Of a stretch of 47,876 bases of DNA, positions 1 through 47,876 are shown one piece after another. A program made the translations under genes and the position numbers. The DNA is from Chthoniobacterales bacterium. Its GTDB lineage: Bacteria; Verrucomicrobiota; Verrucomicrobiia; Chthoniobacterales; UBA10450. Positions within the stretch are counted from its first letter, which is position 1; every line of letters begins with the position of its first letter. The notes under the pieces were generated by a model. It did not search any database and was not told where the DNA came from. It saw nothing but the letters and a program-made list of their open reading frames with translations. The stretch is from assembly GCA_003244145.1 (NCBI GenBank), contig QHBM01000119.1:1-47876 (forward strand), in the 5' to 3' direction.

Positions 1-1
1 G

Positions 2-628
2 ATCGACGGCTTGCGCGCAAATTCTCCCTCACGCTCCGAGCCCCATCTGCCTCCGCCCGGATCGAACCTCAAGCGCGTGGAATTTTGCTCGGTCTCCGGC
101 CAGCTTCCGAGTTCGTTTTGTCCGCATCGGACGGAGAGCTGGTTCATTCCCGGCATTTCTCCGATCACGACCTGCGATGTGCATCGCGAAGTTCTGGTCG
201 ATGCCGCGACGGGCTTGCGCGTCGACCAGGATGACGGCACGCGAGTATTGCGGCGCGAAGTTTACGAATTCTGGTCTTCGGATTTGCTCGCGCTCTTTGA
301 TCGAGCGGGAGTTCCTAGAAAATTGCCGCCACCATTTCTGCCCGCGATCGGGAACGATTTTCTCGCGCGCGGCGGCCATCCCCCAAAGATCACATTGCCT
401 GCAAACGAGATGACGCTCTCGCAAACCTCGACCAACACCGCGGGAATTCCTCTTCGCGCCCAAACCGAGAGCGGCGTCCGGAAACTCTATTGGTTCGCCG
501 ACAAAACATTTCTCGGCATGTGCGACGCGCACGAAGTTCTTTGCTGGAAACCGACGCCCGGCGTTTACCAACTAACCGCGCTGGACGATCACGGCCGGTC
601 GGGATCGCGCTCGGTGACGTTGCGGTAA
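2..628 (+). CDS. pbpC: Penicillin-binding protein 1C, C-terminal part (5' end outside window)
   Basis: This is the 3' end of a gene whose start lies before the window; the open frame runs through base 2. The visible 208 or so residues match the C-terminal region of PBP1C-type bifunctional murein synthases: a segment with spaced cysteines (FCSVSG, FCPHRTE, TTCDVHRE) around FIPGISP, followed by the beta-rich domain that usually ends these proteins (BiPBP_C-like). The transglycosylase and transpeptidase domains would lie upstream and cannot be checked. The family works in the periplasm on peptidoglycan; PBP1C itself is generally regarded as an accessory enzyme. The next gene starts 46 bp downstream on the same strand. 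Identity rests on the Cys/FIPG region only. Confidence 0.72.
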   Translation: MDGLRANSPSRSEPHLPPPGSNLKRVEFCSVSGQLPSSFCPHRTESWFIPGISPITTCDVHREVLVDAATGLRVDQDDGTRVLRREVYEFWSSDLLALFDRAGVPRKLPPPFLPAIGNDFLARGGHPPKITLPANEMTLSQTSTNTAGIPLRAQTESGVRKLYWFADKTFLGMCDAHEVLCWKPTPGVYQLTALDDHGRSGSRSVTLR

Positions 629-674
629 GAGAGCGCATTCGACAGCGCGCCGAGTCATCGGTTATTAAAGGCTG

Positions 675-1403
675 ATGAGCAAGGCTGCCGCGAAAGTCGA
701 ATGCCAGATCTGCAAGCAACTAAAGTCGCCGGAGAACGGCACCATCGGCGAGGTGGTCCGGCCTTCCCTCTCCGATTTTATCGCGAAGAAAGATCCGCAG
801 TGGGACGGGAAAGGTTTTATCTGCTTTGACGATCTCGGGAAATTCCGCCGGGATTATGTGAAGGAAGTCCTGGAGGATGAAATCGGCGAACTCTCGGCCC
901 TCGATAACGAAGTCGTCGAAAGTCTCCAGGCGCACGAAATTCTCTCGAGCGACATCAGCAAGCAGTTCGAGAAAAAGCTGACCTTCGGCGAAAGACTCTC
1001 CGATAGCATTGCCGCGTTCGGCGGCAGTTGGACGTTCATCATTTTCTTCAGCGTTGTCCTGCTGGTCTGGATCGGCGCGAACAGTTTTATTTTGGCGACG
1101 CGAGCGTTCGATCCCTACCCCTACATCCTGATGAACCTGGTGCTGTCGGCGCTCGCGGCTTTGCAAGCGCCGGTGATCATGATGAGCCAGAACCGGAGTG
1201 AAGCGCGGGACCGGGCGCGCGGTGAAAACGATTACAAAATCAATTTAAAGGCCGAACTTGAAATCCGGCATCTGCACGAAAAAATCGATCACCTTCTGCG
1301 GCGCCAGTACAACCGGCTTTTCGAGATTCAGCAGATTCAAATCGAGCTGCTGGAAGAGCTGACCCGCAAGAGCGAGAAGCCGTCGCCTCCGCGCGCGACG
1401 TAG
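675..1403 (+). CDS. DUF1003 family membrane protein
   Basis: The 242-residue product has the DUF1003 layout: an N-terminal cytoplasmic part with a CxxC pair (C10, C13) and a further Cys at 50, two membrane segments (about 117-138 and 150-171) joined by a short loop with the family's DPYPYILMNL sequence, then the conserved APVIMMSQNR.EARDR block and a charged, probably coiled-coil tail (about 188-232). The molecular function of this family is not established. The ATG is preceded by AAAGG, a usable ribosome-binding site. The TAG stop at 1401-1403 lies in the left tip (GTAGCG) of a palindromic repeat that fills the gap before the helicase gene. Confidence 0.88.
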   Translation: MSKAAAKVECQICKQLKSPENGTIGEVVRPSLSDFIAKKDPQWDGKGFICFDDLGKFRRDYVKEVLEDEIGELSALDNEVVESLQAHEILSSDISKQFEKKLTFGERLSDSIAAFGGSWTFIIFFSVVLLVWIGANSFILATRAFDPYPYILMNLVLSALAALQAPVIMMSQNRSEARDRARGENDYKINLKAELEIRHLHEKIDHLLRRQYNRLFEIQQIQIELLEELTRKSEKPSPPRAT

Positions 1404-1456
1404 CGAAATCAGCGACGTGCCGCGATAAATTGCGACGGTCATAGACCGCCGCTACA
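1400..1456. repeat. GTAGCG-tipped palindromic repeat (B1)
   Basis: Imperfect inverted repeat with GTAGCG at 1400-1405 and CGCTAC at 1450-1455. The right arm contains a small hairpin, GCGACGGTC-ATA-GACCGCCGC. It starts inside the stop codon of the DUF1003 gene and ends 12 bp before the helicase ATG, so the AGG closest to that start lies at the element's edge. It is grouped with the other TGTAGC-tipped elements at 2831, 6761, 36728 and 43659; membership is my inference from the shared tips. Confidence 0.6.
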
Positions 1457-1467
1457 GGTATATCCCG

Positions 1468-3519
1468 ATGTCCCGCGAATACACGCTCCAGCGCGCCCCC
1501 CGCCACACCGCGATTAACATCGATTATGCGGCGGAGCTGAATGAGCAGCAGCTCGCGGCGGTGACCGCTTCGCCGGGGCCGTTGCTGGTAATCGCGGGCG
1601 CTGGCAGCGGCAAGACCCGTACGTTGACTTATCGCGTCGCGTATCTGCTCGAGAACGGAATCGACCCGCGGAACATTCTCCTCCTCACTTTCACGAATAA
1701 AGCCGCGCGGCAGATGCTCGATCGCGTCGCGAATCTTCTCCCGGTGGATGCGACCGGACTTTGGGGCGGCACGTTCCATTCGATCGGGAACCGGATGCTG
1801 CGCCGGCACGGCAGCGCGCTTGGTTATTCGAGCGGGTTCAGCATCATGGACCGCGAGGATCAAAAAGACCTGATCGATACCGTGGTGGCGGCGGCTGGAA
1901 TTAATCCGAAGGAGATCCGGTTCCCGAAAGGCGACGTGCTCGCGGAAATTTTTAGTTTCGTCGTCAACACGGAAACGGCGATCGACGCGTTGCTCGCGGA
2001 AAAGTTCCCTTATTTCCTTCCTCTGCTCGAACAGATCCAGGATGTGCACGCGCGTTATGAGAAAAAGAAGAAGTCCACGAACTCGATGGACTTCGACGAT
2101 CTCCTCGAGAAAACGCTCCGGATGCTGAAAGAGCACGACCACATCGCCGATTTTTACCGGCGCCAGTTCCAATTCATTTTGGTCGACGAATATCAGGACA
2201 CGAACAAGATCCAGGCGGACTTCATCGACACGCTCGCGGCGCAGCATCGCAACGTGATGGTGGTGGGCGACGATGCGCAATCGATCTATTCCTGGCGCGG
2301 CGCAAATTTCAAAAACATCCTGGCTTTCCCGCAGCGGTATCCGGATGCGCAGGTTTTCAAGATCGAACTGAACTACCGAAGTGTGCCGGATATCCTGCGC
2401 GTGGCGAACGCAGCCATCGCCGCGAACGTGCAGCAATTCCGAAAACAGTTGAGCGCCACCCGACCAACGAACTCGGTCAAGCCGGCGGTGGTCGGATTGA
2501 ACGACGGGAGCGAACAGGCGCTATTCGTTGCCCAGCGGATTTTGGAGCTGCGCGATGAAGGGATCGAGCTGAATGAAATCGCGGTGCTCTATCGCGCGCA
2601 TTATCACGCAATCGAATTGCAGCTCGAGCTTTCGCGGCGCGGGATTCCGTACGTGATCACAAGCGGCGTCCGATTCTTCGAGCAGGCCCATGTGAAGGAC
2701 GTGACGGCTTTCATTCGGTTCATCGCGAATCCGCGCGACGAAGTGGCGTTCAAGCGCATGGTCAAATTGCTGCCGGGCATCGGGGGAAAGAGCGCGGACA
2801 ATCTTTGGCGCGCGTGGGACAAAGGGAATGTTGTAGCCGGGATCGATGATCCCGGCTCTGGAGAAACACCCACAGCGGCCGGGGTCACCGACCCCGGCTA
2901 CAACTTTGGCGAGCGGCTTCTGGCCATGGCCGTCGGCGCGAAATCAAAGAAATCGTGGGAGCAACTCGCGCATACGCTCGACGAAATTGCGCCGGGCGGG
3001 CAGCCGAATCCGCCGTCGGAAATGATCACATCGATCGTGGAGGCGGTTTACGATGATTACGCGAAAGCGAATTTCACCAACTACGAGCTGCGCCGGGAAG
3101 ATTTGAATCAGCTCGCGGCTTTCGCGCGCCAGTTCAAGGATGTGCACGAGTTTCTTTCGCAACTGGCGCTGATCAGCAACATCGATGCGGAGCCGGCGCT
3201 GGACCAAAACGCGGACAACGAGGCGGTCAACCTCTCCTCTGTCCACCAGGCGAAAGGCCTCGAGTATCACACCGTCTTCGTGATCTGGCTGACGGACGGA
3301 ATGTTCCCGAGCACGCGCTCTCTCGAAACGCGTGACGCGATTGAAGAGGAACGCCGGTTGTTTTACGTCGCGATCACACGCGCGCGTGATGAGCTTTACC
3401 TGACTTATCCGCACATGCGCCTGAACGCCGGTTATGGCGACATGTTCCAGCGGCCCTCGCGTTTCCTGAAGGAAATTCCGACGCAGCTCGTTGAAGACTG
3501 GCAGGTCCGACGTGGATGA
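1468..3519 (+). CDS. UvrD/Rep-family ATP-dependent 3'-5' DNA helicase (PcrA-like)
   Basis: Superfamily 1 helicase with a clear motif order: Walker A AGAGSGKT (43-50), motif Ia LLLTFTNKAA, motif II DEYQDT (241-246), motif III GDDAQSIYSWRGA (268-280), motif IV ELNYRS (301-306), motif V around VNLSSVHQAKGLEY (from about 588) and motif VI VAITRARDELYL (from about 634). The family unwinds DNA in nucleotide excision and mismatch repair and strips proteins from forks. The 683-aa length is near that of PcrA/UvrD. Residues about 455-479, in domain 2B, are encoded by an inserted palindromic element (2831-2903) read in frame, giving a Gly/Asp/Pro-rich segment with no counterpart in the helicase fold. 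Which paralogue (UvrD, PcrA or Rep) cannot be settled by eye, so no symbol is given. Confidence 0.93.
   Translation: MSREYTLQRAPRHTAINIDYAAELNEQQLAAVTASPGPLLVIAGAGSGKTRTLTYRVAYLLENGIDPRNILLLTFTNKAARQMLDRVANLLPVDATGLWGGTFHSIGNRMLRRHGSALGYSSGFSIMDREDQKDLIDTVVAAAGINPKEIRFPKGDVLAEIFSFVVNTETAIDALLAEKFPYFLPLLEQIQDVHARYEKKKKSTNSMDFDDLLEKTLRMLKEHDHIADFYRRQFQFILVDEYQDTNKIQADFIDTLAAQHRNVMVVGDDAQSIYSWRGANFKNILAFPQRYPDAQVFKIELNYRSVPDILRVANAAIAANVQQFRKQLSATRPTNSVKPAVVGLNDGSEQALFVAQRILELRDEGIELNEIAVLYRAHYHAIELQLELSRRGIPYVITSGVRFFEQAHVKDVTAFIRFIANPRDEVAFKRMVKLLPGIGGKSADNLWRAWDKGNVVAGIDDPGSGETPTAAGVTDPGYNFGERLLAMAVGAKSKKSWEQLAHTLDEIAPGGQPNPPSEMITSIVEAVYDDYAKANFTNYELRREDLNQLAAFARQFKDVHEFLSQLALISNIDAEPALDQNADNEAVNLSSVHQAKGLEYHTVFVIWLTDGMFPSTRSLETRDAIEEERRLFYVAITRARDELYLTYPHMRLNAGYGDMFQRPSRFLKEIPTQLVEDWQVRRG
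2831..2903. repeat. TGTAGC-tipped palindromic element inside the helicase gene (B2)
   Basis: Composite inverted repeat of 73 bp. The outer tips are TTGTAGCCGGG and CCCGGCTACAA. Each half also folds on itself: AGCCGGGATC-GAT-GATCCCGGCT (2835-2857) and GCCGGGGTC-ACC-GACCCCGGC (2878-2898). The frame remains open across it and adds about 25 residues to the helicase. Such a sequence is normally intergenic; its position within an ORF marks it as an insertion. Confidence 0.85.
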
Positions 3520-3525
3520 TTTTTG

Positions 3526-3556
3526 GCCACGGATTGACACGGATGAAACACGGATA
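3526..3556. repeat. CACGGAT repeat, left flank of the GxxExxY gene (A1-left)
   Basis: Three spaced copies of CACGGAT: GCCACGGATTGACACGGAT followed by GAAACACGGATA. It lies between the helicase stop and the GxxExxY start. Its inverted partner is at 3955-3976, so the GxxExxY gene is bracketed. The same arm recurs at 5690 and 35797. Confidence 0.85.
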
Positions 3557-3561
3557 AAGAA

Positions 3562-3957
3562 ATGCTGGAAGTCCCAGAGGAGCATCCGGACAAGCTGTTG
3601 CACCGAGATGTTACCGAGAGAATTATTGGTGCGGCGTTCGAGGTGCATGGGGAACTAGGATATGGATTTCTCGAGCGGGTTTATGAACGAGCAATGCAAG
3701 TGGAGCTGATTCGGCGTGGCTCCGCTGCCGAGATCGAAAAGCGGGTGCAGGTTCGTTACAAAGATGTCGTAGTCGGCGATTATGATTCTGATTTGATTGT
3801 CGACGGTTGCGTGCTCGTCGAACTGAAGGTGAATCCGCAGTACGATCGCCGGGACGAAGCCCAGTTGCTAAACGTGCTGAAGGCAACGGGTCTCAAAGTC
3901 GGACTCCTCGTGAACTTCGGACGAAGCAAGGTGGAGTACAAACGCCTTGTCTTTTGA
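3562..3957 (+). CDS. GxxExxY family protein (nuclease-like)
   Basis: The 131-residue protein carries the family's name motif, G35-x2-E38-x2-Y41, after IIGAAFEVHGELGYG. Its second half resembles a PD-(D/E)xK nuclease core: D77 and D81 in a DSDLIVDG strand, then VELK with E87 and K89, and Q101 in the following helix. This supports a nuclease-like fold, but the function of GxxExxY proteins is not established and activity here is inference. The gene is flanked on both sides by CACGGAT-type repeats in opposite orientation; its TGA stop is the first three bases of the right repeat. No clear ribosome-binding site precedes the ATG. The arrangement looks like a repeat-borne cargo gene rather than part of the neighbouring metabolic genes. 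Confidence 0.87.
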   Translation: MLEVPEEHPDKLLHRDVTERIIGAAFEVHGELGYGFLERVYERAMQVELIRRGSAAEIEKRVQVRYKDVVVGDYDSDLIVDGCVLVELKVNPQYDRRDEAQLLNVLKATGLKVGLLVNFGRSKVEYKRLVF

Positions 3958-3976
3958 ATCCGTGTTCATCCGTGGC
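3955..3976. repeat. CACGGAT repeat, right flank of the GxxExxY gene (A1-right)
   Basis: GAATCCGTGTTCATCCGTGGC, the inverse of the 3526-3556 arm. It overlaps the GxxExxY stop codon and ends 16 bp before the malQ ATG, so it forms most of the malQ leader. Confidence 0.85.
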
Positions 3977-3991
3977 TGAAATTTCTTCCTA

Positions 3992-5692
3992 ATGAATCTG
4001 TCGCCTGAGCAGAAAATTGCGGGAGTGCTGGCGCCGCTTTTCGCGTTGCGCACAGAAACCGACCCGGGCATCGGCGATCTCGAGGCGTTGCGCCAGTTTA
4101 TCGACTGGGCCGCGGCGATTGGATTCAAGATCGTTCAGCTCTTGCCGATCAACGAGACGGGCGGCGATCACAGTCCCTACAATGCGATCAGCTCCGTCGC
4201 GCTCGAACCGACGACGCTGCATCTTGCGCCGGGATCGCCCGCGGATCTCACCCAGGAGGATTTCGACGAAGTCATCGCGCAAACCGATCTCGAGAAACTC
4301 CGCAAAGGCAAGGTGAAGCACGATCGCGTACGGAAGCTGAAAATCGGTTTGCTGGAAAAAGCATACGCGGCGTTCTCGCGTCGAAGCTCTGACGACGATA
4401 GCTACGCGAGCAGCTTCGATTCCTTTTGCACCACGGAGGAGGCGTGGCTGGCGGATTACGCATTCTTCCGCGCGCTCATGGAAGAGAACGGAAATCGCGA
4501 GACCTGGGATCAATGGCAGCAGGAACACCGCGCGGCCGAGTCAGCACGCGACTGGCTGGCGGCCCAGCCGTTCGCGAAGCAAAGAGAGTTCGACGAGCGA
4601 GCGAGATTTTACCGCTACGTGCAATGGATCGCGCACGAGCAATGGTCGGCGATCAAAACGTATGCGGAAGAGCGCGGCGTCGGCTTGATGGGCGACGTTC
4701 CGTTCGGCGTCAATTACTACAGCGCGGACGTTTATTCGCGCCGGGACGAGTTCGCCATCGACTGGTCTGGCGGCGCGCCCGCGGAACCTTACTTCAAGGA
4801 CGACGAGTTCACCCAGAAGTGGGGACAAAACTGGGGGATTCCGCTCTATCGCTGGGACGTGATGCGCGGTCGAAACCTCGATTGGTGGCGATTGCGTGTC
4901 GGCGGTGTGCGCAAATTTTTTCACATCTTCCGCATCGATCACGTCATGGGGTTTTACCGCATCTATGCTTTCCCGTGGCGGCCCGGGCGTAACCAGGAAT
5001 TTTTCCCCCTCTCCTGGGAGGAAATGCGGGAACGCACCGGAGGATGGACTCCCCAGTTTTATCCGCGCGATGATTCCACCTGGGAGAATTGCGAAGCGAA
5101 CCGGCGCGAGGGCGAAGATTATTTGCGCGTGGTCCTGGAGGAGTCGGGCGACACGCGAGTGGTGGGCGAGGATCTGGGCACGGTGCCGGATTACGTCCGG
5201 CCGAGCTTGCACTCGCTAGGCATCGCCGGTTTCAAGATTCCGCAATGGGAAGTGAAATTCGGACGGGTGACGCCCGGCTCTGAGTATGAGCGCTTGTCCG
5301 TGGCCACGTACGCCACGCACGATCACAAGCCGATTCGCGCGTTGTCGGAAGAAGCAGAGCGCGAAGCAACGCCGGAGCAAGAGCAGGCGCGCGATGCTTT
5401 ATGGAAGATCGCGCAGTTTGCGGGGATCGAGCCGCGCGACGGTCTCGATTTCATGACCGATTTTTATCCGGCGATAATGCACGCGCTCTTCCAGAGCAAT
5501 GCCTGGATGGCGATCGTCATGATCACGGATCTGCTCGGCCGCAAGGACCGGTTTAACGTCCCTGGGACCGCTGCGAATTCGAACTGGAGCCGGCGGATGC
5601 AAAAGACAGTGAAAGGTCTGGAGGCGAGTCCCACTATCCGAAAGCGCATGCGATTGATCCGCGAACTCCTGGAGAAGACGGGGAGAATCTAG
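3992..5692 (+). CDS. malQ: 4-alpha-glucanotransferase (amylomaltase, GH77)
   Basis: Transfers alpha-1,4-glucan segments between maltodextrins during glycogen or starch turnover, in the cytoplasm. GH77 landmarks are visible: N-terminal LRTETDPGIGD and LLPINETGGDHSPYNAISS, the GLMGDVPFGVNYYSADVY block, nucleophile Asp316 in FRIDHVMGFYR, acid/base Glu393 in VVGEDLGTVP and the third carboxylate Asp444 in ATHDHKP. At 566 aa it is slightly longer than many bacterial MalQ proteins. The 5' leader is essentially a CACGGAT repeat, with no evident Shine-Dalgarno sequence. The TAG stop (5690-5692) is the first three bases of another CACGGAT repeat. No other glycogen gene is adjacent. Confidence 0.95.
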   Translation: MNLSPEQKIAGVLAPLFALRTETDPGIGDLEALRQFIDWAAAIGFKIVQLLPINETGGDHSPYNAISSVALEPTTLHLAPGSPADLTQEDFDEVIAQTDLEKLRKGKVKHDRVRKLKIGLLEKAYAAFSRRSSDDDSYASSFDSFCTTEEAWLADYAFFRALMEENGNRETWDQWQQEHRAAESARDWLAAQPFAKQREFDERARFYRYVQWIAHEQWSAIKTYAEERGVGLMGDVPFGVNYYSADVYSRRDEFAIDWSGGAPAEPYFKDDEFTQKWGQNWGIPLYRWDVMRGRNLDWWRLRVGGVRKFFHIFRIDHVMGFYRIYAFPWRPGRNQEFFPLSWEEMRERTGGWTPQFYPRDDSTWENCEANRREGEDYLRVVLEESGDTRVVGEDLGTVPDYVRPSLHSLGIAGFKIPQWEVKFGRVTPGSEYERLSVATYATHDHKPIRALSEEAEREATPEQEQARDALWKIAQFAGIEPRDGLDFMTDFYPAIMHALFQSNAWMAIVMITDLLGRKDRFNVPGTAANSNWSRRMQKTVKGLEASPTIRKRMRLIRELLEKTGRI

Positions 5693-5772
5693 CCACGGAT
5701 GAACACGGATTTTCACGGATGGAATAATGATGTTTTCAAAATCCGTGTTTCATCCGTGTTCATCTGTGGCTA
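5690..5772. repeat. CACGGAT inverted repeat without cargo (A2)
   Basis: Reads TAGCCACGGATGAACACGGA at the left and ATCCGTGTTCATCTGTGGCTA at the right, with a short AT-richer centre (about 5722-5740). It fills the malQ-mdh gap, begins in the malQ stop codon and ends 8 bp before the mdh ATG. It looks like the A1 repeat pair with the gene removed, or a unit that never had one. Confidence 0.88.
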
Positions 5773-5780
5773 AATAAATC

Positions 5781-6764
5781 ATGAACTCACCCATTAAAGT
5801 CGCGATCACCGGGGCTGCTGGACAAATTGGTTATGCGCTCGTTTTTCGCGTCGCTTCCGGCGCGATGTTCGGACCGGAACAACCGGTAGCGCTCCATCTG
5901 ATCGAAATTCCGCAGGGCTTTGAAGCGCTCAAAGGCGTTGTCATGGAATTGGACGATTGCGCTTTCCCCTTGCTAAAGAACGTCGTCGCTACCACCGATC
6001 TCGACGAAGGATTTCGCGGGGTGAACTGGGCCCTCCTGGTGGGGAGCGTGCCGCGGAAAGCGGGAATGGAGCGAAAGGATCTTCTCGGGATCAACGGCAA
6101 AATTTTTACCGGCCAGGGACGTGCGATCGAAAAAAATGCGGCGCCCGATGTCCGCATTCTCGTGATCGGAAATCCGTGCAACACCAATTGCCTGATCGCA
6201 ATGAACAACGCGAAGTCGATCGCGCGCGATCGCTGGTTTGCCATGACCCGGCTCGATGAAAATCGCGCGAAGGCGCAACTCGCGCAGAAGGCCGGCACAG
6301 ATGTCACCGAGGTCACAAACGTGACCATTTGGGGAAACCACTCAGCCACGCAGTATCCCGATGCTTACAACGCGAAGATCAAGGGCCGCTCCGCTGCCGA
6401 AGTGCTCGGCGATGAAGCGTGGGTGAAAGAAACTTTCCTCCCGGCGGTGCAACAACGCGGCGCGGCCATCATCAAAGCGCGCGGTTCCTCCTCCGCGGGT
6501 TCGGCCGCAAACGCGATCGTGGATACGGTCCGCTCCCTCACGACTGATACCGCCGAGGGCGATTGGCACAGCGTGGCCGTTTGCTCCGATGGCAGCTACG
6601 GCGTGGAGGAAGGATTGATCTGCTCGCTTCCGATTCGCACCCGCGGCGGAAAATGGGAGATCGCGCAAGGCGTACCGCTCAACGAGTTTGGACGGGCCAA
6701 GACCGATGCGTCAGTCGCCGAGCTGAAGGAAGAGAAAGCGATGGTGGCAGAGCTGATCGCGTAG
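5781..6764 (+). CDS. mdh: Malate dehydrogenase
   Basis: NAD-dependent oxidation of malate to oxaloacetate in the TCA cycle. The 327-aa protein starts with the Rossmann loop [12 protein letters not shown] and belongs to the cytosolic/group with [17 protein letters not shown] (substrate arginines in the mobile loop), [21 protein letters not shown] and the catalytic His187 in [11 protein letters not shown]. Its length fits the family (about 325-330 aa). The start is set by the ATG directly after the CACGGAT repeat; no strong ribosome-binding site is visible. The stop TAG (6762-6764) falls in the GTAGC tip of a short palindrome that separates it from convergent purC. Confidence 0.97.
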
Positions 6765-6787
6765 CCCATGCAAGATGCCTGTGCTAC
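6761..6787. repeat. GTAGC-tipped short palindrome (B3)
   Basis: GTAGCCCATGCAAGATGCC followed by TGTGCTAC, an imperfect palindrome of 27 bp between convergent mdh and purC. It holds the mdh stop codon and could fold as a hairpin at both transcript ends, but no T-run follows on either strand, so a terminator role is uncertain. Confidence 0.6.
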
Positions 6788-6788
6788 T

Positions 6789-7679
6789 TCAGGGCAGTTC
6801 AGCGCCGATCAAGCGCTCCAATGCGTCGCGATATTTTAGCGACGTCTTCACGATAATCTCCTGGGGCAGCGAAGGCGCTGGCGGAGTTTTGTCCCACGCG
6901 ATCGTCTCGAGATAATCGCGCACAAACTGCTTGTCGTAACTCGGCGGGCTTTGGCCGACGACATATTGGTCGGCGGGCCAGAAGCGCGAGGAATCGGGCG
7001 TGAGACATTCGTCGATCAGCAACAGATCGTTTTCGAAATGGCCGAACTCGAATTTCGTATCGGCCACGATGATGCCGACTTTCGCGGCGTGTTCCCGGCC
7101 GGCTTCGTAAATTTTCAGGCTCAAATCCCGCGCGCGTTCGGCGACGTCGTCGCCAAGGAGACGGCAGCATTCCTTCCAATCGATGTTCTCATCGTGGCCA
7201 ACATCGCTTTTCGTGGAAGGGGTGAAAATCGGCTCCGGCAATTGGGAGGCGAGCTGTAAACCGGCAGGCAGTTTTACTCCCGAAACCGTGCCGCGCTCCT
7301 GGTATTCTTTCCAGCCCGAGCCGGCAAGATAACCGCGGACGACACATTCCACCGGCAGCGGCTGCGCCTTGCGCACGATCATGGAGCGGCCGTGCAATTG
7401 TTGGTGGAACGGAGCCAGCTCGCCCGGAAATTTTTCTATGTCCGAGGTGATCATGTGATTTCGCACAAAGGTGAACCGCCGAAACCAGAAAGCGGAAAGC
7501 TGGGTCAGGACCCGGCCTTTGTCGGGAATCGGATTGGGAAAGACGACGTCGAAGGCGGAGAGTCGATCGGTCGCGACGAAGAGGAGCGTCTCGCCGAGAT
7601 CAAAGACCTCGCGGACCTTGCCGCTGCGGAGTTTTTTTATGCCGGGAAGATTGAGTGTGGTAATGGGAGCGTTTTGCAC
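6789..7679 (-). CDS. purC: Phosphoribosylaminoimidazole-succinocarboxamide synthase
   Basis: SAICAR synthetase, ATP-dependent joining of aspartate to CAIR in purine synthesis. Family motifs: RSGKVREVFDLGE near the N-terminus, LLFVATDRLSAFDVVFPNPIPDKGRVL, the VRGYLAGSGWKEY block and the DTKFEFGHFEN.LLLIDE segment with the catalytic acidic residues. The frame is open up to a GTG at 7724, but the extra 15 residues would be encoded by a GGTGA-rich repeat, so I place the start at the GTG at 7679 (VQNAPITTLNLPGIKKL), which matches the usual N-terminus. The product is then 296 aa, typical of the longer SAICAR synthetases. It converges on mdh. Confidence 0.94.
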   Translation of the reverse strand: MQNAPITTLNLPGIKKLRSGKVREVFDLGETLLFVATDRLSAFDVVFPNPIPDKGRVLTQLSAFWFRRFTFVRNHMITSDIEKFPGELAPFHQQLHGRSMIVRKAQPLPVECVVRGYLAGSGWKEYQERGTVSGVKLPAGLQLASQLPEPIFTPSTKSDVGHDENIDWKECCRLLGDDVAERARDLSLKIYEAGREHAAKVGIIVADTKFEFGHFENDLLLIDECLTPDSSRFWPADQYVVGQSPPSYDKQFVRDYLETIAWDKTPPAPSLPQEIIVKTSLKYRDALERLIGAELP

Positions 7680-7682
7680 AGG

Positions 7683-7780
7683 TATGATTGGTGATAGGTG
7701 AATGGTGAGTTGTGCAACATTCACGGCGCGGATAAAAACGCCAGTTCCCGATTCACAATTTCCCGTTCACCCTTCACCCT
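7683..7780. repeat. GGTGA/TCACC low-complexity inverted repeat
   Basis: Between divergent purC and rlmI. The left half is GATTGGTGATAGGTGAATGG, and the right half contains TTCCCGTTCACCCTTCACCC; they are inverses in pattern (GGTGA against TCACC) rather than exact copies. It overlaps the 5' extension of the purC frame and probably contains both promoters, although no convincing -35/-10 pair stands out. Confidence 0.5.
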
Positions 7781-7786
7781 CTTCTC

Positions 7787-8986
7787 ATGGCCGGCCTCGT
7801 CATAAAACCTCGCGCCCGAATTTTGCACGGACATGACTGGGTCTTTTCCGGCGAGGTACTCAAGGCGTTCGGTAACCCCATGGATGGCGACGTTATCTCG
7901 CTGAAGGATGGGAGAGATCACCTGATCGGCAGCGCGATTTATAACAGCAAATCGCAGATCGTGGCCCGGCGTTTTTCCCGGCGACGACAGGACCTCGACC
8001 TCGATTTTTTCCAGCGCCGGATCGCGCAAGCCGTGGAGTATCGGAAACGGCGCGGGGTCGATCTGCGTCTTTGCCGCCTGGTTTGGAGCGAGAGCGATGG
8101 GTTGCCGGGCGTGATTGTCGATCGCTATGGGGATCATGCGGTCCTGCAAACGTTGACGCTTGCGATGGACCAGCGGAAGGCGCTGATCGTGGAAGCGTTG
8201 AAAGCGACGGGCGAATTGTCGGCCCTGCATTCGATCATCGAGCGGAACGATGCGCCGGTGCGGCGCGCGGAAGGGATGGAGTTGCATACTGGCGTGTTGA
8301 TGGGCGAGGCGCCGAGCGGACCGATCGTCATCGAAATAAATCGGACGCCACAAAGGACGCCCCTCCAGTTGGAGATCGATTTGATGCATGCGCAGAAGAC
8401 CGGATTTTATCTGGATCAACTGGGGCATTACGGAACCGTGGCCCGTTACGCGCGGGACCGGAGCGTGCTCGATTGTTTCACGAGCCAGGGCGCGTTCGCG
8501 CTCGCGTGCGCGCGGGCGGGCGCAGCGAAAGTGACCGGAGTAGAAGGAAGCGCGGAGAGCGTCGCAACCGCCCGGCGAAACGGGGAGCGCAATCAGCTCG
8601 CGGTCGAATGGATTGAGCAGGATGTTTTTCAGTTTCTGCGCGCGGCCGAAAAGGCGGAGGCGGAATACGACCTGATCATTCTCGATCCCCCTTCCTTCAC
8701 CAAAACGAAAGGCGGATTGCGCGATGCCCTGCGCGGGTATCGCGAATTGCACGTGCGCGCGTTCAAGCTCCTTTCGCGCGACGGAATCCTCGCCACGTTC
8801 TCCTGCTCGCATCATGTGAGCGAAACGGTTTTCAACCAGACGATCGCGGATGCGCTGGTCGATGTGCGCCGATCGGCGCGCCGGTTGCATCGGTTCGAGC
8901 AGGCGCTCGATCATCCGGTCTTGCCGACATTGCCGGAGACAGAATATTTCAAAGGGTTGCTGCTGGAAATGATGCCGGGTAGATGA
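7787..8986 (+). CDS. rlmI: 23S rRNA m5C1962 methyltransferase RlmI-type
   Basis: SAM-dependent methyltransferase modifying a cytosine C5 in large-subunit rRNA. The 399-aa layout is standard: an N-terminal PUA-like RNA-binding domain (about 1-80, KPRARILHGHDWVFSGEV), a central domain with SESDGLPGVIVDRYGD, then the Rossmann methyltransferase with SAM motif I LDCFTSQGAFALACARAG (about 227-244) and the catalytic-site ILDPPSFTK. The late TFSCSHHV holds the family Cys. It diverges from purC across a GGTGA-rich repeat. The name is given at family level; the exact target base is known from E. coli only. Confidence 0.9.
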   Translation: MAGLVIKPRARILHGHDWVFSGEVLKAFGNPMDGDVISLKDGRDHLIGSAIYNSKSQIVARRFSRRRQDLDLDFFQRRIAQAVEYRKRRGVDLRLCRLVWSESDGLPGVIVDRYGDHAVLQTLTLAMDQRKALIVEALKATGELSALHSIIERNDAPVRRAEGMELHTGVLMGEAPSGPIVIEINRTPQRTPLQLEIDLMHAQKTGFYLDQLGHYGTVARYARDRSVLDCFTSQGAFALACARAGAAKVTGVEGSAESVATARRNGERNQLAVEWIEQDVFQFLRAAEKAEAEYDLIILDPPSFTKTKGGLRDALRGYRELHVRAFKLLSRDGILATFSCSHHVSETVFNQTIADALVDVRRSARRLHRFEQALDHPVLPTLPETEYFKGLLLEMMPGR

Positions 8987-8993
8987 ATGCCGA

Positions 8994-9019
8994 ACGGCCT
9001 GAGGGCAGGCTGTCTCCAA
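8994..9019. repeat. 26-bp GGCCTGAGG hairpin repeat (D1)
   Basis: Starts ACGGCCTGAGGGCAGGC and ends GTCTCCAA, between rlmI and the next methyltransferase. It differs from the copy at 25818-25843 at two of 26 positions. The core GGCCTG-AGGG-CAGGCT folds into a small hairpin. It ends 7 bp before the next ATG, so it forms that gene's leader. Confidence 0.8.
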
Positions 9020-9026
9020 GAAGATA

Positions 9027-9710
9027 ATGAGCGCAGAACTAGCAGCGGAATTCGCGAAACTGGCTCCGTGGATTTTTCAATTCCGGATCGAGGGCGCGGA
9101 CTACGGGGGAGCCATCAGCGCGATCGAGGATCCGCGCGTCGATCAATTTCTCCGCTTCGCGCCGGAGGCTGCAACGATCCTGGAACTCGGAGCACTGGAA
9201 GGCGCGCACACTTTCATTCTGGCGGAGCGACCCGGAGTGAAACGCGTGCTCGCACTGGAAGGCCGCGAAAAGAATCTCCGGAAGGCGCGGTTCGTCCAAA
9301 AACTCTTGCGGGCGCGGAACGCGGATTTCGCGCAAGCCAATCTGGAGCAGGCCGGCCTGGCAGCGTTTGGAAAGTTTGATGCCGTTTTTTGTTCGGGGCT
9401 TTTGTATCACCTGCCGGAACCGTGGAAATTGATCGAACAACTTCCAGCCGTCGCGCCCCGTCTCTTTATCTGGACCCATTACGCGAGTGAAGAGGAAGCC
9501 CGGGAGGTGCCGAAGGGATTGCGCGGAAAAATTCACGGCGAGGGCGGACCAGACGAACCGCTCAGTGGGATGTCGCCGACGGCAACGTGGCTGACACTGG
9601 AATCTTTGCGCAGCGTCCTGACAGCAAGCGGCTACCAGACCGTCGAGATTATCGACAATGAACCGGCGCATCCCAACGGTCCTGCTGTCACCATCGGCGC
9701 CGTGACCTGA
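9027..9710 (+). CDS. Class I SAM-dependent methyltransferase
   Basis: A 227-residue Rossmann methyltransferase. SAM-binding motif I is ILELGALEGAHTFILAE (about 51-67), followed by VLALEGREKNLRKARFVQ, whose acidic residue at the end of strand 2 would bind the SAM ribose, and FDAVFCSGLLYHLPEPWK, a typical post-I/motif II region of Methyltransf_23/25-like enzymes. The substrate cannot be inferred. The gene follows rlmI with only the 26-bp hairpin repeat between, and converges on another methyltransferase gene that ends 2 bp beyond its stop. Confidence 0.75.
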   Translation: MSAELAAEFAKLAPWIFQFRIEGADYGGAISAIEDPRVDQFLRFAPEAATILELGALEGAHTFILAERPGVKRVLALEGREKNLRKARFVQKLLRARNADFAQANLEQAGLAAFGKFDAVFCSGLLYHLPEPWKLIEQLPAVAPRLFIWTHYASEEEAREVPKGLRGKIHGEGGPDEPLSGMSPTATWLTLESLRSVLTASGYQTVEIIDNEPAHPNGPAVTIGAVT

Positions 9711-9712
9711 AC

Positions 9713-10714
9713 CTATTTGTCGGCCACGGCGAAGAGGTGAAGATGGACCGCCACATCCTCCCTGGTGCGCAACGGATGCTCGCCGTAGGAAAAAATTTCA
9801 ACGCGCCGGAAGAATCGGGAGAGCAACGCGCGCAAGCTCGCGCGGGTGAAAAAGTTTTTGTGGTCGCCTTCCAGGAGATGCCACGGGACCACGCGCCAGC
9901 CGTGGAAATACGGGAGCGCTTCCAGATTAGGCACGGAAAAGAGGGCGCGCGTGCGGATCATGCGCGCGATCTCGCGGAGGAAAACGTCGGGATCCTGCAC
10001 GTGCTCGAGCACCTCAATACAAATCGCATTGTCCCATTCGAAATCGGCGCAGGGTAAATCGCGAGTTGGCGGATCGACGCGGCGGAATGGCAGTTGCCGT
10101 CGATCGAGAATGTCACAGCAGTAAGCGTTCGATTCGAGGCCGAGCCAGGCGTGTCCTTCGGCCATCAAGCCCGGCCCATACGCGCCCGCGCCGCAACCAA
10201 CATCCACGATGGAAGATTTCGCGGGCAGATATTGTCGGAGCAGATTCATCACCTCCACCCCGGGTTCCTCGATGGGCGGACCCGATCCGTAAATATTTTC
10301 CCGGTGGAGCAGGGTCTCGTTTTCCGGGAACAGGACTTCGCCGTAAGGCCGTTCGCGCAGCAACGCCGGAACAAGCCGGATCGATTGTTGAGCAAGATCG
10401 ACTTCGTTCGCATCGTCCCACGACACGGTGATTCGCAAAAGCGCGTCGCGCGGTTCTGTGCTGGCAGACACAATTTTGCCCAGCATCTTGAAACCGGCCG
10501 GCCCATCATCGCGATCCGAAAGGAGTCGCGTCTCAGCGAAAAAAACGCCGTCGAGGTAAGCGCGAACATGGCAAACCGTCGGATCGCGGTCCGCCGCATG
10601 AAGCCAGCCGGAAACAAAAATGGCTTCGTCGTAAATTTTTTGCCCGGGTGCCGGCGACTCGAGACCGGCTTGAATGCCGGAAGCGGCGGCTGGTTTCTCA
10701 TTTTGATCGGACAT
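9713..10714 (-). CDS. SAM-dependent methyltransferase with N-terminal extension
   Basis: The C-terminal half is a Methyltransf_11/12-type domain: SSIVDVGCGAGAYGPGL (motif I), FEWDNAICIEVLEHVQDP (motif II region) and a late YGEHP...HLHLFAV strand. The first 130 or so residues (FVSGWLHAADRDPTVCHVRAYLDGVFFAETRLL) look like a small beta-rich domain of the kind found fused to glycan-modifying methyltransferases, but I cannot name it. The start is ambiguous: ATG at 10714 (MSDQNEK, chosen, 333 aa), ATG at 10741 (MPHDRR) or TTG at 10759. The substrate is unknown; a surface polysaccharide or other extracellular polymer is plausible given nearby glycosyltransferases. Confidence 0.72.
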   Translation of the reverse strand: MSDQNEKPAAASGIQAGLESPAPGQKIYDEAIFVSGWLHAADRDPTVCHVRAYLDGVFFAETRLLSDRDDGPAGFKMLGKIVSASTEPRDALLRITVSWDDANEVDLAQQSIRLVPALLRERPYGEVLFPENETLLHRENIYGSGPPIEEPGVEVMNLLRQYLPAKSSIVDVGCGAGAYGPGLMAEGHAWLGLESNAYCCDILDRRQLPFRRVDPPTRDLPCADFEWDNAICIEVLEHVQDPDVFLREIARMIRTRALFSVPNLEALPYFHGWRVVPWHLLEGDHKNFFTRASLRALLSRFFRRVEIFSYGEHPLRTREDVAVHLHLFAVADK

Positions 10715-10853
10715 AAAATCGGCGCGCCGGTCGTGCGGCATCGCTATGTTAATGCGCAAACCTTCTCGCGCGAATGTTGCGGCCGCGATTCAATTCGTAA
10801 TTCCGCTGGGAAATTTTGTGGAATTCTCAAGTGCGCCCGCTAATATCCCCTCA

Positions 10854-10894
10854 GTTGCGCGCGATTGATGATGCCTGATCGCGCGGCGCGCAAC
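10854..10894 (+). promoter_or_regulatory. GC-rich hairpin in the leader of the 10903 gene
   Basis: GTTGCGCGCGAT at 10854 can pair with ATCGCGCGGCGCGCAAC ending at 10894, leaving a loop of about 14 bases. It ends 8 bp before the ATG at 10903 and could occlude ribosome binding or be a regulator site. There is no sequence evidence for which, if either. Confidence 0.3.
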
Positions 10895-10902
10895 CGATTG
10901 CC

Positions 10903-11529
10903 ATGGCTGAACGAATACGACCGATCGAACAAATGCTGGAGCTAAGTGAAGAAGAAGCGATGTCGCCCGAGCATCTCGATTCGCAGGTCCAGAAAGCGCA
11001 GGAGCAGCTTCTGCAGTTGAAGCGGCAGTCCGAGCAGATCGAAAAACAAAAACGCGAACTCGAGGAACTCAGCCGGCGCCAGGAAGAATTGGAGCGCGGC
11101 CGGGCCGAGATGACGGACAAACTTTCGCGCTCGCTCGTGATTCTCGAACGGGAAGGCTACGATTCGCAGAAGAAGCTCGAACAAATCCGCGCTACGCACG
11201 AAAGTTTTACCCAGCATCTCCAACTGCTGGAATCGATCGATCCCAAGAGCTGGAATTCGGCGGAATTGCCGAAGGAATTGAGCCGCGCGCTCAGCACCGT
11301 GGACGACGCGCGGACCGAATTCAGCCAGCAACGCAGCCGGCTGGAAGCGAGCAACGACGATCATTCGGCGGACCTTGATTTGCCCGCCGTCAGCTCCAGC
11401 GGATCGGGCCTGGCCGGCAGATCGTTCGCGCAATGGGTCCAAATCGGTTTCGCGGTGACGTTGCCGCTGATTATTTTCGGGATCGTGGCACTCCTGGTTT
11501 TTTTCTGGATGGCCGCCAAGGTCCAATGA
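10903..11529 (+). CDS. Coiled-coil protein with C-terminal membrane anchor
   Basis: I do not recognise a family. The 208-residue product is mostly helix with heptad-like charged repeats (about 23-110, rich in Q, E, K, L; for example KRQSEQIEKQKRELEELSRR), then a Ser/Gly linker (163-173) and one strong membrane segment (about 180-203) close to the C-terminus. There is no signal peptide, so the coiled coil probably faces the cytoplasm with the protein tail-anchored. Six bases separate it from a second small coiled-coil/one-TM protein, and the gatC-gatA pair follows, suggesting one transcript. A structural or scaffold role is possible but unproven. Confidence 0.7.
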   Translation: MAERIRPIEQMLELSEEEAMSPEHLDSQVQKAQEQLLQLKRQSEQIEKQKRELEELSRRQEELERGRAEMTDKLSRSLVILEREGYDSQKKLEQIRATHESFTQHLQLLESIDPKSWNSAELPKELSRALSTVDDARTEFSQQRSRLEASNDDHSADLDLPAVSSSGSGLAGRSFAQWVQIGFAVTLPLIIFGIVALLVFFWMAAKVQ

Positions 11530-11535
11530 TTCCGC

Positions 11536-11901
11536 ATGCGCCGCCGACCTTCTAAAGCCGGAACGCCGCTCAACCAAAAACAGGAAGAACTCGCCCAGCG
11601 CGAATCGCAGGTGCGCGGCGAAATGGAAAAGCTCGAGCGCATGATCGCGGAAGCACCACGCGTCGCCGAGGAAACCACGCGCCGGCAACGCGAAGAGTTG
11701 CTGACGCGCGCCAGCGAAGGCCGCAGCCGCCTCGATGTTTCCGTCGCGCTCCAGGACAAACGCTGGGGAGACGACAGCCGGACGGGCGGCCGCCGCGTCT
11801 CGCTCCGGAAAGAACGGCGCGAAGGCCGGATCATTTTTTTGGTTCTGGTCATCGCGCTCGGCCTCGCCGTCCTCTGGCTGGTGAGTCATCTCCATTTTTA
11901 G
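11536..11901 (+). CDS. Small coiled-coil, tail-anchored protein
   Basis: A 121-residue protein of unknown family. Residues 12-65 form a charged helix with heptad character (NQKQEELAQRESQVRGEMEK), followed by a basic stretch (RRVSLRKERREGR, 86-98) and one membrane span (about 99-118) ending three residues before the C-terminus. The architecture is a shorter version of the preceding 208-aa protein, so the two may be partners. The start ATG comes 6 bp after the previous stop with no clear ribosome-binding site, consistent with translational coupling. gatC begins 10 bp downstream. Confidence 0.65.
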   Translation: MRRRPSKAGTPLNQKQEELAQRESQVRGEMEKLERMIAEAPRVAEETTRRQREELLTRASEGRSRLDVSVALQDKRWGDDSRTGGRRVSLRKERREGRIIFLVLVIALGLAVLWLVSHLHF

Positions 11902-11911
11902 GCAGACGGAA

Positions 11912-12202
11912 ATGCCAGAGCCCGCGGAAATCGACGTGGCCCACGTCGCCAGGCTTGCGCGACTCAATTTGACGGAGGAGGAGACAACACTTTTCCAGAC
12001 GCAGCTTCAGCGCGTGCTCGAGTATGCGGCGAAATTGCAGGAACCCGATACTAGCCAGGTGGAGACGGCCGCGCATGCCGTTCCATTGTTCAATGTTTTC
12101 CGAGAAGATGAGCCGCGCGCCTGGTTCACCGCCGAAGAATCGTTGAGCAACGCGCCGCACCAGGCCAACGGCCTTTTCGTGGTCACGAAAGTGGTGGAAT
12201 GA
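11912..12202 (+). CDS. gatC: Asp-tRNA(Asn)/Glu-tRNA(Gln) amidotransferase subunit C
   Basis: A 96-residue GatC with the family pattern: VAHVARLARLNLTEEE at the N-terminus, FQTQLQRVLEYAAKLQEPDTS and the C-terminal R.DEPR...LSNAPHQANGLFVVTKVVE. GatC wraps around GatA and stabilises the GatCAB complex, which converts misacylated Glu-tRNA(Gln) and/or Asp-tRNA(Asn). The stop overlaps the gatA start (ATGA). gatB is not in this window, so it must lie elsewhere in the genome. Confidence 0.95.
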   Translation: MPEPAEIDVAHVARLARLNLTEEETTLFQTQLQRVLEYAAKLQEPDTSQVETAAHAVPLFNVFREDEPRAWFTAEESLSNAPHQANGLFVVTKVVE

Positions 12203-13722
12203 CGTTGTCCGATCTGCCGGCGCTCAATGTCGCTGAGCTTCAGGTTCTTCTTCGTCGGCGCGAAGTCTCCCCGCGCGAAGTGCTGGAAGCGCTGCAAAAA
12301 CGAATCGAGGAAATCGATCCGCAAATCGGCGCCTATCTCTCGATCGATTTCGAGGACGCGTTCCGACAAGCGGAAACCGCGGACGTGAATTTGCCACTGG
12401 GCGGCGTGCCGATCGCGATCAAGGACATGATCAGCGTGGCCGGCCAGCCCTGCACGTGCGGCTCGAAAATTCTGCGCAATTATCGGGCGCTTTACGACGC
12501 GACGGTGGTTCGGAAGCTAAGAGCCGCGGGCGCGATTCCATTTGGCAAAACGAACATGGACGAGTTCGCGATGGGCTCATCGACGGAAAATTCGAACGTG
12601 CGACCGGCGCGCAATCCATGGGATGTGACGCGCGTACCGGGAGGTTCGAGTGGCGGCTCGGCTGCCGCGCTCGCCGCCGGCGAAGCGTTTGCCGCGCTCG
12701 GCACCGATACCGGCGGCTCGATCCGCCAGCCGGCGGCGCTTTCCGGCGTGGTGGGATTGAAACCGAGTTACGGACGCGTTTCGCGTTTCGGCGTCGTGGC
12801 CTTCGCCTCGTCGCTCGACCAAGCCGGACCGCTGACCAAGACCGTGCGCGACGCCGCGCTCCTGCTCAACGCGATGGCCGGACACGATCCTCGGGATTCA
12901 ACCTGCCTAAACGAATCGGTTCCGGATTACACCCGGCGGCTTGGCCGGGATTTGAAAGGAGTGCGGCTAGGTTTGCCCAGGGAATATTTGGTGGACGGAA
13001 TCGATCGCCAGGTTCGAGCGGCGATCGATGCGGCGGCGGCGTACTTCCAGTCGTTAGGCGCGGAGGTTGTCGACGTTTCGCTGCCGCACACCGATTACGC
13101 GGTCGCGGCCTATTACATGATCGCAAGCGGGGAGGCGTCCGCGAACCTCGCGCGTTTTGATGGCGTGCGTTACGGCCATCGAGCGGAAAAGGCGCAGAAC
13201 CTTTTCGAGCATTACGGCCGGACACGCGAAGAAGGATTCGGACCGGAGGTGAAGCGGCGCATCATTTTGGGCACTTACGTTTTGAGCTCGGGTTATTACG
13301 AAGCGTATTACGATCGCGCGCAAAAGGTGCGAGAACTGATTCGCCGCGATTTCGCCCAGGCGTTCGAGAAAGTGGACGCGCTGATCTCGCCGACATCACC
13401 GGAGCCGGCGTTTCCGGTGGGTGAACGAAGCGCCGATCCGTTGCGAATGTATCTCGCGGACGTTTTCACGATCGCGGCTAATCTCGCGGGCATTTGCGGC
13501 ATCAGCGTGCCGTGCGGATTCGCGCAAATGGAAGGCGGGACGCGATTGCCGATTGGAATGCAATTGCTGGGGAAGGCGCTGGACGAGGAGAGCATTCTGC
13601 GGATTGCGCATGCGTATGAGCAGAGCACGACCTGGCACAAGGAAAGGCCGCCGTTGGCGGAAAACGCCCACGCCTCCGCCGCCGCGGCGGCTTCGGCGGC
13701 CAGGCGCCCAATTCAGTTATGA
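12199..13722 (+). CDS. gatA: Asp-tRNA(Asn)/Glu-tRNA(Gln) amidotransferase subunit A
   Basis: Amidase-signature enzyme that releases ammonia from glutamine for the GatB transamidation step. The Ser-cisSer-Lys triad is in place: Lys75 (IAIKDM), Ser150 (PGGSSGGS) and Ser174 (TGGSIRQPA), with the same spacing as in well-studied GatA. The 507-aa length is normal, but the last 20 residues are an Ala-rich tail (ASAAAAASAARRP) encoded by a GC-rich palindromic run, absent from typical GatA. It overlaps gatC by ATGA upstream and the GT87 gene by ATGA downstream. Confidence 0.96.
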   Translation: MTLSDLPALNVAELQVLLRRREVSPREVLEALQKRIEEIDPQIGAYLSIDFEDAFRQAETADVNLPLGGVPIAIKDMISVAGQPCTCGSKILRNYRALYDATVVRKLRAAGAIPFGKTNMDEFAMGSSTENSNVRPARNPWDVTRVPGGSSGGSAAALAAGEAFAALGTDTGGSIRQPAALSGVVGLKPSYGRVSRFGVVAFASSLDQAGPLTKTVRDAALLLNAMAGHDPRDSTCLNESVPDYTRRLGRDLKGVRLGLPREYLVDGIDRQVRAAIDAAAAYFQSLGAEVVDVSLPHTDYAVAAYYMIASGEASANLARFDGVRYGHRAEKAQNLFEHYGRTREEGFGPEVKRRIILGTYVLSSGYYEAYYDRAQKVRELIRRDFAQAFEKVDALISPTSPEPAFPVGERSADPLRMYLADVFTIAANLAGICGISVPCGFAQMEGGTRLPIGMQLLGKALDEESILRIAHAYEQSTTWHKERPPLAENAHASAAAAASAARRPIQL

Positions 13723-14993
13723 GTTCGCTCGTCGATCGTGTGAATCGCGAAACATATTTCCGCATTCTGGCAGGCCTGTTCGCGGTAGTGCTGTTTGTTT
13801 TCGCGCTGGTTCCGGTGCTGCACTGTGTGCGTGGGCAGAGCATTAAGGATTACATCGTCTGGTACGAAACCGGACAGCGGGTCTTGAACAGGGGCGAAGT
13901 TTATCCGGATCAGTGGCACAAATTTCCGTTCATGTATCCGCCGCCGTGCGCGCTGTTTCTTGCGCCGGTCAGCGCGCTCGGAAAAACGGGCCTGATCGTG
14001 GCGCTCGTTCTGGTGAACGCAGCGGCATGGATTGGCAGTATTATTTTTTCCGTTTATCTTGCCACGGGCGAACAGCGACGCGCTCACATCCTTCTCTACC
14101 TGATCCCCGGTTTCATCGTGGTTGCGTTTGTTTGGGGGAATTTCTTGCTGGGACAGCCGAGCCTGCTCCTGCTCGCTCTTCTCCTGGCGGCTTTCATTTC
14201 GCTTCGGGGTAAACGCCAGGTTCTCGCCGGCGTTCTGATCGCGCTGGCGGCCGCCATCAAAGCCTTTCCGGTTCTCGCCATCTTTTATCTGGTTTACCGG
14301 CGTTATTGGACCGCCGCTGCGACCGTCGTGGTCGCGCTGGCGTTTTTGCTCATCGTTGCGCCAATTCCGTTTCGCGGATTCACGTTGGCCAAACAGGACC
14401 TGCAAAGATGGTCGAGTGGGATGTTGTTCAAATACGACGAGACGGGCGTGGGCCAACGGGTGGGACGAAGCAGCTCGTGGAAAAATCAATCGATCTGGGG
14501 CGTGGCGAACCGGCTCCTGCGCCATGTGGAGTACGACCACAGTTACGCGCCGCACACGCCGGTCTATGTAAATTTTGCCGATCTCCAATTCAAAACGGTC
14601 AACGCCATTATTGTTGGGTTGGGATTTTTGCTCGGCGCTGCCTTTATCGCGGTCATGCCGGAAACGGCGGCACGCACACGCGCGACGGACGCGATCGAAT
14701 TCGCGCTCCTCGTGCTCTTGATGTTGATCTTCACGCCGCTGTCGTTCGGCTATCTTTTCGCGTGGCTGCTCTATCCGCTGACTGTGGTCGTGCAACGGAT
14801 TCTGCTCGCGCCGGAGTCGCGCCGGCTCTTGCTCGGCCTAACGATCGCAGCGGTCGCATTGCTCTTGCTCTTGATTCCATTCCGGGTCGCCGCGCAAGCT
14901 TACGGAAACACGCTGGGCGCGACGTTCCTGCTTTTTATCGGGCTCGCGCTCGAACTCTGGCGCATAAAACGCGCGCAGCGTTCTCCGGGATAA
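13719..14993 (+). CDS. GT87-type (DUF2029) polytopic membrane glycosyltransferase
   Basis: A 424-aa integral membrane protein with about ten hydrophobic segments. The first extracytoplasmic loop has Asp44 in SIKDYIVWYETG, then YPDQWHKFPFMYPPPCALF, which is the pattern of GT87/DUF2029 alpha-mannosyltransferase-like proteins of the GT-C fold. These use a polyprenyl-phosphate sugar and act on the outer face of the cytoplasmic membrane. The acceptor is unknown. The ATG overlaps the gatA stop (ATGA), so translation is coupled to an unrelated translation gene. It converges on a GT2 gene one base beyond its stop, adding to a local group of glycan genes. Confidence 0.85.
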   Translation: MSSLVDRVNRETYFRILAGLFAVVLFVFALVPVLHCVRGQSIKDYIVWYETGQRVLNRGEVYPDQWHKFPFMYPPPCALFLAPVSALGKTGLIVALVLVNAAAWIGSIIFSVYLATGEQRRAHILLYLIPGFIVVAFVWGNFLLGQPSLLLLALLLAAFISLRGKRQVLAGVLIALAAAIKAFPVLAIFYLVYRRYWTAAATVVVALAFLLIVAPIPFRGFTLAKQDLQRWSSGMLFKYDETGVGQRVGRSSSWKNQSIWGVANRLLRHVEYDHSYAPHTPVYVNFADLQFKTVNAIIVGLGFLLGAAFIAVMPETAARTRATDAIEFALLVLLMLIFTPLSFGYLFAWLLYPLTVVVQRILLAPESRRLLLGLTIAAVALLLLLIPFRVAAQAYGNTLGATFLLFIGLALELWRIKRAQRSPG

Positions 14994-14994
14994 A

Positions 14995-15942
14995 TCAGAC
15001 TTCGGTTCGGGGCGAACTGACTTTTTCGCGCACGACGCTCTGCGGTTTCTCGCTGATCCCGAGATAGATTCTGCCGACGTACTCGCCCAGAATGCCGAGG
15101 AGCAGCAATTGGGTGCCGGAAAGTAAAAGGACCGCGGCCATAAGTGAGCTCCAACCGGTCGGAGTTTTGTGGAGCATGTGTTCGAGCACCACTTCGATCA
15201 CGGCGAGAAAACCGAGCGCGCTGACGATCATGCCCGCGAACGTCATTAGGCGCAGCGGCAGGATGGAAACATTGACGAGCATACTGATCCAGAGGCGGAC
15301 CAGCTTGTGTAAATTGTAGCCGCTGCTTCCAGCGCTCCGCTCGACGTGCCGCACCCGAACGGTCCCGGCGTTTTGCGTCACCTGGAAAATCAATCCATCG
15401 ATGTAAGGATAGGGGTTGCGCGACTTCGCGACTTCGTCCGCCACAAACCGGCTCATGCAACGGAAACTCGACAAGTAAAGTTTCCTCGGTTTCTCGACCA
15501 CGAAATCAGCGATGAGGTTGGTCAACCAGCTTCCGGCATTGCGCCACCACGAGTGTTCCTTCCGGTCGTAAATGGCGAAGACGACATCGCGATTCTCCGC
15601 CTTTGCGGTGGCGAGCAGTTTCAGCGCCTCCGATGGTGGATTCTGTAGGTCGTCATCCATCGTGACCACATAGCGGCCGGAGACCACCCGCAGCCCGGCC
15701 AGGACGGCGTTGTGCTCGCCGAAGTTGCGCGACAGACTCAGAAACGTCATCGGCATCCGGCTTTCGCGAGTGAGCTTCAGCGCGACTGCTTCGGTCTCGT
15801 CCCGGCTGCCGTCGTTCACCAGGATCAATTCAAGCCCGCCGCTCACTTCCAGCGCGGAGAGTTCCTGATGAAGCGTGGGCAACGTCAGCGCTGCGTTGAA
15901 CAGCGGAATGACGATGCTGAGGTGTGGAGTGGATTCATCCAT
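14995..15942 (-). CDS. GT2 family glycosyltransferase with C-terminal membrane domain (polyprenyl-phosphate type)
   Basis: Resembles dolichol-phosphate mannose synthase/GtrB/ArnC proteins. N-terminal GT-A domain: LSIVIPLFNAALTLP, ILVNDGSRDET (41-50), SLSRNFGEHNAVLAGL and the metal-binding VTMDDDLQNPP (DDD at 96-98). Two membrane helices follow (about 224-254 and 265-290) and GEYVGRIYLGISEKP near the end is a signature of this group. It likely loads a sugar on a polyprenyl phosphate for the GT-C enzymes nearby. The ATG at 15942 is chosen over an upstream in-frame start at 15975 because it overlaps the previous gene by only 8 bp and gives the standard N-terminus. Confidence 0.9.
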   Translation of the reverse strand: MDESTPHLSIVIPLFNAALTLPTLHQELSALEVSGGLELILVNDGSRDETEAVALKLTRESRMPMTFLSLSRNFGEHNAVLAGLRVVSGRYVVTMDDDLQNPPSEALKLLATAKAENRDVVFAIYDRKEHSWWRNAGSWLTNLIADFVVEKPRKLYLSSFRCMSRFVADEVAKSRNPYPYIDGLIFQVTQNAGTVRVRHVERSAGSSGYNLHKLVRLWISMLVNVSILPLRLMTFAGMIVSALGFLAVIEVVLEHMLHKTPTGWSSLMAAVLLLSGTQLLLLGILGEYVGRIYLGISEKPQSVVREKVSSPRTEV

Positions 15943-16678
15943 TTTTTCGTGCGACGGCGAGAAGAGAGGTGCCAAAGGGTAACGATACGTGACGGCTGGC
16001 GCTTAGTTCAAGAGCGGCCACGCGTTTCAGGACCGCGTTCACGGGCGCAGGCAGCCGCTGGAAATCCGAGCGCGGCTCTTCCACTCGCGGACGCAACCGG
16101 CTCAGCCAGCGCAGGAGCGCAATCGGCGGAGCGAGCGCCGCGTTCCAATAAGTCAGTCTTTCGATCTCGAAACCCGCGCCCTGCAAAAGCGCCCGAACCT
16201 GGCGCGACGTGTAACGCCGGTCCACGTCCACGGCGCAATCGTGCGCGCCTTTCAAGAATTCGAACGCGGCCAGGTTCAGGATCAATTTGCCGCCGAAGCG
16301 AAGCACCCGGTGCGTTTCATGCGCAGCGAGCGAATCGTCCACGCCCGCGTGGCTCCAAACATCGATCGACAAAACATAATCGAAAGCGGCGGCCGGAAAC
16401 GGAAGTTCGTGGACGCTCGCGCGCAGGAGACGGGTATCGGTGTTGCGGCTCGCCGTCAACTCCAGCGCATGCTCGCTTTCGTCGATCCCGGTCAGTTTGG
16501 CGTTGGGAAATTTTTGCCGAACCGTCGCGAGCATTCCGCCGGTGCCGCAGCCCGCATCGAGCAAAGAGAATTTCGGGACGATAGGTTCGATCGACTCAGT
16601 CACGTGCTGACGCAGCGCCTGGTACCACCAATAGTGGTCCTCCACCGAACGCATGATGTCGTGTTCGTCGGGAGACAT
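15935..16678 (-). CDS. Class I SAM-dependent methyltransferase of the glycan cluster
   Basis: A 247-aa methyltransferase beginning MSPDEHDIMRSVEDHYWWY, the common N-terminus of Methyltransf_11/23 enzymes found in polysaccharide loci. Motif I is LLDAGCGTGGML (39-50), followed by LTGIDESEHALELTA (acidic residue for SAM) and FDYVLSIDVWSHAGVDD. An ORF start further upstream would run into the previous gene, so the ATG at 16678, two bases after the upstream stop, is preferred. It sits between a polytopic GT-C-like protein and a GT2 and overlaps the GT2 start by 8 bp, which supports a role in modifying a lipid-linked sugar or glycan. The substrate is unknown. Confidence 0.82.
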   Translation of the reverse strand: MSPDEHDIMRSVEDHYWWYQALRQHVTESIEPIVPKFSLLDAGCGTGGMLATVRQKFPNAKLTGIDESEHALELTASRNTDTRLLRASVHELPFPAAAFDYVLSIDVWSHAGVDDSLAAHETHRVLRFGGKLILNLAAFEFLKGAHDCAVDVDRRYTSRQVRALLQGAGFEIERLTYWNAALAPPIALLRWLSRLRPRVEEPRSDFQRLPAPVNAVLKRVAALELSASRHVSLPFGTSLLAVARKNG

Positions 16679-16680
16679 CT

Positions 16681-18483
16681 TTACGGAGAAGTCTTGTCCT
16701 CGAGCCGATACAATTTCGGCTCGTCCGCATCGACCGCCCAAAAGGAGAGTTTCGCTCCAGCCGGGATCGCGCTTTTTGGAAAAGTCGCGGTCCAGCCGGA
16801 CCAAAGTTGGTCCATGTTTCGGAACCGTTTCACAATCGGCGGGCGCATTTCGAACGACTCAGAAATCGTAAAGAGAATCCACTCAGGTTCCGCTGGTAAC
16901 TGATAGGCGACGGCCACGCAATCGGCCGGGCGACCTTTCCGGTTGAGCACGGCCCAACCGGTCGCGCGAATGAGCTGCGCGTCCACGGGCGCGAGAGTGT
17001 CGCACGAACCCGAGGCGTTCTTTCCATCAGCGGCTTCATGCGGAAGCGGGTTGAGATGATTCGTGCGCACGAGTGGCGGCCGCAGCAGCTTTTGTCGATC
17101 CAGCGCCTCGGCGTATTGCACCAATCTGCCGTCGTCAGGATAAGCGGTTTTCTTGATCACTTCGGACGTGTCGATCGCGACGCGAAAAAGAACAGCGCCG
17201 TGGGCCAGCCGGTCTTTCGCAGATAACGATCGCAGGAAAAAGCGAGTATTCGCCGCAGCGACCTTGTAGGGCTCGAGGTAGCCGATAATCAGAATGGCGC
17301 ATATCGCCAACACGCAGGCGCGCGACCACCTGGAACGATCCGCTCTCGCCAGTTCGCCAGCGACAATCGCAACCAACGCGATCACCGCGATCGTAAGTAA
17401 AAGCGAAAAGGTGACGTAGCGGGATGCCAGCGCGTAGGAAGCACCGAACCCGATGCGGCCCAGAGCCGCCAGCATCGCGCTTCCGATCGTTTGCAGGCCG
17501 AGCGCGAACCACGGAGCGACCCGCGCGAGAAAGGCGCGATTACGAATTCGCCCGGCGGAATATATCAGAGCGGCAGAGAAAAGTGCGAGTTGGAGCGCAC
17601 CGAAAACTGTTGCGGAGACCGCGGGCTGGTCCTTGAGCGAGTAGGCCAATCCACCCCCGAGAAATTCCAGGATGAAGAGCGCATATTCGCGGAGCGAAGC
17701 CGCGGGCGCAAAGGCTGGGAGATAAGCCGGCTTCTGGTATCCCCAGAAATAAGCCACTACACAAATCCCGCTGACGACCAGCCACGCAGTCAGCCATGAT
17801 GGCCAGCGCGAAACGCGCCGCGAAATCAGGAGCACCGGAAAAGTGAGGCCCCACGCGAGTAACCCGTGGGGCAAACTGAAACTGCTCGCCGTGGCGAGCG
17901 CGGCGCAGATCACGAACTTCCAAAGCGTCGAAAGATTCGTCGCGATCGTCACTAAGGCGGCCACCAGAAAAAATCCGGGCAGAAAGGAGGGAAAGCCGGA
18001 GGCGAAAATCCAAAGCTCAAACTGCGCCGTCGACGAAATGGTCAGGACCGCGAGCCAAAAGCAAAGTGCGAACGCCGCCAGGTTTAATTGCGAGCGGCGG
18101 AGCAGGAAAAAAATCCCGGCCGCCGTCAGCCAGGAGCAAACAACCGAAAGCATCATCTGATCGCGGACATCCCAGTGACCGCCCGCGGCCGAGAGAACAA
18201 AAATCAATTTCGGTAGGACGGTGCGGGCCTCCTCTTGTTGCGCGAAAATGTCCGCCCACCTCAGTTGTCCCGTGTGCGCCTGCACGATTAACGGCGCCAT
18301 TTCCCAATCGTCCAGGGTCGGCACTTCCACGCCGTAATGCCGCACCAGGTAACTGAGACGGATCATCGGAACCAGCGCGACGAGGCAGATCAAGACCAAG
18401 AGCGTTTTCCGCCGTGTTCTCGTCAGTTCCAGGAGGCGCGCCGTGAAAAGCGACCCCGGCGAAATCGACAGACCGTGGCTCAT
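16681..18483 (-). CDS. Polytopic membrane protein, GT-C-like, function unknown
   Basis: A 600-aa protein with about eleven hydrophobic segments, the first at 28-46, and a soluble C-terminal domain of about 150 residues (from about 440). The first extracytoplasmic loop carries a di-acidic motif, Asp58-Asp59 in VEVPTLDDWEMAPL, as in GT-C glycosyltransferases that use polyprenyl-phosphate sugars. No family name is recognised, so the glycosyltransferase assignment is inference from topology, that motif and context. It is the first gene of a minus-strand unit with a methyltransferase (2-bp gap) and a GT2. The tRNA-Thr gene lies just upstream on the same strand. Confidence 0.65.
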   Translation of the reverse strand: MSHGLSISPGSLFTARLLELTRTRRKTLLVLICLVALVPMIRLSYLVRHYGVEVPTLDDWEMAPLIVQAHTGQLRWADIFAQQEEARTVLPKLIFVLSAAGGHWDVRDQMMLSVVCSWLTAAGIFFLLRRSQLNLAAFALCFWLAVLTISSTAQFELWIFASGFPSFLPGFFLVAALVTIATNLSTLWKFVICAALATASSFSLPHGLLAWGLTFPVLLISRRVSRWPSWLTAWLVVSGICVVAYFWGYQKPAYLPAFAPAASLREYALFILEFLGGGLAYSLKDQPAVSATVFGALQLALFSAALIYSAGRIRNRAFLARVAPWFALGLQTIGSAMLAALGRIGFGASYALASRYVTFSLLLTIAVIALVAIVAGELARADRSRWSRACVLAICAILIIGYLEPYKVAAANTRFFLRSLSAKDRLAHGAVLFRVAIDTSEVIKKTAYPDDGRLVQYAEALDRQKLLRPPLVRTNHLNPLPHEAADGKNASGSCDTLAPVDAQLIRATGWAVLNRKGRPADCVAVAYQLPAEPEWILFTISESFEMRPPIVKRFRNMDQLWSGWTATFPKSAIPAGAKLSFWAVDADEPKLYRLEDKTSP

Positions 18484-18570
18484 CGGTTCGACCCTAGGGT
18501 TTCACTAACGGCGGTCAATGATTTCCACGGTTCTCGACTCGTGGATAACGCACCACCTCCCGAAAGAAGA

Positions 18571-18646
<76 letters not shown>

Positions 18647-18831
18647 GCGGACAAGGACGGCGGGAACATGCCACCCACTCACAAAGCCGCAAGCTGAACG
18701 GGGACAGATGTCAGAGGTCAGATGGGATGGCGCACGGTGCGGGTTGAGAATAGAAGCGCAAATGGAACAGTTATTTCGTGATTAAGTCGCTCCTTAAGGA
18801 AAGGCGCCGCCGTTCCATCATCGGGTTCGGA

Positions 18832-20349
18832 ATGATCCGGCTCGATCGCGCCGCCGCCGCGCCACTTCATCTTCAACTCTATCGTCAGATTCGCGACGAG
18901 CTGGCCACTGGGAATTTTAACGATCATTCTTCGCGCCTTCCCTCGTCTCGCGCCCTGGCGGCTGATCTTCGCGTCTCTCGAGAGACGGTTGAGCTCGCTT
19001 TCGCGAAGCTTCATGCGGAAGGCTATCTCCAATCCAAAATCGGATCGGGCACGTTCGTAGCGAAACCGCTCCCCGAAACTTTCCTCAGTACAAAGCAGCC
19101 GAAAACCGGCGCGCCGATCGAGCGCCCGCCTCGCCTGGCCGATCGGCTCAGCCGGATTCACGACCGGCGCGGGAGAAAAGAACTGGATGTCGGCCGCGGT
19201 GGCGGAGATAGCGTCTCGTTGCGACCCGGCCTTCCCGCGGTCGACGAGTTCCCGATCGACGTTTGGGAACGTCTCCGGGCGCAGGTGCTCGCGAAAAAGG
19301 GCGCCAATCTTTTGCGTTACGCGACCAGTCATGGCGACGCGGACTTGCGCAAAGCCGTTGCCGCTTATCTCTGCGACTCCCGGGGCGCGCGCTGCCACGC
19401 GGACCAAGTCGTGATCGTAGCGGGAATGCAGCAGGCAATGCTGGTCAGCGCCCTGGCTTTGCTCAATCCGGGCGATACCGCATGGCTGGAAGATCCCGGA
19501 TTTGTGCAGGCAAGGCGGGTCTTCGGTGTGGTCGGCGCGACCGTTGTGCCGCGACCGATCGATCGCGAAGGAATCGTCATTGCTTCGTCATCGCGGCAGG
19601 CCGCGCCCAAGATGATTTTCGTCACACCCTCCCACCAATTTCCGCTGGGAGTCACGATGAGTCTCGCGCGCCGGACCGCACTGATCGATTTCGCGCGCAA
19701 ACGCGACGCTTTTATTTTTGAGGACGATTATAATTCCGAGTTCCGCTTCAACGGCCCGCCGCTGCCCTGCCTGCAGGGGCTCGATAACGTCGGCCGTGTC
19801 ATCTACGCCGGCACGATGAGCAAGATTCTTTTTCCCTCCCTGCGCCTGGGCTACCTGGTCGTGCCGGAGCCGCTGGTCGATTCGATGATCAAGATTCGGG
19901 CGGTGATGGATCAACATTCGTCCGCGATCGATCAGGCCACGCTGGCGCAATTCCTGACCGAGGGATTTTTCCTCAGCCACGTCAAACGAATGCGGAAGCT
20001 GTATGGCGAGCGGCGGGAATATTTCGTCGAGCAGTTTGACAAATATTTGGGCGAACACTTCACGCTCAAAATCCCGGAGGCCGGGTTGCACTTCGTCGCC
20101 CGCCTCCGGCGCAAAAGCGATTTCCCCTTCTTCGTGCGGGCGCGGGCCGAGACCGGAATCATGCCAACAAAGATGTCCTTCTACAGCATTAAAGCGGAAT
20201 CGGGCCCGACTTTTCTTTTCGGGTTCGCCGCGTGGTCACGCGCCCAAATTCGAGAAGGCCTCGCCAAACTGGCGGCAGTCTTCGAGCGCGTGAAAAAGGA
20301 CGGCGGGCCTGCGGCAGGCGCGGATGAATTAGGTCCGACCACCGAGTGA
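18832..20349 (+). CDS. MocR-type regulator: GntR DNA-binding domain fused to aminotransferase-like domain
   Basis: The N-terminus is a winged helix of the GntR type (PLHLQLYRQIRDELATGNF, LPSSRALAADLRVSRETVELAF, GYLQSKIGSGTFV). The rest is a fold-type I PLP aminotransferase domain, with the Schiff-base Lys331 in AGTMSKILFPSLRLGYLV and FEDDYNSEFRF for the cofactor. Such regulators include PdxR, GabR and TauR and sense a PLP adduct. The target is unknown; no vitamin B6 or GABA gene is adjacent. I choose ATG 18832 (505 aa) over GTG 18778 because the usual N-terminus begins at IRLD. The next gene, an efflux adaptor, starts 63 bp downstream, so regulation of that system is possible. Confidence 0.92.
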   Translation: MIRLDRAAAAPLHLQLYRQIRDELATGNFNDHSSRLPSSRALAADLRVSRETVELAFAKLHAEGYLQSKIGSGTFVAKPLPETFLSTKQPKTGAPIERPPRLADRLSRIHDRRGRKELDVGRGGGDSVSLRPGLPAVDEFPIDVWERLRAQVLAKKGANLLRYATSHGDADLRKAVAAYLCDSRGARCHADQVVIVAGMQQAMLVSALALLNPGDTAWLEDPGFVQARRVFGVVGATVVPRPIDREGIVIASSSRQAAPKMIFVTPSHQFPLGVTMSLARRTALIDFARKRDAFIFEDDYNSEFRFNGPPLPCLQGLDNVGRVIYAGTMSKILFPSLRLGYLVVPEPLVDSMIKIRAVMDQHSSAIDQATLAQFLTEGFFLSHVKRMRKLYGERREYFVEQFDKYLGEHFTLKIPEAGLHFVARLRRKSDFPFFVRARAETGIMPTKMSFYSIKAESGPTFLFGFAAWSRAQIREGLAKLAAVFERVKKDGGPAAGADELGPTTE

Positions 20350-20412
20350 CCCGTTTGCTTGGGACGGCCGCATAGCCTATGGCTTTGCTTCCACCACGAG
20401 CGCTTCCACTAC

Positions 20413-21768
20413 GTGAAAATAAATAGGAAAACTCTCTTGGTTGGAGGCGCCGCAGTGTTGGTTATCGTGCTCTACGCGCTCTTTCTCCGAGGGGGAAACG
20501 AATCGGTTTCCTATTCTACCTCTCCCGTCGAGCAGGGAGACATCCTTCAAGTGGTCGACGCCACCGGTACCATTAACGCGGTCACAACTGTGCAGGTCGG
20601 ATCGCAAGTTTCCGGAGTTATTTCGGAACTGCACGCTGACTTCAATTCGCACGTGGCCAAGGGCGACGTGATCGCGCGGATCGCGCCGGCGCTCTTTGAA
20701 GGAGCTTTTGCCCAGGCCAAAGCCGATTTAGAAAATGCCGAAGCAAACGTAGCGGTAGCAGCTGCCAATACCGCCAAGGCCAAGGCGACGCAGGCGCAAA
20801 CCAAAGCAGACTACGCCCGCAACGTTGGCCTAACGAAAGAAGGCGCCGTCAGCGCCCAAGCCTTCGATCTCGCCAAAGCCTCCGCCGACAGCGCCGACGC
20901 CCAGGTCGCCGCAGCGGAAGCGCAGGAACTCCAGGCCAAAGCGCAAGTCGACCAAAAACGCGCTTCGTTGCAAATCGCCCAGACCAATCTCGATTACACC
21001 ACCATCCGCGCACCGATTGACGGCACGGTCGTCGCCCGCACCGTGGACATCGGGCAAACCGTGGCCGCGTCTTTGCAGGCGCCGACGTTGTTCACCATCG
21101 CGCAGGACCTGACCAAGATGCAGGTTTACGCCAAGACGGATGAATCGGATGTCGGCGGCATGAAGAGCGGGCAGAAGGTCACCTTCAAGGTGGACGCCTA
21201 TCCGCGTGAAACGTTCACCGGCATGGTCTCGCAGGTGCGAATGAATTCGACCGTGGTGCAAAACGTTGTGACCTACGACACGATCATCGAATTCGATAAC
21301 CCCGAGCTGAAACTCTTACCCGGCATGACGGCTTACGTGACGATTCCAGTCGCGACCGCGAAAAACGTCGTGAAAGTTCCGAACGCCGCGCTGCGTTTCA
21401 AACCGGATTTTTCTCCGAGCGAAATGCGCGCGCTTTACCGCAAGGCGGGCATTCCCGAAGAAGGAGACGGGGCGGGCGCGGTCCGCGATACGAAGGCGCC
21501 AGCCGGAGGACGAACCTCTGCGAGTGGCTCACCGGCCGCCGCGCCAATAAAGACGCCGTCGGGTCCGAGAAGCGAAATACGCATCGTTTGGAAACTCGCT
21601 TCCGGAAAAACGATCGAACCGGTGAGCATCAAGACCGGCATCACCGATCACACCAACACCGAGTTGACGCAGGTGGTGAACGGAAAACTCGCAGCCGGCG
21701 ATGCGCTCATCACCGGAGTGGCCCAACGCAACGCAGAGAAAACGTCGGGAGGACCCCGGCGTCCGTAG
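20413..21768 (+). CDS. MacA/HlyD-type efflux periplasmic adaptor subunit
   Basis: Membrane-fusion protein of a MacAB-like tripartite pump. An N-terminal membrane anchor (KTLLVGGAAVLVIVLYALFL) is followed by the barrel-sandwich half with GDILQVVDATGTINAVTTVQVGS, a long Ala/Gln-rich helical hairpin (about 95-200), the closing lipoyl half with LDYTTIRAPIDGTVVARTVDIGQTV, then beta-barrel and membrane-proximal domains. A Pro/Gly/Ala-rich insert (about 355-385) lies before the last domain. The only start that suits the anchor is GTG at 20413; the frame stays open to a TTG at 20359, but those residues look non-coding. It bridges the ABC permeases to an outer-membrane channel, which is not encoded here. 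Confidence 0.92.
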   Translation: MKINRKTLLVGGAAVLVIVLYALFLRGGNESVSYSTSPVEQGDILQVVDATGTINAVTTVQVGSQVSGVISELHADFNSHVAKGDVIARIAPALFEGAFAQAKADLENAEANVAVAAANTAKAKATQAQTKADYARNVGLTKEGAVSAQAFDLAKASADSADAQVAAAEAQELQAKAQVDQKRASLQIAQTNLDYTTIRAPIDGTVVARTVDIGQTVAASLQAPTLFTIAQDLTKMQVYAKTDESDVGGMKSGQKVTFKVDAYPRETFTGMVSQVRMNSTVVQNVVTYDTIIEFDNPELKLLPGMTAYVTIPVATAKNVVKVPNAALRFKPDFSPSEMRALYRKAGIPEEGDGAGAVRDTKAPAGGRTSASGSPAAAPIKTPSGPRSEIRIVWKLASGKTIEPVSIKTGITDHTNTELTQVVNGKLAAGDALITGVAQRNAEKTSGGPRRP

Positions 21769-21787
21769 GTCGTCGGGCTGCATTCTT

Positions 21788-22558
21788 TTGACCGCACCCG
21801 ATTCCTCTTTCGCTGCTTCAGACGGGAGCGTTCTTCGGGTCGAGGAACTCCATAAGTATTATCAGATGGGAGAAAACCGCGTTCACGCGTTGCGCGGAGT
21901 GGATTTGGAAATCAAACGCGGCGAGTTCGTCGCGATCATGGGTGCGAGCGGAAGCGGTAAGTCTACCTTCATGAATATTCTGGGCTGCCTGGATAAGCCG
22001 AGCTCCGGTCGCTACCTGCTGGAAGGGACCGACGTCGCTGCGCTGGACAAGAACCAGCTGGCGCGCATTCGCAATCGCCAGATCGGTTTTGTTTTCCAGG
22101 GCTTCAACCTCCTCTCGCGCACGACCGCGCTCGAAAACACGGAACTGCCGACGCTCTATGCGCGGATCGACAAAGGAGAACGCCGGGAGCGCGCCATGGA
22201 ATCGCTTCAATTGGTCGGGTTAGGCGATCGGACCGACCATTTTCCTTCGCAGCTTTCGGGTGGACAACAACAGCGCGTCGCCATCGCTCGCGCCCTCGTG
22301 AACCGCCCTTCCATTCTCCTCGCGGACGAACCGACCGGAAATCTCGACAGCCGCACCTCGGTCGAAGTGATGGAGATATTCCAGAAGCTCAATGACAAGG
22401 GCCTCACGATCATTCTCGTGACTCACGAAACCGACATCGCCAACTTCGCGCGCCGCAGCATTGTTTTTCGCGACGGCACCATTCGGCGCGACGGACTAAT
22501 CGCGAATCGATCCGTCGCCACCGACGTGATCAAGACCATCCCACAACTCGAAGACTGA
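21788..22558 (+). CDS. MacB-type ABC transporter ATP-binding protein
   Basis: A 256-aa nucleotide-binding subunit of the MacB/LolD type. Walker A is [10 protein letters not shown], the Q-loop lies in [16 protein letters not shown], the signature is [15 protein letters not shown], Walker B is [16 protein letters not shown] and the H-loop is [11 protein letters not shown]. In E. coli MacB the ATPase and permease are one protein; here they are separate. The start is uncertain: TTG at 21788, 19 bp after the adaptor stop, is my choice because the frame upstream overlaps the adaptor gene. The following permease starts 2 bp after its stop. Confidence 0.93.
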
Positions 22559-22560
22559 AG

Positions 22561-23781
22561 ATGGATTTTCTTTCGACCATCCAGATCGCGCTGCGAGCGC
22601 TCTTGCGAAATAAGAGCCGATCCATCCTGACGATGCTCGGGATCATCATCGGAGTCGGGGCCGTGATCGCGATGATCGGCATCGGGCAAGGCGCCGATCA
22701 AACCGTGCAGAAACAAATCGCCACTCTCGGATCGAACATGCTCTTCATCACGCCCGGCTCGGGCACACAGGGAGGATTGCGCGTCGGAAACGGAAGCACG
22801 AAGACGCTGGTGGAAGGCGATGTCGCCGCCATCCTTAAGGAATGTCCGGCGGTGGTGGCTGCCGCGCCGGCGACGCAAACCTCAGCCCAGATTGTTTACG
22901 AGGGAGACAATTGGGGAACTCGCATTATAGGGACGACGCCGGAATATTTCGACATCAGGACGTGGGCCTTTCAGAGCGGGACCAGCTTTACGCGCGACGA
23001 TGTTACTACGGCCGCGAACGTCGCAGTGATTGGCGAGACCGTTCGAAAAAATCTTTTTGCTTCCACCGATCCGATCGGGAAAAAAATCCGGATCGGCAAT
23101 TTGCCTTTCCTGGTGGTGGGCGTCCTCGTCGCCAAAGGGCAATCGGCGGCGCTGAGCGAGGACCAGGACGACACCATCATCGCGCCGCTCACCACCGTGC
23201 AGAAAAAGATGACTGGCCAGCCGTGGTTGCGTTTCGCGATGGCTTCAGCCAGCTCGCGTTCCTCCAGCTACGCCGCGCAACAGCAAATCAAGGCCTTGCT
23301 CCGCGACCGTCATCGAATCCGCGCCGGAGCGACCGATGACTTCTCCGTCCGAAACCTCGCCGACATCGCTGACGTGGCGTCGGAAGCGAGCAAGGTCATG
23401 ACGCTGCTGCTTGGTTCGATCGGCGCCGTTTCGCTTTTCGTCGGCGGGCTGGGCATCATGAATATCATGCTGGTCTCGGTCACCGAAAGGACGCGCGAGA
23501 TCGGCATCCGCATCGCCATCGGCGCCACCGAAAGTGATGTACAGCGACAATTCCTGCTCGAAGCAATCACCATCAGTCTCCTCGGCGGTCTGATTGGAAT
23601 TCTCACCGGAGTCGCTTCCTCATTCGTGATTTCTTCGACCGCGGGCTGGCCGATCGCGGTCTCGACCACGGCGATTTTTGTCGCCGCGTTAGTCTCCATT
23701 GCGATCGGTGTCTTCTTCGGGTTTTATCCAGCGCGCAAAGCCGCCCGGTTGGATCCAATCGAAGCGCTCCGTTACGAGTGA
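22561..23781 (+). CDS. MacB-type ABC transporter permease, first copy
   Basis: A 406-aa FtsX/MacB permease. TM1 follows ALLRNKSRSILTMLGIIIGVGAVIAM; then comes a large periplasmic MacB_PCD domain (about 45-275), then three C-terminal helices with the conserved GGLGIMNIMLVSVTERTREIG coupling region and the ending PARKAARLDPIEALRYE. It starts 2 bp after the ATPase gene. It is clearly paralogous to the next gene, sharing order, length and motifs, and the pair probably forms a heterodimeric transmembrane unit. Export of a hydrophobic compound or peptide is usual for the family; the substrate is unknown. Confidence 0.93.
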   Translation: MDFLSTIQIALRALLRNKSRSILTMLGIIIGVGAVIAMIGIGQGADQTVQKQIATLGSNMLFITPGSGTQGGLRVGNGSTKTLVEGDVAAILKECPAVVAAAPATQTSAQIVYEGDNWGTRIIGTTPEYFDIRTWAFQSGTSFTRDDVTTAANVAVIGETVRKNLFASTDPIGKKIRIGNLPFLVVGVLVAKGQSAALSEDQDDTIIAPLTTVQKKMTGQPWLRFAMASASSRSSSYAAQQQIKALLRDRHRIRAGATDDFSVRNLADIADVASEASKVMTLLLGSIGAVSLFVGGLGIMNIMLVSVTERTREIGIRIAIGATESDVQRQFLLEAITISLLGGLIGILTGVASSFVISSTAGWPIAVSTTAIFVAALVSIAIGVFFGFYPARKAARLDPIEALRYE

Positions 23782-23794
23782 GGGCACCCTGATT

Positions 23795-25021
23795 ATGTTC
23801 TCGATGCTTTTTGATACGATCGTCCCCGAGGCTTTGAAGGCTCTGCAGCGGAACAAAGTCCGCAGCGTCCTCACCATGCTTGGCATCATTGCCGGCGTCG
23901 GCTCCTTCATCTGCGTGGTCGGTGTCGGCGAAGCGGGATCGAAGCGCGTCGAAGAGCAGCTTCACAATGTCGGCGACAATCTGATCTGGCTCGAAGCCGG
24001 CGGGCGCGCGCGCAATGGCGTGCGGGTCGGCAGCAGGGGCAGCAAAACGCTCACGCTCGGCGATTGGCGCGCCATCATGGACGAAGTTCCGGCGATCAAA
24101 AGCGGCTCGCCCAATGTGGATGGACACATCCAGGTCGTGGCCGGGAATCTAAACTGGGGAACACAGTTCCGCGGGGTGAGCCCGGACTACTTCGAGATTC
24201 GCAAATGGACCATCGCTCTCGGATCGTCCTTTATTGATGAAGATGTCGATCACGCTTCGACCGTTTGCGTCATCGGGGAAACCATCGCGTCGAATCTGTT
24301 TGGATCCGCGAATCCGGTCGGCGAAAGCATCCGCGTCAACGGCGTTCCTTTCAAGATCCTCGGCGTGATGCAGCCCAAGGGTTTCTCGGCCACCGGCCAG
24401 GACCAGGACGATTTCCTCGTCGTCCCGATCACGACCGCACAGAAAAGAATCAGCGGCACCGAATGGTTGGACGACATTTATTTTTCCGCGACGCGGAAAG
24501 AAGACATTCCCGAAGCGACCAAGCGTATCATCGCGCTCGTGCGCGAGCGTCATCATCTCAGGTCGAGCGAACCGGATGATTTCAATATCCGCACTCCGGA
24601 AGAACTCATTCGCGCGCAGTTGGCGTCGGCCAATGTTTTCACCTTTTTACTCGGGAGCGCGGCGTCGCTTTCCCTTCTCGTCGGCGGCATCGGCATCATG
24701 AACATCATGATGGTGTCGGTCACGGAACGGACCCGCGAGATTGGGATCCGCCTGGCGATTGGTGCGACTGAGCGCGATATTCAGATGCAGTTTCTCAGCG
24801 AAGCCATCGTCATGAGTCTGGCTGGTGGCGCGCTGGGCATCCTCGCGGGAATTGCCGGCTCTTACTTTCTCCACAGCACCCTGCACTGGGACATTCAGCT
24901 CTCGCAAAGAATCATGATCATTGCCGCTCTCTTCTCGGCCGGGGTCGGGGTTTTCTTTGGCTATTATCCGGCCCGAAAAGCATCGCAGCTCGATCCGATC
25001 GAAGGGCTGCGATTCGAATAA
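23795..25021 (+). CDS. MacB-type ABC transporter permease, second copy
   Basis: A 408-aa paralogue of the preceding permease with the same plan: TM1 after ALQRNKVRSVLTMLGIIAGVGSF, a MacB_PCD periplasmic domain, then GGIGIMNIMMVSVTERTREIGIRLAIGA and a C-terminal PARKASQLDPIEGLRFE. The ATG at 23795 is preferred; the frame remains open upstream inside the previous gene. The gap to copy one is 13 bp and the GTG of trpC follows 5 bp after the stop, so adaptor, ATPase, both permeases and trpC look like one transcription unit. Confidence 0.93.
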   Translation: MFSMLFDTIVPEALKALQRNKVRSVLTMLGIIAGVGSFICVVGVGEAGSKRVEEQLHNVGDNLIWLEAGGRARNGVRVGSRGSKTLTLGDWRAIMDEVPAIKSGSPNVDGHIQVVAGNLNWGTQFRGVSPDYFEIRKWTIALGSSFIDEDVDHASTVCVIGETIASNLFGSANPVGESIRVNGVPFKILGVMQPKGFSATGQDQDDFLVVPITTAQKRISGTEWLDDIYFSATRKEDIPEATKRIIALVRERHHLRSSEPDDFNIRTPEELIRAQLASANVFTFLLGSAASLSLLVGGIGIMNIMMVSVTERTREIGIRLAIGATERDIQMQFLSEAIVMSLAGGALGILAGIAGSYFLHSTLHWDIQLSQRIMIIAALFSAGVGVFFGYYPARKASQLDPIEGLRFE

Positions 25022-25026
25022 TCCGA

Positions 25027-25812
25027 GTGAGCAGGCTTGAAGAAATATTGCGGGTGAAGCGCACCGAAATCGAACGGCTGCGTCCGCGCCGCGCTGAACT
25101 GCATAAGGCGGCGCTGCTTCGAAACGATTTTCGCGGGTTCGCTGCGGCGCTGCAACGCAAACCCGGGCAGCTGGCGCTGATCGCGGAGATCAAGAAGGCC
25201 TCGCCTTCCGCGGGCGTGATCGTCGAGGCGTTCGACCCGCTCATGATCGCGAAGAACTATGCGCGCGCGCGGGTAGACGCGATTTCCGTTTTGACGGACG
25301 AACAATTCTTCCAGGGACGGCTCGATTATCTCGAGCTGATCCGCGGCGCGGTGCCGCAACCGCTCTTGCGGAAGGATTTCATCCTCGATGAAATCCAGAT
25401 CGCGGAATCGGCCGCCGCCGGCGCGGACGCGATCCTGCTCATCGTGGCGGCCCTGAGCCAGGAGGAACTCATTGCCCTGCTTGAAACGGCGGTGCTCTAC
25501 CAACTCGAGGTGCTTGTGGAAGTGCACACGCTCGCCGAACTCGAGTGCGCTTTGGAAACGGAGACGCGGATTATTGGGATTAACAACCGAAACCTCGCGA
25601 CCTTCGAAGTCGATTTGGCGGTGACGGAAAAACTGAGCGAAGAAGTTCCGGAAGAGATCGTGCTCGTGAGCGAGAGCGGGATCAAGACCGCGGAAGATTG
25701 GGCACGGATCAAAGCGTGTGGGGTGGACGCGGTCCTGATCGGGGAGGCGCTGATGCGTGGGCAGAGCGGGCTTATGAGTAATGGGAAGGCGGAACGCCTA
25801 ACGCCTAATTAA
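25027..25812 (+). CDS. trpC: Indole-3-glycerol phosphate synthase
   Basis: Closes CdRP to indole-3-glycerol phosphate in tryptophan synthesis. TIM-barrel motifs: LIAEIKKASPSAG (catalytic Lys of strand 1), SVLTDEQFFQG, LLRKDFILDEIQI (catalytic Lys), ILLIVAALS, LVEVHTLAEL (Glu), IGINNRNLATFEVD and LVSESGIKTAED, ending LIGEALMRG. The GTG start (VSRLEEILRVKR) is 5 bp after the upstream stop. The last dozen residues (LMSNGKAERLTPN) are unlike the usual end and are encoded by a repeat-like stretch (GGCGGAACGCCTAACGCC), so the natural C-terminus may have been altered by a repeat insertion. It is not near other trp genes here. Confidence 0.95.
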   Translation: MSRLEEILRVKRTEIERLRPRRAELHKAALLRNDFRGFAAALQRKPGQLALIAEIKKASPSAGVIVEAFDPLMIAKNYARARVDAISVLTDEQFFQGRLDYLELIRGAVPQPLLRKDFILDEIQIAESAAAGADAILLIVAALSQEELIALLETAVLYQLEVLVEVHTLAELECALETETRIIGINNRNLATFEVDLAVTEKLSEEVPEEIVLVSESGIKTAEDWARIKACGVDAVLIGEALMRGQSGLMSNGKAERLTPN

Positions 25813-25817
25813 GAGCC

Positions 25818-25843
25818 ACGGCCTGAGGACAGGCCGTCTCCAA
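25818..25843. repeat. 26-bp GGCCTGAGG hairpin repeat (D2)
   Basis: Starts ACGGCCTGAGGACAGGCC and ends GTCTCCAA, downstream of trpC and before the convergent universal stress gene. The core GGCCTG-AGGA-CAGGCC is a perfect 6-bp hairpin. Two mismatches from the copy at 8994-9019. Confidence 0.82.
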
Positions 25844-25847
25844 TCGC

Positions 25848-26732
25848 CTAACTCGAAGCGAACAGTTGTTTGCAGGCCGCCCAAAAACCTCTGCTCGCCT
25901 CTTCGCCGGATTTCACCGCTCGAGCGACTAGCACTGGGACGTTCGCGCGATTCACGATGCTGCGGGTCAAATCGCCCATGATGTAATGGGTGAGCGCGCC
26001 GCGGGTCGGCGAGGAGCCAGTCACGATCAAGTCGTGCTTTTGCGCGCCGACCTCCGCGAAAATCTGGCTGAGGACCAGGCCGTGACGAATCCGCACCTGC
26101 GTAGGGACGCCGAGTTTCTCGAGACTCGCCTTTTGCGCGAGCAGGTTGCGGCCGAGTTCGGAACCCGATTCCAAGAGCCGTTCCACGTCTTCTTCGAGGC
26201 GAACCATATCGGCATAGATCGCGGGTGGCTCCGCCATGACATGAAGCAACGTAACCGAGGCGCCGACGGCGGCCGCCAAATTGCCGGTGAGTTCCACGGC
26301 GGCGTCGATGTATTTCTTCCCGCCGGTGCAAACAACGAAACTCTTCAAGGTCTCGCATGCGCCCGTCGCGAGCATGACCGGCGTCGGAATCGCCTTGATG
26401 ACTTCGTAGGTTTTCTCAGCGCGCCAATACAACCCGGTGGTCCCTTTGCGTCGCGCGCCGATGATGGTGAGATCGTACCTGTTCTCGGTAGTTTGGTGCA
26501 GAATCTCCCGAATCGGTTCGCCGGTCCGGAGAGCAAGCTCCGGCGAGACACCGTAGCCCCGGAGCTTTTCCGCCTCGCTTTCGAGCGCGATGCGCAATGG
26601 ACTTTCTTCGTCCGATGTTTCCGCGATGCCCAGCAGCGTGGTCTCGGCCTGACACGGAGCCGCGACCAGCCCGCCGAGTTGGATCGGTTTGTCGGCCGGG
26701 TCGGTGCCGTCGCTGCAAATGAGGATCCGCAT
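25848..26732 (-). CDS. Universal stress protein with two UspA domains
   Basis: A 294-aa tandem Usp protein. Domain 1 (about 1-125) starts MRILICSDGTDPADK and has IIGARRKGTTG; domain 2 (about 128-280) has SFVVCTGGKKYIDAAVEL and the ATP-binding loop TGSSPTRGALTHYIMGDLTR followed by SIVNRANVPVLVA. The G-rich loop is well formed in domain 2 and weaker in domain 1, so nucleotide binding may be confined to the C-terminal half. It is the last gene of an operon with a TSUP exporter, 4 bp downstream of that gene's stop. A stress or membrane-transport regulatory role is likely but not defined. Confidence 0.9.
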   Translation of the reverse strand: MRILICSDGTDPADKPIQLGGLVAAPCQAETTLLGIAETSDEESPLRIALESEAEKLRGYGVSPELALRTGEPIREILHQTTENRYDLTIIGARRKGTTGLYWRAEKTYEVIKAIPTPVMLATGACETLKSFVVCTGGKKYIDAAVELTGNLAAAVGASVTLLHVMAEPPAIYADMVRLEEDVERLLESGSELGRNLLAQKASLEKLGVPTQVRIRHGLVLSQIFAEVGAQKHDLIVTGSSPTRGALTHYIMGDLTRSIVNRANVPVLVARAVKSGEEASRGFWAACKQLFASS

Positions 26733-26736
26733 AAGG

Positions 26737-27663
26737 CTAGAGTTTGTGTCCGGTCATCAAAGTGTAAATGACAATGGCGGCGCCGATCAGCGGCAGCGGC
26801 ACGAAGGCGAGCCGGATCTTGGGTCCGGCGAAGTACTGGGTGGAGATCGCGCCGATCTGCGCGCCAATCGCGGCGCCGGTGTTCATGACAAGGGCGATCA
26901 GGATGTCGACGTTGCCTTTAGTGGCGTGACTGAAGGTACCGTAACTGGCCGAGATAATGATTTCGAAAAGATCGGTGCCGACGGCGAGATGGGTCGGAAT
27001 TCCGAGGACGTAAACGAGCATCGGCATCCGGATGTAGCCAGCACCGCCGCCCAGAAAACCGCTGAACAAGCCGCCGATGAAGGAAACAAGAACGATCACC
27101 CAAAGGGAGATTGCTGTCACACCCGAGGTCGGCAACGAAATCATCGGCCAGAGATGGAAACGTTGAATGGCACGCGTTCGGTGGCTGAAGGAAGATTCGT
27201 CCTCCTTGGCCGTCGTTCCCGGCACTTTGGTGCGGGGCCTACGCTTCTTTTGAAACTGGAGCGTGCGCCAGGCTTCCCAAATCATGAAACTGGAGATGCT
27301 GACGTAGATCGCAATGGAGACGATGCTCACGACCAGGTTCACGTTACCGGCGCGCTTCAGCATCTGGATGAGCTGCGCCCCGACTTCCGCGCCGCCCATG
27401 GTTCCAAACGCCATGATGAACCCGAGCCGCAAATCGACATTGCCGAGCGCGCGGTGGCGTTTCGCCGCCACGACGGATTTTCCCACGATATGCGCCAGGT
27501 CCGTTCCGATTGCGAAATTCCAATCCAGGCCAACGGCGCGCAAGGCGGGACCCGCGATGAAACTGCCGCCCACGCCGAAGAACCCACCCAGAATGCCAAT
27601 GACAAATCCGCTGACCGCCAGATAAATCGGGCTGATGTGCGAGTTCGAAATCGGGAAGAACAT
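26737..27663 (-). CDS. TSUP family (TauE/SafE) membrane transporter
   Basis: A 308-aa protein with about eight membrane helices. The two family repeats start GFVIGILGGFFGVGGSFIAGPAL and GLFSGFLGGGAGYIRMPML, each with the Gly-rich TSUP signature, and GTDL occurs after each (FAIGTDLAHI, AVGTDLFEI). The middle loop is long and basic (FQKKRRPRTK). Members export or import sulfite, sulfoacetate, sulfonates or other sulfur anions; the substrate here is unknown. The ATG at 27663 (MFFPISNS) is chosen because upstream residues would overlap the preceding small gene. It is 4 bp from both operon neighbours. Confidence 0.9.
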   Translation of the reverse strand: MFFPISNSHISPIYLAVSGFVIGILGGFFGVGGSFIAGPALRAVGLDWNFAIGTDLAHIVGKSVVAAKRHRALGNVDLRLGFIMAFGTMGGAEVGAQLIQMLKRAGNVNLVVSIVSIAIYVSISSFMIWEAWRTLQFQKKRRPRTKVPGTTAKEDESSFSHRTRAIQRFHLWPMISLPTSGVTAISLWVIVLVSFIGGLFSGFLGGGAGYIRMPMLVYVLGIPTHLAVGTDLFEIIISASYGTFSHATKGNVDILIALVMNTGAAIGAQIGAISTQYFAGPKIRLAFVPLPLIGAAIVIYTLMTGHKL

Positions 27664-27667
27664 GGAA

Positions 27668-27913
27668 CTATTCGGAACGCCCGCCGCGCAGAAGCCGGAA
27701 CAACCAGGTCGTGACACTTTCGAGCACGACGGCCTGTCCGATGATGAGCACGATCGCGACGAGCGCGTAGGTTTTGACGTGATGCAGGTGCAGGTCCTGC
27801 AACCAGCCGGAGAGGAAATGAAGGACGAGGAAAAAATATCCCGTCACGAAAACCGCGTAGACGGCCAGCTCGAGCAAAAAAGCGCGCAGAGTGCCGGAAG
27901 CTTCAGCTTTCAT
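27668..27913 (-). CDS. Small two-TM membrane protein upstream of a TSUP transporter
   Basis: An 81-aa protein with two membrane segments, about 10-33 (LRAFLLELAVYAVFVTGYFF) and 45-68 (TYALVAIVLIIGQAVVLESV). I do not recognise a specific domain. Its stop is 4 bp before the TSUP start and it leads the three-gene operon with the Usp gene. The ATG at 27913 is used; a TTG two codons upstream is also open. This type of small protein often accompanies TSUP transporters, so a subunit or regulator role is plausible but untested. Confidence 0.65.
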   Translation of the reverse strand: MKAEASGTLRAFLLELAVYAVFVTGYFFLVLHFLSGWLQDLHLHHVKTYALVAIVLIIGQAVVLESVTTWLFRLLRGGRSE

Positions 27914-28049
27914 GATCAAAATCGTCCGGCATCACCCACAGTTCGCCGTTGCCCCTGCAACTGGTTGCGCCGATGGCGTCGGGAAGCAAATAAGGATTGC
28001 GCCAGGCATGTTTCCTCCTACCTTCCATTTCGCTTTTGGCGGGAGAATT

Positions 28050-28283
28050 ATGGCTGACGCAGCAAACAAATATCCGGAAAACGTGGATGGAAAATTCTAC
28101 GTCGATGACCAGTGCATCGATTGCGATCTTTGCCGCGAAACCGCGCCGGCCAATTACAAACGAAACGACGACGGCGGCCACTCTTACGTTTACAAACAGC
28201 CCGAAAGTCCCGAGGAAGAAGCGCTCTGCAAAGAAGCGATGGAAGGCTGCCCGGTCGAAGCGATCGGGAGCGACGGGGGGTAG
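28050..28283 (+). CDS. Ferredoxin, single [4Fe-4S] cluster type
   Basis: A 77-aa acidic protein with Cys22-x2-Cys25-x2-Cys28 and the distant Cys67-Pro, the ligand pattern of single-cluster ferredoxins. Cys60 ([11 protein letters not shown]) could be the extra cysteine that forms a disulfide in several such proteins. The ATG at 28050 follows GGGAG with good spacing, a stronger ribosome-binding site than most genes here. The frame is open upstream to 27891 but those residues look non-coding. It diverges from the TSUP operon and precedes thiD; its redox partner cannot be inferred. Confidence 0.93.
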
Positions 28284-28325
28284 GCTCCTGCAGGCTTGCC
28301 TCGCTCGGCTGAGCTGTGGCTAAAG

Positions 28326-29147
28326 GTGGATAATCGAAGCAGCATTCCAGTTGCTCTCACCATCGCCGGCTCCGATAGCAGCGCGGGCGCGGGCATCCAG
28401 GCGGATCTGAAAACGTTCGGTGCGTTCGGCGTTTACGGATTGACAGCGCTTACCTGCGTGGTCGCGGAAACGCCGGGACTCGTCACGAGGATTGAGCCGG
28501 TCAGCCTCGAGATGGTCCGGGCGCAAATCGACGTGCTTCTCCGTAGCTTTCCGGTAGCGGCGATCAAAACCGGTCTTCTTTTCTCCAGCGAAATTGTTTC
28601 GGAAGTCGCTCGAATCCTTCGCGCGTCTACAGCGAAAACCGGAGCAGCCGTGCCGCTCGTGATCGATCCGGTGATGGTGGCGACGAGTGGCGATCTTCTG
28701 TTGCGCGACGATGCGATCGAAAGTTACGAGCGCGATCTCTTCCCATTCGCGGCTCTGGTGACGCCGAACCTGGGCGAGGCGGCTCGATTATTGGGCGAAC
28801 CAATTCGCGACCTGGCCGCGATGCGCGAAGCCGGGGCGCGCCTCACAAAAAAATATGGTGTCCCCGTTCTGCTGAAAGGTGGACATCTCGCAGGAGAGCA
28901 TGCGATCGACCTTCTTTTCGCGGCCGGCAAGGTGGTGGAATTCTCAGCGCCGTTTTCGCGCGGCGTCGCCACGCATGGCACCGGCTGCACTTACTCGGCC
29001 GGCATTGCCGCCGGCCTCGCGAACGGCTTATCTCTCGAAGACGCGGTCCGCGGCGCCAAGAAATTCGTTACGGCATCGATCGCGCAATATCTCGCGTGGG
29101 AAACATCGCAAGGGTTACCACTCCACGCGCTAAATCATTCGCCGTAG
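28326..29147 (+). CDS. thiD: Hydroxymethylpyrimidine/phosphomethylpyrimidine kinase
   Basis: Phosphorylates HMP and HMP-P in thiamine synthesis (PfkB/ribokinase fold). Motifs: [29 protein letters not shown] at the N-terminus, [40 protein letters not shown] and the catalytic [17 protein letters not shown]. The start is uncertain; GTG at 28326 (273 aa) is preferred over TTG at 28296. It converges on rnc with a single base between the stop codons. No thiamine riboswitch is visible upstream. Confidence 0.93.
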
Positions 29148-29148
29148 C

Positions 29149-29862
29149 TCAACCTTCTCCCGGCAACGTCGCGATTTGCACTTGCTCCCAGCGCTTTTCC
29201 CGCATCGCTTCGAGCGCGGCGGCCGTCTCCGCTTGTTTCTTGCTCCGGCCACTGCCCTCGCCCAATTCAATGCCCTCCCAAACGGCGCGAACCACAAAGG
29301 TTTTCTGATGCTCGGGACCACTTTGCGAAATTAGCTCATAGGCCGGGCTGCGCGGCGAAATAGATTGGAGCAATTCCTGCAAATGGCCTTTCGGATTTAT
29401 ATCAGTCGGTTCCTCGACCAACTGCGCCAGGTCGGCAGCGGCTTGTCCTAAAACAAACCGGCGCACCGTGGCCAGGTCGCTATCCAGATAAATCGCGCCC
29501 ACCAACGCTTCGAACGCGTCCGCCAGGGTCGAATTGCGTTCGCGGCCACCGCTCGCCTCTTCGCCGCGTCCCATCATCAGATAACTCCCGAGACCGAGCG
29601 CCGCGGCATGCACCGTCAACGCCTCGCGCGAAACGAGCCGCGATCGAAGCTTGGTCAACATTCCTTCGGCCTCGGCCGAGAAATGCCCGAAGAGATGTTC
29701 GGTAATGACGAGTTGCAGAACCGCGTCGCCCAAAAACTCCAGCCGCTGATTATCAAAGTGCGAGCGGTGCGTCTCGTGGCGCAGACTCGGATGGGTGAGC
29801 GCTTCGGCGAGGAGAAGCGGGTTCCGGAATTTGTAACCGATGCGATCTTCGAGCGGATTCAC
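29149..29862 (-). CDS. rnc: Ribonuclease III
   Basis: Double-stranded RNA endonuclease for rRNA and mRNA processing. The signature NQRLEFLGDAVL (38-49) supplies Glu42 and Asp46; Asp115 and Glu118 in LADAFEALVGAIYLD complete the metal site. A dsRNA-binding domain follows (about 158-228: PKGHLQELLQSISPRSPAYE, then GEGSGRSKKQAETAAALEAM). The 237-aa length is normal. It starts with GTG, 48 bp after the S41-like gene on the same strand. The abundance of hairpin repeats in transcripts of this genome gives RNase III plausible local substrates, which is inference. Confidence 0.96.
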   Translation of the reverse strand: MNPLEDRIGYKFRNPLLLAEALTHPSLRHETHRSHFDNQRLEFLGDAVLQLVITEHLFGHFSAEAEGMLTKLRSRLVSREALTVHAAALGLGSYLMMGRGEEASGGRERNSTLADAFEALVGAIYLDSDLATVRRFVLGQAAADLAQLVEEPTDINPKGHLQELLQSISPRSPAYELISQSGPEHQKTFVVRAVWEGIELGEGSGRSKKQAETAAALEAMREKRWEQVQIATLPGEG

Positions 29863-29910
29863 CTGAACGAATGCTAAACCTCTGAACGCGGTTTTCCAAC
29901 CAAGGTTCCC

Positions 29911-31020
29911 CTATCGTTTCTGAAAAATTCCGATCGATGTGACCAGATCGAGGGCCCGCTGCAGAACAGGGTCGTGCACCGTGCTTTTCTCCGGTGTGCG
30001 CGCGCGGCGTTGCGCGGCTTCCAGCGCCTCGATCTCCGGGTTCTTGCCGGAAATAAGCGCGGCCTCGTTCAGGTGCGGCCGCGATGTTTCCACCACGAAC
30101 GGCGTCATCCCTTTTTCGCGGCTGAGTTGAAAGACTTCGCGCTTGTCCGCTCCCGGCATCTCCACCGGCACGTCCGGTTTCAATCCGCCCGGAAAAAGCG
30201 GCCGGCCTTCGGGCAGAATCACTTCTCCCACGGCCACCCGCAGCACTTTTCCGCTCGGCAGCTTCAAGTCGGAATATTCCACGGCGCGACCGGCAGTCTG
30301 TTGTCCAATGATGAGCGCCCTGTCATAAATCCGGACCACGCCGGCGATCGCTTCCGCCGCGCCCGCAGTGTCGCCATCAGCCAGAAGGATGATCAAACCC
30401 TGAAAAGCCGGTTCGCGATCCGAGGTAAAAGTCCGCTCTTGTTTGGCAGTGGTCTTGCGCAGGATGAAAAGCGGTTTGTTTTTCGGGCAAAATCGTTTCG
30501 CGAACTCCGAGGCCAGAGCGAAATCTTTCGCCTCCGGGCTGGCGCGCAAATCGATCACGACCGCGTCCACTTTTTTCGCCGCAAAAGTTTGGATGTTAGT
30601 ATCGAGCGCTTCCAGGTTCGGGCGGGTCAGCGCCCCGATCCGCAAATACCCCACGTGGCCCTCGAGAATTTCCCCGAAGAACGGCGTCGCCGTTTCGACC
30701 GGTCCCGCGGCGGAATCGGCGAGCAAAATTACCCCGCGCCCGAGACGCGCGAGAATTCCTTCAAAGGTCGCCCGGGTCAGCTCGGTTTCGTTCAGGGCGT
30801 CGGGTTTGATGTAATTATTTTTGAGTAGCTGGATTGCCTCCTTCAGATCGGCCGAATCCATTGAATCGATCAGCGCCTTGGTCGTGGGCGCGGCCGAAGG
30901 CGATGGAGCTGGAGAAGGCGTGGGCGAACCGCCCGGTTTTGCCGGTGATTGCGCCGACAAATTCGCCACTGCATTCCATCCGCAAAGGAGGAGAAGAAGC
31001 AGAGAAGCGCGACGGAACAT
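29911..31020 (-). CDS. S41 (C-terminal processing peptidase) family protein, probably inactive
   Basis: A 369-aa secreted or periplasmic protein: signal peptide (about 1-23), Pro/Ser linker (28-46), then an S41-like fold with HVGYLRIGALTRPNLEAL and VDAVVIDLRASPEAKD. In active S41 enzymes the nucleophile lies in T-A-S-A-S/A-E and the general base in G-K. Here the matching segments read DTAGAAEAIAG (Gly220 where Ser is expected) and TAGRAVEY (Arg245 where Lys is expected). Both catalytic residues appear lost and no clear PDZ domain is seen, so this looks like a pseudoenzyme. The alignment is by eye. The ATG overlaps the purD stop by one base, so it is in the purD-S41-rnc transcript. Confidence 0.75.
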   Translation of the reverse strand: MFRRASLLLLLLCGWNAVANLSAQSPAKPGGSPTPSPAPSPSAAPTTKALIDSMDSADLKEAIQLLKNNYIKPDALNETELTRATFEGILARLGRGVILLADSAAGPVETATPFFGEILEGHVGYLRIGALTRPNLEALDTNIQTFAAKKVDAVVIDLRASPEAKDFALASEFAKRFCPKNKPLFILRKTTAKQERTFTSDREPAFQGLIILLADGDTAGAAEAIAGVVRIYDRALIIGQQTAGRAVEYSDLKLPSGKVLRVAVGEVILPEGRPLFPGGLKPDVPVEMPGADKREVFQLSREKGMTPFVVETSRPHLNEAALISGKNPEIEALEAAQRRARTPEKSTVHDPVLQRALDLVTSIGIFQKR

Positions 31021-32303
31021 CAGTGGGTCACGATTTTAGCCCCAACCGCGCCAAGAGCAATGTCCCGCCGGTAATGGCACCCCTCGAAATGAATTTGAGA
31101 AGCCGCTTCGTAGGCGGCGGTCCGCGCGGCCGCCACGGTTTCGCCGAGAGCGGTCACAGCGAGAACGCGTCCGCCGGCGGTGACTACCGCTCCGCTTTCT
31201 TCGCGCGTGCCGGCGTGGAAAATATGGACGGCCTGCGGGCGGGCCGTGTCCAAACCTGAAATCGGTTTTCCCACTTCGTATTTTCCCGGATAGCCGCCGG
31301 AAGCCAGGACGACAGTGACAGCGGCGCGTTCATCCCATTCGATGGCCGTGCGATCCAGCGTGCCGTCGATAGTCGCTTCGAAGAGCGCGAGCAAATCCGA
31401 TTTCAACCGCGGCAAAATCACTTGCGTCTCCGGGTCGCCGAAGCGGCAGTTGAACTCCAAGACGCGCGGACCCTCGGACGTAATCATCAGTCCGGGGAAA
31501 AGTAATCCGCGAAATTTTACCCCCGCGCTGTTCAAGCCTTGGAGCAAAGGGCGCATCACCGCGTCATCGAAACGCGCTTGTAATTCCGCGCTGAAATTAT
31601 CGGCCGGGCTCAACGCGCCCATACCGCCGGTGTTCGGCCCGGTGTCGCCGTCGTGCGCGCGTTTGTGATCGCGCGCGGTCGCGAGCATTCGATAGCTTTT
31701 GCCATCCACGAGCACATGCAGCGAACACTCGGAACCGGTCAGGCATTCTTCGATCAGAATGCGTTTACCCGCGTCGCCGAACCGCCTCTCTTTCATCATC
31801 GCCTCGACCGCCGCGCATCCTTCAGCCACGTCTTTCGCGACGATCACACCCTTGCCGAGCGCAAGACCATCGGCCTTGATCACGATGGGAAAACGCGATT
31901 CTCTCAGGAACGCCACGGCCGCTGCCGCCTCCTGGAAGATGGCCCCGCGCGCGGTCGGGATTCCATTCTTGCGCATCAATTCCTTCGCGAAAATCTTCGA
32001 TGATTCCAGCTGCGCCGCCGATTTCGACGGCCCGAAAATCCGCAGCCCTTCCGCTTCGAAAAAATCGACGATGCCGCCTGCAAGCGGATCGTCCGGTCCC
32101 ACCACGGTCAACCCGATGTTGTTCTCCTTGGCGAAGCGAACCAGAGCCGGAAAATCGTTTGCTGGGATCGCGACGTTCTCTCCCACCTCCGGGGTGCCGG
32201 CATTTCCGGGTGCGCAAAAAATCCGATCGGCGCCCGGCGACTGTTTTAGTTTCCAAGCCAGCGCATGCTCCCGACCGCCGCTGCCAATGACGAGAATGTT
32301 CAC
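31020..32303 (-). CDS. purD: Phosphoribosylamine-glycine ligase
   Basis: GAR synthetase, ATP-dependent joining of glycine to phosphoribosylamine. Begins VIGSGGREHALAWKL, followed by VGPDDPLAGGIVDFFE, FGPSKSAAQLESSK, the ATP-grasp loop FPIVIKADGLALGKGV, GPNTGGMGALSPA and FNCRFGDPETQ. The 427-aa length is typical. It starts with GTG preceded by GAGAGG. It diverges from the HxlR regulator gene and its stop overlaps the start of the S41-like gene (TGATG). Confidence 0.97.
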   Translation of the reverse strand: MNILVIGSGGREHALAWKLKQSPGADRIFCAPGNAGTPEVGENVAIPANDFPALVRFAKENNIGLTVVGPDDPLAGGIVDFFEAEGLRIFGPSKSAAQLESSKIFAKELMRKNGIPTARGAIFQEAAAAVAFLRESRFPIVIKADGLALGKGVIVAKDVAEGCAAVEAMMKERRFGDAGKRILIEECLTGSECSLHVLVDGKSYRMLATARDHKRAHDGDTGPNTGGMGALSPADNFSAELQARFDDAVMRPLLQGLNSAGVKFRGLLFPGLMITSEGPRVLEFNCRFGDPETQVILPRLKSDLLALFEATIDGTLDRTAIEWDERAAVTVVLASGGYPGKYEVGKPISGLDTARPQAVHIFHAGTREESGAVVTAGGRVLAVTALGETVAAARTAAYEAASQIHFEGCHYRRDIALGAVGAKIVTH

Positions 32304-32454
32304 AGCAAATGGGCCTCTCGTTTCAACATGGCGGAACGAAGCGTCCTAGCTAAATCCGAGGAACGCAAGCGCAGCGGCGCTCCTTGATCCATACATGCCT
32401 TCTGGTTCGTTACTCTCTGCTTGCGTCCACCACATTCGCTTCTACCAATGCTGG

Positions 32455-32838
32455 ATGAAAGCTTCGCCCGCGTCGGTCTTGAAACCCCAGTGTCCTTCCC
32501 GCGTGGTCCTCGATCGCATCGCGGATAAATGGACTGCGCTCATCATTCAGGTCCTGGCAAATGGGACGCAACGTTACGCGGAATTGCGGCGCACGATCGG
32601 AGGGATCTCGCAAAAAATGCTAACGCAAACTCTTCGCAGCCTCGAGCGCGACGGTCTCGTCCTGCGCAAAGTGCATCCCGTAGTGCCGCCTAAAGTTGAA
32701 TATTCCCTCACCCGTCTCGGACGGACCTTGATCGATCCATTGAATGCTCTTTGCCGATGGTCGGAGCGACACTTGCCGGAACTCCAGGCGAATCGCGGCC
32801 GCGCGCGATCCGATTCCCAGAGCGAAATCGTGAATTAA
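32455..32838 (+). CDS. HxlR-family winged-helix transcriptional regulator
   Basis: A 127-aa HxlR regulator: CPSRVVLDRIADKWTALIIQVL, then RYAELRRTIGGISQKMLTQTL with the recognition helix, RSLERDGLVLRKVHPVVPPKVEYSLT and GRTLIDPLNALCRWSERH. The conserved Cys before the first helix is present (KPQCPSR), as in the redox- or aldehyde-sensing members. The frame is open to ATG 32395, but the family N-terminus fits ATG 32455. It diverges from purD and leads the frameshifted gene and the ligase gene by 17 bp; what it regulates is not evident. Confidence 0.88.
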   Translation: MKASPASVLKPQCPSRVVLDRIADKWTALIIQVLANGTQRYAELRRTIGGISQKMLTQTLRSLERDGLVLRKVHPVVPPKVEYSLTRLGRTLIDPLNALCRWSERHLPELQANRGRARSDSQSEIVN

Positions 32839-32855
32839 TCGGCAATCGTCCGGAG

Positions 32856-33477
32856 ATGACTCGGGTTTTCCTTCTCTCGCCGGCCTACGCGGGCGGACAG
32901 CGCGCTCGCCTGATCATGAGCGAGCGAGCGCAATTCGATCTGGCTCGCCGGTTGCGCAGCGAGCAGCCTCCCACGCTCGGCGAGGTCTTCGCGTTTTCTA
33001 AGCGGCTTTTATTTTCGCGGCAAGCTTGCTTACGCGAATGCGTTCACGCCACCGCGGCGAAAAAGATCGGCGGTCCTGGTCATCACGCCCACGCGCGGGC
33101 TGGTCCCGGCCGCCGAGTCGATCGGATTGGCTGATCTCCAGGAATTCGCGGGGGTGGATATCGACGTGAGCGATCCGCGTTATCGCGCGCCACTTGAACG
33201 CGACGTGAAACGGCTTGCGGAAAGATTATCGCCGGAGAGCGAAGTCGTTCTGCTGGGAAGTATCGCGACCGGAAAATATGTCGATGTTCTCCTGAAACAT
33301 TTTGGACAACGGCTGCGTTTTCCAGCTGATTTCGTCGGCCGCGGCGACATGAGCCGCGGCGGACTATTGCTGCGCTGCGCGGTGGACCGCCACGAGCTTC
33401 CCTACATTTCCGTGGCCGGCACAGTTCGAAAAGGAAAGCGTCCGCCCAAGCTCGAGCCGCGAAGATATACGAAATAA
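32856..33477 (+). pseudogene. Conserved hypothetical protein, split by a one-base frameshift
   Basis: Two frames together encode one continuous protein of about 206 residues. The first frame reads MTRVFLLSPAYAGGQRARL up to LGEVFAF; after the TTTT run at 32994-32997 the sense continues one base later as LSGFYFRGKLAYANAF, VLVITPTRGLVPAAES and on to 33477. A single extra T in the run explains the break. The rejoined product matches a conserved protein family that I know only as hypothetical (VVLLGSIATGKYVDVL and DFVGRGDMSRGGLLLR are its strong motifs). It could be a true pseudogene, a programmed slip or a sequencing/assembly error. The TAA stop overlaps the ligase ATG (TAATG). Confidence 0.8.
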
Positions 33478-34505
33478 TGGCCCTTTCCTTGAAGCCACCG
33501 CTGCCGCCCATGGAGGCGCGCTCGGTCGATGAGATCCCCGTCGGCGACGGCTGGCACTACGAGCCGAAGTGGGACGGATTTCGCTGCATCGCTTTTCGCG
33601 ATGGCGATAAAATTTTTCTGCAATCGAAAGCCGGACAACCGCTCGCGCGTTATTTTCCCGATGTCGTCGCGCAGATTCAAAAACTCAAAGCCAGGCGTTT
33701 TGTCCTGGATGGCGAGCTCGTCATTCCGATCGGAGGCGCGCTCTCTTTCGACGAGCTCCAGCTCCGCTTGCATCCAGCCGCAGCCCGAGTGCAAAAATTG
33801 GCGGCGGCACATCCCGCCCTGCTGGTAGTATTCGATCTGCTCGCCGATTCCGCTGGCAAATCCTTGCTCGCGCTTCCGCTGCGCGAGCGTCGCAAGAAGC
33901 TGGAAGCTTTCGCCCGAGAAAATTTGAAGACGAAAAGAGGGATCCGTTTGTCGCCCGCGACAACGAAACTCATCACCGCCAAAAAATGGTTCGACAAGGT
34001 CGGCGGCAATCTCGATGGCGTGATTGCGAAACAGATCAATGCGCCCTACGCGTCGGGCGAGCGCACCGCCATGGTGAAGGTGAAGCAGATTCGCAGCGCC
34101 GATTGCGTGGTGGGCGGCTTCCGCTACGCGACCGGCTCGCGCCTCCTCGGTTCGTTGCTGCTCGGGTTATATGACGACGCCGGCCTGCTCCATCATGTTG
34201 GTTTCACCTCGGCGTTCAAAACGAGCGAACGCGGCGAGCTGACCAGGAAATTCGAAGCGCTGAAGAAGAAACCGGGATTTACCGGGAATGCTCCCGGAGG
34301 ACCGAGCCGTTGGAGCACGGAACGAACTGGAGAATGGGAACCGGTCGATCCGAAGACGGTGGTCGAGGTGACCTACAATCATTTCACCGGCGATCGTTTT
34401 CGCCACGGCACGAAGATTCTCCGCTGGCGTCGCGACAAAGCGCCCAGGCAATGCACCATGGACCAGGTGGCACATCGCGAAGGCAAATCGCTCGCGCTGC
34501 TGTAG
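33477..34505 (+). CDS. ATP-dependent DNA ligase, LigC-type
   Basis: A stand-alone 342-aa ATP-dependent ligase. Nucleotidyltransferase motifs: motif I EPKWDGFR with adenylated Lys31, motif III VVFDLLAD, motif IV GGNLDGVIAKQI, motif V MVKVKQI, then an OB-fold domain with FRYATGSRLLGSLLLGLYDD and the terminal FRHGTKILRWRRDKAP. The size and order match bacterial LigC-type proteins, which act in NHEJ-linked or excision repair; no Ku or LigD polymerase gene is in the window. Its ATG overlaps the stop of the frameshifted conserved gene, so the two should be translationally coupled when that gene is intact. Confidence 0.92.
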   Translation: MALSLKPPLPPMEARSVDEIPVGDGWHYEPKWDGFRCIAFRDGDKIFLQSKAGQPLARYFPDVVAQIQKLKARRFVLDGELVIPIGGALSFDELQLRLHPAAARVQKLAAAHPALLVVFDLLADSAGKSLLALPLRERRKKLEAFARENLKTKRGIRLSPATTKLITAKKWFDKVGGNLDGVIAKQINAPYASGERTAMVKVKQIRSADCVVGGFRYATGSRLLGSLLLGLYDDAGLLHHVGFTSAFKTSERGELTRKFEALKKKPGFTGNAPGGPSRWSTERTGEWEPVDPKTVVEVTYNHFTGDRFRHGTKILRWRRDKAPRQCTMDQVAHREGKSLALL

Positions 34506-34520
34506 ACCGTCGATCCCCAT

Positions 34521-35360
34521 CTACTGTTCCGGATTCAGTTCGAAGATAATTTGGACTTCGTAATAGCCGCCTTTGGTCAGGCCATTCGGCAGCGGGTCGA
34601 CGTGGGTCACACGCTTCTCGACCGCCGCGACCGATTCATCGACGGCAACGTTCCCGGATGGTTTCACGATCGCAAATTTCGAAACGCGGCCATCTTTCTC
34701 GATTCGGATTTTTACCACGGCCGACATTTTCGCGCCCATGGCCACGACGCTCTTGGGCTGATCCCATTCCTTGTGGAATCGGTCGTGCAACATCGCTCCA
34801 TACCAGGCGAATTCCGCGTTGCGAGTAGCACCATCGCCAGCCGTTGAATTCGTTAGGCCGCCGTCGACTGCGGTGTCGGACGGCTTCTTGCTCACGGAAA
34901 CTTTCGGCGCTTCCTTCTTATCTTCGTGCCGCTTTTCGCTTTTCTTCTCAGGAGGAGTCGCCTGTTTTTTTGGTGAGGGCTTCGGTGTGGCCTTTGGCGT
35001 GGCCGTCTTCTTCGGTGTCGGTTTCGGTGAACTCTTGGGAAGCGCGGTTGGGGTCACGGTTGGTTTCGAAGTCGGCGTCGGAGACGGAAGCTGGATCTCG
35101 CTTTTCGAAGGCGTGGAGACCGGCGGTTCATCGGGCTCGGCTCGCTCCGGAGGCGGCGTGGTAACTTGCGGCGGCGGTGTCGCGTCCGGCTCACTCGCGG
35201 AGGAGGTGACGGACTCCGCCGCGCCGGCGTTCATCCAGACGATGCTCTGCGTATTCGCGTTCTGCGATTCCCGGCTGCCACGCGCCAGCGCAATCACGAG
35301 CACGAGATGCGCAACCGTGATGATCGCCACGTTGCGCCAGAAACGAACGTCGCGGGGCAT
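34521..35360 (-). CDS. tonB: TonB family energy transducer
   Basis: A 279-aa protein with an N-terminal membrane anchor (about 10-28, NVAIITVAHLVLVIALA), a long Pro/Lys/Thr-rich spacer (about 55-160, repeated KPTPK-like units) spanning the periplasm, and a C-terminal TonB domain (AVVKIRIEKDGRVSKFAIV, then SVAAVEKRVTHVDPLPNGL). It transmits proton-motive force from ExbBD to outer-membrane receptors. It starts 3 bp after exbD in the order exbB-exbD-tonB. A TolA function cannot be fully excluded, but the C-terminal domain is TonB-like. Confidence 0.88.
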   Translation of the reverse strand: MPRDVRFWRNVAIITVAHLVLVIALARGSRESQNANTQSIVWMNAGAAESVTSSASEPDATPPPQVTTPPPERAEPDEPPVSTPSKSEIQLPSPTPTSKPTVTPTALPKSSPKPTPKKTATPKATPKPSPKKQATPPEKKSEKRHEDKKEAPKVSVSKKPSDTAVDGGLTNSTAGDGATRNAEFAWYGAMLHDRFHKEWDQPKSVVAMGAKMSAVVKIRIEKDGRVSKFAIVKPSGNVAVDESVAAVEKRVTHVDPLPNGLTKGGYYEVQIIFELNPEQ

Positions 35361-35363
35361 CGG

Positions 35364-35780
35364 TTATTTCGTTTCCGCTTTCGTCGCGATGCCGACCTTG
35401 CTGATTTGCGCGCGCTGGAGGGCATCCATCAACGCGATCAATTTCTGCACCGGCAACTCGCGATCCGGGCGAATCACGACCGCCAGCTCCGGATTCACGC
35501 GCTTCAATTCCTTCAACTGGGCCACGAGTTCTTCGACGGCGACCGCCTTGTTGTTGAACCTGATCGTTTCCTGTCGGTCGATCGAAATTGTCTGCACTTG
35601 CGCGGCATTAACCGGCGCGTTGGCCGCGCCGCTCGATGGGATAACGAGGTTCATACTGTTCTCGAGCAGTGGGGTCGTGATCATGAAAATGATCAGCAGC
35701 ACGAACGCGAGATCGAGCAGCGGCGTGATGTTGATCTCGGAGAGCGTCGAGAGCGAGTGGCGTTGAGAGTAGCGCCTCAT
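35364..35780 (-). CDS. exbD: Biopolymer transport protein ExbD/TolR
   Basis: A 138-aa ExbD/TolR protein with the single membrane helix NITPLLDLAFVLLIIFMITTP; the Asp in LLDLAF is the proton-carrying residue of the family. The periplasmic part has the usual ELVAQLKELKRVNPELAVVIRPD. The ATG at 35780 (MRRYSQRHS) is preferred; the open frame extends to 35837 only because it reads into a CACGGAT repeat. It is separated from exbB by that repeat and followed by tonB at 3 bp. Confidence 0.93.
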   Translation of the reverse strand: MRRYSQRHSLSTLSEINITPLLDLAFVLLIIFMITTPLLENSMNLVIPSSGAANAPVNAAQVQTISIDRQETIRFNNKAVAVEELVAQLKELKRVNPELAVVIRPDRELPVQKLIALMDALQRAQISKVGIATKAETK

Positions 35781-35796
35781 ACCGAAAGCAGACAAT

Positions 35797-35889
35797 GGCC
35801 ACGGATGAACACGGATGAAACACGGATGCCGGACCAAGGTGAGGATGCTGCACTCTTCATCCGTGTTAATCCGTGTTCATCTGTGGCTA
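35797..35889. repeat. CACGGAT inverted repeat between exbB and exbD (A3)
   Basis: GGCCACGGATGAACACGGAT on the left, CATCCGTGTTAATCCGTG then TTCATCTGTGGCTAA on the right, around a centre of about 30 bp that is not AT-rich. It is the third family A locus. It fills the exbB-exbD gap inside an operon and starts 17 bp upstream of the exbD ATG. Confidence 0.88.
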
Positions 35890-35892
35890 AGT

Positions 35893-36648
35893 TCACCGCC
35901 GAAATTCCGGATCACGCGCATTATGATCCACGTATTTGTGTTCGAACTCCGAGGCGAGTTCCGCCGCGAAGTTATCCATCTCCACGATCATGCCGCGAAT
36001 GCTGGTGACGAGAAAATTGTAGCCAAACATCGCCGGGATCGCGACGCAGAGCGCGGTTACCGTCGTGATTAGCGCGCCGGAAACCCCGGGCGCCATCGTC
36101 GCGAGATTAGGCGAGCCGGCCACCGCGACATCGGTGAACGTGTCCATCACGCCCCAGACCGTCCCGAGCAATCCGAGGAAAGGCGAGCCGCTCACCGCGG
36201 TCGCGAGCAGGATCATCTGCGACTCGAGGCCGAGCGCGGTCTCGCCCACGGCGCGTTCCATCGCGGCGTTGACCGCATGCATTTGCGCCGGCGTGATTTT
36301 TTCCGCGATGCCCAGTCGCGCGCGAAATGTTTCGTCTACTTCCGCCGAGCCGAGGAGCTGAAACGTCATCTCTTCGCAGCCCGCCCGATAAATATTGAAG
36401 AGAGGCGCGCCGGGAAATCGCGCATGGTTTTCAAACAAGCGCAGCGGCTGCCGGTCCTTCCGGAAAGCAGCGCGAAAACGCGCATTCTGTTTCCGCGCGA
36501 ATTGAACCACGCGCAGCTTCGTGATCATGATCGACCAACTGAAGACCGAGACGATGCAGAGCAGGGCGAGAACGATCTTGCCGGCAATGGTCGAGTGTTC
36601 GAACGCGAAAAGAAGACCGCCGGCCGCGAGAATCTTCGGAAGTAGCAT
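35893..36648 (-). CDS. exbB: Biopolymer transport protein ExbB/TolQ (MotA/TolQ/ExbB proton channel)
   Basis: A 251-aa proton-channel subunit: an N-terminal helix (about 22-44, IVLALLCIVSVFSWSIMITKL), a cytoplasmic loop, then the two conserved helices with GSPFLGLLGTVWGVMDTF and GVSGALITTVTALCVAIPAMFGYN. ATG 36648 is chosen over TTG 36657. With ExbD and TonB it forms the inner-membrane energising complex. A palindromic element lies between it and lgt upstream, and the A3 repeat lies between it and exbD downstream. The ExbB and TolQ subgroups are not separable by eye; the adjacent tonB favours ExbB. Confidence 0.93.
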   Translation of the reverse strand: MLLPKILAAGGLLFAFEHSTIAGKIVLALLCIVSVFSWSIMITKLRVVQFARKQNARFRAAFRKDRQPLRLFENHARFPGAPLFNIYRAGCEEMTFQLLGSAEVDETFRARLGIAEKITPAQMHAVNAAMERAVGETALGLESQMILLATAVSGSPFLGLLGTVWGVMDTFTDVAVAGSPNLATMAPGVSGALITTVTALCVAIPAMFGYNFLVTSIRGMIVEMDNFAAELASEFEHKYVDHNARDPEFRR

Positions 36649-36727
36649 GGGCGCCAACTGGCCAGATTAAATACGAGAGTTTGACCGAAAGGAAAAGCGA
36701 GGAAATCGCCAGCGCGGTTAGGCCCAC

Positions 36728-36797
36728 GCTGTAGCCGCCCCGCTCTGTCGGGGCGCGGGAGAACGGGGAAACGGCGACAGAGCGCCGTTGCTACAGC
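36728..36797. repeat. TGTAGC-tipped palindromic element after lgt (B4)
   Basis: A 70-bp unit with GCTGTAGC and GCTACAGC tips. It holds two nested hairpins, CGCCCCG-CTCTGT-CGGGGCG and CGGCGACAGAGCGCCG. On the minus strand its TGTAGC tip supplies the lgt TAG stop (36793-36791). It fills most of the lgt-exbB gap and has close kin at 43659-43741. Confidence 0.86.
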
Positions 36798-37735
36798 GGT
36801 TTTAGTCCGCGCGGGTACGTGGGATGGCGGCGCGCGATCACGATGAACGCGATCCCAATCGCGACGACGAAAAAGGAAAAGAACTGGCCGCGCGTGAAGG
36901 GTCCGATCAGGGATGCGTCCGGTTCGCGGAAATTTTCGACGATGATCCGAACGATTGAATAGCAGAGCAGGAAGAGACCGGTCAGAAAGCCGTTCGGTGT
37001 CCGGAAGCGCGTTCGGACGAACCAGAGAATGGCGAAGAGCAGCACGCCTTCCAGGGCTGCCTCATAAAGCTGCGAAGGATGACGCGGAGTGACGATCTCG
37101 CGCAAGATGCCGGCGATTTTCGGGTTGGTTCGAACCGACTCGATGATGGATTCGACGGAACGCAGTGAAGGATCGATCGCCTGACACGCCGTCAGTGCTC
37201 GATCGGCTTCCGCCGCATTCGCGGTATCCAGCATTTCCTTCGGAAATTGCACCGCCCAGGGGACGCTGGCGATCCGCCCGTAAAGTTCGCCATTGATGAA
37301 ATTCGCGCAGCGCCCAAGGAACAACCCGATCGGCGCGACCACGACGAGGTTATCGCCGAGATTTGTCCAGGTGAGTTTATGCCGATGCGCATAAATGAGG
37401 GTGTAAATGACGACGCCGAGGATGCCGCCGTGGCTCGACATTCCACCTTCCCAAACTCGCAGAATGGAAAGCGGATCGCGCACCATTTCAGGTTTGTACA
37501 AGAGGACGTAGCCGAGCCGGCCGCCGACCATCACGCCAAAGAGCGCCACCCACGTGACGAGATCGCCGAGCGCGGATTGGGGCACATCGAGATAGCCGCG
37601 CTTGGAAAGCAAGAGCAGCAGCAGGTATCCGCAGACGAACGCAAGAACGTAAGCCATCCCATACCAACGCGGACCGACGTTATCCCAAAGCCGGAAGATG
37701 AACGGATCTAGATTGTGCAGGTAGTAGGCGAGCAT
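36791..37735 (-). CDS. lgt: Prolipoprotein diacylglyceryl transferase
   Basis: Transfers diacylglycerol from phosphatidylglycerol to the lipobox Cys of prolipoproteins in the cytoplasmic membrane. Seven or so membrane helices are present, with GGRLGYVLLYKPE, EGGMSSHGGILG (His102) and the Lgt signature GRCANFINGELYGR (141-154, with Arg142, Asn145, Asn148, Glu150). An extra stretch of about 50 residues (164-212) between the signature and HPSQLYEA makes it 314 aa, longer than the E. coli protein. The stop TAG is inside the TGTAGC element downstream. uvrA lies 53 bp upstream on the same strand. Confidence 0.95.
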   Translation of the reverse strand: MLAYYLHNLDPFIFRLWDNVGPRWYGMAYVLAFVCGYLLLLLLSKRGYLDVPQSALGDLVTWVALFGVMVGGRLGYVLLYKPEMVRDPLSILRVWEGGMSSHGGILGVVIYTLIYAHRHKLTWTNLGDNLVVVAPIGLFLGRCANFINGELYGRIASVPWAVQFPKEMLDTANAAEADRALTACQAIDPSLRSVESIIESVRTNPKIAGILREIVTPRHPSQLYEAALEGVLLFAILWFVRTRFRTPNGFLTGLFLLCYSIVRIIVENFREPDASLIGPFTRGQFFSFFVVAIGIAFIVIARRHPTYPRGLKPL

Positions 37736-37788
37736 GGGGCGCAGCGATAATCAGCGATGATAAGGAAAGCGGCAACAGCAGGAATTCA

Positions 37789-40700
37789 TCAGGCAGCTGA
37801 TCGTCGCTCCTTCACCTTCAACACCTCGCGCAAGAATGGCGACGTCCGGCTGATCCGGCTCTTTGCCACTTCTTCCGGCGTGCCGGTCGCAACGATTTCG
37901 CCGCCCTCGGCGCCGGCTTCCGGTCCAATATCCACCAGGTAATCCGCTTCGGCGATGATGCTGAGATTGTGCTCGATCACAATCACGGTGTTGCCTTCAT
38001 CCACCAGCCGGTGCAGTACCTTCAAGAGCAACTCCACGTCCGCCATGTGCAAACCAATCGTCGGTTCTTCCAGCAAATAGAGCGTCGATTTCGGCTTGCG
38101 CATTTTCCGAATCCGCTCGTTTTGCGCGCGACCGATTCCGCGGGTCAGTTCCGTCACGAGCTTCAATCGCTGCGCTTCTCCGCCGCTCAAGGTCGGACTC
38201 GGCTGGCCCAACTTCAGATATCCCAGGCCGGTATCGACCAGGAGCGAAAGCGGGCGCGCGATCTTTTGGTTCGTGGCAAAAAACGTCGCGGCCTGTTCGA
38301 TCGTCATCTCCATGACGTCGCCGATGCTCTTGTCGTTGTAGAGGACCTCGAGCGTCTGCGGATTGTAACGGCGCCCGCCGCAATCCTCGCACGGCACATA
38401 ACTGCTCGGCAGAAAACTCATCTCCAGCTTGATCGCGCCCTGGCCACTGCACGCTTCGCAACGGCCGCCTTCCGTGTTGAACGAGAAACGGCTGGGCGAA
38501 TAACCGCGCACGCGCGAGACCGGCAGTTGCCCGTAGAGCTTCCGGATTTCGTCGAAGACTTTGATGTAAGTCGCCGGCGTGGAGCGCGAGGTCTTCCCGA
38601 TCGGCGACTGGTCCACTTCGTACACCGTCTCAAATGAATCAGCGCCGCTGATCGAGGAGAACAATTCGCGCTGTTTTGCCGGATGTTTTTTTAAACGTTC
38701 CTTCACCGCCGGCAGTAAAACGGAACGCATCAGGGTCGATTTGCCCGAGCCGGATATCCCGGTAATGACCGAGAGCCGGCCCACCGGAAAACGCGCATCG
38801 ACATTTTTGAGATTGTGGGCGTGCGCGCCGCGAATTTCGATCCACTGCTCGACCTCGCCTAACGAACGCCGCGTCTTTCGCGTGGGATGGCACAAGGGAT
38901 TCTTCAGGCAACGGCTCGTCTCCGAGCTCTTGTGCGCTTCGATATCGCGCAGCGTCCCTTGCACCACCACCTCGCCTCCGTGCATTCCCGCGCCCGGACC
39001 GAGATCGATGATGTGATCGGCGCGGCGCATCGTCTCCTCGTCGTGCTCGACGATCACGAGCGAGTTTCCCTTCTCGCGCAAAGCCGTCAGCGTTTCGAGC
39101 AGCCGGAGATTGTCGCGCGGATGCAGGCCGATCGTCGGTTCATCGAGAACGTAAAGAACACCGCGCAGATTCGAACCGAGTTGCGCGGCGAGACGAATGC
39201 GCTGGGATTCGCCGCCGCTCAGCGTTTTCGCCGAACGTCCCAGCGCGAGATAACCGAGCCCGACGTTCTCCATGAAACGAAGGCGTTGCGAAATTTCCGG
39301 CACAAGATCGTCGGCCACCACCTTTTGGTTCCCGCGAAACCGAAGTTTGCCGATCAACTGCTCCGCTTCTCCGGCGGAGAGCGCCGTGAAACTGTCGATA
39401 GTCTGATTTTGCAGCCGCACGTGCCGCGCGATTGGATTCAAACGCGATCCATGGCAGGCCGGACACGGCACCGCTTCCCCTTCATCTATCCATTCCGATT
39501 CCCGCTCCGCCGCCAGCTCGTTTTCCAGGACGGAATCGCCGGTGTCCTCCGTGCCGGTCTGCTTGGCGGCATTCCAAATCTCACCGAAGCCGCCGCACTC
39601 TCCGCACGCGCCGTGCGGCGAATTGAATGAAAACAAACGCGGATCGAGCTCCTCGAACGCGCGGCCGCAACCCGGACAACTCATCTCGGTGCTCATGACC
39701 GTGACCCGATGTTTCGCGTCGAGCAGGTGCGCCGTGCCGCGTCCGATGTCGAGCGCGCGCTGGACGAGGTTGCGCGCTTTCAGGATTCGCTTCGCGTCGA
39801 TCGCGCCGACCACAACATCGATAGTGTGCTCCTTGAAGCGCTCCAGTTTTCGGAACTGCGCGATCGGCAACAGATATCCATCGACGAAAAGTGTGTCGAA
39901 TCCCTGCCGCTCGGCCCAGCGCGCGACATCGGTGTGAAATCCTTTGCGCGCTTTGACGAGTGGCGCGAGCACCTTGAGCGGGCCGCGCTTCACCGCGGTC
40001 TCGAGTTGGCGGACGATCGCGGCCAAACTTTGTTTTTCGACCGGCAGATCGCAATCGGGACAGAACTGCGTCCCAGTTTTCGCGAACAGAAGGCGCAGAA
40101 AATGGTAAACCTCGGTCACGGTCGCGACCGTTGATTTCCCGCCGCCACGGGTGACGCGCTGTTCGATCGCAACGCTTGGCGGCACGCCTTCGACGAGATC
40201 GACGTCCGGTTTCTCGAGTTGCTCGACGAATTGCCGCGCGTAGGGCGACATGCTGTCGAGAAAACGGCGCTGCCCTTCCGCGAAAAGAATATCGAACGCG
40301 ACGGTCGATTTTCCGGAGCCACTGAGGCCGGTGATGATGACCATCTGGTCGCGCGGAATATCGAGCGAAATGTTTTTCAAATTGTGCTCTCGCGCGCCGT
40401 GAATGCGAATGGCGTTGTTTCGGTTTCTGGGGAGCGCAGGCAGCCTGCCGGGCGGCTCTTCGGCGGCGCGCAATGCGAGATCGGAATCGTCCAGCTCATA
40501 ACCGCGCGCGCGAACGGCCCCGAAAGCCTTCGGGGCGCTCCCCTTCAACAAGCCGCGCAGGAATTGTCCGGTGTGTGACGCGTCAATTTTCGCAACGGCT
40601 TCCGGCGTGCCCGCCACGACCAGTTCTCCGCCTTCGTCGCCCGCTTCCGGTCCGAGGTCGATCACCCAATCGGCGCACTTCACGACTTCGAGATTGTGCT

Positions 40701-43596
40701 CGATCACGACAATCGTGTTGCCCGCCTGGACCAGCCGCTGGAAGAGTCGCATTAGAATCGCGACATCGTCGAAGTGCAATCCGGTCGTCGGCTCGTCGAA
40801 GATGAAGAGATTCCCGGCAGACGATCCATTCTCCCGGCCTTTTTCGTCGGCCAGATGCCGGACCAGTTTCAGCCGCTGCGATTCGCCGCCGGAGAGAGTG
40901 TTAAGCGGCTGGCCCAAACGCAGGTAACCGAGGCCGACTTCATCCAGAACGTCGAGCTTGTCACCGAGCGTTTTCGATTCGCCGATCCGCGCGAAAAACT
41001 GGATCGCTTCGCTCACCGTCATCTCGAGAACGTCGTGGATCGACTTTCCCCAAACCTGCACGCGCAAGACGTGCGGTTGAAAGCGGCGGCCTTCGCATTC
41101 GGCGCAGCGCACGTAAAGATCGCTCAGAAATTGCATCTCGATCTTCTCGAACCCGGTGCCGCAGCAACGTTCGCAACGGCCACTGCCCGAGTTAAAAGAA
41201 AAGGCACTCGCCGTCAGGCCTTGCGCCATCGCTTCCGGCTGCGCCGCGAACAGCTCGCGGACGCGATCGTAAAGTCCGAGATAAAGAATCGGCGTTGAAC
41301 GCGGGGTGCGCGCGAGCATCGACTGATCGACCATGACCACGTCGCCGATGCGATGCGCGCCGGTGACCGATTTGCACGCGCCCGGCTCCTGCTCGCTCGG
41401 TTGTCCCTTGGCCTGGAGCAGATTCCGGTAGAGGACATCGTGAATTAGCGTCGATTTTCCCGACCCGGAAACGCCGGTGACGCAGTTGAAGATCCCGAGC
41501 GGGATTTCGACGTCGATGTTCTTGAGATTGTGCTCGCGGGCGCCGGTGATCCGGATGGACGCGGTCGATTTCCGGCGCGACTTCGGGACGGGAATCGATT
41601 TTCGTCGGGCGAGATAATCCGCGGTTAGCGATCGGGGAGCGCACGCCTGCGGCGTGCTGGTTGCCGCATTTTGCGGCAACGAACTTTTCCGCGAAGGCTG
41701 TGGGTTATCAGACGCGCGTAAATCTTTCCAGGCGGAAGGAAAAGTTCGCGAAGGTGGAACACCTTCGCCAGCACGCTGCAAGCGTGCGCTCCCCAGCATT
41801 TTCTCCAGCGTTCCTTCGAAGACCAGCTCGCCGCCGTACTCGCCGCGGCCGGGACCGATGTCGATGAGGTGATCGGACGAGCGGATGATCGCTTCCTCGT
41901 GCTCTACCACCAGCAACGTGTTCCCCTTGTCGCGCAATTCATGCATCACGCGTACGAGCCGGCCGACATCCCGCGGATGCAGGCCCACGCTCGGTTCGTC
42001 CATGACGAAGAGCGTGTTCACCAGCGACGCGCCCAGACAGGTCGTGAGATTGACTCGCTGGACTTCGCCGCCGCTGAGCGTTCGGGTGGAACGGTCGAGC
42101 GTGAGATAGCCCAACCCGACTTCGCAAAGATAGCGGAGCCTCGCCACGACTTCGCCCCGCAACATTTCCGCAGTCGAGTCGTTAGGCGGTAGAACCAGCC
42201 CGGCGAAAACTTTCCGCGCCTCCCCGACCGAGAGCATCGCGATCTCCGGCAAGGTCCGCGCGGCCTCTCGTGTTCCGTTGGCCGCGGGCGAGACAATTCG
42301 ATAGTTGAGTGTCTCGGGCTGAAAGCGCCCGCCCTTACAATCAGGACAGGTCGTGTAGGCGCGATAGCGGCTGAGCAAAACGCGCACGTGCATTTTGTAG
42401 GTCTTGCTTTCGAGCCATTTGAAAAATCCGCGCACGCCATACCAGCGATCGTTTTCCGCCAGCTCCTCGACATCGGTGTCCTCGTCGCGTGCTTCTCCGT
42501 TGATGACGAAATCCTGATCGGCTTTCGGCAAGTCCTCGAACGGCGTCCGCACATCGATTTCTTCCCGTGCGCACGCACGCATGAGATCGCGCTGCGATTC
42601 CCCCATCTCTTCGCCACGAAAAACACGGACTGCGCCCTGTGCGATCGAAAGCGAACGGTCGGGGATTGCCTTGTTCAGATCGATCGCGATGGTCCGGCCA
42701 AATCCGCGACACGTCGGACACGCCCCGAGCGGATTGTTGAAACTGAAAAGCCCGGGCGTCGGTGGACGAATATCGAGATCGCAATGCGCGCAATGCCAGC
42801 CGGTGGAGAAAGGCGATTCCTTTTTCGTCTCGAGATTGACGAAATTGATGCGGTCCTTGCCGAACCGCAGCGCGGTCTCGATCGACTCGACCAGGCGCGC
42901 CCGCGTTTCTTCTCCGATCGTCAGGCGATCCTGAATGACCTGCACCCGCGCTCCCAGGCGGCCGACTTTCTTGTCGGTATCGGCACGGACAACTTCGCCA
43001 TTCAACCAGACGCGGAGATAACCTTGCTGTTGGAGAAATTGAAAAAATTCGCGCGGATCGGTCTTGGCCGGGACGCCGACCCAGAAGGTGAGCAGGACTG
43101 TTTCGCCGGCGAACTCACGCAGCACGTCGTCCGCAATGGAGCGCGCAGTCTCCGGGCGGATCTCGCGGCCGCAGCTCGGGCAGAAAGAGCGCGCGATCCG
43201 CGGCATGAGCAGCTTCACGTAATCGTTGATCTCGGTCATGGTGCCGACGGTCGAACGCGAACTTTTCACCGGGTTGGCCTGCTCGATCGCGATGGCGGGC
43301 GGAATGCCGCGAATTTCATCGACGCGCGGTTTGTCCATGCGGTCGAGGAATTGCCGCATGTAGGGGCTGAACGTTTCGACGTAACGGCGCTGGCCTTCGG
43401 CGTAGATCGTGTCGAAGGCGAGACTCGATTTGCCGCTGCCGCTCGGGCCGGTGATGACAGTCAACTTCCCGAGCGGGAGATCGAGATCGATGCCTTTGAG
43501 ATTGTTCTGGCGGGCACCGCGAATCTCGACGCAGTCAGTGTGCGTCGAGTCAGGAGGCGCGGTAACGCAAGATTTTTCGGCGATCGTTGAACCCAC
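37789..43596 (-). CDS. uvrA: Double-length excinuclease ABC subunit A (two fused UvrA units)
   Basis: Damage-recognition ATPase of nucleotide excision repair. At 1935 aa it is twice the usual length: unit 1 (about 22-1015) and unit 2 (about 1058-1935) are each a full UvrA. Four Walker A motifs are seen (GPSGSGKS at 50, GVSGSGKST near 707, GLSGSGKST near 1090, GISGSGKST near 1613), with four LSGGE signatures and zinc-binding Cys pairs in each unit. The fourth Walker B reads LLEEPTIGLH, with Glu in place of the first Asp. Similar tandem UvrA proteins are known from Chlamydiae and related phyla. Two linkers (about 601-654 and 1018-1056) are encoded by palindromic repeats in frame. GTG start; pckG lies upstream. 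Confidence 0.95.
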   Translation of the reverse strand: MGSTIAEKSCVTAPPDSTHTDCVEIRGARQNNLKGIDLDLPLGKLTVITGPSGSGKSSLAFDTIYAEGQRRYVETFSPYMRQFLDRMDKPRVDEIRGIPPAIAIEQANPVKSSRSTVGTMTEINDYVKLLMPRIARSFCPSCGREIRPETARSIADDVLREFAGETVLLTFWVGVPAKTDPREFFQFLQQQGYLRVWLNGEVVRADTDKKVGRLGARVQVIQDRLTIGEETRARLVESIETALRFGKDRINFVNLETKKESPFSTGWHCAHCDLDIRPPTPGLFSFNNPLGACPTCRGFGRTIAIDLNKAIPDRSLSIAQGAVRVFRGEEMGESQRDLMRACAREEIDVRTPFEDLPKADQDFVINGEARDEDTDVEELAENDRWYGVRGFFKWLESKTYKMHVRVLLSRYRAYTTCPDCKGGRFQPETLNYRIVSPAANGTREAARTLPEIAMLSVGEARKVFAGLVLPPNDSTAEMLRGEVVARLRYLCEVGLGYLTLDRSTRTLSGGEVQRVNLTTCLGASLVNTLFVMDEPSVGLHPRDVGRLVRVMHELRDKGNTLLVVEHEEAIIRSSDHLIDIGPGRGEYGGELVFEGTLEKMLGSARLQRAGEGVPPSRTFPSAWKDLRASDNPQPSRKSSLPQNAATSTPQACAPRSLTADYLARRKSIPVPKSRRKSTASIRITGAREHNLKNIDVEIPLGIFNCVTGVSGSGKSTLIHDVLYRNLLQAKGQPSEQEPGACKSVTGAHRIGDVVMVDQSMLARTPRSTPILYLGLYDRVRELFAAQPEAMAQGLTASAFSFNSGSGRCERCCGTGFEKIEMQFLSDLYVRCAECEGRRFQPHVLRVQVWGKSIHDVLEMTVSEAIQFFARIGESKTLGDKLDVLDEVGLGYLRLGQPLNTLSGGESQRLKLVRHLADEKGRENGSSAGNLFIFDEPTTGLHFDDVAILMRLFQRLVQAGNTIVVIEHNLEVVKCADWVIDLGPEAGDEGGELVVAGTPEAVAKIDASHTGQFLRGLLKGSAPKAFGAVRARGYELDDSDLALRAAEEPPGRLPALPRNRNNAIRIHGAREHNLKNISLDIPRDQMVIITGLSGSGKSTVAFDILFAEGQRRFLDSMSPYARQFVEQLEKPDVDLVEGVPPSVAIEQRVTRGGGKSTVATVTEVYHFLRLLFAKTGTQFCPDCDLPVEKQSLAAIVRQLETAVKRGPLKVLAPLVKARKGFHTDVARWAERQGFDTLFVDGYLLPIAQFRKLERFKEHTIDVVVGAIDAKRILKARNLVQRALDIGRGTAHLLDAKHRVTVMSTEMSCPGCGRAFEELDPRLFSFNSPHGACGECGGFGEIWNAAKQTGTEDTGDSVLENELAAERESEWIDEGEAVPCPACHGSRLNPIARHVRLQNQTIDSFTALSAGEAEQLIGKLRFRGNQKVVADDLVPEISQRLRFMENVGLGYLALGRSAKTLSGGESQRIRLAAQLGSNLRGVLYVLDEPTIGLHPRDNLRLLETLTALREKGNSLVIVEHDEETMRRADHIIDLGPGAGMHGGEVVVQGTLRDIEAHKSSETSRCLKNPLCHPTRKTRRSLGEVEQWIEIRGAHAHNLKNVDARFPVGRLSVITGISGSGKSTLMRSVLLPAVKERLKKHPAKQRELFSSISGADSFETVYEVDQSPIGKTSRSTPATYIKVFDEIRKLYGQLPVSRVRGYSPSRFSFNTEGGRCEACSGQGAIKLEMSFLPSSYVPCEDCGGRRYNPQTLEVLYNDKSIGDVMEMTIEQAATFFATNQKIARPLSLLVDTGLGYLKLGQPSPTLSGGEAQRLKLVTELTRGIGRAQNERIRKMRKPKSTLYLLEEPTIGLHMADVELLLKVLHRLVDEGNTVIVIEHNLSIIAEADYLVDIGPEAGAEGGEIVATGTPEEVAKSRISRTSPFLREVLKVKERRSAA
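40429..40543. repeat. GGGGAGCGC-tipped palindromic element in frame in uvrA (C2)
   Basis: Tips GGGGAGCGC (40429) and GCGCTCCCC (ending 40543). It contains the hairpins CAGGC-A-GCCTG near the left and CCCCGAA-AGCC-TTCGGGG near the right. It encodes about 39 residues in the linker joining the two UvrA units, rich in Ala, Arg and Pro. The tips match the other uvrA element at 41634-41794. Confidence 0.78.
41634..41794. repeat. GGGGAGCGCACGC-tipped palindromic element in frame in uvrA (C1)
   Basis: A nested structure of about 161 bp. Tips GGGGAGCGCACGC and GCGTGCGCTCCCC; inner hairpins GCACGCC-TGC-GGCGTGC, GTTGCCGC-ATTT-TGCGGCAAC, CGAAGGTG-GAA-CACCTTCG and GCACGCT-TGCA-like AGCGTGC; the arms CGAACTTTTCC and GGAAAAGTTCG also pair. 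Read through in frame, it adds about 54 residues between ATPase cassettes 1 and 2 of unit 1. Confidence 0.85.
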
Positions 43597-43658
43597 CGGA
43601 GACTATCCGATTGTGCGCGCAAGTTCGCAAATTTTCGAGGTGATTTCTGTCCGGTTTC

Positions 43659-43741
43659 GCTGTAGCGACGGCGCTCTGTCGCCGTAACACGTGTGGCTGG
43701 CAGATACGCTCGAAACGGCGACAGAGCGCCGTTGCTACAGC
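43659..43741. repeat. TGTAGC-tipped palindromic element after pckG (B5)
   Basis: An 83-bp unit with GCTGTAGC and GCTACAGC tips and arms ACGGCGCTCTGTCGCCGT and ACGGCGACAGAGCGCCGT, nearly perfect inverses around a 35-bp centre. The minus-strand TGTAGC tip supplies the pckG TAG stop (43737-43735). It shares tips and core words with the element at 36728-36797. Confidence 0.88.
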
Positions 43742-45546
43742 GCGAAACGCTGCTTCACCTTTTCGCGTTCGGCGAGGAGCGCTTCCGGCATATCGGGCTG
43801 AAGCGTTTCGAAAAATTTTCGCTGGCCCTCTAGCTCGGTTTCCCATTCCGCCGGTTTCACCGCGAGAAGCTCCTTTATTTGCTCGCTGGAAACGCCCTCC
43901 AACTCGTCGAGATCAAGGTCTTCCTCCCGTGGAATGTAACCAATCGGACTTTTCTCGGCGCCGCCTTTGCCTTCGCAGCGTTCGATGATCCACTCGAGCA
44001 CCCGCATGTTGTCGCCGAAACCGGGCCAAAGAAATTTTCCGTCCGCGTCTTTTCGAAACCAGTTCACGTTGAAGATAAGCGGCGGATTCGTAATCCGCGG
44101 ACCCATCTCGATCCAGTGCTGGAAATAATCGCCCATGCTGTATCCGCAAAATGGGAGCATCGCCATCGGATCGCGCCGGACCTGGCCGACCGCGCCCGTC
44201 GCCGCCGCAGTCGTTTCGGAGGCCATCGTCGCGCCGACGTAAACGCCGTGGACCCAATCGAACGCCTGGAAAACCAGCGGCATGGTGTCGCTTCTTCGTC
44301 CGCCGAAAATGATGGCGCTGATCGGAACGCCCTCGCCTTTTTCTACATCGGGGTCGAGCACCGGATTGTTCTGCATCGGGACGGCGAAACGGCTGTTCGG
44401 ATGCGCGGCTTTTTCTTTCGACGCCGGTGTCCAATCGTTCCCCTTCCAATCAATCGCGTGCGCGGGCGGCGCGCCGTCTTTTCCCTCCCACCAGACATCG
44501 CCGTCATCGGTGAGTGCCACGTTCGTGTAGATCGTGTCACGCTCGATCGACTTCATCGCGTTCGGATTCGATTTGTAACTCGTCCCGGGCACGACGCCAA
44601 AATATCCATTCTCCGGGTTGACCGCGTAGAGCCGGCCATCCTTCCCGATCTGCATCCAGGCGATGTCGTCGCCAATGGTCGTGACCTTCCAGCCTTTGAA
44701 ATGCGCAGGCGGAATCAGCATGGCGAAATTGGTTTTGCCGCAGGCGCTCGGGAAAGCCGCGGCGACGTAATGTTTCCGGCCTTCGGGTGATTCGACCCCG
44801 AGGATGAGCATGTGCTCGGCGAGCCAGCCTTGTTTGCGCGCGAGATACGAACCGATCCGGAGCGCGAGACATTTCTTGCTCAACAGCACATTGCCGCCGT
44901 AACCGGAACCGACCGAGATGATGGCGTTGTCCTGCGGAAAATGGCAGATGAGGCGGCGATCGGGATTGACGTCGAGCAGCGAATGCACGCCGCGATTCCA
45001 TTCGCCTTTCACGTCATCGCCGAGGCGTTTCACCGCGATGGAGCCCATGCGCGTCATGATCCGCATGCTCAAGACGACGTAGATGGAGTCGGTGATTTCA
45101 AAACCGACTTTGGTGAGCGGCGAATCCGGCGGACCCATGATGTAAGGCACGACAAACATCGTCCGTCCTTTCATCGCGCCGGCGAGTAGGCCATGGAGTT
45201 TCGCGTAAGTCTCGGCGGGCGCGGCCCAGTTATTCGTCGGGCCAGCTTCTTCTTTGGTCGGCGTGCAGATCAGGGTGAATTGTTCGACCCGCGCGACGTC
45301 GTTTGGATTCGAGCGATGCAAGTAGGAACCGGGCTTTTTTTCTTCGCTCAGTTTTGTCACGACACCGAGACGCTGCCCTTCCCCGAGCAGCCAGGCGTTC
45401 TCTTTCTCGGAGCCGTCGCACCAGAAAATATTTTCGGGCTGGCACCGGCCGGCGATTCCCTGGACCCAATCGAGCACGGCTTGATTGGTCGGCTTCGAAT
45501 CACCGATGCCACTCGGCGGCGAGATCGCTGGCGCAAGATTATCCAT
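43735..45546 (-). CDS. pckG: Phosphoenolpyruvate carboxykinase (GTP)
   Basis: Converts oxaloacetate and GTP to phosphoenolpyruvate in gluconeogenesis. The 603-aa protein has the GTP-class P-loop with reactive Cys, AAFPSACGKTNFAML (263-277), the metal/kinase-2 TTIGDDIAWM, HFPQDNAIISVGSGYGGNVLL, YKSNPNAM and the FGGRRSDTMPLV block. The size is normal for this class. It begins the long minus-strand run to tonB and ends with a stop codon supplied by a palindromic element. Together with mdh it frames the oxaloacetate node. Confidence 0.97.
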   Translation of the reverse strand: MDNLAPAISPPSGIGDSKPTNQAVLDWVQGIAGRCQPENIFWCDGSEKENAWLLGEGQRLGVVTKLSEEKKPGSYLHRSNPNDVARVEQFTLICTPTKEEAGPTNNWAAPAETYAKLHGLLAGAMKGRTMFVVPYIMGPPDSPLTKVGFEITDSIYVVLSMRIMTRMGSIAVKRLGDDVKGEWNRGVHSLLDVNPDRRLICHFPQDNAIISVGSGYGGNVLLSKKCLALRIGSYLARKQGWLAEHMLILGVESPEGRKHYVAAAFPSACGKTNFAMLIPPAHFKGWKVTTIGDDIAWMQIGKDGRLYAVNPENGYFGVVPGTSYKSNPNAMKSIERDTIYTNVALTDDGDVWWEGKDGAPPAHAIDWKGNDWTPASKEKAAHPNSRFAVPMQNNPVLDPDVEKGEGVPISAIIFGGRRSDTMPLVFQAFDWVHGVYVGATMASETTAAATGAVGQVRRDPMAMLPFCGYSMGDYFQHWIEMGPRITNPPLIFNVNWFRKDADGKFLWPGFGDNMRVLEWIIERCEGKGGAEKSPIGYIPREEDLDLDELEGVSSEQIKELLAVKPAEWETELEGQRKFFETLQPDMPEALLAEREKVKQRFAL

Positions 45547-45646
45547 GGTTTATCGGCGCTCGACAGTCACCCAAATGCAGAAGAGCGGATTGTCATTTTC
45601 GCCGCTTCAGTCGCTTCTCCAAGCAAATTTTCTGGAGCCGCATTTT

Positions 45647-45671
45647 ACGGCTCGAGGGCGGACCGTCTCAA
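45647..45671. repeat. Diverged GGCCTGAGG-type repeat (D3, tentative)
   Basis: ACGGCTCGAGGGCGGACCG then TCTCAA, similar in order to the 26-bp repeats at 8994 and 25818 but with several differences. It is preceded by an AGCCG-CATTTTA-CGGCT hairpin. It lies in the gap between pckG and the rhomboid-like gene. Membership in the family is uncertain. Confidence 0.4.
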
Positions 45672-45718
45672 GAGATAACGCCCCTTGCGCGCGAGGATCG
45701 CGCACCGTTAATTGCAGC

Positions 45719-46555
45719 ATGTTCGGGGTCACCACCTCCGATGATTACCAGCCGGTGACGTGGGTCGGCCGCCATCCCGTGCATGTCACGACGCTCCTCG
45801 TTGCGGTGCACGCCTTCGCCGCGATCGTGGCCTGTTTCCTCGGCGGCGCCGGCGTTCTGAATCATCTGGCGTTCGATAGCGCGCTCGTCTGGCAACGCGG
45901 CGAAGTCTGGCAGCTCGCCACCTACGCGTTCGTGCATGCGCCCTCGGCGTTGCTCTGGTTCGCGGTCGAAATGTATATGCTTTACGTCTTCGGGCGCGAA
46001 GTGGAACGCTTCATCGGCCAGCGCGCCTTCATCACTCTTTACGTCCTACTTCTGCTCGCGCCGACTACTCTTCTCGCGCTCTGGGGTTTATCGGAACGAA
46101 CCGGCCTGGCCGGCTCACCCGCTTTGCATTTTGGAATTTTTATCGCCTTCGCCACGATCTATCCAAACGTCGAGCTGCTGTTGCGGATCCTGGCGAAATG
46201 GATCGCTCTCGCACTCGCGGCGATTTCCACTCTGCAATTGCTTGCGTATCGGGACTGGTCCGGCATGGCTGTGTTGTGGGTAAGCATCGCAGTCGCCTTT
46301 GGCTTCATCCGGTTGCGCGGGGCCGGACTGGAACTGGAGTGGTGGAACACTTTAAAATCGCGCTGGCAGCCGAAGCCGAAATTTACGGTCGTCCCACGAT
46401 CGGCGCCACGCCGCGTGGTCGAACCGGAGAACATCCATGAATCGATCGACCCGGTCCTGGACAAGATTTCGAAGCAAGGCATCAACAGCCTGACCGCGTC
46501 GGAACGGCGGGCGCTCGACCGGGCCCGGAATCGCCTCCTGAAAAAGCCGCAGTGA
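45719..46555 (+). CDS. Rhomboid-like membrane protein, catalytic residues apparently missing
   Basis: A 278-aa protein with six or so membrane helices and a rhomboid-like order: RGEVWQLATYAFVHAPSALLWF, then MLYVFGREVERFIGQRAFITLYV and AGSPALHFGIFIAFA. In active rhomboids TM4 has GxSG and TM6 has a His; here the TM4 match is AGSPALHFG, with no GxSG, and the TM6 candidate SGMAVLWVSIAVAFGF has no His. It is probably an inactive rhomboid. The soluble tail (DPVLDKISKQGINSLTASER) is a short helical domain seen at the end of such proteins. ATG 45719 is chosen; the open frame upstream is repeat. Its stop overlaps the next gene (GTGA). Confidence 0.8.
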   Translation: MFGVTTSDDYQPVTWVGRHPVHVTTLLVAVHAFAAIVACFLGGAGVLNHLAFDSALVWQRGEVWQLATYAFVHAPSALLWFAVEMYMLYVFGREVERFIGQRAFITLYVLLLLAPTTLLALWGLSERTGLAGSPALHFGIFIAFATIYPNVELLLRILAKWIALALAAISTLQLLAYRDWSGMAVLWVSIAVAFGFIRLRGAGLELEWWNTLKSRWQPKPKFTVVPRSAPRRVVEPENIHESIDPVLDKISKQGINSLTASERRALDRARNRLLKKPQ

Positions 46556-47304
46556 ACCGGGAGCCCGAGGGTCGCGCCACCCGTTTGCGAATCAGCGTCG
46601 TTGTCCCTTCCTGGCGCGATGCCGAAAGCCTCGTGACCCTCCTGCCGGAATTATCGCGGCTCGATCGCGTCTCGGAAACGATCGTGGTCGATGCCTCGGC
46701 CGATGGGGAAGCGGAACGGATCGCACTGTCCTGCGGCGCTACTTTTTTCAATTCGCCACTCCCGAATCGTGGCGAGCAAATGAATATTGGCGCAGCCGCA
46801 GCCAGCGGAGACGTGATCGTGTTTCAGCATTCGGACGCGGAGCTTGGCGATGCGCACCTTGCCGCAATCGAAACCGCGCTCAGCGATCCCGAGATAATCG
46901 GCGGCGCGTTTTTTCGGAAGTTTGACCGACGCCATCCGCGCCTGACCTGGCTGGAATCGGTTGCGCGTTTTCTGACCCGGCACGGCGGGACGCTCTACGG
47001 CGACCAATCGATTTTTATCCGGCGTGATATTTTCGAAAAGCTCGGCGGCTTCGCCAAAATTCCTTTGATGGAAGACGTGGAATTTTCGCGCCGGCTTCGC
47101 GCCGCCGGAAAAATCGCGGTGCTCGATCCGCCGGTGCAATCTTCCGCGCGGCGTCATCTTCGCGAAGGCGCATGGCGGACGAGCGTTCAGAACGGGCTGT
47201 TCATCGTGCTCTATCACCTAGGCGTATCGCCGCATCGACTGCACCGTTGGTATTATCGCGGCGCATCAAGTCAGCCGGCACGCGACCCAATGCTGTCGTC
47301 CTGA
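46552..47304 (+). CDS. GT2-type glycosyltransferase, TIGR04283-like
   Basis: A 250-aa glycosyltransferase with GT-A motifs RISVVVPSWRDAESL, ETIVVDASADGE, GRGEQMNIGAAAASGDVIVFQHSDAEL (with the DxD-like HSDAE) and YGDQSIFIRRDIFEKLGGF, plus PLMEDVEFSRRLRAAGK, the layout of the TIGR04283 group. Members are found near arsenosugar or unknown glycosylation genes, but none is adjacent here, so the substrate is unknown. The GTG start overlaps the previous stop (GTGA). The stop lies 18 bp before the convergent ptsN-like gene. Confidence 0.88.
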   Translation: MNREPEGRATRLRISVVVPSWRDAESLVTLLPELSRLDRVSETIVVDASADGEAERIALSCGATFFNSPLPNRGEQMNIGAAAASGDVIVFQHSDAELGDAHLAAIETALSDPEIIGGAFFRKFDRRHPRLTWLESVARFLTRHGGTLYGDQSIFIRRDIFEKLGGFAKIPLMEDVEFSRRLRAAGKIAVLDPPVQSSARRHLREGAWRTSVQNGLFIVLYHLGVSPHRLHRWYYRGASSQPARDPMLSS

Positions 47305-47322
47305 CGCGGCCTGGCTGCAGCG

Positions 47323-47790
47323 TTATTCCACCAAATGCGCCCCTTCGCGCAATTGCTCGACAAATTCTTCTGCCGTCGTCGCGGCCATGAGCGCGTCTCG
47401 TCTCGTCTTTTCTTTCACCACCCGCGCCAGCGCCCCGACGCAGACAAGATAGTCCGTCACCCGCCGCTGCGGAACACCGACCAGGAAAATCAGATGCACG
47501 AGGTCTTTCGAGTGCCCGAACCGAATCCCGGCGGTGCTGCGACCGATGCCGAGGATAATTCGATCGACCAGATCCGTCCGCGCATGCGGAAACGCCACGC
47601 CCTCGCCGGTGTTCGTCGAAGTACGGCCCTCGCGTTCCATGACGGCATCGGCCAGTCGGTAATAATCCTGGACTAATCCGTGATCGCGCAACCGCTCCAC
47701 GATCTCGAGGATCGCTTCCGCGGCGGTCTCCTCGCGCAGCTCCAGGATGACCAATTTCGGATCGAGAATTTCGGAAAGGAGCGCGGACAT
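47323..47790 (-). CDS. PTS EIIA domain protein (PtsN/EIIA-Ntr or fructose type)
   Basis: A 155-aa EIIA of the fructose/mannitol-nitrogen class. The phosphorylated His is His69 in GEGVAFPHARTDLV, followed by GIRFGHSKDLVHLIFLVGVP (FG..D.PV-like block) and a C-terminal helix FVEQLREG. A stand-alone protein of this size is typical of regulatory PtsN rather than a sugar-specific enzyme, but the partner genes (ptsP, ptsO, rpoN) are not in the window. It converges on the glycosyltransferase gene. The 86 bp upstream to the window end hold no gene I can support. Confidence 0.88.
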   Translation of the reverse strand: MSALLSEILDPKLVILELREETAAEAILEIVERLRDHGLVQDYYRLADAVMEREGRTSTNTGEGVAFPHARTDLVDRIILGIGRSTAGIRFGHSKDLVHLIFLVGVPQRRVTDYLVCVGALARVVKEKTRRDALMAATTAEEFVEQLREGAHLVE

Positions 47791-47876
47791 CAGGAAAAGA
47801 TCGGTGCGATTGATTGGATTGACGGGCCAATCCGAGTTATCGAATTATTCCAAGACTCGTGGCAACTCAAAACAAT

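Follow-up and report, generated by a model that had tools for sequence, protein, structure and literature searches.

A REPIN-like doublet translated within UvrA of a Chthoniobacterales bacterium, and probable REP transposases read in frame in conserved enzymes of Verrucomicrobiota

The window analysed here, a stretch of 47,876 nucleotides from a Chthoniobacterales bacterium (contig QHBM01000119.1), contains a uvrA gene with a REPIN-like doublet in its reading frame, consisting of two inverted REP units, each composed of GGGGAG and two hairpins (Table 1). The explanation proposed as a whole, to which we assign a probability of roughly 0.8, is that the insert arrived in uvrA as mobile DNA, a non-autonomous doublet of GGAG-tagged REP units, whose translation yields an additional linker joining ABC cassettes 1 and 2. 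Its mobilisation in trans would depend on a RAYT, a single-strand transposase of the HUH/tyrosine type that acts on the REP hairpins; these would most likely be cut and joined as single strands. In-frame copies that land in flexible, tolerant linkers would survive, and the inserts may persist because the frame used contains no stop and encodes a polar, GSARxxRAGDGVPPS-like peptide.

Table 1. REP features of the uvrA gene in the window
Feature	Position	Strand	Basis
REPIN-like doublet, UvrA residues 601-655, cassette 1-2 linker	41634..41794	.	sequence, blastn, fold
REP unit 1: GGGGAGC then 7 bp and 9 bp hairpins	41634..41680	+	folding
Spacer separating both REP units of the doublet	41681..41747	.	
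REP unit 2, inverted: GGGGAGC then 7 bp and 9 bp hairpins	41748..41794	-	folding
uvrA, the host gene (1935 aa, tandem form with four cassettes), frame unbroken	37789..43596	-	
Eroded REP unit, cassette 2-3 linker	40429..40451	+	comparison to relative L053, whose unit is fuller
Second eroded REP unit, inverted, cassette 2-3 linker	40517..40543	-	compared with L053

The preliminary description of this DNA had noted an inverted repeat of about 161 bp with defined tips lying inside the uvrA ORF without breaking it, and both observations hold. The tips GGGGAGCGC...GCGCTCCCC are located exactly at 41634 and 41794, giving a length of 161 bp, and the ORF is intact across the element. Folded as single-stranded DNA, the 161 nt reach -67.7 kcal/mol, compared with a shuffle mean of -32.9 (z = -11.0; 0 of 200 shuffles equal), and the same pair of hairpins (7 bp and 9 bp) forms in each 55-nt arm (z = -5.1 and -4.2). 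The tag of the doublet, GGAG, is absent from the GTAG-variant tetranucleotides quoted in the available text of PMC3733652. Since the REP ends at related RAYTs read GGGGAG, GGGTAG or GGGTGG, it looks like a variant of the GTAG-superfamily REP unit. The element had been likened to the Rickettsia palindromic elements (RPE), which are likewise palindromes read within the frame of conserved genes, but it is not of that kind. RPE-4 and RPE-6 are described in the available part of PMC3733652 as CGTC-tagged repeats found without association with a transposase gene, whereas the doublet is REP/REPIN-like and carries GGAG rather than CGTC, and the elements considered here bear GGAG or GTAG tags and are linked to RAYT.

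The doublet is one of many copies, as had been expected of the palindrome. The 3.63-Mb genome contains 120 occurrences of the tip GGGGAGCGC compared with 16 of the reversed pattern, GGGKAGCGCRSGC occurs 84 times compared with 5 for its reversed pattern, and blastn with the 161 bp element gave 89 genome matches (both arms and both strands counted). At least 36 distinct inverted REP pairs of 92-165 bp were identified in 68 stretches of this genome together with the window (37 rows minus one nested duplicate, with solitary GGGGAGCGC matches lacking hairpins left out), which is a lower bound because the stretches were picked from 100 listed tip places of the 120 and from the blastn matches. Hairpin 2 is retained (at least 6 of 7 positions paired) in 60 of the 72 arms with 34 different stems, while swapped halves gave a mean of 17.5, showing that this hairpin is preserved via compensatory change among the copies. 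Hairpin 1 was found in 68 of 72 arms against 62.6 in the control, a value barely above the control in a sequence too uniform to judge. Most of the elements are crossed by open frames, as expected for GC-rich arms, and where an element lay only a few codons within the upstream end of another frame (e.g. L096, L100, L126, L127 and L148), it was taken as probably preceding the true start. A short element with inverted termini and many copies could also derive, as a MITE, from a classical insertion sequence with a DDE transposase, its terminal inverted repeats being self-complementary by chance. This origin is very improbable, given that each terminus consists of a tag and hairpins with compensatory stems, that RAYT genes are flanked by the same ends, and that inspection of 41625-41633 and 41795-41803 revealed no obvious target duplication.

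UvrA was found at E ≤ 1e-100 in 80 of the 83 family genomes, and 40 loci from these genomes were aligned with the window copy. Residues 601-653 have no counterpart in solved UvrAs, where cassette 2 follows cassette 1 without them (best chain 9gxk), and in the relatives the segment is absent or different at this site, as the preliminary description had anticipated; the element is neither conserved in distant UvrAs nor confined to this one place in the genome. Strong inverted repeats are present in linker 1 of 12 of 39 sequences (two segments shorter than 30 nt being omitted), linker 2 of 15 of 41 and linker 3 of 6 of 41, as compared with 1/195, 1/205 and 0/205 control windows of the same genes, respectively. 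The length of linker 1 varies from 10 to 63 aa across the 39 scored UvrAs. Among 19 linker-1 sequences compared, GGAG-type pairs with differing stems occur in the window, L053 and L054, GTAG-type REPs in L052, L056 and L058, only a tip remains in L055 and L086, and no REP is found in L074, L075, L079, L080 and L091. These differing REP types, tips and absences therefore indicate, at the level of sequence comparison, that REPs arrived, were replaced or were lost repeatedly at one UvrA site. The data contain no near-identical empty site, the empty ones belonging to other species. The codon phase of the tip over whole uvrA genes was not used, as the reversed-pattern control was likewise skewed.

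The intact ORF could also be read as an ordinary UvrA segment without any insertion, and the fragmented state of the assembly (173 contigs, 88% complete) as a source of error, but these explanations are extremely improbable. A native segment is contradicted by the solved UvrAs and by the length variation and turnover of linker 1 in relatives, and was rejected, while the recurrence of REPs at this position in a number of separate assemblies argues against misassembly. Inteins are mobile DNA read in frame within conserved enzymes, and the 54-residue insert is, to our knowledge, far too short for any of them; unlike an intein, it would be expected to remain part of the protein.

One element had been noted in uvrA, which stands at 41634-41794, but a second pair at 40429-40543 had been missed and the ORF holds two. 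This eroded pair shares the tips of the doublet and occupies residues 1018-1056 of the same ORF, with native linker between its units, and over its whole length it folds no better than chance (z = -1.39; equalled by 16 of 200 shuffles). The interpretation of 40429-40543 as one mobile unit was rejected, as relative L053 has two REPs around native linker.

Intragenic copies were placed in the recognisable genes uvrA (two pairs), dnaE2, recG (L098) and hsdR (L106). The dnaE2 gene for the error-prone DNA polymerase (L141) contains two doublets within one 1105-aa frame, the hsdR copy is a single REP, and a GSA frame is common to the starts of all six intragenic copies in these four genes. At dnaE2 site 1, the seven genus mates comprise one with a similar REP, three with a GSAG-type REP, one with a GRVG-type, L295 with a short stretch only, and L296, the frame of which does not extend over this position. 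Site 2 carries a REP-type sequence in two of the mates, a different palindrome-derived stretch (HPERSEAKSRDP) in three and other sequence in two. All of the intragenic copies identified here sit in DNA-transaction genes, as PMC3733652, in its available text, remarks for other species as well, and selection might retain the insert through an altered UvrA, e.g. the mutator state speculated on in that paper, or through an mRNA hairpin. Such retention is unlikely, though less so than a MITE origin. A specific UvrA function is disfavoured by the unrelated sequence, relics or absence of any insert at the UvrA and dnaE2 sites of relatives, and embedded RAYTs also occur in metH, alaS, thrS and carB.

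Mobilisation of the doublet in trans would need a transposase, for which the recG copy provides a candidate: its REP encloses a RAYT in the recG reading frame. The encoded region contains the HUH and Y-x-x-x-N-P motifs of RAYTs in the form of HVH and YVMRNP, and scores 77.4 bits with NF047646 (cut-off 80; E = 9.7e-22) and 19.7 with Pfam Y1_Tnp (cut-off 23); being below the Pfam cut-off, it was detected via the REP. A search with a RAYT profile recovers the solved TnpA-REP 4er8 (E = 4e-4). The left REP matches the window arm at 93% identity and the right one shows 21 matching bases up to the contig end, so that a RAYT of the same genome is flanked by the same REP, on the right over these 21 bases only. 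No other transposase whose REP ends match was found in this genome. Because this only RAYT with matching ends lies in the recG frame, the cell probably produces the transposase as a segment of a RecG-RAYT protein, which would then supply the activity for the doublet. Three matches to RAYT homologues were counted in this genome, one of them among the matches listed. The RAYT-like genes L019, L020 and L021 (PF01797) were set aside, as no exact GGGGAGCGC occurs within 1.5 kb on each side, these flanks containing one-mismatch matches only. In an AlphaFold2 model of a RecG-RAYT protein (21 sequences behind it, mean pLDDT 65.4) the RAYT region at about 425-520 is moderately confident, and pLDDT is below 50 in the stretches on either side, 364-424 and 562-594, which take in REP-coded parts.

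A RAYT homologue was found at E ≤ 1e-5 in 80 of the 83 family genomes. Among the 72 listed matches at E ≤ 1e-29 (ORF L193 counted twice), 63 lie in frames longer than 300 aa and nine in frames of 211-271 aa. Pfam analysis of seven family ORFs identified the hosts around the RAYT as RecG, MetH (in two different linkers), AlaRS, ThrRS and, twice, CarB. Five of the seven pass the Y1_Tnp cut-off, CarB ORF L192 falls just short of it, and Y1_Tnp is unlisted in ThrRS ORF L187, where the RAYT is visible by alignment. In 50 aligned rows (one locus represented twice) the motif is HVH in 44, another HxH in five and neither in one, while YxxxNP, the tyrosine of which we take to be catalytic, is present in 47.

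A contig scan of named genomes yielded 79 related RAYT loci from the best 80 of 138 candidates, all but two of them labelled as verrucomicrobial groups (the exceptions being L249 of Kiritimatiellaeota and L279, labelled plainly as ‘bacterium’). The RAYT is in frame in a long host ORF at 73 of the 79 and in a short frame at six, a proportion that may overstate the embedded share because the best 80 of 138 were kept and the peptide patterns used came from an alignment mostly of embedded copies (14 of 15). The hosts of the 73, labelled by short peptide motifs (Pfam was run on the seven family ORFs only), are recG (33), alaS (19 plus one probable, L285), metH (10), thrS (6) and carB (1), with three unassigned. 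The RAYT core is recognisable in 61 of the 79 loci, and the other 18 were dropped from the counts of flanks and phases. Inverted flanking repeats with a score of at least 14 surround 53 of the 61, compared with 19 of 61 when flanks were taken from other hosts, a control raised because REPs resemble each other. The left tip was found at 53 of the 61, 52 of them sharing one codon phase, while the right-tip phase is mixed (40, 10 and 7). Between left tip and core, 26 of the 53 have no start codon (ATG, GTG or TTG) and three have ATG. In five short-frame copies the frame enters from outside the left REP and spans both REP ends.

These features lead us to favour, with less assurance than the account of the uvrA doublet, a class of read-through transposons in Verrucomicrobiota. 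A stopless and often startless RAYT would form a constrained in-frame domain of RecG, MetH, AlaRS, ThrRS or CarB and feed REPINs whose ends double as protein linkers, and the UvrA and DnaE2 linkers would be repeated targets of insertion, one REP type taking the place of another.

The preliminary description regarded in-frame palindromes as not described in this group, a view that fails because PMC3733652, published in 2013, reports intragenic REPs in uvrA of the verrucomicrobium Opitutus terrae. There, GTAG REPs occur within genes as singles and dimers, including in both uvrA genes of O. terrae, and, as here, dimers lie in frame in a verrucomicrobial uvrA and also in error-prone polymerase genes. 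The present elements differ in the GGAG tag, in having two hairpins per unit, and in encoding 54 residues rather than the 20-30 usual for dimers; the available text makes no mention of a RAYT inside a host gene. The REPIN/RAYT system (PMC6006769 and PMC8266576, the latter dealing with the role of the REP tetranucleotide) shares the inverted REP pairs, the REP-flanked HUH/tyrosine RAYT and the dispersed copies, while here the RAYT lies in frame inside recG, metH, alaS, thrS or carB. The available parts of PMC6006769 report REPs inside tnpA-REP genes, a nesting other than that found here, and its survey discarded long proteins as gene fusions or annotation errors. The embedded form is of the kind thus set aside. 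Among the matches listed in a search of mainly open literature, with few subscription journals or preprints, no description of RAYTs embedded in these five genes was recognised. Intragenic REPs are thus already known, and what is new is the RAYT with matching REP ends in the recG frame and the embedded RAYTs across related genomes. The latter suggest that a likely REP transposase is read in frame in conserved enzymes of many verrucomicrobial genomes. A transposase tied to an important protein would stay expressed and be hard to lose, which, if confirmed, would explain the persistence of such elements, offer natural domain-insertion proteins for study and make transposase retention via membership of a housekeeping protein directly testable.

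The embedded RAYTs cluster by host gene, with 10 host changes in a 49-row tree (one duplicate row dropped) as compared with 23.6 for shuffled labels and none of 200 shuffles as low. In 26 of the 33 recG loci, the median dN/dS is 0.22 for the RAYT and 0.12 for RecG, and the ratio of dS between the two parts is 0.95 (55 pairs with 0.2 < dS < 1.8, which are not independent). These values point to a recG RAYT that is old, co-inherited and under purifying selection. Even so, within the genus of the window, recG frames measure 900-989 aa (G020, G021, G022 and G025) or 695-715 aa (G023, G024 and G026).

Across the 83 genomes, the REP density is 16.5 per Mb in the 49 genomes with this RAYT and 3.4 in the 34 without it (p = 1.3e-9, an optimistic value because the genomes are related). 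The nine exceptions are five genomes with more than 8 REPs per Mb without this RAYT and four with it and fewer than 4.

Both ordinary UvrA models and the long model PRK00635, which has 1809 positions, match the long UvrA encoded in the window; long UvrAs of the same kind are found in Chlamydia. In relatives, a second translated repeat of the HPERSEAKRN...RDPSTALRSAQDD type, unrelated to the REP element, lies in frame in UvrA, near residue ~163 (L052, L054, L072, L073 and L075), and in DnaE2, at the second of the two doublet positions compared in dnaE2 (L292, L294 and L296). These positions would be further tolerant sites of the two proteins.

Features located in the window
Feature	Position	Description
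UvrA	37789-43596	1935 aa; four ABC cassettes, two units in tandem
Lone GGGGAGCGC	8582-8590	single; weak stem only

No partner for the lone GGGGAGCGC was found in the window, and it is probably a chance occurrence.

Two longer RAYT-like proteins, L019 and L020 (G000:C49), have open frames of 310 and 368 aa and are separated by ~3 kb, with no exact GGGGAGCGC tips in the 1.5 kb fetched on each side of either gene. A group of RAYTs embedded in frame in CarB (L205-L209) forms a separate deep clade, sharing about 40-43% identity across ~100 residues with the RAYT copy inside recG of the window's genome. A single metH frame (L193, G065:C150) contains two RAYT matches, the first at the cut start of the frame and the second ahead of the activation domain.
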